A stretch of DNA of 45,449 bases, from IMG/VR virus record IMGVR_UViG_3300048694_000804, positions 1 through 45,449 of that record; one strand, written 5' to 3'. The notes beneath the pieces are model-generated. The model did not search any database and was not told the DNA's origin. It worked only from the letters and a program-made list of their open reading frames with translations. This document shows positions 1 to 45,449 of this stretch, piece after piece (position 1 is the stretch's first letter; each line of letters begins with the position of its first letter). A program made the translations under genes and the position numbers. This DNA comes from a virus.

Positions 1-716
1 CCGGTACTATTGGTGCCATTGGCGCCGTTATTTTGAACGCCGCCGCCAGCGGTTGCCACATCATTTGCAACACCTTCGTTTGAGCCGCCGCCACCTGCAC
101 CGCCGCCGGCCACAAGTAAAAAATTTCCGTTGCTATCTCGGATTCCAGACCAACCTCCACCACCTCCGCCTCCACCAGAAGCACCGCTGCCACCGGCATT
201 TCCGCCTGCGCCGCCTCCATTTGCTCCGGCCGCACCACCTCCTGTACCTGTGACGTTGGATGATCCTGCACCGCCTCCACCACCAACAGATACGGTATAA
301 GTTCCGGCAGCGAGTGTGAAAGTGCCAATAACTGCGGCTCCACCGCCGCCACCAGCACCATAAATTGATGCATCAGTTCCGCCGCCACCACCGCCACCAC
401 CTACTGCAAAAATATCAACTTGTCCTCCTGTGGACAATGTAATGGATGTGTTGCCTGTTGTGCTAAATGTGTAATAATTATAAAGACCGCTAGAAGAAAG
501 TATACCATTTCCTCCTGAACTGAAAACAGGAGGGGCTAGGTTTTTAATTGTTGACCAAATACCATTATAATAAATTTCTAGATATCCTGTTGAAGTATTA
601 ATACGCATAGCACCATTTGATGGTGATGATGATCGCTGAGCAGTAGTACCAATTTCGGTAATAACACTGCCGCCCGTGGCGACTATAGATCCTAATTGTC
701 TTGCTTTGGTTGCCAT
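1..716 (-). CDS. Glycine-rich tail fibre / adhesin protein, C-terminus cut by window edge
   Basis: The frame is open from an ATG at 716 to the left edge, giving 238 codons with no stop, so only the N-terminal part is present. Residues 1 to about 60 (start MATKARQLGSIV, later SPSNGAMRINTSTGYLEIYY and NGIW) resemble the short head domain found on many phage fibres. From about residue 104 the chain is dominated by runs of 5-7 glycines separated by short beta segments (TYTVSVGG, GGWSGI, FLLVAGG). Such glycine islands recall polyglycine-II adhesins such as T-even gp38 and the phage Gly_rich domains, which form receptor-binding tips. The gene starts one base after the stop of its upstream neighbour, so translation is probably coupled; GGGTGAT lies about 8 bases before the ATG. 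Receptor binding is inferred from composition and position at the end of the fibre cluster. Confidence 0.8.
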   Translation of the reverse strand, partial: MATKARQLGSIVATGGSVITEIGTTAQRSSSPSNGAMRINTSTGYLEIYYNGIWSTIKNLAPPVFSSGGNGILSSSGLYNYYTFSTTGNTSITLSTGGQVDIFAVGGGGGGGGTDASIYGAGGGGGAAVIGTFTLAAGTYTVSVGGGGGAGSSNVTGTGGGAAGANGGGAGGNAGGSGASGGGGGGGGWSGIRDSNGNFLLVAGGGAGGGGSNEGVANDVATAGGGVQNNGANGTNST

Positions 717-717
717 T

Positions 718-1263
718 TTACAATATCACCCATTTCTGTCCGCTAGCTATGCTGATGACTACGTTGTTTGCAATGCTTAATGGACCCACACTCATTGCAC
801 TATAACCTGCGGAAATTGTTAAGTTGGATGTTAAGTTCGTACTATTTATTGTTGCTACGTTAGCCATTGTAAGGCTGGATATTGAAGTGTTGCTATATGT
901 AACAAATTCAATTAAATCGTTTGCTACTGCAACATCAGTCAATACAATTGTTGTTCCGTTTGTTGCACTATAGTCTGCACTATTTAATAATACGCCGTTT
1001 AAGAATACTTCTAATGGTGCACCTGTTGTATATGCAACTGTAAACGTATTTTGGTTTGCCGTTGCAGTTTGGCTTGAACGGCTGTAAATTGTGCTGCCGC
1101 TACTACCGCCGCCACTAGCAGTAACATAAGGAGAACCATTGGCATATAACAAACTATTTGTTAGGACGGAGCCAGCGACTACGTTTCCCGTAACGTTGGC
1201 TGAGCCAAAGACATACGCTTGGCTGTTTGCTATTCCTGTTGATTTAATAAATGTTAATGCCAT
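718..1263 (-). CDS. Small virion fibre-type protein (181 aa)
   Basis: This complete 181-residue protein is rich in Ser, Thr, Asn and Ala and has a predicted all-beta character. The middle (about residues 65-125) contains TFTVAYTTGAPLEVFLNGVL followed by a pattern ending in EFVTYS, which I recognise as a phage tail-fibre domain that also occurs in the large fibres of this window (NIDGVLQLKSAYS at 8122-13401; YINGVRQFESEYT at 18296-21835). The last 35 residues (AGYSAMSVGPLSIANNVVI then SGQKWVIL) match a C-terminal motif common on small virion proteins of marine T4-like phages. A GATAAATA octamer lies about 25 bases upstream, overlapping the stop of the preceding gene, while no clear Shine-Dalgarno is visible. 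The role is probably a baseplate or fibre accessory component; the exact function is unknown. Confidence 0.8.
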   Translation of the reverse strand: MALTFIKSTGIANSQAYVFGSANVTGNVVAGSVLTNSLLYANGSPYVTASGGGSSGSTIYSRSSQTATANQNTFTVAYTTGAPLEVFLNGVLLNSADYSATNGTTIVLTDVAVANDLIEFVTYSNTSISSLTMANVATINSTNLTSNLTISAGYSAMSVGPLSIANNVVISIASGQKWVIL

Positions 1264-1287
1264 GTTTTGTTAAATTAAATTATATAA

Positions 1288-1295
1288 TATTTATC
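1288..1295 (-). promoter_or_regulatory. Late-promoter-like GATAAATA upstream of the 181-aa gene
   Basis: It lies 25 bases before the ATG at 1263 and overlaps the TGA of the LamG gene. The leader is AT-only in large part and shows no clear Shine-Dalgarno. Confidence 0.5.
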
Positions 1296-4200
1296 AACGA
1301 GGACTAAATGGAACTGTTGATGGTGTGAAGTTTGCGGTATAACGAGCATAACCTTTTGTCACACGGAAATCACTTAGGTAACCATTGATGTAACCGTTCG
1401 TAATGTTATCAAAAGCAGTACCAATACAGAAATTTGAACCAACTCCGTTCAACGCACCGGAGAATGAATATGTTCCGTTGGCCACACCATTAACATATAA
1501 AGTGATGACACCACTACTTCTAACTACTGCTAGATGTACCCAGTTGTTATATGATATTGCTGTGGTGCTTTGAATAACTGGGAAAGTAGCTCCGTTAACA
1601 GCAACTTGATATAGTGTGTTGGTGCCGGAATTGTGTCCTGCAAATAAAGACAAAGCGCCGGTTGTATAACTGTTGTAATTACCAAAAATACATGGATAAT
1701 TTGTAACTTTGCTTAGAAGATATGACCAACATTCTACGGTGAAATCTCCAGTTCCAAATTGTAAATTTTGATTCAATGATGTAGTTAAATAATCCCCAGT
1801 ACCATCAAAATATATGCTAGAACCACCGGTAAATTTTGTAACAGCGGTTGAAATTCTTGCATCTCCAAATGTTTCAAAGTTTGTTTGCATACTGCTGTCA
1901 ATGATACCACCATTTGCAGCACTCACTAACAATGTTGTATTTTGTACTGGTGTTACGGGTGATGTAGGTGGCACAAAGGCGCTGGTATAGAGTGCTGTAC
2001 CTTTAATTATACGAATGTTGCTCATATATCCACCAAAGTCCATGGTGGATGCATAGCTAGGAAAGTAAGGCCATTTACCTATGTAAAATAAACCAGAGGT
2101 AGTGTTGGTTGTAAGTGCATTTGTAGTGGTGGCCACTTGATTGCCGTTAACGAACAATCTATAAACATTGCTAGAATCTTTGGTTACAGCAACATGAGTC
2201 CATTGGTTAAGTGGTACAACCGCACCGCCATTCAAAGACACGGTCCAGCTACCATTACCTGTGTTAAAGTTTATGGAATTATTTGTTTCAAAATATAAAA
2301 TCCACCCGTTTAAATCAGCCGCACCAGTTTTGCCCAAGATACCTTGATAACCTTTAAGCGACGATGGATTTATCCATAGTTCTATGGTAAAAGTTCCACT
2401 ACCAATTTCAAAGGCAGCATTTGTAGGTATAGTCAAATTGTCTCCAGTACCATCAAAATATGCACTGCCATCCAACACAGTTGAACTGTATTGTTGTTGT
2501 GTAGAATAACTTAATGTGAATGGACTAAATCTTGTTGGTTTAACTGTGGTTGTGGCTGCTGTAACTGCAAAGTTATTTGGTGAATTATCAATGAATGTGG
2601 AATTTTGCAAAATCAATGCACTCACATTACTTGCTGTTGCACCTTGGCTTGTTGTAGTCAACGGTGAGGTACTAGGAGTAAATGTTCCAGTGTACAGTGC
2701 CTGTCCTTTAGTTATACGAACATTAGACATGCTCCCTATCCAGACTTCACCTGCTGATGTGGATCCACCAATCTTAGGTCCAGTGGTTGATCCGTCAGTA
2801 AGGTTTGCTGTATTTGTAAATGTGCCAGCTGCTGTTCCATTTATATAATATGTGCAGTTGTTACTTCCACTTCCACTTCTAACTAACGCAACATGATTCC
2901 ATGCATTTAATGTTAATGAAGATGATGACGCTCCAACAAAAGCTCCGTTTGTATAAACATTTAATGTTGATGCATTACCTGTTCTTAAAAATGCTATTCC
3001 AGTTGCATTGGCTCCAGATGTTCTTATTTCAATGATAGGCATAGCTGATGCATTTGTTCCTGTAGGAAACACCCAGGCTTCAAATGTAAAATCTCCTGTT
3101 CCTAAACTAAATGCGGAGTTTGCTGGAAGAGTCAAATAATCCGAACTACCATTAAAATACGCACCATAGTATGGTGTAGATAATGTTGTGATTCCGAATG
3201 GATTATATTTGTATACCTTGGGTGATCCGTTTACTGTTAACGCAAAGTTGTTACCACTATTATCTACAAAATTTGGACTTTGGCATGTCAACACACTTGT
3301 ATTTGCAATCGCTTGCAATGGCGAGGTGCCTGGTGTAAATGCTGCGGTATAGAGTGCGGTGCCTTTTACTATGCGGAAGTTGCTGATATACCCCTGTATA
3401 TTTGTTGTTGTAGGCGCATCACCGGCAGCAGAAATCCACCATGAGTTAGAAGTTCCTGTAATAGTTGTTGAGTTCGTTGCAGTTGCCTCAACCGCTCCGT
3501 TTACAAAAAGTTTAACTGTGCTACCACTACGGGAAATTGCAAGATGTGTCCATGTCCCATATGAAATTGTGGAAGAACTCACCAAAACACCATCAGTCCC
3601 GTTAATTGAAACAGAATACTTGGTTGTAGAGGCGGCATGCCCAGCAAAAAGAGCAAGAAGTCCGTTGGCTGCGAACGTACTATAATTTGAAAATATCGTT
3701 GGATAAGATACAAGTCGAGCGGTTAAATTTACCCAACACTCAACAGTAAAATCTCCAGCAAATTGAAAATTAGTGCTGTTATACGGAAACGACAAATAAT
3801 CTCCACTACCATTAAAATAATTACTCCAACCTGCACCATAAGGACTAAATGTTCCTGCGTTTGTGTCACCGTTGCGTGTGATTGGAAAGTTGTTAGTGCT
3901 GTTGTCAACAAAAACGCTGCTTGTTACAGGCGTGTTGTTTTGGTAGGTCAACAAACTTGTATTTGCAACTGCGGTTAGTGGTGCGGCCGGTGGCGTAAAA
4001 GATGCCGCTGTGTAAATAGCTGTTCCTTTTACAATTCTGACACCATTAATATAACCAGTAAATGGTTGGGATCCATCCGCTGCTCCGCATCCAATTGCTT
4101 GTGCTGCACCACTATCATACACACTAAAAGCAATAGTGGTGCTTATTTTTCGGACACCATTTACATAAAAATAAAAATTACTTCCGCTTCTAACAACAGC

Positions 4201-6144
4201 AATATGTTGCCATACATTTAATTGAAAGGTAGCCGAACTTTCATCTGCAATTCCCCATGTTGAAGAATTACTAGCTACCAATACAGAAAAAACTCCTGTG
4301 CTTTTAATAGCTATTCCAACACCTGAGTAATTTGCACTACTGGCACGTTTGTAAAAAATTGAGTTATAAGCATTTGGTGCCGAAGTTGGATAAATCCAGG
4401 CCTCATATGTAAAATCTGATGATCCCATCTGTAGTGATGCGTTATCAGCAACGGTTGAATAATCCGTACTACCATTAAAATATGTTGAACCATATGTTGC
4501 ATAACTGCTGCCGGGTACAAATGGTATGTAACTTGATATTTGTGATCCAGTGTTGGTAATTGCTATAGCATTTGTACTATTATCTAAGAAGTTGTAACTT
4601 TGACAGGTCAATAAATTTGTACCAGAAATGGCTGTGAGAGGTGCAGTAGGCGGAGTAAAGGCACTAGTATAAACCGCAGTGCCCGAAACGATTCTAAAAT
4701 TAGAAATATAGCCGTTTAGGTAATAAGCAGTGGAGGTTATAGATTTTCCAATTCCGTTGGAGCCAGTATAACTAAAATTTTGACTGGTTGTGGCCGTAGC
4801 GGTGCTAACACCGTTTTGATATAGGGTCATTGCAGTGCCATTTCTAACCACTGCTATATGTGTCCAAGTATTAAGAGGTATGGCTGTACCGGTGACAAAG
4901 TTACTGATATCGCCACCAAATATGGGCACTCTTGAACTATTAATGAATAAGTATGGACTTGTATCAGCACCGTTTCTATAACCATAGATCCAATAGTTTA
5001 CACTTGGCGTGCCTAACAAATAAACCCAACATTCCATGGTAAAACTTCCACTGCCTAAGGCCGTGGGATTACTGAATGTTAGTGCACTTGTGCTACCATC
5101 AAAATAATTACTATAATAACCACCTTGAAGTGGATTAAAGTTATTTGGTTTTACTGATCCAACTGGTGTAATTGCAAAATTGTTTGTGCTTGCATCACTG
5201 ATGTATGTGCTCGTACTTGTGTTTGCACTTAATAGTGTGGCCACATATGGCATATACAAATCTCCACCAACAGTAACAACCCAATTAATAATCTGTTGTG
5301 CAGTTCTGCTTGTTGTGTTTGATGTTGCAGTAATCAATGAATTTGTATTTCCAAGAACAGTAGGTGTTCCGCTGATTGTACTACCACTTAAAGTTAATCC
5401 TGTTGGCAATGTGTTCGCTGAATACTGAACACCATAACCTGCCGCACTTGTGGCTGTCAACGACACGTTTGAAATTGCAGAGTTTTGACCAACTGAATAT
5501 ACTACGTTATTTGCAGGACTGCTCCATGTGACCACATCAGGGTTAACTGTCAAGGAGAACGCACGGTCTGTATCTTGGTTTTGTGCGTCTGTTGCTCTGA
5601 TGGTAAAGTTATATGTGGTTGAACTGGCTGTTGCAGAACTTGTGCCGCTGATGTATCCGTTTGAAGAATTCAAAGATGCGCCAGTAGGCAATGAACCACT
5701 ATAAACACTATATGTGATTGGTGCATCACCAGAAGCAATTACTGTATTTGCAAATCCAGTTGTTTCATATACAGAACCTAAAGTACCTGCCGCTGTTGAC
5801 CAATTTGGAACACCACTATATTGGAGACCAGGAACAGCAATCGCTGTACCACCATCTGGATTCACCAAATAAATTGGATAACCACCAGAAGATTGTGCAG
5901 GTGCGGTGAACTGGACATTTGATGAACTGTTGAATGTTACTGAACCTGCTAGTGAACCATTGATAACGATAGTACATCCAGTAACAAAACCACTACCAGT
6001 TAAAATAACAACATCACCGCCAGCCGTATTAACTGCGGTGTCATTTCCTGGATAAACGATTGTTTGTATTTTTGGACCACCACCAGAACCAATTGCTGTT
6101 GTGACTGATGGACCCAAATTGTAAACGGAAATTTTTGTTGTCAT
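1294..6144 (-). CDS. Giant LamG-repeat virion protein (1616 aa) with IPT/TIG and Ig-like N-terminal domains
   Basis: Residues about 23-110 look like an IPT/TIG domain (GGDVVILTGSGF, then a surface-loop pattern). Two putative-Ig (He_PIG-type) domains follow at about 113-203 (SLPTGASLNSSNGYISGT) and 205-292 (TLPTGLTLSGSTISGTP). The rest is six laminin-G/concanavalin-A-like domains starting near residues 346, 556, 780, 998, 1228 and 1446. Each opens with YF(D/N)G...L..G.FT.E.W and contains a W.H.A..R motif, a NG segment and a GY(I/M)S(N/D)(F/V)R(I/V) motif. Spacing is about 210-230 residues. LamG_3 domains bind sugars or proteins, so this is most likely a host-surface adhesion protein on the tail. 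An AATAAATA octamer lies about 25 bases upstream. The copies are clearly diverged in sequence, so the array is old rather than a recent tandem amplification. An extracellular host-like origin of the domains is possible but not shown. Confidence 0.88.
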   Translation of the reverse strand: MTTKISVYNLGPSVTTAIGSGGGPKIQTIVYPGNDTAVNTAGGDVVILTGSGFVTGCTIVINGSLAGSVTFNSSSNVQFTAPAQSSGGYPIYLVNPDGGTAIAVPGLQYSGVPNWSTAAGTLGSVYETTGFANTVIASGDAPITYSVYSGSLPTGASLNSSNGYISGTSSATASSTTYNFTIRATDAQNQDTDRAFSLTVNPDVVTWSSPANNVVYSVGQNSAISNVSLTATSAAGYGVQYSANTLPTGLTLSGSTISGTPTVLGNTNSLITATSNTTSRTAQQIINWVVTVGGDLYMPYVATLLSANTSTSTYISDASTNNFAITPVGSVKPNNFNPLQGGYYSNYFDGSTSALTFSNPTALGSGSFTMECWVYLLGTPSVNYWIYGYRNGADTSPYLFINSSRVPIFGGDISNFVTGTAIPLNTWTHIAVVRNGTAMTLYQNGVSTATATTSQNFSYTGSNGIGKSITSTAYYLNGYISNFRIVSGTAVYTSAFTPPTAPLTAISGTNLLTCQSYNFLDNSTNAIAITNTGSQISSYIPFVPGSSYATYGSTYFNGSTDYSTVADNASLQMGSSDFTYEAWIYPTSAPNAYNSIFYKRASSANYSGVGIAIKSTGVFSVLVASNSSTWGIADESSATFQLNVWQHIAVVRSGSNFYFYVNGVRKISTTIAFSVYDSGAAQAIGCGAADGSQPFTGYINGVRIVKGTAIYTAASFTPPAAPLTAVANTSLLTYQNNTPVTSSVFVDNSTNNFPITRNGDTNAGTFSPYGAGWSNYFNGSGDYLSFPYNSTNFQFAGDFTVECWVNLTARLVSYPTIFSNYSTFAANGLLALFAGHAASTTKYSVSINGTDGVLVSSSTISYGTWTHLAISRSGSTVKLFVNGAVEATATNSTTITGTSNSWWISAAGDAPTTTNIQGYISNFRIVKGTALYTAAFTPGTSPLQAIANTSVLTCQSPNFVDNSGNNFALTVNGSPKVYKYNPFGITTLSTPYYGAYFNGSSDYLTLPANSAFSLGTGDFTFEAWVFPTGTNASAMPIIEIRTSGANATGIAFLRTGNASTLNVYTNGAFVGASSSSLTLNAWNHVALVRSGSGSNNCTYYINGTAAGTFTNTANLTDGSTTGPKIGGSTSAGEVWIGSMSNVRITKGQALYTGTFTPSTSPLTTTSQGATASNVSALILQNSTFIDNSPNNFAVTAATTTVKPTRFSPFTLSYSTQQQYSSTVLDGSAYFDGTGDNLTIPTNAAFEIGSGTFTIELWINPSSLKGYQGILGKTGAADLNGWILYFETNNSINFNTGNGSWTVSLNGGAVVPLNQWTHVAVTKDSSNVYRLFVNGNQVATTTNALTTNTTSGLFYIGKWPYFPSYASTMDFGGYMSNIRIIKGTALYTSAFVPPTSPVTPVQNTTLLVSAANGGIIDSSMQTNFETFGDARISTAVTKFTGGSSIYFDGTGDYLTTSLNQNLQFGTGDFTVECWSYLLSKVTNYPCIFGNYNSYTTGALSLFAGHNSGTNTLYQVAVNGATFPVIQSTTAISYNNWVHLAVVRSSGVITLYVNGVANGTYSFSGALNGVGSNFCIGTAFDNITNGYINGYLSDFRVTKGYARYTANFTPSTVPFSPR

Positions 6145-6168
6145 TATTTTCTCTTAAAACACTACAAA

Positions 6169-6176
6169 TATTTATT
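6169..6176 (-). promoter_or_regulatory. Late-promoter-like AATAAATA upstream of the LamG giant gene
   Basis: It lies 25 bases before the ATG at 6144, in the 51-base gap after the 125-residue gene. AAGAGAA in the leader is a modest ribosome binding site. Confidence 0.55.
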
Positions 6177-6195
6177 GTGATTTTAGATTGTTATT

Positions 6196-6573
6196 TTATT
6201 GTAGTGCTTGGATTTTTTCGTGTGCAGCAGCAATTAATGCTTCTTTTTGATCTTCTGGAAGCTGAGACAACAAAGCTTGATAAACCAAATAAGTTTTATT
6301 TCTTTCTGCTTTTTCGGTTTTCAATAGTAACGATAGTCTATCACGATATTGATAATTAATAACTTCATCATGAACATCATGAGGAATTTCTTCAGCAGAC
6401 ATTTTTTGATATTGTACCAAATTTTCTGGCCAATCTCCTTGAGGCAATGTTGTTAACATTGCTTGATAATTTGTAATATTTAAATCATAATGATAAATTT
6501 CTAGTTCACGTCCAACAATGGCTGAAGCCACGATTTCGTAATGTTTTTGTTGATTGATTGTGTAAAAGTCCAT
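6196..6573 (-). CDS. Conserved small helical phage protein of unknown function (125 aa)
   Basis: This 125-residue, charged, mostly helical protein differs sharply in composition from the Ser/Thr/Asn-rich fibres around it. Visible segments are an N-terminal FYTINQQKHYEIVASA, a central LTTLPQGDWPENLVQY and a C-terminal DRLSLLLKTEKAER...LLSQLPEDQKEALI. I recall similar short proteins beside tail fibre genes of T4-like phages. AAAGGAAA sits about 7 bases before the ATG at 6573, a good ribosome binding site. Being soluble-looking and helical among structural fibre genes, it could be a fibre chaperone or assembly helper rather than a virion part; that is inference from position and composition. No catalytic motif, signal peptide or membrane segment is visible. 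Confidence 0.8.
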   Translation of the reverse strand: MDFYTINQQKHYEIVASAIVGRELEIYHYDLNITNYQAMLTTLPQGDWPENLVQYQKMSAEEIPHDVHDEVINYQYRDRLSLLLKTEKAERNKTYLVYQALLSQLPEDQKEALIAAAHEKIQALQ

Positions 6574-6593
6574 AATTATTTCCTTTAATAAAA

Positions 6594-7745
6594 TTAAGCT
6601 GCAACTGCAGCAACTGACACTCCTTGACCGTTGCCCTCAGGTAAACTACCTGGATTATTATATTTTGTACCAATTCCATTTGACCATGTCCAAGCTTCAA
6701 TATTTGGAGTTCCTCCTTCGGCAAAGAAAAAGTCGTTACCGGTTGGACTCCATGACACCTGGAAAGTCGTGCGTGATAATGTATTAGGAATCACAGTAGC
6801 GAATCTTGTACCTGTTCCGCTTCCATTAGTGTACGGGAAAAAATCTACTCGGACGGTTGAGTTCTGACCCGCAGCTAGATGTGATCCGGTCGGATTAAAT
6901 CCAAGAGACCAAACGGCTGAATTTGCCGCAGTTGGGGTGATTTTCGTACCAAAACCTGAACCTGAAGTGAATGGAAATATACCATAATATGGAGATGATC
7001 CTCCTATGTATCCATAAATCGCATCACTTCCAGTCGTATTGAACGTCACTCCCGTAGTGGTTGATGTTGGACCACCAGATGGGGTGACATATTTGGTGCC
7101 AAATCCACTTGTTACATTAAAAGGATAAGCCTGATGATATGGAGATGCATTTGAACTAACGTAAACATCTGCGCCACTTGGACTGAATGCTGCGGTATAA
7201 CCTCCGGTTCCCTGAGGTAATGTGGCTGGATTGCTATAGGTATTACCTATTCCAACTCCAACAGCATATCTGTATCCTATCATATTATTACCACCGGTTA
7301 GAGTTCCCACAATTGCTTGGCCGGTAGTATGCATTGTTAATGAAGTCACATCGTAACCAGGCGTAGTGGTTGGATCACTATATTTGGTACCAAATCCATT
7401 TGAGGACCAAGGATACGCTTGGATCCAAGGACTGTTTGATTGACTTCCAATTATTATGTCTGTACCTGAAGGATGAAATACTGATGATCTTCCGCTGCCG
7501 GCTGGTATGGTAGCTGGAGCTGCATATCTAGTGCCAAATCCAGTTCCTGGAGTAAATGGATAAGCAGCTACGTTATTACCTCCAGCACATGGAACTATAA
7601 CACTAACTGTGCCAATAGCAGACGGCCATTGACCACTTCTTTTATTTGCTTCAACATCCAATAAACTCCAAATACCTGTAGTTGCATAAAATAAGGGCTT
7701 ATTGATACTACCTGTAACTCCACCATTTCCGTTTATTCTAGGCAT
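6594..7745 (-). CDS. Predicted seven-bladed beta-propeller tail protein (383 aa)
   Basis: The N-terminus (about residues 1-42) carries ATTGIWSLLDVEANKRSGQWP, a start motif I associate with tail-tip proteins of aquatic phages. The remainder is seven regular repeats of 46-50 residues, each with a signature like GFGTKY.(D/N)P: glycines at about residues 69, 117, 165, 214, 264, 310 and 357. Before each signature comes an aromatic strand (AYPF, AYPW, YRYA, AYPF, IFPF, FFPY, AWTW), and most repeats have a F.P(S/T)G turn. This is the layout of a WD40-like seven-bladed propeller, with the N-terminal strand (TVSVIVPC) and the C-terminal strand (GVSVAAVAA) placed to close the ring. The gene lies between the 1616- and 1759-residue adhesion proteins, so ligand or receptor binding at the fibre is plausible. 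The fold is inferred from periodicity only. Confidence 0.85.
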   Translation of the reverse strand: MPRINGNGGVTGSINKPLFYATTGIWSLLDVEANKRSGQWPSAIGTVSVIVPCAGGNNVAAYPFTPGTGFGTRYAAPATIPAGSGRSSVFHPSGTDIIIGSQSNSPWIQAYPWSSNGFGTKYSDPTTTPGYDVTSLTMHTTGQAIVGTLTGGNNMIGYRYAVGVGIGNTYSNPATLPQGTGGYTAAFSPSGADVYVSSNASPYHQAYPFNVTSGFGTKYVTPSGGPTSTTTGVTFNTTGSDAIYGYIGGSSPYYGIFPFTSGSGFGTKITPTAANSAVWSLGFNPTGSHLAAGQNSTVRVDFFPYTNGSGTGTRFATVIPNTLSRTTFQVSWSPTGNDFFFAEGGTPNIEAWTWSNGIGTKYNNPGSLPEGNGQGVSVAAVAA

Positions 7746-7754
7746 TTTTATTCC

Positions 7755-8111
7755 TTAACTCATGGTCTCATAGCTAATCAAAGCATTTAAATAGGAGTTC
7801 AAACTTGCACCACCACGAATTTCACAACCTTCTTTGATGTAGAAACCGTTGTTCTTATCAATCAATACAACCGAACTTCCTGCTGGTATGGTTATTAGAT
7901 AAGAAAAATATCTATCGTTTGTTCCATCATAAAAACTAAAAGTACAACTGGCTGAGTTTGTTCCATTTATGTTTGAAACAATTATACTATTCACTTTAAT
8001 TGATTTATTTGTAACTCCAGCCAACAAGGTTGTTGTGGTGGTCGTAGTTAACGCCGCAGTAATGGTGTCACCAATTATTGAAGTCACTGTTCCTAAATTA
8101 GGGTTTGCCAT
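7755..8111 (-). CDS. Small beta-sandwich virion protein (118 aa)
   Basis: This 118-residue protein has the pattern TLLAGVTNKSIKVNSIIVSN, then NGTNSASCTFSFYDG, then a hydrophobic strand ITIPAGSSVVLIDKNNGFYI and a final EGCEIRGGASLNSYLNALI. I recognise this as a family of small structural proteins often encoded between fibre genes of T4-like aquatic phages; members are usually about this long and annotated only as virion structural. The gene has a good ribosome binding site (AAGGAAT, 6-7 bases before the ATG at 8111), the same AAGGAAT-A-rich leader as its downstream neighbour. It may decorate the fibre or cap a trimer interface, but the sequence does not show which. Confidence 0.82.
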   Translation of the reverse strand: MANPNLGTVTSIIGDTITAALTTTTTTTLLAGVTNKSIKVNSIIVSNINGTNSASCTFSFYDGTNDRYFSYLITIPAGSSVVLIDKNNGFYIKEGCEIRGGASLNSYLNALISYETMS

Positions 8112-8121
8112 TTTTTATTCC

Positions 8122-11100
8122 TTAACTGAATATTTTCGCTAATATTATTGTTGTGGTTTGATTTACACCGCCGCCGCCACCTGAACCACCAGAGCTCGCC
8201 ACATTACTTATAGCAGTAATACGGCCGTTAGCTGCAACAGTAATTACTGGAATTGTATTTGAATTTCCGTATACACCGCCAGTAACTGTAATTGTTGTGT
8301 AGTCGGTATTTGCCTGATTGTATGCAGCATTGGCTTGTGCAAAAGCACCGTTAGCATATAATGCAGCCGAGTTGGCAACATAATCCGGTGTATTTGCTTT
8401 CAAGAATGCTGCATTAGCTTGATCGTAAGCAAATTGAATATTTGCACTAACAAGAGCAGTAGATGCTAATTCACGGATTCCAATTTTCACACCAGTTGAT
8501 GGTGCAGTTGTAAAGATTACATTCGCACCACTTATATAGTAATCAACACCAGGTTCTTGAACAACACCGTTTTCTGTAACAATAATGCTTGCATTAGAAA
8601 CACCAGTTGTCGTGGTAAATGTTGTTGATGTATTATCACCAGTATAAGTTCTGTTATAATAACTTAGATTTGTTCCAGTTAGTGTTGTTATTTCAACAAC
8701 CGCAGTATTTGCTGGAGTTCCAGTAAATGTGATTGTGTTTCCTGAAACGGAATATGCAGACTTTAATTGTAATACACCATCAATATTAACAATCACATTG
8801 TTTGATGATGTTGAATATGATAATGCAAAGGTCGTTTGTGCGCCGTTAGCTGTATAGGTATCAACTGCAATAACGGATGAACCTGCACCACCTCCACCTC
8901 CTCCAGTATTTGCCTGTGCATAGGCTGAGTTGGCTTTTATGAAGGCTGCGTTTGCAGTATCTCTTGCATATTGGTCTGTACCTGCGCCGCCACCGCCACC
9001 AGCGGATGCAATGGTACTGATGGAATTAATTCTACCATTTGCAGAAACTGTAACAATAGGAATATAAGTTGCATTGCCATATGTACCAGATGTAATACTA
9101 ATGTTTGTTACATCGGTATTTGCCTGTATGAAGGCCGCATTGGCATATGAACCAGCTGATGTTGCAGTTGTGTTTGCAGTATTTGCTACGGTGAACGCAG
9201 CGTTAGCATATGTTCCAGTTGTGTTCTGTGAACCATAAGCAGAATTGGCTTGTGTGAATATAGATTGAATATATGGAACAACGTTAACACCAGCAACTGT
9301 TGCACTACTATAGGCAATTATTGTATTAGAATAGATGTTATTTGCACCAGAAATATCACCAGGAATAGAACCTGAGGTTATCATTCCGGATGATGAGATG
9401 GTCAATACGGTATTACCAGCAACATTGGCAAGAATATTACCATTGGCACCAGAGAAATAAACGTTACTGGTGCCATTTCTAATATAGTAAGCTGAACCAC
9501 CTGTATTGGCAGCATTGAAAGCAGCATTCGCTTGTGCAAAAGCACCATTGGCATATGTTGCTGCTGAATTGGCCACACCAAAGGCGGAGTTCGCATATGA
9601 ACCTGCCGATACTGCCTTAGAGTCGGCTGTTGCCGCATTGGTTGTTGCTGTATTTGCTTGTATAAAAGCACCATTGGCATATGTTGCAGCGGAATTGGCC
9701 GTATAACTTGGAGTATTTGCTTGTAAAAACGCAGCAGTTAAAAATGGTACAACATTAACGCCAGCAATCACCGCACCGTTGGCACCAATGAATGAGTTGG
9801 CATAAATACTATTGGCGCCGGTTATATTGCCGCCTGAACCAGTTGTTATAAACGAATTTGCAGAGATGTTGTTGGCACCACTAATATCTCCACTAACACC
9901 ACTCGTAACAAGACCATTGGCAGTAACAGTAACAATTGTATTACCAGCAACATTGGCCAGAATGTTACCATTACTTCCAGAGAAATAGACGTTACTGGTA
10001 CCATTTCTAATATAGTATGCTGAGCCGCCTGTATTAGCAGCATTAAATGCAGCATTCGCTTGTCCAAATGCAGACTGCAAATATGGTACAACATTGATAC
10101 CAGCAATTACCGCACCGTTGGCACCAATGAGATTGTTGGCGTAGACGTTATTTGCACCAGAAATATCACCTGAACCGGCACCAGATGTTGTCAAACCTGC
10201 TGATGTAATAGTTACAATCGTATTACCAGCAACGTTTGCAACAATGTTACCATTTGTTGTTGTGAAGTATACGTTACTTGTTCCATTATAGATGTAAGAA
10301 CCAGAACCGCCTCCTCCACCAGAAGCTGCAACGGTACTAATTGTATTAATTCTACCGTTAGCCGAAACTGTAATGATAGGAATATAAGTTGAATTACCAT
10401 ATGTACCGGACGTTATACTGATATTTGTTACATCAGTATTTGCCTGTGTAAAGGCCGCATTGGCATATGAACCAGCTGAATTGGCTGCTGGCCATATATA
10501 AGTGTTTGATTGATTGTATGCCGCATTAGCCTGTGTAAAAGCTCCGTTAGCATATGTTGCTGCGGAATTTGCTTGACCAAATGCAGACTGCAAATATGGT
10601 ACAACATTGATACCAGCAATTACCGCACCGTTGGCACCAATGAACGAGTTGGCGTATATATTGTTGGCGCCGGTTATATTACCACCAGATCCGGTTGTAA
10701 TGAATGAGTTTGCCGAAATATTATTGGCGCCAGAAATATCACCACTAACACCACTCGTAACAAGACCATTAGCAGTAACAGTAACAATTGTATTACCAGC
10801 AACGTTAGCAATAATATTGCCGTTACTTCCGGAGAAATAAACATTACTGGTTCCATTATAGATATAAGAACCAGAAGCACCACCGCCACCACTTACCGCA
10901 GCATTACTGATTGCAGTAATACGACCATTGGCCGCAATCGTAATGACAGGAATTGTAGTGGTGTTACCATATTGTCCGGCGGTTACACTAATATTTGTAA
11001 CATCAGTATTTGCCTGTGTAAAGGCCGCATTAGCATAAGTTGCTGCTGAGTTTGCTTGACCAAATGCTGATTGTAGATATGTTACAACATTTATTCCAGC

Positions 11101-13401
11101 AACTACTATACCATTAGCACCAATAAAATTATTGGAATAAATGTTATTCGCACCAGAAATATCACCGGTTCCTGATCCGGATGTTATTATTCCTGAAGCG
11201 GTAACGGTTACAACTGTATTTCCCGCAACGTTGGCCAGAATGTTACCATTACTTCCAGAGAAATAGACGTTACTGGTACCATTTCTAATATAGTATGCTG
11301 AGCCAGTATTAGCAGCATTGAACGCAGCGTTTGCTTGTGCAAAGGCACCATTAGCGTATAACGCTGCCGAGTTGGCAACATAATCTGGTGTATTAGCCTG
11401 TAAGAACGCAGCATTAGCCTGAACAAATGCACCATTGGCGTAGGTTGCCGCAGAGTTGGCTTGACTATATGCATTTGTGATATATGTAAATACATTATAA
11501 CCACTTACATATATGTTATTTGCAATCAAATTACCTTTAAAGGTGTTTGCATAAACGTTAGCATATGCAAAACTTGGATCAGCAATATTAATTAAATTGT
11601 TTGAACCAACTTCAGGAGTATAACCTTCAAAGAAAATCCATTCTTTTCTATTTGGATCTCTAAACACACCAGTGTGTGCATTTGCTGTTGAATTATAGTG
11701 ACCTATAATACCAATGTCTAATAAATCGGATGAATAATTATTATTTGCCAAATACAACAACGGATCATTTAATACAATTGATGTTGTATTGATAGTTGTT
11801 TGTGTACCAAGAATAGTTAAATTGCCAGATACACTTAAATCACCAGTAATTGTTCCACCAGCCAAAGGTAAAGAATTATTGGCTTGATTGTATGCAGAAT
11901 TAGCCTGTGTAAATGCTGATTGTAAATATGGTACAACATTTATTCCAGCAATCAAAGCTGCATTTGCACCAATAAATGTATTTGCATAGATATTATTGGC
12001 ACCTGAAATTGTACCACTTGAACCAGTTGTAACAAATGAGTTGGCTATAACGTTATTCGCACCAGTAATGTCACTACTCACACCAGTTGTTGTGATACCG
12101 TTTGCGGTAATAGTTACAATTGTATTACCAGCAACGTTGGCTATAATATTACCATTAGCTGAAGCAAAATATACATTGCTTGTTCCGTTAGCAATATAAG
12201 AAGCTGCACCGCCGCCAGTATTTGCCTTTGCATATGCGGCATTAGCCTGTATAAAGGCTGCATTTGCATAAGAACCAGCTGAGGTTGCTGTTGAACTAGC
12301 TGTATTTGCTGCGGTAAATGCCGAGTTAGCATAAGATCCAGCGGATGTTGCAGATGAGTTGGCTGTATTTGCTACGGTGAAAGCTGAGTTGGCATATGAA
12401 CCAGATGTTACTGCTTTAGAATCTGCTGTAGCGGCATTTGTTACGGCTGTATTGGCTTGAGTAAAGGCACCATTGGCATATATTGCGGCTGAATTGGCAA
12501 CATAACTTGGTGTATTTGCTTGTGTGTATGCTGATTGTAAATAAGGTACAACATTTATTCCAGCGATTACCGCACCATTAGCACCAATGAATGTATTCGC
12601 ATAGATGTTATTAGCGCCAGAAATTGTACCACTAGAACCGGTTGTAACAAACGAATTAGCTATAACGTTATTTGCACCAGTAATGTCGCTGCTTACACCG
12701 GTTGTTGTGATGCCATTTGCAGTAATGGTTACAATTGTATTACCAGCAACATTGGCAAGAATATTACCATTGGTACCTGAGAAATAAACGTTACTGGTTC
12801 CATTGTAAATGTATGAGGATGATCCACCGCCACTTACGGTAGCATTGCTAATTGCTGTAATACGACCATTAGCAGCAATAGTGATTACTGGAATGGTGGT
12901 TGTATTACCATATTGTCCAGCAGTAATACTAACGTTTGTAACATCGGTGTTTGCTACGGTAAAAGCTGAATTGGCATATGAACCAGCTGAAACAGCTTTA
13001 GAGTCGGCTGTGGCCGCATTTGTTACGGCTGTATTGGCTTGAGTAAATGCCGAGTTAGCATAAGAACCGGCCGAGTTGGCCCAATCTCTAGCAAATTGAT
13101 CCAGAGATACTGCTGTTCCTGTAATTGTTATTTTGTTATTTAAACTATCAGTTATGAAACCGATGTTGTTGCCGGCCTGTAGTGTTAATGTATCAGAACC
13201 GGTCGTGGCCAGAATTAGATTACCACCAACATTGATTGTTGAAAATGAATATTGGTTGGTAATATAAGAAATTACATTGCTGGCTGTTTTGTAATACAGT
13301 CTGCCGTCAGCATAGTTAAGAGCAACCTCACCATAAGCCAAGCTTGGTGGAGTGTTACCTGTCTGTCCGGATTTTTTTAACTGTATTGATGTATTTGACA
13401 T
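8122..13401 (-). CDS. Giant repetitive tail fibre protein (1759 aa)
   Basis: Residues 1-50 (SIQLKKSG...PSLAYGEVALNYADGRLYYK) form the N-terminal attachment domain also found, diverged, at the start of the fibres at 14106-15995 and 16030-16251. The shaft alternates two elements: heptad stretches of the type A-F-x-Q-A-N-x, probably trimeric coiled coil, and seven copies of an approximately 80-100-residue beta module (NGTSNVYFSG.NGNI.ANVAGNT to GANGAVIAGINVVPYLQSAF). Around residues 537-600 is a globular insert with GIIGHYN...TGVFRD, shared with the 629-residue fibre. Near the C-terminus are a TFALSYSTSSNNVIVNIDGV fibre domain and a glycine-rich tail. There is no S74 chaperone. The start has only a weak ribosome binding site, and the gene begins 4 bases after its upstream neighbour ends, so coupling is likely. 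The near-identical repeats could drive length change by recombination. Confidence 0.92.
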   Translation of the reverse strand: MSNTSIQLKKSGQTGNTPPSLAYGEVALNYADGRLYYKTASNVISYITNQYSFSTINVGGNLILATTGSDTLTLQAGNNIGFITDSLNNKITITGTAVSLDQFARDWANSAGSYANSAFTQANTAVTNAATADSKAVSAGSYANSAFTVANTDVTNVSITAGQYGNTTTIPVITIAANGRITAISNATVSGGGSSSYIYNGTSNVYFSGTNGNILANVAGNTIVTITANGITTTGVSSDITGANNVIANSFVTTGSSGTISGANNIYANTFIGANGAVIAGINVVPYLQSAYTQANTPSYVANSAAIYANGAFTQANTAVTNAATADSKAVTSGSYANSAFTVANTANSSATSAGSYANSAFTAANTASSTATSAGSYANAAFIQANAAYAKANTGGGAASYIANGTSNVYFASANGNIIANVAGNTIVTITANGITTTGVSSDITGANNVIANSFVTTGSSGTISGANNIYANTFIGANAALIAGINVVPYLQSAFTQANSAYNQANNSLPLAGGTITGDLSVSGNLTILGTQTTINTTSIVLNDPLLYLANNNYSSDLLDIGIIGHYNSTANAHTGVFRDPNRKEWIFFEGYTPEVGSNNLINIADPSFAYANVYANTFKGNLIANNIYVSGYNVFTYITNAYSQANSAATYANGAFVQANAAFLQANTPDYVANSAALYANGAFAQANAAFNAANTGSAYYIRNGTSNVYFSGSNGNILANVAGNTVVTVTASGIITSGSGTGDISGANNIYSNNFIGANGIVVAGINVVTYLQSAFGQANSAATYANAAFTQANTDVTNISVTAGQYGNTTTIPVITIAANGRITAISNAAVSGGGGASGSYIYNGTSNVYFSGSNGNIIANVAGNTIVTVTANGLVTSGVSGDISGANNISANSFITTGSGGNITGANNIYANSFIGANGAVIAGINVVPYLQSAFGQANSAATYANGAFTQANAAYNQSNTYIWPAANSAGSYANAAFTQANTDVTNISITSGTYGNSTYIPIITVSANGRINTISTVAASGGGGGSGSYIYNGTSNVYFTTTNGNIVANVAGNTIVTITSAGLTTSGAGSGDISGANNVYANNLIGANGAVIAGINVVPYLQSAFGQANAAFNAANTGGSAYYIRNGTSNVYFSGSNGNILANVAGNTIVTVTANGLVTSGVSGDISGANNISANSFITTGSGGNITGANSIYANSFIGANGAVIAGVNVVPFLTAAFLQANTPSYTANSAATYANGAFIQANTATTNAATADSKAVSAGSYANSAFGVANSAATYANGAFAQANAAFNAANTGGSAYYIRNGTSNVYFSGANGNILANVAGNTVLTISSSGMITSGSIPGDISGANNIYSNTIIAYSSATVAGVNVVPYIQSIFTQANSAYGSQNTTGTYANAAFTVANTANTTATSAGSYANAAFIQANTDVTNISITSGTYGNATYIPIVTVSANGRINSISTIASAGGGGGAGTDQYARDTANAAFIKANSAYAQANTGGGGGGAGSSVIAVDTYTANGAQTTFALSYSTSSNNVIVNIDGVLQLKSAYSVSGNTITFTGTPANTAVVEITTLTGTNLSYYNRTYTGDNTSTTFTTTTGVSNASIIVTENGVVQEPGVDYYISGANVIFTTAPSTGVKIGIRELASTALVSANIQFAYDQANAAFLKANTPDYVANSAALYANGAFAQANAAYNQANTDYTTITVTGGVYGNSNTIPVITVAANGRITAISNVASSGGSGGGGGVNQTTTIILAKIFS
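9245..12818 (-). repeat. Seven-copy dispersed repeat module inside the 1759-aa fibre gene
   Basis: Module copies on the minus strand begin near 12818, 12202, 11299, 10870, 10300, 10020 and 9490. Each encodes NGTSNVYF...NGNI(L/I/V)ANVAGNT and ends in AGINVVPYLQ or a close variant, spaced by QAN/AF heptads. Copies at about 10020 and 10870 are especially alike over their full length (GLVTSGVSGDISGANNISAN). Two length classes exist, with and without an extra GANNI.AN unit. Confidence 0.88.
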
Positions 13402-13405
13402 TTAC

Positions 13406-14065
13406 TTAAAACGTTCCGCCATCTTTGATTGCACCATCATCAACTATTGCCTCTTCTATTGTTACAGTAGAATTTTCTATTGTATTATCAATAACAGAAA
13501 CTGTTGATGCTCCTTTATTTAGCTCATCAATTTTCTTTCTTTTGGCAGGAGATAATTGCAAATAATCAATTTTGGCGTTGAGTTCGGTGATTTGTTTTTC
13601 CAAATTCACCTTTTCTTTCTCATGTTTTTTATTCAAAATGTCAATTTGTCTGTCATTTTCACCACGAATTCGTGTAAGTTCTTCACGAGCTTTAATCAAC
13701 TCAGATTTAAAAGTGTCCATATGTGTTACTTGGCTTTTAACACTATCATAATCCCTGAATTTATTATTCAATTCAGAAATTTGATTTGACGCTGAGGACA
13801 ACTCTCTATCTTTTTCAACCAATTTATTTTTCAGATCAGTTATAGTATTATTTTCACTTGCAACTTGACCTTCTCTTAACTTTCTGTTTACTTCTTCAAG
13901 TTCCTTTACGGTACCAGAAAGTTTTTCTATTCTGTCGGCCTGTTCTTCAATAACATCTTCAGAAATCTTAGCATTGGCTTGCATTGAAACATTACGAATT
14001 ACACAATCATTCATTGTGCTTGTTAAAACCTCAATATAATAATTTAAATATTTTTCATTTCCCAT
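13406..14065 (-). CDS. Coiled-coil virion-associated protein with C-terminal DGGTF (219 aa)
   Basis: I place the start at the ATG at 14065 (MGNEKYLNYY), because AAGGAG sits 7 bases before it; an in-frame GTG at 14080 would add 5 residues but would lie inside the ribosome binding site. The protein begins with a short globular segment (YIEVLTSTMNDCVIRNVSMQ), followed from about residue 40 to 175 by an uninterrupted charged coiled coil (heptads of L/I with E, K, D). The tail is acidic and rich in Val/Ile/Thr, ending in KDGGTF. The last five residues match the DGGxF ends of the next two upstream genes. The family is familiar from T4-like aquatic phages but has no known function. Possible roles are a fibre-to-baseplate linker or a whisker-like collar protein. 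Confidence 0.85.
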   Translation of the reverse strand: MGNEKYLNYYIEVLTSTMNDCVIRNVSMQANAKISEDVIEEQADRIEKLSGTVKELEEVNRKLREGQVASENNTITDLKNKLVEKDRELSSASNQISELNNKFRDYDSVKSQVTHMDTFKSELIKAREELTRIRGENDRQIDILNKKHEKEKVNLEKQITELNAKIDYLQLSPAKRKKIDELNKGASTVSVIDNTIENSTVTIEEAIVDDGAIKDGGTF

Positions 14066-14105
14066 TTCAATCTCCTTCACAAAGAAACATACATTATATA
14101 TTCAA

Positions 14106-15995
14106 TTAGAATTGGCCTCCATCCAATGTGGTTGTCCAAACTGGAACACCAGCATTTGTTGTTGTCAATATCTGATTGGACCATGTTTGATCTGATGTAC
14201 CAGCAGCAGAAGTTACTTGCAATGCACCAGTTCCATTACCATAAACGATACCGCTTGTAGTGAATGAAGATGCACCTGTACCGCCTTGTGTTACAGTCAA
14301 ACCAGAAATATCAGCAAATGTGGCAGCAGTCAATCTACCATATGCATCTACAGTTACTGAAGTAATTGTCTTATTGGCTGCAGCAGAACCTGTTGCGGTA
14401 AATGAACTATTTGCAATTGATTGTAGTGCGCCTGAACCATTACCAACAATCAATTGGCCGGATGTGAAACTTGATTGTCCGGTACCACCTTGGTCAACTT
14501 GTAATCCAGAAATCTTCTTCTGTGTAAATGTTGTAACACGACCATAGTCATCTGTTACAAACGAATCAACTGTATTGGCCGATGTAACTGTTGCAGAAAC
14601 TGCTGATACGTTGGCAATTTGTTTGATTCCATTTGTGCCATCACCAACTAAAATTCTACCTGCGGTGAATGATGTTTGGCCTGTACCGCCTTGGTTAACA
14701 GTCAAACTACCAATGTAATCATAGTTTACATTTGTTAAACGACCATAATCATCAACTGTAACACCGATGATTGTTTTGTTACCACCAGATGAACCTGTTG
14801 TACTGAAGGTTGAATTTGCAAGTGTTGTTAATGCACCTGTGCCGGAACCAACTACGATACCACCGTTACTGAATGATGTTGCACCTGTACCACCGTTAGG
14901 GACTGTTAGTGCGGAACCAAGCAACAAGCTGGATAGGTTTGCATTACTTACATTGATTGTTCCAACATTTAATGTGGCAACGTTTGCAAATTGTGATTTA
15001 AGATTTGCATTAAGTGTTGCAACACGGAAGTTATCGCTTGCAGGATTAATTGTGTTGGCTGTTGGTTCTCCTGTATAATTATCAAAAACATAGAACTCGT
15101 TATCGCCAGCATGTCTAAAAACACCAGCATGTCTTGCTGTACCATCATCATAGTGTCCATAGAAACCAATATCAACTGCATCTGTTGTATTATTTCTTGC
15201 AAGTGCAATCAAAGAGTCATCAACACTTAATGTAGAAACATTAACTGTTGTTTGTGTACCAAGAACAATCAAGTTACCAGAAATTTCAACATCACCGTCA
15301 ACGGTTTGTTTAACAATTGCAGTATTGGAACGGAAAACTGTTGTATCTACTGCGAAAGAAACTGTGTTATCTGTAACATCGGTTGTGATACCATCACCAC
15401 CATTAAACAGTAGTGTGTTACCGTTATCAAATGTGTCTGTACCTGTGTCACCAGCAATTGTAAATGATGTTGATAAACTGGTGTTTGCAATGGCCATTAC
15501 ACGACCATTTGCAGCAACCGTTACGACAGGAATGGCTGTTGTTCCACCATATGTGCCAGCGGACAAACCGGCAACGTTGTCTAGTGAAGCATTTAATGTA
15601 ACATCAGCCGTACCATCAAACAAAATAGCTGATGCACTAATATCTCCGCCACTAATACTGAAGTTTCTTGGTGTGCTCAACTGAACGGCTGTATTTGCAC
15701 CACCGATAACACTACCACTCAATGTACCGATGAACAGGCCGTTTGCAACAACGTTATTAAACGCTGCATTACCTGATGCATCTCTACGGACAAGAGTTAG
15801 TGGTGTTGCAAACTCGGTTGCGTTATCAATTTGACTGGTATAATATTGACCACCCACATTGACAACACCAGAACCATCAGAGGTACCAAGGAAAAGTGTG
15901 TTTGACTGGTAGGAATACGCAAATTCACCAGATAATAAACTAATTGGTGAACTTGTACTACTAGAGCGTTTGATGCGGATTGATGTGTTAGCCAT
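14106..15995 (-). CDS. Tail fibre protein with GGTG repeats and C-terminal DGGQF (629 aa)
   Basis: The N-terminal attachment domain (SIRIKRSSSTSSPISLLSGE, then AYSYQSNTLFLG) resembles those of two neighbouring genes. Middle segments include AIPVVTVAANGRV (about residues 150-165) and a globular domain at about 260-312 (GFYGHYDDGTARHAGVFRHA) shared with the 1759-residue fibre. The C-terminal third has four copies of a fibre repeat opening L.V..GGTG.(T/S)SF and closing with VGNG(S/T)GAL, starting near residues 366, 432, 498 and 570, separated by VTVD.YGRLT segments. These repeats are typical of trimeric beta-rich fibre shafts. The protein ends TTLDGGQF. An AATAAATA octamer 29 bases upstream plus AAGGAC before the ATG give it its own likely late promoter and ribosome binding site. 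Host attachment is the expected role. Confidence 0.9.
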   Translation of the reverse strand: MANTSIRIKRSSSTSSPISLLSGEFAYSYQSNTLFLGTSDGSGVVNVGGQYYTSQIDNATEFATPLTLVRRDASGNAAFNNVVANGLFIGTLSGSVIGGANTAVQLSTPRNFSISGGDISASAILFDGTADVTLNASLDNVAGLSAGTYGGTTAIPVVTVAANGRVMAIANTSLSTSFTIAGDTGTDTFDNGNTLLFNGGDGITTDVTDNTVSFAVDTTVFRSNTAIVKQTVDGDVEISGNLIVLGTQTTVNVSTLSVDDSLIALARNNTTDAVDIGFYGHYDDGTARHAGVFRHAGDNEFYVFDNYTGEPTANTINPASDNFRVATLNANLKSQFANVATLNVGTINVSNANLSSLLLGSALTVPNGGTGATSFSNGGIVVGSGTGALTTLANSTFSTTGSSGGNKTIIGVTVDDYGRLTNVNYDYIGSLTVNQGGTGQTSFTAGRILVGDGTNGIKQIANVSAVSATVTSANTVDSFVTDDYGRVTTFTQKKISGLQVDQGGTGQSSFTSGQLIVGNGSGALQSIANSSFTATGSAAANKTITSVTVDAYGRLTAATFADISGLTVTQGGTGASSFTTSGIVYGNGTGALQVTSAAGTSDQTWSNQILTTTNAGVPVWTTTLDGGQF

Positions 15996-16023
15996 TTCTT
16001 GTCCTTATAATTAAGCTATCCTG

Positions 16024-16031
16024 TATTTATT
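16024..16031 (-). promoter_or_regulatory. Late-promoter-like AATAAATA upstream of the 629-aa fibre
   Basis: It lies 29 bases before the ATG at 15995, within the stop region of the mini-fibre gene. The implied leader contains AAGGAC as the ribosome binding site. Confidence 0.55.
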
Positions 16032-16251
16032 AAAACTCGCCACCATCGGCGTTTAAAGTTTGATATGAAACGTATGCGGTTTGTGCGCTAACGTTCTCCA
16101 ATAATTTTGATCCACCAATCAAGATGATGTTATTGGCATTGTCTCCAATATACAAAGCGTTTGCGGTAAAAGAATATGCTAACTCACCATCATTTAATGT
16201 TGCTGGAGCTGTATTAGCATATGATCTTAATATTTGTAATGTCGTTGCCAT
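16030..16251 (-). CDS. Mini-fibre: stand-alone attachment-domain protein with C-terminal DGGEF (73 aa)
   Basis: At only 73 residues, this protein consists of the fibre N-terminal attachment domain (LQILRSYANTAPATLNDGEL, then AYSFTANALYIGDNANNIILIGG) followed by about 25 residues ending in LNADGGEF. It has no shaft or receptor-binding domain. The upstream gene's stop codon is immediately adjacent to its ATG, with CAGGAT about 11 bases before, so it is probably translated in coupling with that gene. It could occupy or plug fibre docking sites on the baseplate, or act as an adaptor for another protein. A decayed remnant of a longer fibre is the alternative, but the intact DGGxF end and tight packing argue for a functional gene. 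Confidence 0.82.
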   Translation of the reverse strand: MATTLQILRSYANTAPATLNDGELAYSFTANALYIGDNANNIILIGGSKLLENVSAQTAYVSYQTLNADGGEF

Positions 16252-16791
16252 TTAGAAAAATCCTGCATCATAACCAGTAAAAGCCATATATTCCACGGTG
16301 TTTGCCACTCTTTGAGCATAGTTTCCAAGAGGAACTGGTTTACCCTCAATGGTGGCCACGGGTAAAAAGTTTCCCGTTGGTGTAATTAAAATTCCTTTTG
16401 GATCAGGGTATTCATCTGTTGGTGCTGGTGTTATTGCCATAGAACCTGTTTCTGGTTCTTGTGAAAAAACCAATCCACCAAGGTACATAGTTTGACCCGT
16501 CAGATATAATGATTTCCAAGGTTTTTCTGCACTACCAATATCATAGGTACCAGCAATACTTGGAATCAAATCACCATTGAATTGTGTGTTTGAACCAATT
16601 GGTTGTGGAGTAAACTGTTTTGTGTTCGCATTATATGTTAAAACGCCTCCGTCCGGAGCGTTAATCATATTAACGTCAACAGCGTCCTTGACGGCTATGT
16701 TTTGATTATAACCAATGCTCTTGACTTTAGTTGAATCACCATCAACTTTTACTCTAATAACTGATGGTTGTGATACTGTTACCGAAGGCAT
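16252..16791 (-). CDS. Virion structural protein, fibre-associated (179 aa)
   Basis: This 179-residue protein starts MPSVTVSQPSVIRVKVDGDS and contains the motif GTYDIGSAEKPWKSLYLTGQ (about residues 82-101) followed by a short MYLGGLVFS strand. The IGS..KPWK.LYL pattern is a recurring beta element in tail fibres of T4-like aquatic phages. A proline-rich linker (about residues 120-135) precedes a C-terminal part ending in TGYDAGFF, which may be a diverged version of the DGGxF end seen on the next three genes downstream. The ribosome binding site is strong (AAGGGG, about 6 bases before the ATG). It probably forms part of the fibre base; no enzymatic motif is visible. Confidence 0.83.
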   Translation of the reverse strand: MPSVTVSQPSVIRVKVDGDSTKVKSIGYNQNIAVKDAVDVNMINAPDGGVLTYNANTKQFTPQPIGSNTQFNGDLIPSIAGTYDIGSAEKPWKSLYLTGQTMYLGGLVFSQEPETGSMAITPAPTDEYPDPKGILITPTGNFLPVATIEGKPVPLGNYAQRVANTVEYMAFTGYDAGFF

Positions 16792-16800
16792 TTAGACCCC

Positions 16801-17142
16801 TTAGAACTTGGTTACTTGAGGTATAATATTAACGATTCCTTCCAACACACGGGTCACAGTATTACTAGAACTTTTTATAATAACATCATACACATATCGT
16901 CCGGCAGCAATGTTTGCTGTGGTTTCCGAATTCATAGACAGAGATATGATTCCGTTACCTGGACTTGTAATTGTTGTTGTGAATTCAGCGGTTGCATTTG
17001 TGGAATAATAAGACTTCTTCATCTGACATTTTGCTTGGTAGTCAGTTAAGTCAAAGGCATCACCATTACTATCATCCAAAGTTATGGAAGTTGAATAGTT
17101 AGCACCTTGTTCTACAAATAATTCTTGGTATCCTGCAGCCAT
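16801..17142 (-). CDS. Baseplate/tail Ig-like structural protein (113 aa)
   Basis: The sequence fits a small beta-sandwich family: ELFVEQGANYSTSITLDDSN, DLTDYQAKCQMKKSYYS, AEFTTTI, GNGIISLSMNSETT, IAAGRYVYDVIIKSS and TRVLEGIVNIIPQVTKF. The motif order (QG...DLT.Y....Q.....S....F...G.I.L......T..I..G.Y.YDV) matches a short structural protein commonly encoded beside baseplate or fibre genes and reminiscent of the N-terminal Ig-like domain of BppU-type baseplate proteins. An AATAAATA octamer lies 18 bases before the ATG at 17142 and AAAGGT about 8 bases before it, so it may head its own late transcript. The protein probably links a fibre to the baseplate. Confidence 0.85.
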   Translation of the reverse strand: MAAGYQELFVEQGANYSTSITLDDSNGDAFDLTDYQAKCQMKKSYYSTNATAEFTTTITSPGNGIISLSMNSETTANIAAGRYVYDVIIKSSSNTVTRVLEGIVNIIPQVTKF

Positions 17143-17159
17143 ATTTTACCTTTTTATGG

Positions 17160-17167
17160 TATTTATT
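17160..17167 (-). promoter_or_regulatory. Late-promoter-like AATAAATA upstream of the 113-aa structural gene
   Basis: It lies 18 bases before the ATG at 17142, overlapping the end of the S74 fibre gene. A leader of about 12 bases containing AAAGGT would result. Confidence 0.5.
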
Positions 17168-18299
17168 TGTTCTTCAATTCATCAATTTGTTTTTGTTGTT
17201 CTTTAATGGCTTCAATCAACAAAGGAATTAATTTCTCATAGTAAACGGTCTTATAATCCGCACCTTCAACATTATTATTAATTGGTGCATCAGCAATAAT
17301 TTCTGGTAATACCGCCTCAACTTCTTGTGCGGAAACACCAACTTGACGGGAACTATTATTGTAACCTAATTCTTTGGCTTTTTGGTTCTCAACAAAGTAA
17401 TAACCGTTCAAAGATAATACCTTTTCCAAAGCATTAGGAATGGTACCCAAGAAATCTTTCAGTCTTGCGTCCGAATAATAAGCGGTGATATTGTTTGTTG
17501 CAAGAATTTCACCAGCTGTTCCTGATGCGGCAGTACCGACACCCAAAGAGTTAACTTGAAAGTTGGTTGATGAACCGGGAATAGATACAGTTGCAGTTGA
17601 CAAAGACGTTATTCTACCATAAGTATCAACTGTAACTACTGGTATACTTGATGAACCACCATATGTACCAATTGATACACCACTTGCTGGTAATCTAGCG
17701 GCCGCCAATGTTCCGGATGAAATATTGGATGCATTGGTTGTATCTGTGGTTGCTGACGCAGATAATGATACACTACTTATTGATGTTATTCTACCATAAG
17801 CATCAACCGAAAGTGATGGTGCGTTATAATTTCCAGCTACCACACCAGAGGTTGCCAACCTAGCGGCAGCCAACGTTCCGGATGTAATATTACTCGCATT
17901 GGTTGTATCTGTGGTTGCCGAAGTGGCCAATCCGGACACAGCAGTATAAGAAATTGCAACCGAACTGGCACTTACGGAAGTTATTCTACCGTATCCATCA
18001 ACAGTTATTGAAGGAATAGAAGAAGCACTACCATAGGATCCGGCTGTTGCACCAGAGGTCGCCAGTCTTGCGACTGGTAATGTTCCGCTGGTAATATTAG
18101 ATGCGTTGGTTGTATCTGTAGTTGCAGATGTGGCCAATCCAGACACGGCACCAGAAGAAATTGCAACACTTACATTAGTAGCCCCTGTCAATCTTCCTTG
18201 TGCATCAACCGTATATGTTGGAATTACAGAGGCACTACCATAAGTTCCTGGAGTAACCGTTGTATTGGCTAATACCGAAGGTCTAATCTGTGTTGTCAT
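17163..18299 (-). CDS. Short tail fibre with C-terminal S74 intramolecular chaperone (378 aa)
   Basis: The N-terminal two thirds are fibre repeats of the form S.SGT..(A/V)ARL..SG...G.YG..SSIP..TVD.YGRITS, about four copies. The C-terminal 103 residues are a peptidase_S74 intramolecular chaperone: AYYSDARLKDFLGTI with the expected Ser/Lys pair at about Ser276 and Lys281, then QVGVSAQEVEAVLPE, YEKLIPLLIEAIK and a short terminal coiled coil. In S74 proteins this domain trimerises the fibre and then cuts itself off. There is no N-terminal attachment domain, and the ATG overlaps the upstream gene's TGA (ATGA), so it looks like a tandem partial duplication of the C-terminal part of that gene, translated in coupling (AAGGAAAT precedes the ATG). 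It may supply an alternative or second fibre tip. Confidence 0.9.
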   Translation of the reverse strand: MTTQIRPSVLANTTVTPGTYGSASVIPTYTVDAQGRLTGATNVSVAISSGAVSGLATSATTDTTNASNITSGTLPVARLATSGATAGSYGSASSIPSITVDGYGRITSVSASSVAISYTAVSGLATSATTDTTNASNITSGTLAAARLATSGVVAGNYNAPSLSVDAYGRITSISSVSLSASATTDTTNASNISSGTLAAARLPASGVSIGTYGGSSSIPVVTVDTYGRITSLSTATVSIPGSSTNFQVNSLGVGTAASGTAGEILATNNITAYYSDARLKDFLGTIPNALEKVLSLNGYYFVENQKAKELGYNNSSRQVGVSAQEVEAVLPEIIADAPINNNVEGADYKTVYYEKLIPLLIEAIKEQQKQIDELKNK

Positions 18300-21200
18300 T
18301 TATTATTTCCTTTTAGAACTTCTATCTCAGCCTTCAATTCTTTAATGGCCTCAATTAATAGTGGTACTAATTTTTCGTATTGAACAGTCAAATAACCTTG
18401 ACCGATAGGTGCATCTTTAACAACTTCAGGTAAAACATTTTGAACTTGTTGAGCAGAAACACCAACATGTTTCTTGACTTCATAACCCAAGTCTTGTGCA
18501 GTTTGGTTTGGTTCGTAATAGAAACCATTCAATGAAGAAACTTTGTCTAATGCATTTTCAATTGTACCTAGTTTTGTTTTTAGTCTGTCATCAGAGTAGT
18601 ATGCAGTAATTTCATTTGTTGCACGAATTTCACCAGCAGTTCCTGATGCAGCGGTACCAATACCTAGAGAGTTGAAACGAACGTTATTTGTTGTTGCAAC
18701 ACTTTGGTCCATTGAGTATGGCAATCTTGCCGCACCTAATGTTCCTGTTGTGATGTTTGTAGCACTGGTTGTATCTGTTGTAGCAGATGCGGCCAAACCT
18801 GTAATTGAACCTGCTGATATTGTAGGCAATCTAGCTGCGTTTAGTGTTCCACTTGTAATATTTCCTGCATTAGTTGTATCGGTTGTGGCCGATGCGGCCA
18901 ATCCAGAAACAGAACCTGAAGAAATAGAAACATTATATGTTGATACTGATGTTATTCTACCATAAGCATCAACAGTAATAGCAGGAACAGAAGAAGATGT
19001 ACCGTATATTCCTGCTGTTACACCAGAAGTTGATAATCTTGCAGCGTCTAATGTTCCAGATGTAATGTTACTTGCACTGGTTGTATCAGTAGTGGCTGAT
19101 GCAGCCAAACCTGTAATTGAACCGACTGCAAATGTTCCAGTAATTTTTGTATTGGCTAGAGATGTGATCCAAGATGGATTTGAATAACTTCCATTTGTAT
19201 ATACACCATTCGTTACTGTGCCAGCATTACCAGTAACACTAGCTGTCAAACTATTTCCGCCGTTGACAAGGTTTTGAACATATGCGGTTGTAGCAAATGC
19301 AGTATTGCTTGTACCCGCAGCCATAGTTCTACCTGTTACCACACCACCAAAAGATTGTGCTGATGTTGATGCCAAGTTTGCATAATAAGAAGTAACCTTA
19401 CTAGTTAATCCGTCTATTGCCAACTGAATTGTACTTGCTGTTGGATCAATACTGTTATTAATTGTATATGCAATGTTGTTTGCATAGTATGGATTGACAT
19501 AATAACCATCAACTTCAACCAATATGGAATCATTTAACGCTGGTGTTGTTAAGAAAGCAATTGTATTTGAAGAAGAACTTAGTGATAAAGTATATTCACT
19601 TTCAAATTGACGAACACCATTAATATAGGCACGAACTTGTGTAGATGTTTTTGCTGGTGGTACAATGAAAGAGTTACCTGTATAACCAGATTGTCCGTTT
19701 GCTGTGTAACTCAAACGTGTTGAGTTAATTGTTGTACCAGGTACTGCACCTCCACCGCCGCCACCACCGCCTGCGGCCCAATAGAAGTTACCTGGACCAC
19801 CAGTAGTCAACACATATCCTGCGGTTGTTCCTGTTGGCAACAATGCGTTCAATGCACCAGAAGCTGATGTTTGTCCTGTACCACCTTCTGATAAAGCCAA
19901 AGGTGCAGTCAAAGATAGACCACCAAAAGTTGGTGTTCCTGTGGTTCTTAAATCTTGTGATGTGCTGATTGCCAAATTGTTGGCTGATGTGGCAACAATC
20001 GTTAAACCATTATTGCTTGTGAATGAAATTACACCAGATGATGGAGTAATAGAACCGGATGTACCAACAAATGTGTTGGATGATGTGTTTGCTCTTGAAT
20101 AAGATGCGTTCGCTTGTGCAAATGCCGCATTTGCTTGAGTGAATGTAGGTTGTATTTGTGGACCCACATTATTAGCTGCAGCGAAGGCCGCATTGGCTTG
20201 TCTGAACGCACCGTTGGCATATACTCCTGCACTTGTAGCACGTAAACTTACCGCATTTACGGAGTTTGCAGTTGCAACTGATGTGGTGCTTGTACTGGTT
20301 GTAGTATCATTAAAATATTCGTCAGTTAAAATTCTATAATAATTTAAACTATTGACATTCAATATGTCCCAATATAATTGTGGTTCATTCCAACGAATGG
20401 CCGCATTTGCACCTGTTCTATAAACAGACAAATACGAAATTTGATTGTTGTTTTGAGCACTTAATGTTAAGTTGTTTGAATTGTATACTGTTGTTCCGTT
20501 GATTACAAAATCACCACCAACACTTACTTTACCCAAGGTTTGTATGTTATTGAAATAACCAGTGGCAGAATTCGCATTAATTCTGTTTGTGACTGCTAAA
20601 ACTGGTGTTGTTATAGAAGTATTTGCAATAGTATTGCCAACATATTCTGTGCCTGAAACAGACAAGGCATCAGTTACAATATTTGGTGCATTAACTCTTA
20701 CGTTGGCTTGCCATACATCGGCATAACCAGAAGCAGTATTGATTGTGCTGTTTGCTTGTAGTCTAGATACTGATACAGTACCAGAAGAACTCATTGTACC
20801 TGCAACAACATTTGGTGTGGTTACTGATGTATTTGCTACTAAAATTCCTGTTACGATTCCAGTATTAGCTTGAACTAAATTTGTAAACAAAGAACTTGCT
20901 GCACTAATTGAACCTGTTGATACAATATTTGCTGCATTTACTAATGTGTTTGCAGTTACGGTTCCTGTTGTAATGCTAGAGTTGGCTTGAACTGTACTAA
21001 CATATAGAGAATTAATTGCACTAATGGAATCATTAGCTGATATAATCGTTCCAATGACCGAATTATTTGCAACAACATTGTTTGCATACACAGAATTATT
21101 TGCTTGAACCTGTGATGCAGTTACAGTACCAGAAGAACTGATTACACCAGCAACAACGTTGGCTGCATTAACCAATGTATTTGCCGTTAAGGTTGCGGTC

Positions 21201-21835
21201 AAAACACTTGTGTTTGCTTGTAATGTATCTGTGTGTGCAGTAGAAGAAATACTAATTGTGCCTGTATTGACAGTTGTATTTGCTTCCAAATAATTTGTAT
21301 AGGTTACACCAGTAACACTCAATGTTCTGGTGTTTGCATTTGTATTTGCTTGTAATGTATTGGTATAGGTTGTTCTGGTTACACTTAAATTTGAAGTGTT
21401 TACTGATGCGTTGGCTTGGATGGTATTTGTAATTGTATTATATTGTATTGTGGTATTCCCACCAACATACGCACTATTAGATACCTGAATACCGATTCCT
21501 GGACCTTGAACTAGAACCAATCCATTTAAGTTGGCCTGTCCTGTGTGTGTCAAACCTAAAGTTGTGTTGGTGAAGTATACTTGGCCGCCAACAGTCAAGT
21601 TTCTATCCATGGTTGTGGATGAACCTGAACCTTGAACAAGCAATTGTTTCTGAACAACAACACTACCATTGGCAATCAAAGCATTTTGAGTGGTTTCGTT
21701 TAGAAACAATGTGCCAGATGGTTTGGTATAATCTCCTGTAGCCAGAATATTATTCTCACTAATCAAAGCATCTGTCGCAACTAACCAATCACCAAAGGTG
21801 TTTGCGTAATTTAGTGTGGTAACTGTATTTGCCAT
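18296..21835 (-). CDS. Long tail fibre protein with S74 intramolecular chaperone (1179 aa)
   Basis: The N-terminus (TTLNYANTFGDWLVATDALI) is the attachment domain of a long fibre family of aquatic T4-like phages. Residues about 120-430 contain many short degenerate repeats with Q-A-N and N-T-S positions, each recurring every 20-25 residues. A globular segment with AAIRWNEPQLYWDI and heptad stretches (AFRQANAAFAAAN) follow at about 475-600. Next come one GGTGQTSASGALNALL element, a glycine run, a YINGVRQFESEYTLS domain and the same VTVDAYGRITS repeats as its neighbour. The last 99 residues are an S74 chaperone with SDDRLK (about Ser1081 and Lys1086), HVGVSAQQVQNVLPE and a closing coiled coil. 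Self-cleavage after trimerisation is expected. It is the first fibre gene after the DUF4815 and 72-residue genes, a good candidate for the main host-binding fibre. Confidence 0.92.
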   Translation of the reverse strand: MANTVTTLNYANTFGDWLVATDALISENNILATGDYTKPSGTLFLNETTQNALIANGSVVVQKQLLVQGSGSSTTMDRNLTVGGQVYFTNTTLGLTHTGQANLNGLVLVQGPGIGIQVSNSAYVGGNTTIQYNTITNTIQANASVNTSNLSVTRTTYTNTLQANTNANTRTLSVTGVTYTNYLEANTTVNTGTISISSTAHTDTLQANTSVLTATLTANTLVNAANVVAGVISSSGTVTASQVQANNSVYANNVVANNSVIGTIISANDSISAINSLYVSTVQANSSITTGTVTANTLVNAANIVSTGSISAASSLFTNLVQANTGIVTGILVANTSVTTPNVVAGTMSSSGTVSVSRLQANSTINTASGYADVWQANVRVNAPNIVTDALSVSGTEYVGNTIANTSITTPVLAVTNRINANSATGYFNNIQTLGKVSVGGDFVINGTTVYNSNNLTLSAQNNNQISYLSVYRTGANAAIRWNEPQLYWDILNVNSLNYYRILTDEYFNDTTTSTSTTSVATANSVNAVSLRATSAGVYANGAFRQANAAFAAANNVGPQIQPTFTQANAAFAQANASYSRANTSSNTFVGTSGSITPSSGVISFTSNNGLTIVATSANNLAISTSQDLRTTGTPTFGGLSLTAPLALSEGGTGQTSASGALNALLPTGTTAGYVLTTGGPGNFYWAAGGGGGGGGAVPGTTINSTRLSYTANGQSGYTGNSFIVPPAKTSTQVRAYINGVRQFESEYTLSLSSSSNTIAFLTTPALNDSILVEVDGYYVNPYYANNIAYTINNSIDPTASTIQLAIDGLTSKVTSYYANLASTSAQSFGGVVTGRTMAAGTSNTAFATTAYVQNLVNGGNSLTASVTGNAGTVTNGVYTNGSYSNPSWITSLANTKITGTFAVGSITGLAASATTDTTSASNITSGTLDAARLSTSGVTAGIYGTSSSVPAITVDAYGRITSVSTYNVSISSGSVSGLAASATTDTTNAGNITSGTLNAARLPTISAGSITGLAASATTDTTSATNITTGTLGAARLPYSMDQSVATTNNVRFNSLGIGTAASGTAGEIRATNEITAYYSDDRLKTKLGTIENALDKVSSLNGFYYEPNQTAQDLGYEVKKHVGVSAQQVQNVLPEVVKDAPIGQGYLTVQYEKLVPLLIEAIKELKAEIEVLKGNNK

Positions 21836-21836
21836 T

Positions 21837-22055
21837 TTAACCTTTATTCAGTAGTTGGCGCATCATTTCTTTTATTTCCAGAACATCGTTCTTGATGCAA
21901 TCCATTTCTTTCTTTAAGTTATTTATTTCTTGCCTTTGGGACTCGGCATACTTTCGCTTTGATTTATAATCTTCCAACCCAGCAACATCTTTGTTGACCA
22001 GAGCCATAGAGTTTATATCTCTATAAAAAGATGTGCCTTCAATCTTTACTTGCAT
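21837..22055 (-). CDS. Small coiled-coil protein conserved beside the DUF4815 gene (72 aa)
   Basis: The 72-residue protein has two parts: an N-terminal patch VKIEGTSFYRDINSMALVNK and a C-terminal coiled coil from about residue 30 (RQEINNLKKEMDCIKNDVLE, then MMRQLLNKG). I recall the pattern (V)KI.GTSFYRD..SMAL.N.D from small proteins next to baseplate and fibre genes in T4-like phages. It fits exactly between the giant DUF4815 protein and the long fibre, with a single base before the next gene's stop on either side. A role as connector, trimerising adaptor or scaffold between baseplate and long fibre is plausible by position. Function is not established. Confidence 0.85.
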   Translation of the reverse strand: MQVKIEGTSFYRDINSMALVNKDVAGLEDYKSKRKYAESQRQEINNLKKEMDCIKNDVLEIKEMMRQLLNKG

Positions 22056-22056
22056 A

Positions 22057-25000
22057 TTACACCGTTGTGTTTACATTAGATGGAAGAGCAATACAACGCA
22101 TATCAGTTGCAAATGGAACAAATGTCTTATCGGATGTTGTGAAAACAATCTTCAATGCGAACTGACTGAATGTTGTATAGGTCTGGCCATTCGTACTTGT
22201 ATAACTCACATAACCTTGGTCAACACCAGTTGTACCTGGTGCAAATGTATATTCATACAATTCACCACGGGTTTGTGAATATTTAGAATCGGTACTATTG
22301 GTTTTGGTCATTAATTGCCATGAACCATCTTCAAACTTCTGTGTATCGTTTCTGTTTAGAATTTTATAATACACTTGAATGTCGGTGTTTACAGGACGAT
22401 ATGCAGTCAAGAATACGTTCAAGTCACCAGAATCAAATCCTGGATCAAGAACAACTTTCTTGGTAACATAACGTGTTGTTGCGTTGCCACCATTTTTACT
22501 AGTTTCACCCGCAACTGTTGCTGTTGCACCAGAAGCAGCACCACCAGTTACCGATACGGTTACAGTTGGTGTGGTTATATAACCAGAACCTGGTGTTGTA
22601 ACATAGATTGCATCAACTTTTCCTGCAACAACATTGGCCACACCATAAGCCTGTGTACCATTTAGTCCTGTTGGCGCTGAGAATGTTACGACAGTATTTG
22701 TTACATTATAATTTGAACCACCATTCGTAACAGTAATTAGACTATTAGACAACTCACAGTTGTTAATATTCCAGTTGATCGCATAGGTAGTTAAACCTGC
22801 ATCAGAAATAATTGGTGAAACGGCATCATCTGTTGAAGCAATTTGTGCGTTCAATGTAAAAGATGAATTGGTATTTGACATTAATAGACGTTCACCTTGG
22901 CCATCATTCAAGTAGATATCTTCTTGTGTTGGTGTGCCAAATTTACCTGGAATAATATTCTGTGTGCCTGCTAGATTGCCGTTTTGCAATGTGGCAGTAT
23001 AAGAATAAGAAACACCGGTTGTGGTTGGTAAGAAATCAGTTGTTGTAATATTAAATGCATCAACCAATACATCAGTATTTGAAATGGTATCTATTGAACT
23101 GGAAATATTATTTGCATTTAAATAATACTGTACTGATTGTTCAATCAATGTTCTTTGTGGCAACTTCTTAGGCACAACGAAGGTCATGGTTGGATTTGCC
23201 GCAGTATTGAACACACAACGGTCAGCTACAAACATCAATGATGAGTTCTGATCTGCTGTCCATGTCTGTGAGTTTTGTGACAAGAACAATGCACCAACAT
23301 AAGGTGCGCCGCCAATCTTAGTGATTGTTGATGGTATTGGATCAGATGGCAAATTCTTAACTGAAGATGCTAATGCGGTATCACCATTAGATGCAGTCCA
23401 CAAAGTATATTCTTTAGAGTTTGTTTTCAGTATGAATGAATACAATACACCTGGTTGTATGTAAACTGGCGCACTAAAGTTGAACGTTGTTGATGTTGTA
23501 CTATCCAAATACTGTGGTGTACTTGATGATTTAACTTGATTTGGATACAAGGTCACAATAGAATGATCCAATGTTTGACCATTTGGATAACCATTTAATG
23601 TTCCAACAATAGACAATGTAACTGGTGCATTATCAGATGTTGGTTTGGTTGCAAAGAAGAATGTTGCAGAGTTCAAGAACAATCCATTTGGATAGGTTGC
23701 TTTATCAAAGATGAATGTCTGTGCAACTGGATCCCATGGACTATAAGTTGTTGAAATTAAAACATTGTTTTGTTTATTAACTTGTGTAAAGGTATTCTTT
23801 GCGCCGGCTGGAGATGCACCAAAGTCCAAACTTTGTTGTGTTGTTTGTAGACCTTCCGAATAGAATGTGCTTTCTGCATAAGTTGTTGCTGCAGTTGGAT
23901 TACCATTTGAATTATCCACACGCAATACACGTTGACCATTGTGGAATGTATTTTTTGGTAAATTAAATACACCATAGAAGGCACCAATCTCATCAGTATT
24001 GAATGTACCAATAGAATAAATGTCTCCGTTGGCACAACTTACTGTTGAGGACAATACTGCGGTCTGATTTGCACCAAAATAATTTGTAATTGTTGCAGAT
24101 TGACCAACGCCTGTACCAGAATTGATGTAAATTGTATTGCCGGTATAATAGGAGTTAGCTGATGATGCTAATGCAGACAATTTAATTGTTGTGCCAGTTG
24201 TATTTTGAACAATACCACCAAAATGTTTTGTACTTGATAATGTACCACTTGCAGTAGTTGTTTGATAACTGCCATTGGTATCAAAGAAAGCATTTTGCAA
24301 TGTTCCGTTTGTAGTATATGTTGTTGAATATGGATCAGCAGCAACATACAATCTTACAGTTGTGGATGTTTTTTGGTAAACACCAATGACACGGCCTGTT
24401 GATGTAAAGGAACCAGATACGTAATATCCAATAACATCACCTTCATTGAAAGTTCCGGATACACCCGTCAATTCAATAACGTTTGTTTTACGGACATAAC
24501 TATCAACATTTGAACCATCAAAATAAACATCTACTGGAGTATTGAACAACATACTCTTTGCACGAACAACAATTTGTTGTGGACGAATATATGGCAGAAC
24601 AGAAATGTCTGTAATGTATCCGTTGTTCAATGAATATGTGTTGCCAATTTTGTCATATGCACCAAGAATATTTGTTTGTGATGCTGAAGCATATGTGGAT
24701 GTTTGTGTATAACCAATATAACCAAATGGTGAAGGATTGACATTGTGTCCTTCAACATTCTTTGATGTTGTGTGTGTTGTTCCGGGAATTGTTTTCCAAT
24801 CACCTGCAACCAAAGTATTGATGGTGTTGCCAGCTTGGAAAACTTGTAGGTTTGGATCAGTAATCAACAATGCAGGTGCATAATTGGTATCTACCCAGTT
24901 GTCCATGTTTGGTGATAGGTATAGATCACCTTGTTTATTGGAGAATGAGAATGGGTTTACATTGACAGTTCTTGATGCAAACTTTTGTGAGGCTACATTC

Positions 25001-28000
25001 GCTGTTGTATATGGCAATGAGAAATAGTTTACATCACCATCAGAATTGATTGAATAACCTAAAGAAGTTTCGGCTGATGGAGAAATGGCGTTGATGTTAC
25101 GCAACAATGCTGTAGACTTCAATGGGAAGTTTTTAACACTTTGTGTTGCGGTCATCACTCTATCTCTGCGGTTAATTGTTGCAGAGTAATCTGTATTCAA
25201 TGTATCGGCTGTTGAATAAGAACTGAAGTCATCAACAATGATACCATTTTTAAATCTGTTTAGACCATAAGCATCAGAGATTTGTAATGAGGACGCCTTT
25301 TGTTCCAACAAACTTAATGAAGTGTAGTATTCAATGTTGTTGATTCTATTTTCTAGGCTTGCAATGTCTTGCATGGTGAAACGTTTGTGTTTCACCTTTT
25401 CAATTGATAAATCAGCTATAGTTCCTGATGGTGTTTCTGTTGGTAAATAACCAGTATATGGTCTGTGTGTAAGATTTGCAATCACCAATGAACCATCCGG
25501 TTCTGATGGTAATAATGGATTTAAAGAAGGAGCTCCTTGAATGATTTCAAAGCTTCTATCTTTTGATAAAATTAATTTATCTCTACGACCCAAGTAGTAT
25601 GAATAATCTTCAGTAAACAAGGTCAAGTCTACTGGTAACACAACGCCATAATATGATGTTGATGTTGAAGAATAACGATATGTGAAACTTGAATCTGCGT
25701 TCTTACGAGCAGGACGGAAATCAATACAATCACGTAGTGAATATAGTGTTCCGTGTTTGCTAATATAAGTGCCAATACCTGTATATGATTCTGGCAAACT
25801 TGAGCTTGTGTATGATGACAAGCAGAAGTAACCATCACCACCGGTATGTTGGTAATAATCCACAAGAACCAATAGATTTCCTATTGGTTGTGGTGCACCA
25901 GGACGCAAAGTGATTGTTGCGTGGTCATAATGACTATCTCTTTGTCCGTTATCAAATATGTAATTATTAGTTACATCATACACCGAACTAGATAACATGT
26001 TGACTGTTGGTGTGGTGCCAGTAGCTTTTGTATCAATGATTTTGACAATTCTTTTCACATCGGACAGATACAAACTCTGTGCGGAACCAGGTGATACCAA
26101 ACCGGAGTTTTGTATATACACTTGGCCTTTTGAAGTTAGTGCAGTATCATCAACAAAAGTATATGTGTTAACTTGTGTGCCACTAATATTAACTGCTGTT
26201 GTATTTGCAGTAATTAAGTTTTTAAATTTTCTGATGTTACCTGTATTGTCGGCATCTTCAACATAAACTTTTGCAACGATTGTTGCTGTAAATGGAGACA
26301 AATCTGAAGCCGCAAACGTGGCAATTGTTGCATCGTTATTTAATGTAACAGTTCTACCTGCTGTCGTCCAAGGAATAATATCACCATTAACAATTGATGA
26401 GTTTGAACCTTTGTTTATAACAACAATTGAATAATTTTGACGAATTATATCAGCAGACAATACGCTGTTTGGTGTTCCAAAATGTTGGAATATTCCACTC
26501 AAAGAACCTTGGAAGTTAATCTGTGCAGATACAGAACCACCAGAAGATGTGAATGATACATTTCTCCATAATTGTTCTGTTGTATATGATGTATTATTAA
26601 TTGCGGCCACATAAGGTGAACCAACATTAAATAACATTTCTGGAACATCTGGATTTTCAAGAACGGTATCTCCAGTAGAGACACCATTGGTTTTTCCTGC
26701 AATATTAATGTTTGCTGTACCCAATATTGTTCTTGAGCCATCAACAGAAAGAACGGTTTCGGCATCTTTAATACCAAAATTCAATACAAATACTGATGTG
26801 GTATCAGGTGTTGAAGTCCAGGCTTGATTAACTGTTGCAACTTTTGTTACACCATTATAAGATGTAATTGTTCTGAAGTCACCAGCAGATGTACCTTTTG
26901 TGATTTGAATATTAACACCAACATAGGCTGTGTTTGAAGCTGTATATGTGGCTGGTAATGTAATCGTTGTTGCACCACCAGAAACTGCATTTGCAGATAG
27001 TGAAGCCAACTGAATGTCATTTACATAGGCCTTGTATACAAATGTATTGCCTGATGCATCATTTGTGTCATGGTCGTAAACCAAACCACGAATATAACCA
27101 GAACCAATAACTGTTGATGTATATGCGGATGAACTTGAGGTGTTTACATTCGCAACTGTGACACAATGCAGGTCAATTGTTTGTGATGTGGTAACATCAA
27201 AGAAACTACCATTGGCACCACGAACATTGTCAACATAGAAGTAAGAACCAAAATCAATAAAGACTGGACTATTGTTTTGAGATGCAGTTGTTCTTGCACG
27301 GTCAGAAACAATCTCTTGTTGAATCTGGTTTTCTACACGATAACCGTGAACATATGCAAGGCCTTTGCCAACCGACAAGGTATATTTTGCAGAATCTTCG
27401 TTTGTTCTTGGTGTTAATTTGAAATCATTGACGATATAATCACCATTGGTTTCATAATCACGTTTTGCAAAGTAATCATCAATCACATTATATACAGAAC
27501 CATCCACCAAAGGTGTAACTTGGCCATCTGTCACACGAACCAATTCAACAAAGTTTTGGTCATCACCCAACTGAATGGGTCTGGTATCTAATGCCAAAGA
27601 AATAACATAACGATCAGCACCAGGAGCCTGATAGTTGGATGCACCAACGGCTGGATCCAATAACGATGGATCATTAATGTAATCGTAAATTGTTTCTGTG
27701 ATAGTCAAACCAATACGTTTACTTGGTGTGTTGTCATACTTATCTAGAATGATTGTTTTTGGTTGGATTTGAACAAAATTTCCAAGAATATAGAATACAC
27801 CACTGGCTATTGATGCAGTTGAAGAACTACCAGTTGCATTTGAAACTATTGCTTGAACTGCCAAATTTGAATCAACATCATAAATGATATCATTATCTTG
27901 GAAGTGTATACCAGTTTTGTATGTCACAACGATTGTTGGTGGCTCACCTTGACCGGCAGTTCCTGTTGCTGGAGCTACGGCTATGACACGAGCTTTAACT

Positions 28001-28305
28001 GTACCATCAGCATTTGTCATCAACAAACCATCTAATGCATCAACATCAACAGCTGAATTGTTGAAAGTTTCTTGTAATTTAATATAATAACAATCAAAAT
28101 TTGTGGTTACTTGACCACCAGATACAGGAGAATTTTGTTTGAAGATGTTATCTGCAAACTTTGTGATTTGATCCTGTAGGATAGTTTGTGCTTGGGTCAG
28201 TTCTCTGGCCTGAACAGCTCTACCTGGCTTGAAAAGTATACGATGAAAGTTTTTTGTCTGGTCAAAATCATCGTAGTATGGATCAACGTTAAAATATAGC
28301 GACAT
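22057..28305 (-). CDS. Giant baseplate-associated structural protein, DUF4815 family (2082 aa)
   Basis: The N-terminus (FNVDPYYDDFDQTKNFHRIL, then FKPGRAVQARELTQAQTILQ) is the diagnostic start of DUF4815 proteins, which are large tail or baseplate components in T4-like aquatic phages. The middle (about residues 960-1130) holds conserved patches including FRPARKN, YYLGRRDKL and KRFTMQDIASLENRINNIEYYTSLSLLE. The C-terminal third is all beta and includes a GxGY element at about 1860-1940 also present in gp6, gp7 and gp8. The last 130 residues (DTDIQVYYK-like segment, then FAPGTTGVDQGYVSY, RCIALPS) look like a terminal beta domain. AAGGAAT precedes the ATG by about 6 bases. Placed directly after gp8, it occupies the position of gp10-type wedge/pin proteins in T4 and probably anchors the fibres to the baseplate; equivalence to gp10 is only positional. 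Confidence 0.92.
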   Translation of the reverse strand: MSLYFNVDPYYDDFDQTKNFHRILFKPGRAVQARELTQAQTILQDQITKFADNIFKQNSPVSGGQVTTNFDCYYIKLQETFNNSAVDVDALDGLLMTNADGTVKARVIAVAPATGTAGQGEPPTIVVTYKTGIHFQDNDIIYDVDSNLAVQAIVSNATGSSSTASIASGVFYILGNFVQIQPKTIILDKYDNTPSKRIGLTITETIYDYINDPSLLDPAVGASNYQAPGADRYVISLALDTRPIQLGDDQNFVELVRVTDGQVTPLVDGSVYNVIDDYFAKRDYETNGDYIVNDFKLTPRTNEDSAKYTLSVGKGLAYVHGYRVENQIQQEIVSDRARTTASQNNSPVFIDFGSYFYVDNVRGANGSFFDVTTSQTIDLHCVTVANVNTSSSSAYTSTVIGSGYIRGLVYDHDTNDASGNTFVYKAYVNDIQLASLSANAVSGGATTITLPATYTASNTAYVGVNIQITKGTSAGDFRTITSYNGVTKVATVNQAWTSTPDTTSVFVLNFGIKDAETVLSVDGSRTILGTANINIAGKTNGVSTGDTVLENPDVPEMLFNVGSPYVAAINNTSYTTEQLWRNVSFTSSGGSVSAQINFQGSLSGIFQHFGTPNSVLSADIIRQNYSIVVINKGSNSSIVNGDIIPWTTAGRTVTLNNDATIATFAASDLSPFTATIVAKVYVEDADNTGNIRKFKNLITANTTAVNISGTQVNTYTFVDDTALTSKGQVYIQNSGLVSPGSAQSLYLSDVKRIVKIIDTKATGTTPTVNMLSSSVYDVTNNYIFDNGQRDSHYDHATITLRPGAPQPIGNLLVLVDYYQHTGGDGYFCLSSYTSSSLPESYTGIGTYISKHGTLYSLRDCIDFRPARKNADSSFTYRYSSTSTSYYGVVLPVDLTLFTEDYSYYLGRRDKLILSKDRSFEIIQGAPSLNPLLPSEPDGSLVIANLTHRPYTGYLPTETPSGTIADLSIEKVKHKRFTMQDIASLENRINNIEYYTSLSLLEQKASSLQISDAYGLNRFKNGIIVDDFSSYSTADTLNTDYSATINRRDRVMTATQSVKNFPLKSTALLRNINAISPSAETSLGYSINSDGDVNYFSLPYTTANVASQKFASRTVNVNPFSFSNKQGDLYLSPNMDNWVDTNYAPALLITDPNLQVFQAGNTINTLVAGDWKTIPGTTHTTSKNVEGHNVNPSPFGYIGYTQTSTYASASQTNILGAYDKIGNTYSLNNGYITDISVLPYIRPQQIVVRAKSMLFNTPVDVYFDGSNVDSYVRKTNVIELTGVSGTFNEGDVIGYYVSGSFTSTGRVIGVYQKTSTTVRLYVAADPYSTTYTTNGTLQNAFFDTNGSYQTTTASGTLSSTKHFGGIVQNTTGTTIKLSALASSANSYYTGNTIYINSGTGVGQSATITNYFGANQTAVLSSTVSCANGDIYSIGTFNTDEIGAFYGVFNLPKNTFHNGQRVLRVDNSNGNPTAATTYAESTFYSEGLQTTQQSLDFGASPAGAKNTFTQVNKQNNVLISTTYSPWDPVAQTFIFDKATYPNGLFLNSATFFFATKPTSDNAPVTLSIVGTLNGYPNGQTLDHSIVTLYPNQVKSSSTPQYLDSTTSTTFNFSAPVYIQPGVLYSFILKTNSKEYTLWTASNGDTALASSVKNLPSDPIPSTITKIGGAPYVGALFLSQNSQTWTADQNSSLMFVADRCVFNTAANPTMTFVVPKKLPQRTLIEQSVQYYLNANNISSSIDTISNTDVLVDAFNITTTDFLPTTTGVSYSYTATLQNGNLAGTQNIIPGKFGTPTQEDIYLNDGQGERLLMSNTNSSFTLNAQIASTDDAVSPIISDAGLTTYAINWNINNCELSNSLITVTNGGSNYNVTNTVVTFSAPTGLNGTQAYGVANVVAGKVDAIYVTTPGSGYITTPTVTVSVTGGAASGATATVAGETSKNGGNATTRYVTKKVVLDPGFDSGDLNVFLTAYRPVNTDIQVYYKILNRNDTQKFEDGSWQLMTKTNSTDSKYSQTRGELYEYTFAPGTTGVDQGYVSYTSTNGQTYTTFSQFALKIVFTTSDKTFVPFATDMRCIALPSNVNTTV

Positions 28306-28314
28306 TTTATTCCT

Positions 28315-29679
28315 TTAGTAACCCAATACAAATCTGAATTGTTCTATACCATCTGCACTTCTCTGAACAGCGGATCTATTTTCTATTAAAATCATATAAC
28401 CTGAAAATGGAGCCAAGCTGGAAGTGCTGTAAGATAGTAGTGTTCTTGTTGTTTTTGATGTGTCTCCAAAAATTGGAGCGTTCAATGTTAAAGTACCTTT
28501 TGTATTTATTAGGTATATTACATTGGTTGATGTGTTAAATGTTAAAACTCTGGCTGAAAATGTAGAATCTTCCAGTGAATTTCCTTGGAAAACATATTCG
28601 TCAGCCACAAATGCACCGAAACCTGGTGCAACAATTAAATCGGTTGTTGTTCTGTAAATTTCCGAGTTGGCTGGTATAGGATAGTCAGCATAGGTGGTTG
28701 GATTTACCAACAAACCAACCTGGTGAAAATCAATATCAACAGGCAACACATTGTTTTCGGTATTATTAAATTCGGTAGTAATCATTAAATGACGGCAACC
28801 AAGTTCTGATATTGGATCAAAACCGTGGCCGCCAATAGGAGATATTGGAGCCGTCACCGTTGCGTTTGAACCTAATGCAGATGAAATAGACACGTTTGCA
28901 AAAGTGTAGTTTGTTCCTGGTGATGTTACGATAACATCTACCAACTGTCCGTTTACCACATTTGATGTGGCGGTTGCACCAGTTCCGTCACCAGTAACGG
29001 TAATTGTTATGACTGCATTGGCTGGATCATAACCAGAACCAACATCTGTTACGTTGATTACATCTACACATCCTGCACCAGCACTTGTTTGCAATGGATT
29101 TGGTGTATTTGCACCAACTGGAACAGGAATCCATGTATCATCCATGAATTTTACTTTAAGTCCCAAGTCTATGGTGTAAATATATTTCCACTTGTAACCA
29201 TCTGTGCTTTGGAAAATGTTGTTGGTGTTGTATGAACCAGGTTCAAAATATGGTTCCTCTGTTGAACTTTCACCATTATTATTCCAAAGGCATTTAAATA
29301 CTTGGTCGTATCGGTTTCTTACATAGAAAGTATAAACTGGATTTCCATCAACATCAACTGCGTTCATGTCAATATCATCACGATAATAATCATAAACTAT
29401 ACCGGAAGTCCAATTCACTCTCTGTATAACTGGAGAAATATCGGATGATTTGACCCTTTTGGCCACAAACATGTTTTTAAAGACTTGTTTCTTGTATTTT
29501 TCATCGGAAGTAGGTGCGGGTATATTTTCATCATCAACCCAAGGTTCTACTTTAGATAAAAAAGTATAGATTGTTTGTGCGTTGTAATCATTAGGAGGAA
29601 CCACGGCTACAGGTGAAAAATACACCTGTTCAACCATCATGGTTCTTGATTCTGTTGTGAGAATGTTTTTATTTGCCAT
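28315..29679 (-). CDS. gp8: Baseplate wedge protein gp8 homologue (454 aa)
   Basis: Several landmarks align with T4 gp8 as I remember it: KVEPWVDDEN near residue 40 (T4 SEPWSSNEN), STDGYKWKYIYTI (T4 DGYVWEYLFEI), VDIDFHQVGLLVNP (T4 KGFRQISIITNP), and a C-terminal YMILIENRSAVQRSADGIEQ (T4 YMENRPPIIMAMDQTEEI). It is longer than T4 gp8 (454 against 334 residues). Part of the difference is an extra beta element at about residues 210-262 with GSGYD and GDGTGATATS. gp8 forms part of the baseplate wedge with gp6, gp7, gp10 and gp53, all or most of which lie upstream here. The ATG at 29679 lacks a Shine-Dalgarno sequence, and an AATAAATA octamer ends 4 bases before it, an unusual arrangement discussed in the findings. 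Confidence 0.9.
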   Translation of the reverse strand: MANKNILTTESRTMMVEQVYFSPVAVVPPNDYNAQTIYTFLSKVEPWVDDENIPAPTSDEKYKKQVFKNMFVAKRVKSSDISPVIQRVNWTSGIVYDYYRDDIDMNAVDVDGNPVYTFYVRNRYDQVFKCLWNNNGESSTEEPYFEPGSYNTNNIFQSTDGYKWKYIYTIDLGLKVKFMDDTWIPVPVGANTPNPLQTSAGAGCVDVINVTDVGSGYDPANAVITITVTGDGTGATATSNVVNGQLVDVIVTSPGTNYTFANVSISSALGSNATVTAPISPIGGHGFDPISELGCRHLMITTEFNNTENNVLPVDIDFHQVGLLVNPTTYADYPIPANSEIYRTTTDLIVAPGFGAFVADEYVFQGNSLEDSTFSARVLTFNTSTNVIYLINTKGTLTLNAPIFGDTSKTTRTLLSYSTSSLAPFSGYMILIENRSAVQRSADGIEQFRFVLGY

Positions 29680-29683
29680 GATT

Positions 29684-29691
29684 TATTTATT
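29684..29691 (-). promoter_or_regulatory. Late-promoter-like AATAAATA four bases before gp8
   Basis: On the minus strand AATAAATA is followed by AATC and then the gp8 ATG. It overlaps the stop codon of the preceding gene. No Shine-Dalgarno lies in the 25 bases upstream. Confidence 0.4.
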
Positions 29692-30964
29692 ATTGAACAC
29701 GGATGATTGCAAAATTAATTACTAATGTATCGGATTGTGATGTTGAACTAACGTTAGATATTGTAATGTCAAAATAACCAGCACCAACACCAGTTGTGCA
29801 AACTTGATATGTATTTCCAGTTGCACCAGAAGAAATGCCAACAATTATAATGTCATTTGCATTTGTTACTTGATTGTTAGTAACTCTAAATGTATCCGAT
29901 CTTCCGGCAGCCAAAGCTCCATTATTTGTTGTTATTTGACCAGTTCTACCGTTGCATGTAACAGGATTGTTTTTGGTACTTAATTGTGTGACCGTTGAAC
30001 TATTTGCAGTTGTATATTGAAATAAACCACCATCATTTATAACAACACCATTGTTTATGGTAACATTTCCTGTAGACAAAGTACCTGTGACAGTTAAAGA
30101 ACCATTAAGTGTTCCTGTTGTATTTGCCAAGGCGTTGTTTGCTTTTGTAAATGCAGCATTTGCTTGTATAAATGATCCGTTGGCATATAATGCGGCTGAG
30201 TTTGCCACATGTGTTGGTGTATTGGCTGTTAAGAACGCTGCATTAGCCTGAATGAAAGCGGCATTAGCATATAATCCGGCTGAGTTTGCCACATGTGTTG
30301 GTGTATTTGCAACTAGAAATGCCGCATTTGCTTGAATGAAAGCACCATTAGCATACGTTCTTGCCGAATCAGCAGAAGTGTTTTGTGTGGTGCCATCACC
30401 AAAAACAACAGTTCTATTTAAAACAATTTGATTTTGGTATAATTGTGCAATAACATTTGATGTGGTGCCGCCACCAACTATTAATCCTAAATGTGTGTTT
30501 GATGTGGTTGTTCCAATAACAAGATTGCCACCAACATTAGATGAAGAATTACCTTGAACATACAAATAACCATCTAGTGCGTGTATTGAATTACCCAAGC
30601 TGTTGTATTCGGAACCAGGAACAAAATCTTTATTGGCATAACCCATATCAATAAAATATGTGGTGTCTGTACCTGTATTTGCGGTTGCCACATAATCGGC
30701 AGAACCACCATCAGCAGTGTTCAATAGATTAACTTGAATATATGATTCACCGTTTTTTGCAAACTGAGAAACAACATTTGGGAAAATAACTTCGGTATTT
30801 CCAACATTCAATGTGTTGTATGCATAAAGTCCGTTGGCCAAAGTAGTACCTGATACTTTACCGGATACTCCAGATTGTTTATCTGTTGCCACGAAATACA
30901 CATTTGCTGTATTAGAATTCAAAGGTGCAAGTGCGTTTAGATTTGATATTTTAGATGTTGCCAT
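29690..30964 (-). CDS. Fibre-like virion structural protein between gp7 and gp8 (424 aa)
   Basis: The N-terminal domain (MATSKISNLNALAPL, then DKQSGVSGKVSGTTLANG) is followed by SQFAKNGESYIQVNLLNTAD and DYVATANTGTDTTYFIDMGY, a pattern I recognise from structural proteins of T4-like aquatic phages. Residues about 150-180 carry LYVQGNSSSNVGGNLVIGT. A heptad stretch at about 200-285 (QANAAF, THVANSA and LYAN elements, three turns of the cycle) closely resembles the shaft of the 1759-residue fibre. The C-terminal 100 residues form a beta domain (NNPVTCNGRTGQITTNNGAL, then DTLVINFAIIRVQ) often used as a fibre tip. GGGGT lies before the ATG. Its place inside the wedge operon suggests a short fibre or pin fixed to the baseplate, in the role of T4 gp9 or gp12; that comparison is positional only. 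Confidence 0.85.
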   Translation of the reverse strand: MATSKISNLNALAPLNSNTANVYFVATDKQSGVSGKVSGTTLANGLYAYNTLNVGNTEVIFPNVVSQFAKNGESYIQVNLLNTADGGSADYVATANTGTDTTYFIDMGYANKDFVPGSEYNSLGNSIHALDGYLYVQGNSSSNVGGNLVIGTTTSNTHLGLIVGGGTTSNVIAQLYQNQIVLNRTVVFGDGTTQNTSADSARTYANGAFIQANAAFLVANTPTHVANSAGLYANAAFIQANAAFLTANTPTHVANSAALYANGSFIQANAAFTKANNALANTTGTLNGSLTVTGTLSTGNVTINNGVVINDGGLFQYTTANSSTVTQLSTKNNPVTCNGRTGQITTNNGALAAGRSDTFRVTNNQVTNANDIIIVGISSGATGNTYQVCTTGVGAGYFDITISNVSSTSQSDTLVINFAIIRVQ

Positions 30965-30967
30965 TTT

Positions 30968-33775
30968 TTACCCCACTAGAAGAATTATATCATCTTCCGT
31001 TGTGATTATTGTTCCGTCTTCCGTTGTTAATTGTGGATTAATATATGTTTGTCCAACTGGACCATATATTTCAATCTGATTGTATACATAATCTGAATTT
31101 GCAATAAAGTTTCTCTTGACTGAAATCATAGAGTTTGCATTACTTGACAAATTACTGGTCAATCTTATAATACCATTTGCATAATCAATTGAATTGACTA
31201 TTTTACTTGTGTTGTTATCTATTAATATTGAGTCACCAACATACACGATATCCTTTAGGTGAATGTTTGCGTCACTATAATTTCCATTATTAATAATGTC
31301 ATATTTACCAGTCAACGATGTAATATTTATTGTATTGCTACCAGAGTTACCTGTTGCAACAGCCACATTGGCAAATGTTAACCATGTATTTGTGTCTAAT
31401 GTAACTTTATTGTTTGCATAATCAACAGATACAGCCCTAGCTTCAACGTTTGGACCATTTGTTGGCATCAATATGATTTCTGTTTCACCAGGGTATATGA
31501 AACTGGCCAGATTTGCGCCGTCAATATTAAAGAATTCAATAATATTATTGCTCTTATTACTGAAATCTGTTGTCATGGTCACATATGAACCATATCCAGC
31601 ATAATAATATAATGGATAACCCTGATATAAGGCGTTTTGAACATGGAAATCCAAATGACTATTTGATTTCATTGCATGTCTACCAATGACCTTCATGCCT
31701 GTTGGATGTAATAGGTCTAGTAGTATGCCTCTATATTTTGATATAGATTCCTGAACTGTAATCTCATATGTGAAGTTATTGTAATCAGAACTCTGTAATA
31801 CATCAAAAGAACTTGGTTGTCCTTGTGAATTTAAATATTCACCTTGACTTACAACCAATCCATTCAAGAATTTTGCATTTGCTTTTGCTGCACCGTCACC
31901 ATAATATCTAATACCACTTGAGTTGTAATTTGAATTCAATGCCGTATTGGCCATCACCATGTGTATGTTGGATGTTTTTTCAATAGTCAAAGACAACTGT
32001 GTGTTTGGTGTTGAGTAGTAATTAAAAACTCTTAGATTCCAAATTGATTGTGTTGGATCCTGATTGTTTACCAATTCCGATATTGAATTTACTGTTGCAT
32101 AGTAAGAAGATGTTTCTAAACTATTTCCCTGATAAACAACATCATTCTTCTGTGGTAAATTATTAATTGCAACATTTGATACTAATATATCTTGAACTTT
32201 TAATGATACTTTTGGAGTTGCAACATAATCTTCACCAGGATTCATTAGATTAATTGTTGTTACAGAACCAACACGATCAACAAGTAATGAGAATGAGGCA
32301 CCTTCACCAAGAATACCTGGTACAAATACACTTGCGCCATTTGCTTGAACATTTGATGAAGAAACTGTAACAGATGGTAAATCTATACTCTTGTATCCCA
32401 TGCCGCCAATTGGATACAGTCTTGCTGGACCCTGAACATATTCCACTTTTGTGATTGCACCAGTGGCATTAACAGTCGCTACATTTGCATATGCACCACG
32501 ACCAGAACCACCAGAGAAAACAATCACATCGTTTGCCTGATAACCATGGCCACCATTTGCTATTTGAATTGGTGCCAAAATACCCAATGATGATAACAAT
32601 GCATAGTCGGTCTCAGCAAAATAGTTTGATTTGGCTTCTACTGTTGGTATCTCTCTTATGCCGCCACCACCATTGGTAACTAAAACGGATGACAAAGGAT
32701 ATGTGGTGAAAGAATCAAACGAAAATGCTTTGGCCAATGTTGTATTGGCATTTGATGTTGCAATATTTGAAAAGAAATAATTGTTTGCGTTTAGTTTAAC
32801 ATTCTTTTTGATACCTATACTATCCATAGGTATGAAAGCCACATTTGAAATGCCTTGTGGATCTAAAGAACCAACAACTGCTTGTGCGCCAGGTGCTTTT
32901 GTAAATTCAATTGTCGTATAAGGATATTGTCTGTAACCATATCCACCAGTTAAAACACTAACACTCTTAATAGCACCTGTTGTTGTTTGACCAACTTCAG
33001 CTGTTGCTGATACAGGAAACTCAATATCAGGATTCAAACCATCATAAACAATAACCGGATCACCAGGTTGATATAACAAACCTCTATTATTTGGATCAAT
33101 TGATACTTGGCTGACTTGACCAACAACTTTGGCTCTTAATGTTTCACCATCAATTAATACATCTTGATTATTGGAATCAATTACACGAACTATTTCTCCA
33201 GATTCAAATAGTCTTTCTATGTTGGAAATAAAAACTTCTATCTTTGTACCAGCAACGATGGCATTTTCTACTGTTGCGATTGATTTGGAATTTTCACCAA
33301 ACAATCTGTAGTTTTGTATCTTTAAGAATCTTAAATCTTCAGTTGCAAGTTTCAAACTTTTTGCAACATACCAAGAACCTGCTGATGCTTTAAGAACGGC
33401 ATCCTTTGTATAAAAAAGATCAAAATCTGAATTGTAAAGAATCTTAAAGAGAAACCTGTAAGAAGCTGGTGTTCCTTTGGTTTGATACAATTGTTTTGCA
33501 ATCTTTACCGCTTCTTGTTCACTAATCAACGATTGTTTTGGAAAATATGGTAAAAATTGATTGGTAAAATACTCTAAGAACTCATTTGTTGTTGTATCAA
33601 TATCATGGTACGACAAAAGATTCTTGGTTCTTTGTATTGCTTTACCTTCTTGTTCCATCCACTCATAGTAGGCCTGTAGGAACAATCTGAAATTTTGATA
33701 GTCTGGTTCTGCCTGAATGAACTCAGGCAGTTGTGAATCTATCAGTAAGGATGTTTTTTCGTTATTGTAAATCAT
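30968..33775 (-). CDS. gp7: Baseplate wedge protein gp7 homologue (935 aa)
   Basis: It sits between gp6 and gp8, the same order as in T4. Residues 17-50 (PEFIQAEPDYQNFRLFLQAY, then YEWMEQ) and 99-115 (TKGTPASYRFLFKILYN) match, as I remember it, a stretch in the second half of T4 gp7 (STKGIEASYKFLFKVLYN). LLDLLHPTGMKVIG near residue 685 matches its later HPVG segment. This protein therefore lacks the long N-terminal half of T4 gp7 and instead has beta-rich material between these motifs, including GxGY-type elements near residues 273, 375, 405-425 and 455. The C-terminal part (about 740-935) is a separate beta domain. The start overlaps the gp6 stop as ATGA, so translation is coupled. Function: central wedge component of the baseplate. 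Confidence 0.8.
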   Translation of the reverse strand: MIYNNEKTSLLIDSQLPEFIQAEPDYQNFRLFLQAYYEWMEQEGKAIQRTKNLLSYHDIDTTTNEFLEYFTNQFLPYFPKQSLISEQEAVKIAKQLYQTKGTPASYRFLFKILYNSDFDLFYTKDAVLKASAGSWYVAKSLKLATEDLRFLKIQNYRLFGENSKSIATVENAIVAGTKIEVFISNIERLFESGEIVRVIDSNNQDVLIDGETLRAKVVGQVSQVSIDPNNRGLLYQPGDPVIVYDGLNPDIEFPVSATAEVGQTTTGAIKSVSVLTGGYGYRQYPYTTIEFTKAPGAQAVVGSLDPQGISNVAFIPMDSIGIKKNVKLNANNYFFSNIATSNANTTLAKAFSFDSFTTYPLSSVLVTNGGGGIREIPTVEAKSNYFAETDYALLSSLGILAPIQIANGGHGYQANDVIVFSGGSGRGAYANVATVNATGAITKVEYVQGPARLYPIGGMGYKSIDLPSVTVSSSNVQANGASVFVPGILGEGASFSLLVDRVGSVTTINLMNPGEDYVATPKVSLKVQDILVSNVAINNLPQKNDVVYQGNSLETSSYYATVNSISELVNNQDPTQSIWNLRVFNYYSTPNTQLSLTIEKTSNIHMVMANTALNSNYNSSGIRYYGDGAAKANAKFLNGLVVSQGEYLNSQGQPSSFDVLQSSDYNNFTYEITVQESISKYRGILLDLLHPTGMKVIGRHAMKSNSHLDFHVQNALYQGYPLYYYAGYGSYVTMTTDFSNKSNNIIEFFNIDGANLASFIYPGETEIILMPTNGPNVEARAVSVDYANNKVTLDTNTWLTFANVAVATGNSGSNTINITSLTGKYDIINNGNYSDANIHLKDIVYVGDSILIDNNTSKIVNSIDYANGIIRLTSNLSSNANSMISVKRNFIANSDYVYNQIEIYGPVGQTYINPQLTTEDGTIITTEDDIILLVG

Positions 33776-35850
33776 GTCTTAGCAATTACATTAACTACGA
33801 TAGCATTTGAATCATATGGATCCACAGTAATAATTCTATTGTATGTGGACGATATAATTGTTGTGGTTGGAGTGGAAGAAACTGTTAATTGACCCAAAGC
33901 ATTGTCAATAGTCAAAGGATTCAACGCATCTAATGTTACAATACCTAAGTTGTAATCAATTGATCCGACATTGTTATTTAAAACGGTTTTCACATTATTT
34001 GTATCATTATAATATGTTCTGAGTGTACCGTATCTACCTTCCATAATAGCCACAGCAGCACCTTGTTGGCCTGTTGTGTCGTTTGATTGTGGTGTCAGTA
34101 CAATAATTGCACTTGTGTATCCTATACCTGCATTGGTAACAGTAATGGACTTTAATGTTCCGTTTGAATTGATTTCTGCTGTGGCGGTTGCACCTGTACC
34201 ATCACCTTTAATAGTGACTGTTGGTGCATATTGATAACTGAAACCCGGATTTATAACTGATATAGATTCAATACCACCACTTGAAGAAGGAACTTCTTCT
34301 ATGTAAACACCTTGTATTGTCTGTGAAAGATTTGCTTGGTTTCTATAAGACATTGATGGGCTGGTATTCAGACCACTTTGGAACATACCTCTCTTTAGTG
34401 GTGTTCCATAATACAACTTATATGTTGTTGGTGTTGACAAGTTGGGGAAGAACTTCTTTTGTACTTGAATATTAATTTCATTTGATATAATAGACAAGTC
34501 GGTATTTTTAATGATATTGTTGAAATCTACTGATGAAAAAGTAGAATTAAATGTATTCAAAGATTGAACTGAATAACTTGAAATTGCAGACTTAACTGCT
34601 GCAGCCAATTCACCAGAACTGAGTGTTGTTTTCTTTGGATCATACAATACATTTGCAGTAATCTGTATGTAAGAATAATCTGGATCAACAAAAATAGGAT
34701 CAACAGTCATTACCGAAATTGGTTTCACCACCATATCCAACAGTTTTTGTTTTTGTGTTGCGGTGAATGTATAACCACCATTTGGTTTTGCACAAACAAA
34801 TACTTGACCATAGACTGGAGGATCATTCTCTTGACCGCCCCATACGTTCACGGCATCAAAGGTAAAACCTAAATTGTTTTGTTGAATTGCAGTAATATAA
34901 TCTTCTTTGGTGACCGCACGGCCTTGTGATGCAAAAGATTTTGGTGCCTGGAATTTAATAGATGTGACACTTTCTTTGGCTGAACCTGTGCTTGAAGATA
35001 TAACAGGTGTCACAACAGTATTGGAATAACCACCAACAGAACCCATAACAACAAAACTATTTGCACCATAAGAAGATGTTCCTGATGTGGTCAAATAGGA
35101 AAGACGAACAATGTTTCCATCTGTTAGTTTTTTACCAATAATGCCGTTACCAAAGTAAACTTCATAATATCCACCAGAACCTTCTTGTAAGAAATATACT
35201 TGTGATTCCGAATCAACATTTAAAATGTCTGTTGAAAGTGTATATGTTTGTATAGCAGTATTTGTGGAAGATTGTTGAACGACAACTGAAAGTGTGGATG
35301 TATCAACATTAACTTCAGGTATCTTAAATGTGTATGTTGGATTCTGTGTTGAATCTACTGTATAAGAAATACCAGATGGTGTTCCTTGTTTAATTGTAAT
35401 GTTTGAAAATGTGGCTGTATTGTTTACAACACTAACTGTTTTTGATTCACTTGTCACAAAAGTATAGTTGATGCCATCAATTCCTTCTGATAAAAATGGT
35501 GTATATTTTACCAAAGTTAATGATGGATCATTTACTTGATTGACAGTCAAAGTAACTGTGGCTTCTGGTGCAGTCACAGATTTTGGTGTATAATTCAACA
35601 TTTTTGCTAATGAAACTACCGAATCTCTTTGGATTGCAGAGTCCAAAAACATTTCATTAGCCACCATATTCAGATAGTATGCATTATATTGCGTGTTGTA
35701 TGCCAAAAGATCCAATAGGACTGAAAGTGCCGAACCTTCATAATTGTAATCTTTTAGTGTGTCCTGTGACTTCAAAAATGTCTTTAAGTTATTTTTGATT
35801 GTGTCAAAGTCCAGGTCGGTTATTTGAACATTTGTATTTGCACCAGCCAT
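33772..35850 (-). CDS. gp6: Baseplate wedge protein gp6 homologue (692 aa)
   Basis: The N-terminal half has the conserved gp6 pattern: DFDTIKNNLKTFLKSQ, NYEGSALSVLLDLLAYNTQY, YYLNMVANEMFLDSAIQRDS and LAKMLNYTPKS. Around residues 300-420 is the baseplate J-type core (SFASQGRAVTKEDYITAIQQ, then VNVWGGQENDPPVYGQVFVC and AKPNGGY). Length (692) is close to T4 gp6 (660). gp6 forms the continuous inner ring of the baseplate by wedge dimerisation and shares its fold with P2 gpJ. Residues about 529-583 carry a GxGY beta element (FSYQYAPTVTIKGDGTGATA, then AGIGYT) that I do not recall in T4 gp6. It starts one base after the gp25 stop region's neighbour, with AGAGAAA as a weak ribosome binding site, and ends overlapping gp7. 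Confidence 0.93.
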   Translation of the reverse strand: MAGANTNVQITDLDFDTIKNNLKTFLKSQDTLKDYNYEGSALSVLLDLLAYNTQYNAYYLNMVANEMFLDSAIQRDSVVSLAKMLNYTPKSVTAPEATVTLTVNQVNDPSLTLVKYTPFLSEGIDGINYTFVTSESKTVSVVNNTATFSNITIKQGTPSGISYTVDSTQNPTYTFKIPEVNVDTSTLSVVVQQSSTNTAIQTYTLSTDILNVDSESQVYFLQEGSGGYYEVYFGNGIIGKKLTDGNIVRLSYLTTSGTSSYGANSFVVMGSVGGYSNTVVTPVISSSTGSAKESVTSIKFQAPKSFASQGRAVTKEDYITAIQQNNLGFTFDAVNVWGGQENDPPVYGQVFVCAKPNGGYTFTATQKQKLLDMVVKPISVMTVDPIFVDPDYSYIQITANVLYDPKKTTLSSGELAAAVKSAISSYSVQSLNTFNSTFSSVDFNNIIKNTDLSIISNEINIQVQKKFFPNLSTPTTYKLYYGTPLKRGMFQSGLNTSPSMSYRNQANLSQTIQGVYIEEVPSSSGGIESISVINPGFSYQYAPTVTIKGDGTGATATAEINSNGTLKSITVTNAGIGYTSAIIVLTPQSNDTTGQQGAAVAIMEGRYGTLRTYYNDTNNVKTVLNNNVGSIDYNLGIVTLDALNPLTIDNALGQLTVSSTPTTTIISSTYNRIITVDPYDSNAIVVNVIAKT

Positions 35851-35851
35851 T

Positions 35852-36244
35852 TTATCTGTTTCTCTCTAAAAGGAGTGTTACTGTTGTAGGTAATGTTGCA
35901 TTTTCTAAGAAAAATGTTACAGATGCTTCATATGCATTTTGATCTTCTCTTGGAACAACTTTAATATCTTGCAAAACCACTCTATTTTCGTAATTTCTTA
36001 CTGTATTTCTTATCTCAGATTCAATAGATGCTGCTGTCATAGAAGAAATAGGTTCAAAAAGCATCAGTTCCATGTTTGATCCTAGGCTAGGATTAAACGG
36101 TCTATCATAATGTTTTGTTTGCAAAAGGTTTCTCAAAGAACGAATAACCGCTTGAGAATCATAACTAAGTGCAACATCATTCGTCACCGGCTTACGGGTG
36201 AACGTGAAGTCTATATCCGAATAAAGTTTACTTATATTTGCCAT
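35852..36244 (-). CDS. gp25: Baseplate wedge protein gp25 homologue (130 aa)
   Basis: Length and motifs match T4 gp25 (132 residues): MANISKLYSDIDFTFTRKP, SQAVIRSLRNLLQTKHYDRP, FNPSLGSNMELMLFEPISSM, then an EIRNTVRNYENRV segment. gp25 clamps the gp6-gp7 core bundle and is shared with type VI secretion systems as TssE. In T4 gp25 and TssE the loop carries an EPR signature (NYEPRI in T4); here the same place reads NYENRV, so the proline is replaced by asparagine. The ATG at 36244 has no Shine-Dalgarno sequence, and a GATAAATA octamer ends 4 bases before it. The 88-base gap upstream is the largest non-coding stretch in the leftward operon. Confidence 0.93.
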   Translation of the reverse strand: MANISKLYSDIDFTFTRKPVTNDVALSYDSQAVIRSLRNLLQTKHYDRPFNPSLGSNMELMLFEPISSMTAASIESEIRNTVRNYENRVVLQDIKVVPREDQNAYEASVTFFLENATLPTTVTLLLERNR

Positions 36245-36332
36245 CTTTTATTTATCGTAGGAGTAAAACGCTTTTTAGGAATCTTGAGCTGCCTCCGAAA
36301 AATTTAGGGGCCGGATTCAAAAAAACGAAATT
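36245..36332 (-). other. 88-base intergenic gap with possible mRNA hairpin upstream of gp25
   Basis: This gap contains a GC-rich core bounded by A/T tracts. Read on the minus strand, GAATC and GATTC can pair around an imperfect GCCCCT/GGAGGC stem with an AAATTTTTC loop. No clean U-tract follows, so it is not a convincing intrinsic terminator; an RNA-stability or processing element is as likely. The late-promoter-like GATAAATA lies at its gp25 end. Confidence 0.35.
36249..36256 (-). promoter_or_regulatory. Late-promoter-like GATAAATA four bases before gp25
   Basis: On the minus strand GATAAATA is followed by AAAG and then the gp25 ATG, with no Shine-Dalgarno. Spacing implies a transcript with almost no leader if it is used. 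Confidence 0.45.
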
Positions 36333-37157
36333 TTAGGAACTCAATCTTGTTTTTATCTTATCTGTGCCTATGTGATTCATAATCAAATCCGTCTCAGTTT
36401 GACCTATATTATTGAACTGACTGACATGGTTGTACCTGTTCATAATGGTTTTGGTATTTGTAAAGAAATTAATGTCTTGTTGTCTGCGGTTCCACATTTC
36501 AGAATCTAATGATGCAAAAGCGGTATACATGGATTGTGCATTGGCCAACGTAATATTGGAATATAAGTTTCCTGTTCCATCATCATATAACGTATTTGCA
36601 AAGTTATTTGTCCAATTTATGACAACATTTGCATTTGCATTAAAGAGATTGGCTGACAAAATACTACTAAAACTACCAATTAATACAGAGTTATTTTGTA
36701 CGCCGTCCGTCTTATTTGTGATATACGTAATCATTTTGCCATATCCAATGGCTGTCTGATAATGGGGTAAATCACCATTAATGTCTGGCTCAATTACATT
36801 TGACATACGATTGGTATGATACACATAACTGTTTGCAGTATTACTTGACATATTTTGAGCCACACCTATTGTGTTGCTTATAAGTGTTGTAATACCACCT
36901 GTGTTTCCACCCAGACAAGTGGAAGTCAAAGACAAAAAACTATTTGCAGAATTCCAAACGGATTGTGATAAAGTTGGATTTTGAAAGTATCCTGTTGTGT
37001 TATTTGCAGCAATGTCATCTTGTTGCCATGTTTTGACCATGGTTGGCATCAAATTCATCTGATATTGAACATTTGCGGAAAAAGGTTGAGCCGCAGCATT
37101 CATAACCGGATCGTTTGAAGGATAATTCAATAAAGCATAGATACTATTTGCACTCAT
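36333..37157 (-). CDS. Conserved structural-operon protein of unknown function (274 aa)
   Basis: I do not recognise a characterised family. The protein is 274 residues, Asn/Thr/Ser-rich and probably mostly helical: YQMNLMPTMVKTWQQDDIAA near residue 33, a central glycine-containing region (CLGGNTGGITTLISNTIGVA, about 82-101), then SNVIEPDINGDLPHYQTAIG and a C-terminal QFNNIGQTETDLIMNHIGTD. No signal peptide or enzymatic motif is visible. Its ATG overlaps the TGA of the needle gene (ATGA), so it is translationally coupled to the gp5-needle protein and lies before gp25. Genes of similar length occur between the needle and gp25 in other T4-like aquatic phages as I recall. A role in hub or needle assembly, for example as a partner of the needle, is an inference from this coupling. 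Confidence 0.82.
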   Translation of the reverse strand: MSANSIYALLNYPSNDPVMNAAAQPFSANVQYQMNLMPTMVKTWQQDDIAANNTTGYFQNPTLSQSVWNSANSFLSLTSTCLGGNTGGITTLISNTIGVAQNMSSNTANSYVYHTNRMSNVIEPDINGDLPHYQTAIGYGKMITYITNKTDGVQNNSVLIGSFSSILSANLFNANANVVINWTNNFANTLYDDGTGNLYSNITLANAQSMYTAFASLDSEMWNRRQQDINFFTNTKTIMNRYNHVSQFNNIGQTETDLIMNHIGTDKIKTRLSS

Positions 37158-37999
37158 TCTGAAGTCTCCGAATTCAATGGTGGACTTGTTGGTCCTCTAT
37201 ATGCCATATGGGTATGCACTTTTCTGATTAACTGGTTTACAATATCAAAAGACAATACACTAGAAGAAATACCAAAGTTACCCAAAGGTGCGTTGACACT
37301 TGAAAACGATGTGATTGTTCCAGCGCAAAGAATCTGTTCTGGTATTGCAACTGGTATTCCTACTGATAATCCGCCTGTTATTGTAACAAATCCAAGAGCA
37401 CCTGCTGAAATGCCTGTTCCTGCATCAACTCTTGTTTCGGATGTAATCTTTTGTGCTTTGATTTCGCTAGAAACCGCTAAATCACCATTGATTTTCACGT
37501 AATCCGGTGTGTTTATCGTCAGTTTACCCAATTGTGATGCCCCGGCGTTGATTTCCATATTACCAAAAGATGCAACGGAATGTATACCTTCAACCGTCTG
37601 AGTATAATTGCCTTTGATGTATTGTTCCACATTTCCATCAATTTGTTCAACTTTATTGCCTGTGACATGCATACTTACATCACCATAAACTGTGATGTTC
37701 AGTTTTTTTGCGTTCTGGCCGTCATCAACACCAATTGCAATGTTATGGTCACCAAGGATAATTGTATAACCATCACCTAAAATCTTGGTAACTTGGTCAC
37801 CATTTGGATGCATTTCAACAAATGTGCCTTTACCGTGTTGTAAACGGATGCGTTCACGGGTTGGTGTATCATCCAATTCAAACGAATGGCCACCTTTTGT
37901 CTGTGTGACATGATTATATGGATAAACCGGCTGATAATTTGTATTTGCAGCCGATTCAGGTTCAATCCACGTTGTTACGAAACTTGGTTTATCAGACAT
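37154..37999 (-). CDS. gp5: Central needle / membrane-piercing beta-helix protein, gp5 C-terminal equivalent (281 aa)
   Basis: Residues about 22-75 have the typical needle start: QPVYPYNHVTQTKGGHSFEL, DDTPTRERIRLQHGKGTFVE and GDQVTKILGDGYTIILGDHN. Repeats of short strands follow (ITVYGDVSMHVTGNKVEQID, GNVEQYIKGNYTQTVEGIHS) with the G-D/N-V spacing of the T4 gp5 triple-stranded beta-helix. Near the C-terminus is VHTHMAYRGPTSPP with His262-Thr263-His264. An HxH close to the tip is the iron-binding signature of P2 gpV-type spikes. T4 gp5 is one chain of OB fold, lysozyme and beta-helix; here the beta-helix is a separate gene and the OB fold is another (38919-39263). TGAGGT precedes the ATG. Confidence 0.9.
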   Translation of the reverse strand: MSDKPSFVTTWIEPESAANTNYQPVYPYNHVTQTKGGHSFELDDTPTRERIRLQHGKGTFVEMHPNGDQVTKILGDGYTIILGDHNIAIGVDDGQNAKKLNITVYGDVSMHVTGNKVEQIDGNVEQYIKGNYTQTVEGIHSVASFGNMEINAGASQLGKLTINTPDYVKINGDLAVSSEIKAQKITSETRVDAGTGISAGALGFVTITGGLSVGIPVAIPEQILCAGTITSFSSVNAPLGNFGISSSVLSFDIVNQLIRKVHTHMAYRGPTSPPLNSETSE

Positions 38000-38006
38000 T
38001 TATACC

Positions 38007-38915
38007 TCAAGGTGATTGCATTTGTGACATTTGTGATCCAACAGAATTTGCAGTAACTTCATTTTGTGTTGGTAAAGTCATTTCAATGTCTAACGCCAAA
38101 GAATTCGTATTTACTTCTTGTGGTGCGTTGATTGCATCAATTACACCATTAGGTAAATTTGAATTGTTTGTATTGAAACCGTCTTGTGCAGCAGAAGCTG
38201 CGGTTTGTGCCGCCGCAGAAAATTGATTTGCAACAGCAGTTATTTGTGCTTTAGTCAAATTTTGAATTTGTGATGGCAAAGATTGAATGTTGTTTGCGAT
38301 TGCTTTGATTGAATTGCTAAAACTGTTCAAGCAGGTTAAAACAAGATTTTTAATTTTTTCTGGCAGACTCATAACCCAGTTAATTAATTGTTGAATCTGT
38401 TGTGCAAAGAAAACCCATTCCAATACAGTTTCTGTCACCTCGGCGACATATTCTATCGCCTCATTTACTTTTCTAAGTATGTCTTTTCCCAAAGAAAAAT
38501 AATATGATATCTGACCAGAAGGATCTAAACCCATTACATTAACAAGAGCTTCAATGGCTTTTCTAAAATTCTGTGCAGCATCTTTAACTAAATTTCTTAA
38601 TTTTGTGGCCGCCTTCATTTGTGCATTTCTTATTGCATTTTGAATGGCAGTTACAGGATTCGTTAAACCTGTAAACAAATCAATATTGACATTGAAAATG
38701 AATTTGAAATCACAAGCATGTGCAAGATTACCATTCATTACCTGAATAACAGAACTGTTCAAATTACCACGGGCTAACGATGGTGTATTTTGAACACCTG
38801 GAGAACCCATTAATTTTGCAAATGGTGAATTTGGAGGAAATTTCTCCACGACTTTAAAATTATAAAGTTCTGTTTTTCCTACATTACTATAATAATCGTC
38901 TGGTAAATTTTCCAT
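38007..38915 (-). CDS. Helical protein encoded between the two gp5 halves (302 aa)
   Basis: This gene takes the place that the lysozyme domain holds in T4 gp5, between the OB-fold and needle genes, but shows no lysozyme motif. Residues 1-75 include LYNFKVVEKFPPNSPFAKLM and VIQVMNGNLAHACDFKF. A long amphipathic helical region follows (about 88-235): NPVTAIQNAIRNAQMKAATK, LRNLVKDAAQNFRKAIEALV, GLDPSGQISYYFSLGKDILR and SLPEKIKNLVLTCLNSFSNS, with several Ala/Gln-rich turns. The C-terminal 60 residues are polar and low in structure. CAGGAT lies before the ATG and only 7 bases separate it from the needle gene. It may be a hub plug, a needle chaperone or a host-envelope-active helical protein; none of these is demonstrated. 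Confidence 0.83.
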   Translation of the reverse strand: MENLPDDYYSNVGKTELYNFKVVEKFPPNSPFAKLMGSPGVQNTPSLARGNLNSSVIQVMNGNLAHACDFKFIFNVNIDLFTGLTNPVTAIQNAIRNAQMKAATKLRNLVKDAAQNFRKAIEALVNVMGLDPSGQISYYFSLGKDILRKVNEAIEYVAEVTETVLEWVFFAQQIQQLINWVMSLPEKIKNLVLTCLNSFSNSIKAIANNIQSLPSQIQNLTKAQITAVANQFSAAAQTAASAAQDGFNTNNSNLPNGVIDAINAPQEVNTNSLALDIEMTLPTQNEVTANSVGSQMSQMQSP

Positions 38916-38918
38916 TTT

Positions 38919-39263
38919 TTATCCTGCTGATTTAGCCAAATCTTCTGCTGTAGGATTGAAACCAGGTAAGACACCTAACATCACCGGAAACTGTCCTGCT
39001 TGGCCATCAAAGAAGAAACCAACAACCCAATCACCTAGTTCTGGAGTACCAAAGGTTTTAGTTCCGGTGTTACATGGATATAAAGGTGTTGCCCATGGTA
39101 AATCCGTCACAGGAACCCTTTGTTTGGAATCTGTGCTACCATCATGGTGCCAACCAAAAATACGGACTTGGCAACGACCAAGAGCAAGAGGGTCCATGCG
39201 ATTTTCTATCACACCGACCCACCAGAAAAATCCATCTTTACCTAAAAAATTCTTAAAAGTCAT
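38919..39263 (-). CDS. gp5: Baseplate hub OB-fold protein, gp5 N-terminal domain equivalent (114 aa)
   Basis: The 114-residue protein is essentially a single gp5-type OB fold: GFFWWVGVIENRMDPLALGR, CQVRIFGWHHDG, then PVTDLPWATPLYPCNTGTKT and LGDWVVGFFFDGQAGQFPVM with a closing LGVLPG. The V.V.I.G.H pattern and the P..G..V..FF.DG..Q.P...G turn are diagnostic for the N-terminal domain of gp5/VgrG-type spikes, which sits on the gp27 trimer. Here it overlaps the gp27 stop codon by 4 bases, so the two partners are translationally coupled. The lysozyme and needle parts of T4 gp5 are absent from this chain; the needle is at 37154-37999. Confidence 0.92.
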   Translation of the reverse strand: MTFKNFLGKDGFFWWVGVIENRMDPLALGRCQVRIFGWHHDGSTDSKQRVPVTDLPWATPLYPCNTGTKTFGTPELGDWVVGFFFDGQAGQFPVMLGVLPGFNPTAEDLAKSAG

Positions 39264-40630
39264 TCAAATAGTGCCTGTCTAAAGTCTGTTGTTGTGCTCA
39301 TACTTTGATATGAAGTTGCTGGTTTCTCTTTTGCAATTTCTAATATTGTCTGAAATGCACCTTCTGATTGTATAATATGTCTAACTGCGGTAACCAAATA
39401 TTTACCTGAATAATATTTGTCAAATCCTTTTTCAGATTGGTCGTTGGCCATAAGACTCATCAAATTAAAATTAATTGTTTTGCCTACTGTAATTGAAGCA
39501 TCACCAGGAATTCTTATTTTTATTCTTGTATATGTGGCCAAAGATAACTGTGAAGTTCTGTTAGGAATAAAAGTCTCCAAATATATATCATTCGCCAGGG
39601 AATCTAATCCGTCTTTAACATAATCTTTCTTTTTCTGTTCTGAATTGCCAACAGCCAACTTCAAAGTTCCTGTATATGCTTGATTTTGTGTTTTACCCAA
39701 TCTGTTTGGTGATGGTGCCAAAGCTGATGTTCCACCAGTCAAACCAAGATATTTTGCATAATCAAAGTTTGTTACTTTTACTGTTCTATTCAATGGATCC
39801 AAAGATATTAGACGATTGGAGAAAGTTCCTGAATTTATATCTTCTAAAGAATTGAATGTTTTTATAAATTCGTAATCCAATACAGTTTTTAATTGATTTT
39901 GAAAATCACTATTTTCTAAGTTTTTTGGTTGATAGATGTATTCATTATAAATTGGTTGTTTCATCAAACTATTAATTGACCTGAAATTAAAACCATTTTG
40001 TGTTTCATACAACAACATATCCGCACCAACATTCATACCCGTGGTTGGTCTGGCATAACAAGAAACCCAACTGATTGCTTCAAACGGTTTCAATGTATTT
40101 ACATTAAAGTCATAATTTCCCAAAGTTGGTTCAATAAAAACATTTGTTGTTTTGACCTTCATCTTATCCACCAAAATATCATAAATTATTTTGTTTATTG
40201 GTGTTCCTGAATAAGATTTTGTAACTTTTATTTGTTCTGAAAGTAACAATTCTTCTGAACAAAAATATAATTTAATGAATTCTGTGTTTAAATTACCAGT
40301 TGGTGTTCTTTTTGGTATTGCATATAATCTAAACATAAAATCGTTGTTGGTTGTCAGACCTCTGGCTTTACCAAAATTGACTTCTAAAAATTCTTTGCCT
40401 GTTAATTGCAATTTTTCTACAAGGCCAATAGAATCTTTTAAAATGATATAACCAGATACCACAAAATTAAATATATCTTCATAATAAGAAAATTCAACCA
40501 ACAATTTTTTAACATCAATTTTTTGACCCGATGCAGTCAAAATTTGCATCTTGTCTATACTTCCGTCCTGAGAATAATATGATGTATTCTGAGGCGTTTC
40601 ACCCATATCGTATGCGACTTCTTCTGCCAT
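39260..40630 (-). CDS. gp27: Baseplate hub protein gp27 homologue (456 aa)
   Basis: It is directly upstream of, and overlaps, the gp5 OB-fold gene, as expected for the hub that the OB domain binds. Motifs fit the gp27/VgrG N-terminal tube-like fold: DVKKLLVEFSYYEDIFNFVV and SGYIILKDSIGLVEKLQLTG (residues about 38-80), FIEPTLGNYDFNVNTLKPFE, then AISWVSCYARPT (about 163-195), and FNSLEDINSGTFSNRLISLD followed by FDYAKYLG (about 265-300). The C-terminal part has RIKIRIPGDASITVGKTINF and YYSGKYLVTAVRHIIQSEGA. T4 gp27 has 391 residues against 456 here. The trimeric hub adapts six-fold tube symmetry to the three-fold spike. The start overlaps the gp53 stop by one base. Confidence 0.87.
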   Translation of the reverse strand: MAEEVAYDMGETPQNTSYYSQDGSIDKMQILTASGQKIDVKKLLVEFSYYEDIFNFVVSGYIILKDSIGLVEKLQLTGKEFLEVNFGKARGLTTNNDFMFRLYAIPKRTPTGNLNTEFIKLYFCSEELLLSEQIKVTKSYSGTPINKIIYDILVDKMKVKTTNVFIEPTLGNYDFNVNTLKPFEAISWVSCYARPTTGMNVGADMLLYETQNGFNFRSINSLMKQPIYNEYIYQPKNLENSDFQNQLKTVLDYEFIKTFNSLEDINSGTFSNRLISLDPLNRTVKVTNFDYAKYLGLTGGTSALAPSPNRLGKTQNQAYTGTLKLAVGNSEQKKKDYVKDGLDSLANDIYLETFIPNRTSQLSLATYTRIKIRIPGDASITVGKTINFNLMSLMANDQSEKGFDKYYSGKYLVTAVRHIIQSEGAFQTILEIAKEKPATSYQSMSTTTDFRQALFE

Positions 40631-41229
40631 TATTGTTCCATCAATTTAATAAATTCATTTTCAATTTTTGATGCATATTCTTGTTTTAATAATTTTATGT
40701 TTCTTTTACTTTCATTCTTTTCCATTTCATATTCAAAATATGATGTTGAATTTTTTGATATGGTAATTATTGTTGTGCCAGATGGAAAAGTATAAGATTG
40801 TGTGCTTTCTACCAAAGTATCATAAGTGTGTTCATCAATTACAAATTTATCAACAGTTGTTGTTTGTGTGTTTGATTCATAACTCGTAACAATCTTTTCA
40901 TACTTATATGCTGTTGAATAAGGATCAAAATCTTGATATTTGTCATCAATATACTTATTAAAGTTGGTTGAATTTAATGGCCAATCCCATTGTGGATCCA
41001 ACATCCTATTGGAAAACATAATTAACCAAAAACGATAACTGTTTCCGTAATATTTGTCAGCAACAATTTCTGGTGTATCACCATCTTGAATATCATATTT
41101 GTAAAACAACATTGGATTATCCAGTATGTCATTAATAATACTGGCTCTGGCCATGATGTTTGTATAAAGTGTTGAAACACCTTTCTCATCTCTAATCAAA
41201 ACTTTAGGTAATTTTTGAAAATATTTCAT
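40630..41229 (-). CDS. gp53: Baseplate wedge protein gp53 homologue (199 aa)
   Basis: The length matches T4 gp53 (196 residues) and the core motif is conserved: DGDTPEIVADKYYGNSYRFW (about residues 49-68) followed by DPQWDWPLNSTNFNKYI, compared with T4 EELANAIYGNPQLYW...DPYYGW. gp53 has a LysM-like fold and holds neighbouring wedges together during baseplate assembly. The C-terminal half is less conserved and ends in a basic, helical segment (NESKRNIKLLKQEYASKIEN). It lies between gp48 and gp27 with a one-base junction on each side, so it depends on coupled translation from the gp48 promoter. In T4, by contrast, gene 53 sits next to gene 5. Confidence 0.92.
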   Translation of the reverse strand: MKYFQKLPKVLIRDEKGVSTLYTNIMARASIINDILDNPMLFYKYDIQDGDTPEIVADKYYGNSYRFWLIMFSNRMLDPQWDWPLNSTNFNKYIDDKYQDFDPYSTAYKYEKIVTSYESNTQTTTVDKFVIDEHTYDTLVESTQSYTFPSGTTIITISKNSTSYFEYEMEKNESKRNIKLLKQEYASKIENEFIKLMEQ

Positions 41230-41230
41230 T

Positions 41231-42301
41231 TTAATAACCGTTTGCGATATCAGAACTATCAGTAAGTGACATTTCTTGAAATTGTAGTGTCAATGTTGTT
41301 TGAACTGGCGCACCATCTTCATGTGCTGCCCACCCGTTTGGTGCATAATTCACATCAACATTAGTTATAACACTCTTTTTAATTTTGTTTAATTTAGCAT
41401 TTTGTTGTCCATTATATAAGAAACTTACATCAAACATGCCCGGAGGATTGAAGAAGAAACCTGCAAGACCTCTAACAACTGTTGGTGCTGCATATTGTCT
41501 AAAAGTTTTTATAATGTTTTTTATATTTTCTGCTTCTTGTGCGGAACTCGGTGTAAAAACAAAATTCATAGTATAAGTTCTAAAATCTATACCTTCAAAT
41601 AACATTTGTTGTTGTGGATTAAAAACATAACCAGCAGCATTTAAAGCCAATCTTGTTGCTTCGCCTGATGTTACAGCCGAAACAATTTTACCAACAAGTG
41701 GTAGTGAACCAACTATATTACCTAAACTGGCAGTGTTATACTTTGCCTCGTAGGAAAAATCAACAGTATCCGGCATATAAAGAGAAATGCTTTTGTCTAT
41801 TTTTTCATTTCTTGGTTCAATCTGTATTCTAGCATCGGTAAGGTTGCCACTTATAAATTGACCATAGTTTGATTTGATACCGTTTACCATCTGATCGGTT
41901 ACACCAGCAAGTCCACCGGCATTTTGAAAGTCTTGTGCTAGATTTTTTGCTGCATCATATTGTTGTGATAATTGTTGTGTTGCATAATCAACACCATTTA
42001 CTACTGCTTTTGCTGGATCTGAAGCTACAGCTTTTGCTTGTTCATATGCTTTACCAAGAGTATCAGAAGCATTATTAAGTTTGTTGCCTACATAATTTGA
42101 TACCTCTGTTAATGTATAGGGTTTGACTTTATAAACATCAAACTTAACAATATGACCTTTGTAGGTTGTTCCTAGGTCACGGGGATATTGTAATGCTTCA
42201 AATGCATAACGATTGTTATACAATGCGGCTAAAGGTCCAGAAAATGGCGCATTTGCTGGATTGTTATTGGAACCATAGTTTTGTATGATTGATACTGCCA
42301 T
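41231..42301 (-). CDS. gp48: Baseplate tail-tube cap protein gp48 homologue (356 aa)
   Basis: Residues about 175-356 carry the gp48/gp54-type pattern: LYMPDTVDFSYEAKY, TYTMNFVFTPSSAQEAENIK, NIIKTFRQYAAPTVV, FFFNPPGMFDVSFLYNGQQN, and a final VNYAPNGWAAHEDGAPVQTT then LTLQFQEMSLTD. The same order (F.F.P.S..E...I..I, then F...C.I....V.Y.PNG, then LTL.F.E) occurs in T4 gp48 (364 residues), which caps the baseplate and starts the tail tube. An Ala/Gln-rich helical segment fills about residues 80-140. It is the first gene of the leftward operon, with a CATAAATA octamer 27 bases upstream; the Shine-Dalgarno is weak (GGAAA). gp54 is the main alternative identity. Confidence 0.87.
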   Translation of the reverse strand: MAVSIIQNYGSNNNPANAPFSGPLAALYNNRYAFEALQYPRDLGTTYKGHIVKFDVYKVKPYTLTEVSNYVGNKLNNASDTLGKAYEQAKAVASDPAKAVVNGVDYATQQLSQQYDAAKNLAQDFQNAGGLAGVTDQMVNGIKSNYGQFISGNLTDARIQIEPRNEKIDKSISLYMPDTVDFSYEAKYNTASLGNIVGSLPLVGKIVSAVTSGEATRLALNAAGYVFNPQQQMLFEGIDFRTYTMNFVFTPSSAQEAENIKNIIKTFRQYAAPTVVRGLAGFFFNPPGMFDVSFLYNGQQNAKLNKIKKSVITNVDVNYAPNGWAAHEDGAPVQTTLTLQFQEMSLTDSSDIANGY

Positions 42302-42333
42302 TGTGTTTCCGAAAAAAAATATATATATTATTT
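42302..42333. promoter_or_regulatory. Divergent AT-rich intergenic region between gp48 and gp4
   Basis: Only 32 bases separate the two start codons. A run of A followed by alternating A/T occupies 42311-42333. It contains the leader of the leftward operon, whose late-promoter octamer lies at 42329-42336. For the rightward gene I see neither an exact NATAAATA nor a clear Shine-Dalgarno, so its promoter is unresolved; TATATATT is only a loose match. Confidence 0.5.
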
Positions 42334-42336
42334 ATG
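42329..42336 (-). promoter_or_regulatory. Late-promoter-like CATAAATA for the leftward baseplate operon
   Basis: On the minus strand this reads CATAAATA, matching the T4 late -10 consensus TATAAATA in 7 of 8 positions. It lies 27 bases before the gp48 ATG, giving a leader of about 20 bases. Its CAT is the complement of the gp4 start codon, so promoter and start codon constrain each other. Confidence 0.6.
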
Positions 42337-42768
42337 GCATATTCCGGAACATTCAGACCCAAAAACCCTGGTAAATACGCAGGAGACCCAACGAATATCA
42401 TTTATCGCTCAACCTGGGAAGCGAAAGTGATGAATTGGCTCGACAAAAACCCAGGTATTGTGACATGGGCATCAGAGGAAATTGCAATTCCTTACTATTC
42501 TCCTGTGGATAACAAGTGGCATCGTTACTTTCCAGACTTCATCGTTAAAGTCAAAACACAAGACGGTAAGACCAGAACCATGATGTTAGAGGTCAAACCA
42601 AAGAAACAAACACAACCTCCAGAGAAACAGAAACGTGTAACAAAACGTTATATTACTGAGGTTGCCACTTGGGGTGTCAATCAGGCCAAATGGAAATCAG
42701 CCTTAGAATATTGTAAGGACCGTGGTTGGGAGTTCAAGATTCTGACAGAGGATCACCTAGGTTTATGA
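42334..42768 (+). CDS. gp4: Head completion protein, gp4 (gp50) homologue with PD-(D/E)XK-like motif (144 aa)
   Basis: I chose the ATG at 42334 (MAYSGTFRPKNPGKY), giving 144 residues against 150 for T4 gp4; an upstream in-frame ATG at 42289 would lie inside gp48 and add residues unlike the family. The match to T4 gp4 as I remember it runs the whole length: NIIYRSTWEAKVMNWLD, EEIAIPYYSPVDNKWHRYF, PDFIVKVK, MMLEVKPKKQTQPPEKQKR and a C-terminal GWEFKILTEDHLG. The spaced E, PD and E-V-K residues resemble a PD-(D/E)XK nuclease core. gp4 is needed to complete DNA-filled heads before tail joining. It opens the rightward block. Confidence 0.93.
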   Translation: MAYSGTFRPKNPGKYAGDPTNIIYRSTWEAKVMNWLDKNPGIVTWASEEIAIPYYSPVDNKWHRYFPDFIVKVKTQDGKTRTMMLEVKPKKQTQPPEKQKRVTKRYITEVATWGVNQAKWKSALEYCKDRGWEFKILTEDHLGL

Positions 42769-42776
42769 CATAAATA
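42769..42776 (+). promoter_or_regulatory. Late-promoter-like CATAAATA five bases before an ATG
   Basis: CATAAATA begins at the last base of the gp4 stop region and ends 5 bases before the ATG at 42782. Using T4 late-promoter geometry, transcription would begin at or within a base or two of that ATG. No Shine-Dalgarno is visible in between. Confidence 0.5.
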
Positions 42777-42781
42777 TTGTA

Positions 42782-43402
42782 ATGGCTACAAAACCCTCTA
42801 TTCTTACTACATTATCTGACGAAAAGATAGCAGCTCAACATAGAACAATGAGCCGTGAATCTTTGACATGGTTGATGAAACGCATACAAGGATTAAGAAA
42901 TCCTTATGGTATGGTCAGACCGTTGACAAAGGAGACACATCGTTATGTTCGTGCAAGTGACAGACAGAAGTTTTTGATGGGTGGATTATACTATTTTTGG
43001 TATGATCCAAAGACCAAAAAAGAATTACCTTATTATGACAATTTTCCATTGGTAATGCCCTTAAAACGAGAGGCTGATGGATTTATTGGACTGAACTTTC
43101 ATTATTTGCCTATCAGATACCGCATCAATTTTATGAGAAAGTTGTTGCCACTTGCAATTTATAATGATGAAGATGAAATCAAAAGAATAAGAATTACATA
43201 TCCTATACTTGATGCATCCAACAGATACAAAGAGTTTAGGCCTTGTATCAAAAAGTATTTGTATGGTCATGTTCGTTCCAGAATATTGGCCGTGGAACCA
43301 CAGGAATGGGATATTGCACTATATTTGCCAATACACCAGTTCAAAAAAGAAAGTGCCAAGAATGTTTGGCAAGAATCCGTAGACGAAATAAGGACACACT
43401 AA
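42782..43402 (+). CDS. Conserved protein of unknown function beside gp4 (206 aa)
   Basis: I recognise the sequence pattern from T4-like phages but not a characterised function. Segments that look conserved are SRESLTWLMKRIQGLRNPYG, RQKFLMGGLYYFWYDPKTKK, LPYYDNFPLVMPLKREADGF, IGLNFHYLPIRYRINFMRKL, then FRPCIKKYLYGHVRSRILAV and EWDIALYLPIHQFKK. The protein is basic and rich in aromatic and Arg/Lys residues. It sits between head completion (gp4) and a tube protein. T4 gene 2, the DNA-end protector, neighbours gene 4, so a gp2-like role is conceivable, but I see no motif that supports it. The ATG lacks a Shine-Dalgarno and has a late-promoter-like octamer 5 bases before it. Confidence 0.85.
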   Translation: MATKPSILTTLSDEKIAAQHRTMSRESLTWLMKRIQGLRNPYGMVRPLTKETHRYVRASDRQKFLMGGLYYFWYDPKTKKELPYYDNFPLVMPLKREADGFIGLNFHYLPIRYRINFMRKLLPLAIYNDEDEIKRIRITYPILDASNRYKEFRPCIKKYLYGHVRSRILAVEPQEWDIALYLPIHQFKKESAKNVWQESVDEIRTH

Positions 43403-43942
43403 ATGGCAGGAAGTATCGCAGATTTCAAGGCCAATTTTAAAAAAGAACTTGCAAGGCCCAATCGTTTTGATGTATCCATCATTGTTCCTCCTGTTTTGAC
43501 TGTTTTTGCGGGTCAACCAAACGCAAACCGAACACTCAAATACAGCTGTGAAAATGCTATGTTGCCAAGTAGAACCTTTGCAACAACAGAACAAAAAACA
43601 TATGGACCTATTGAAAAGTATCCATATTTGACCACATACAACGACTTGGATTTGACTTTCATCGTTGATTCTGAGATGAATCAGAAATATATTTTTGATG
43701 CATGGTTGGAGTATATCAACCCTGCGTTTACAAATAACTTCAAATACAAAGCAGATTATGCAACATATTTGACCGTGAATCAATACAATACAGAAAACGA
43801 AATTGTTTATTCTGCTGATTTCTTTGAATGTTATCCAATCTCCATGAACCAGATGGATTTAGACTGGTCTGCTGATGGATATCATAAATTAACAGTAACT
43901 TTTGCTTATACTAGATGGTTCAATAGAACATTTGTCATTTAA
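43403..43942 (+). CDS. gp19-type tail tube protein (179 aa)
   Basis: The pattern fits the T4 gp19 tube fold: FKKELARPNRFDVSIIVPP (T4 ARPNLFQVEISY), LKYSCENAMLPSRTFATTEQ (T4 FQCKATALPAG), a TFIVDSEMNQKYIFDAWLEY segment (T4 TVMNDEAHDARQKFVDW), YATYLTVNQYN, then FFECYPISMNQMDLDWSADG and HKLTVTFAYTRWF (T4 ELQLDWDSNNEIQTFEVTLALDYW). Its length is 179 residues against 163. Besides the major tube gp19, a tube-initiating or minor paralogue is possible, because it lies next to hub genes and the usual sheath gene neighbour (gp18) is not in the window. It begins directly after the previous stop codon, with AAGGA about 9 bases upstream. Confidence 0.85.
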   Translation: MAGSIADFKANFKKELARPNRFDVSIIVPPVLTVFAGQPNANRTLKYSCENAMLPSRTFATTEQKTYGPIEKYPYLTTYNDLDLTFIVDSEMNQKYIFDAWLEYINPAFTNNFKYKADYATYLTVNQYNTENEIVYSADFFECYPISMNQMDLDWSADGYHKLTVTFAYTRWFNRTFVI

Positions 43943-43946
43943 AACT

Positions 43947-43952
43947 GAGGAG
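43947..43952 (+). promoter_or_regulatory. Strong Shine-Dalgarno for the gp26/gp51-type gene
   Basis: GAGGAG lies 5 bases before the ATG at 43958, the strongest ribosome binding site in the rightward block. It suggests high-level translation of this hub/chaperone gene independent of the gene before it. Confidence 0.7.
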
Positions 43953-43957
43953 ATATT

Positions 43958-44686
43958 ATGGCTTTACCTAAACTTGAAGTGCCAACATACGAACTTGAAT
44001 TGCCACTTTCTGGAAAGAAAATTAAATACCGACCATTCTTGGTCAAAGAACAGAAAAACCTGATGATGGCCATGGAATCCGGTGATGCGGAGACCATCCA
44101 ATATAATGTCAGAGAGATTCTAAACGTCTGTACCATGACAAAAAATATTGATATAGATGACTTACCAATTTTAGATATAGAATATTATTTTGTTAATCTT
44201 CGTGCAAAATCGGTCGGTGAAATTGTTGAATCAAAATATCGTTGCAACAATGATGTGAATGGACAAGAATGTGGTAATACGATGGATGCAAAAGTTGATT
44301 TAACTCAAATCAAACCAGAATGGGAAGAAAAGATTGATCCTGAAATCAAATTGACGGATAAAATCGTTATCAAGATGAGATATCCAAAATTTGGTATTAT
44401 TAAAGATTCTGTTAATGTTGATAATATTACTGATGTAACCTTTAATATGATTGCCAGCTCAATTGAATATATCTATGATGGCGAACAATTTTATTATGCA
44501 AAAGAAACAACCAAAGAAGAATTGTTGGAGTTTATTGAACAGTTGAGTCAACAACAATTTGAAAAGATTGAAAAATTCTTTGCGAATCTACCAAAGATGA
44601 AAAAGAATATTGAAATGACCTGTTCTAAATGCGGTTTTCATCATAAAATGGAAGTTGAGGGTCTTGAAAGTTTTTTCGCATTTTAA
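43958..44686 (+). CDS. gp26: Baseplate hub assembly protein of the T4 gp26/gp51 family (242 aa)
   Basis: This 242-residue protein fits the T4_baseplate family (gp26/gp51): LEVPTYELELPLSGKKIKYR, PFLVKEQKNLMMAMESGDAE, VREILNVCT, DIDDLPILDIEYYFVNLRAK and SVGEIVESKYRC. Two Cys pairs, Cys96/Cys105 and Cys222/Cys225 (CSKCGFHH), could form a zinc site. In T4 these proteins are needed in catalytic amounts to build the hub and are absent or minor in the virion. Near the end the frame reads S-F-F-A-F-stop across the heptamer TTTTTTC (44671-44677), with the -1 frame open for 62 further codons. The gene thus resembles the first member of the siphophage G/GT chaperone pair and, like it, lies just upstream of a long tail gene. 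Whether gp26 or gp51 is the closer T4 relative cannot be decided here. Confidence 0.85.
   Translation: MALPKLEVPTYELELPLSGKKIKYRPFLVKEQKNLMMAMESGDAETIQYNVREILNVCTMTKNIDIDDLPILDIEYYFVNLRAKSVGEIVESKYRCNNDVNGQECGNTMDAKVDLTQIKPEWEEKIDPEIKLTDKIVIKMRYPKFGIIKDSVNVDNITDVTFNMIASSIEYIYDGEQFYYAKETTKEELLEFIEQLSQQQFEKIEKFFANLPKMKKNIEMTCSKCGFHHKMEVEGLESFFAF
44671..44677 (+). promoter_or_regulatory. Candidate -1 programmed frameshift site TTTTTTC
   Basis: The heptamer T TTT TTC is in the correct zero-frame register (X XXY YYZ, codons TTT TTC at 44672-44677), 3 codons before the stop. GAGGG at 44657-44661 ends 9 bases upstream, close to the spacing of the dnaX stimulatory element. No strong downstream hairpin is evident in the AT-rich sequence that follows. 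Confidence 0.7.
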
Positions 44687-44865
44687 TTTGTTATGATACA
44701 TTAAGTAATTATTATAAGACTAATTTTGGATTGATGCAACACCACAAATATAGTCTGACCGAACTTGAAGATATGATACCATGGGAACGTGACATTTATG
44801 TTACCTTATTGATTCAGTATTTGGAAGAAGAAAATAGAAAACTAAGAGAACGGATGAAAAGTTAA
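44677..44865 (+). CDS. Frameshift extension (T-like domain) of the gp26/gp51-type protein
   Basis: After a -1 slip at 44671-44677 the ribosome would read 62 more codons: RILICYDTLSNYYKTNFGLM, then QHHKYSLTELEDMIPWERDI, then YVTLLIQYLEEEN and a basic end, giving a fusion of about 302 residues. The IPWERDIY.TLL.QYL.EE segment is the kind of sequence seen in the T part of G-T tail chaperones. The -1 frame has no stop before the slip site other than TGA at 44665. An internal ATG at 44734 could start a free 43-residue protein, but it has only a weak TGGAT in front of it and would omit the coding-looking stretch before it (LSNYYKTNFGLM). I therefore favour the frameshift. The alternative is a separate small gene. 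Confidence 0.7.
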   Translation, partial: RILICYDTLSNYYKTNFGLMQHHKYSLTELEDMIPWERDIYVTLLIQYLEEENRKLRERMKS

Positions 44866-45449
44866 ATGCCAGAAGTATCAGAAGAAGGTAAAAGTATTGT
44901 CAAAAGAGTTATGGGTTTGTTTCGTAGTAATGAACAAACCAAGGATTCTATTGGTAAAAATTCTTCCAGCACAGAAATACTTTCTGGCATATACAAAATG
45001 TTGGTGCAAAGAGAGACACAAAGAGCTCTTGATTACAAAACAGATAAAAAACAAAATCAGGCAGAAGAAAGAGAATTAGAAAAAAGACATAGAGAAATTC
45101 TCAAGGCCTTATCATTTAAAAGACCACCAAAAAAACAAATAGAAAAAAAGGTTGCGGAAGAAAAACCAGCCAAACCGACTACACCAACTAAAGGTGAAAA
45201 ACCACCTGAAGCGGCATCAAAAACAGGAGCTCCTAAAGCTGAGCCACCTACGGCTGCAACACCAAAAGCTGAGCAACCAAAGGCCGCAACACCAAAAGCT
45301 GAACCACCTACAACTGCAGCACCAAAACCATCAGCTGAACCGCCTACAGCTGCAGCACCAAAACCATCAGCTGAACCACCTACAGCTGCAGCACCAAAAC
45401 CATCAGCTGAACCACCTACAGCTGCAGCACCAAAACCATCAGCTGAACC
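44866..45449 (+). CDS. Large tail protein, N-terminal part only, with Pro/Ala repeats
   Basis: It starts at the ATG immediately after the extension's TAA (TAAATG) and stays open to the right edge (194 codons). Residues 1-80 are helical and charged (ILSGIYKMLVQRETQRALDY, then RELEKRHREILKAL), followed by a Lys/Pro-rich linker and tandem repeats of the type A-E-P-P-T-A-A-A-P-K-P-S. In phages with a G/GT pair the next gene is the tape-measure protein; in T4-like aquatic phages a long tail protein with a peptidase or lysozyme domain often sits here. Either would fit, and the deciding C-terminal part is outside the window. The repeat linker probably separates an N-terminal anchoring helix from a later domain. 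Confidence 0.75.
   Translation, partial: MPEVSEEGKSIVKRVMGLFRSNEQTKDSIGKNSSSTEILSGIYKMLVQRETQRALDYKTDKKQNQAEERELEKRHREILKALSFKRPPKKQIEKKVAEEKPAKPTTPTKGEKPPEAASKTGAPKAEPPTAATPKAEQPKAATPKAEPPTTAAPKPSAEPPTAAAPKPSAEPPTAAAPKPSAEPPTAAAPKPSAE
45238..45449 (+). repeat. In-frame tandem repeat: two 30-base then four 36-base units
   Basis: Units start at 45238 and 45268 (30 bases, peptide AEPPTAATPK and a variant), then at 45298, 45334, 45370 and 45406 (36 bases, AEPPTAAAPKPS), with a partial unit at the right edge. The 36-base copies are nearly identical to one another (differences such as CCG/CCA and ACT/GCT), and arise from the 30-base unit by an added Pro-Ser. The copy number is probably unstable. 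Confidence 0.9.

Follow-up and report, generated by a model that had tools for sequence, protein, structure and literature searches.

Does the gp26-like gene at the right end of this viral DNA give a single protein, or does a programmed -1 frameshift just before its stop codon provide a short and a long form, as in the tail assembly chaperone pair G/GT of phage lambda? The window, i.e. the whole stretch of DNA that was analysed, is the 45,449-base virus record IMGVR_UViG_3300048694_000804, and the genes read in it encode tail and baseplate proteins of the T4-like type. The genes near the right end all lie on the plus strand: a gene for a gp2-like DNA end protector (positions 42782-43402) is followed by a gp19-like tail tube gene (43403-43942; phrog_45 tail tube, E-value 2e-38), which lies directly 5' of the gp26-like gene (43958-44686). 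The latter encodes 242 amino acid residues and matches PF12322 (T4_baseplate) with an E-value of 3e-63 and 213.8 bits against a gathering cut-off of 24.5, as well as phrog_150 with an E-value of 1e-68. The next gene begins with the ATG at 44866 and is cut by the window end (44866-45449); it occupies what is putatively the tape-measure position, and it encodes 514 residues in contig L002, whose gp26 is identical to the gp26 of the window. In the window clade, no PHROG match and no tape-measure annotation were found for this gene, and the PHROG search with the gene that follows the extension in marine cyanophage S-SM2 gave weak tape-measure matches. In the window, the part of this gene from 45140 to 45449 contains a tandem Pro/Ala-rich repeat (KPSAEPPTAAAP).

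The reading that we prefer, with a probability of about 0.92, is that gene 26 is a tail assembly chaperone gene in which a programmed -1 frameshift would give a short form (TAC-N) and a long form (TAC-NC), in the same way as in lambda G/GT.

The heptamer and the open -1 frame at the end of the gp26-like gene

The last codons of the gp26-like gene read GAG GGT CTT GAA AGT TTT TTC GCA TTT TAA. Because the frame-0 codons are AGT TTT TTC GCA TTT TAA, the T TTT TTC at 44671-44677 is a slippery heptamer of the X_XXY_YYZ type, and two sense codons (GCA TTT) separate it from the stop TAA (44684-44686) that closes the short form. Moreover, the -1 frame is open for 62 codons (44677-44862) and ends with a TAA at 44863-44865, at once followed by the ATG at 44866. 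The extension, putatively the C-terminal domain of the long form, occupies 44677-44865, and the length of the predicted fusion is 240 + 62 = 302 residues. In addition, the Shine-Dalgarno-like element GAGGG is located at 44657-44661, 9 nt 5' of the slip site. The earlier note had described the heptamer in the correct register just before the gp26 stop, a GAGGG ending nine bases upstream of it, the 62-codon frame with a 302-residue fusion, and the next gene at TAAATG, and direct reading of the sequence confirmed all of them.

In-register TTTTTTC occurs twice in the 14,144 codon positions of the 28 window genes; if only the last 20 codons of each gene are considered, the number expected over all 28 genes is 0.08. 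In a sequence of the window composition, an open frame of 62 codons has a probability of about 0.012 by chance. Because the relatives compared keep both the slip site and the open -1 frame, a chance origin of the two is untenable.

According to the mechanism proposed here, most ribosomes would stop at 44686 and give the 242-residue short form. At TTTTTTC, a minority would slip, with the two tRNA-Phe in the P and A sites moving one base back (TTT TTC to TTT TTT), and the pairing of the upstream GAGGG with 16S rRNA would probably aid this slippage. The slipped ribosomes would then read frame -1 to 44865, which would result in the 302-residue long form. From the sequence we strongly infer the slippage itself. 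If the parallel with lambda G/GT extends to function, the role of the short form in tail assembly would be coating, and the extension of the long form would recruit the tail tube subunits and the tape measure or the hub and connect the former to the latter.

Change of the frame under selection at the slip site

A scan of viral contigs with gp26 yielded 80 relatives with gp26 identities of 63-100%, from which 56 unique complete loci were obtained after deduplication. The TTTTTTC is invariant in these metagenomic loci (56/56), all 56 have an open -1 frame of 60-65 codons, and the first residue past FF in frame -1 is Arg in every one of them; these related loci are not independent, so that such counts overstate the number of independent observations. 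An alignment of related phages had been suggested in the earlier note as a check on the conservation of the heptamer and the open -1 frame, and both turned out to be conserved.

The dN/dS values (Nei-Gojobori, 56 loci) show in which frame the sequence is constrained. Over the 60 codons that precede the slip site, frame 0 gives a value of 0.17. In the next segment, which extends from the slip site to codon 18, frame -1 gives 0.12, against 0.96 for frame 0 and 1.35 for frame +1, and the 56 loci contain in this segment 113 stops in frame 0 and 142 in frame +1, with none in frame -1. For codons 19-54, the value is 0.06 in frame -1, and those in the other two frames are 1.55 and 4.33. Purifying selection moves from frame 0 to frame -1 exactly at the heptamer. 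Furthermore, the slip Phe codons are TTT and TTC in 56/56 loci, whereas elsewhere in gp26 a conserved Phe may be written TTT in one locus and TTC in another. The invariant heptamer and the change of the selected frame at this position support the assignment of a -1 frameshift site.

A different explanation for the constraint downstream is that the peptide is encoded by a separate small gene, the cyanophage 'gp51', which would have its own start in the window (TTG at 44731 or ATG at 44734) and be translated via reinitiation or translational coupling. The peptide is annotated in this way in the records of S-SM2, Syn33 and phiM12, and the usual ATG of frame -1, at codon 19, is present in 42 of the 56 loci. 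However, this ATG is absent from the other 14, the predicted anti-Shine-Dalgarno (anti-SD) pairing 5' of it averages -0.45 kcal/mol versus -7.51 kcal/mol at the gp26 start, and in T4 gp51 the same segment is continuous with the gp26-like domain. Since the strong constraint on frame -1 already covers the 18 codons that precede the first usual start, it is very unlikely that the peptide has a gene of its own. This reading, for which neither a conserved start nor a ribosome binding site was found and which is at odds with the constraint ahead of the start, was rejected, in agreement with the view of the earlier note that the peptide is not a separate gene. Relatives with a clearly separate gene for the peptide and no slip site, which according to that note would speak against frameshifting, were sought and none was found among the relatives compared; the T4-type relatives fuse the peptide in frame.

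It is also conceivable that the break between the frames is a sequencing or assembly error in a gene that, like T4 gp51, in fact has an uninterrupted frame, for T runs are typical sites of indel errors. Such an error is scarcely credible, because the identical break with the frame-0 tail and stop is found in 56 unique metagenomic loci and many isolate genomes, and because the frame-0 codons are constrained up to and through the heptamer. As the break recurs across the relatives, this explanation was rejected as well.

Regarding the stimulators, the motif GA[AG]GG about 10 nt 5' of the heptamer is invariant in the 56 unique loci. Its predicted anti-SD pairing is -6.65 kcal/mol versus -5.22 kcal/mol in synonymous-codon randomisations, with 0 of 200 draws as strong in this test, which ignores relatedness. 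The Shine-Dalgarno-like element is a probable stimulator of the frameshift. These results also bear on whether the shift could be due to RNA polymerase slipping on the T run rather than to the ribosome. Polymerase slippage is conceivable on 6 or 7 T, and DNA data cannot separate the two kinds; it is nevertheless improbable, since nearly all lineages conserve a run of just six T closed by a C, the X_XXY_YYZ phase is kept without exception, and the Shine-Dalgarno-like element is placed as for ribosomal -1 shifting and shows a synonymous bias towards anti-SD pairing. Ribosomal slippage is thus preferred. In pseudoknot-free folding, no conserved RNA structure was found 3' of the slip site in the window clade, and the z-score of downstream RNA folding is -0.53 for the window. 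A downstream stem-loop or pseudoknot is not obligatory at bacterial -1 frameshift sites. Among the eight sequences folded, a strong predicted hairpin 3' of the slip site (z-score -4.3) was seen solely in the KVP40-like Vibrio phage VH7D (L084, 2011-2090).

Distant lineages and the two-gene arrangement of T4

Beyond the close relatives, TTTTTTC was found in the isolate genomes S-SM2, Syn33, P-SSM3, S-WAM1, DSL-LC03, ZZ01, VH7D, QD01, Ahp1, CC2 and ACP17, and also in SRB7757, avDM12, AG-345 and L229 (a relative of VH7D), while phiM12, Atu_ph04 and OspM_OC have TTTTTTT instead. The slip site and a homologous -1 extension are kept in lineages whose gp26 is merely 20-36% identical to phiM12 gp26. 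Moreover, all 79 complete loci found with the gp26 of S-SM2 contain TTTTTTC and the open -1 frame; L221, which is cut by a contig end, is outside this count. A large part of the T4-like phages, including marine and freshwater cyanophage-type, Vibrio, Aeromonas, Sinorhizobium and other lineages, would accordingly produce two tail chaperones from one frameshifting gene, as judged from these sequences. In the Ackermannviridae Vi01 and BX-1 and in Vibrio phage K364 (L140, 2205-2410; L143, 2190-2410; L145, 2205-2420), frame -1 is likewise open and its C-terminal peptide is similar; these phages have no canonical heptamer, only a short poly-U (ATTTTC, GTTTTTC and CTTTTTG) before the gp26 stop.

The annotation of the locus in public records deserves attention. 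The small genes for a 'gp51 baseplate hub assembly catalyst' in cyanophage and phiM12 records (L082, 2022-2195; L083, 2061-2198; L085, 2022-2183) seem to be pieces of the -1 extension without a start of their own, and in many records the extension is either missing or wrongly given as a gene in its own right. In a comparison of T4-like genomes from 2010, cyanophage and marine vibriophage gp51 was described as being without about 200 N-terminal residues (PMC3037559); the proposed frameshift explains this truncated look. In S-WAM1, the annotated gp26 (L092, 1423-2010, 195 residues) probably starts too late, since the open frame has 240 residues and the PF12322 match begins at position 5658 of that record.

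The arrangement in T4 and its close kin is different. The frameshift-type genomes have one PF12322 copy each, and the T4-type genomes have two, namely gene 26 (about 208 residues, antisense) and gene 51 (about 250 residues). The profile of the extension, which in the window matches phrog_634 with an E-value of 7e-28, aligns to the C-terminus of T4-type gp51 and not to gp26 (hhalign probability 97%, E-value 5e-11), and the fused forms align with T4-type gp51 at a probability of 99.6% (E-value 2e-23). Furthermore, the C-terminus of T4 gp26 aligns at the junction of gp26 and extension, and gp51 runs on through this junction. Among the 39 gp51-bearing viral contig loci, 37, as parsed, have the fused domain at the end of gp51, and in 36 of these 37 gp51 is directly preceded on its 5' side by an antisense gp26, the remaining one beginning too near the contig end. 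The two loci outside the 37 are L117, which was not parsed, and L136, which is interrupted. In this T4-type contig (L136, 2793-3255), gp51 is open in one frame for its C-terminal part only, and upstream of this part there may be an interruption, an inserted element or a sequence error.

No slippery sequence was present at the homologous positions of the T4-type genes (0/71). The FF residues are mostly retained in T4-type gp26 and are written TTCTTT in 23 of 35 unique sequences. The T4-type sites are therefore a natural control, in which the residues are mostly kept and the slippery codons are absent where frameshifting is not needed.

Judged by these alignments, T4 has the fusion ready-made and in frame as gp51, with gp26 as its short form, and by homology the extension is the domain with which T4 gp51 ends. 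The baseplate hub assembly catalyst gp51 of T4 thus equals the predicted fusion, but in frame: it is encoded by a separate gene without a frameshift and is paired with the antisense gene 26, whereas the window clade has one frameshifting gene. This, together with the one versus two copies, supports the earlier proposal that G/GT has its T4-like counterpart in the gp26/gp51 family. Where other T4-like lineages use one frameshifting gene, T4 and its close kin would have two chaperone genes, and the T4 gene 26 and gene 51 mutants offer a way to study the short and the long form separately. Tentatively, it is possible that frameshifting is the older state in the gp26/gp51 superfamily, and that a single frameshift gene gave rise to the T4 pair 26/51 when it was duplicated, one copy was inverted and the slip site was lost, with Vi01, BX-1 and K364 as outliers that may still shift on a short poly-U without a canonical heptamer; this direction may already be contained in a publication of 2022 by Vladimirov, Gautam and Davidson.

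Likeness to known tail chaperones and relation to earlier work

Lambda G/GT shares with the window a -1 shift shortly before the short gene ends, giving a short form and a minor long form, which in the window are predicted from the genes. The location is also alike, with the tail tube gene on one side and on the other a large gene, which in the window is putatively in the tape-measure position, and the order of tail tube gene and then chaperone gene is alike in both. An in-frame fused homologue of the long form, i.e. the short form plus a C-terminal domain, exists in T4-type gp51. On the other hand, the heptamer of lambda is GGGAAAG and that of the window is TTTTTTC, and no sequence similarity to lambda GT was detectable (hhalign probability 0.3%). 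The parallel to G/GT therefore holds for the short/long logic and for T4 gp51 as the fusion homologue, but not at the level of sequence. Divergence in sequence is expected among chaperones, and a role shared with lambda GT is thus compatible with the absence of similarity. The chaperone role of the window gene would follow from published work and from the fact that the gene is homologous to T4 gp51, which is known to act in hub assembly.

The search of the sequence against solved structures found no similarity. AlphaFold2 gave confident models, with a pLDDT of 86 for gp26 and 91 for a T4-type gp51, and in the gp51 model the extension forms helices past the junction. Foldseek matched many T4-type baseplate hub proteins. 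In the comparison of the gp26 model with the PDB, the tail assembly chaperone of HK97 (2ob9) ranks second and sixth, as weak matches that are not significant (TM-scores normalised by target 0.39 and 0.36; E-values 1.6 and 2.2; probability 0.51 for the second). The comparison of the gp51 model with the PDB gave no informative match and no chaperone.

The earlier note knew of no description of such a frameshift for T4-type phages. However, as represented in later papers that cite it, the chaperone identity of these proteins in T4-like phages was published in 2022 by Vladimirov et al. The PRFect paper (PMC10885494) cites this work for some T4-like phages that carry a short and a longer fused chaperone gene instead of frameshifting, and another paper (PMC12846349) attributes to it the poly-T slippery signals of TAC-N genes in T4-like phages. 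Judging from these two citing papers, we infer that gp26 and gp51 are the genes meant, and the work as cited there describes the same short/long logic in T4-like phages as found here. Relative to what is cited from it, the present analysis adds the uncultured clade, the frame-resolved selection tests, the T4-type codon control and the Shine-Dalgarno-like element, and the novelty is modest. A chaperone frameshift is also described for Vandenendeviridae and Andersonviridae (PMC12846349), in which, as in the window, a conserved -1 frame extends past the short gene and the slip motif is a poly-T; the motif there is GTTTTT, whereas the window has the full TTTTTTC heptamer.
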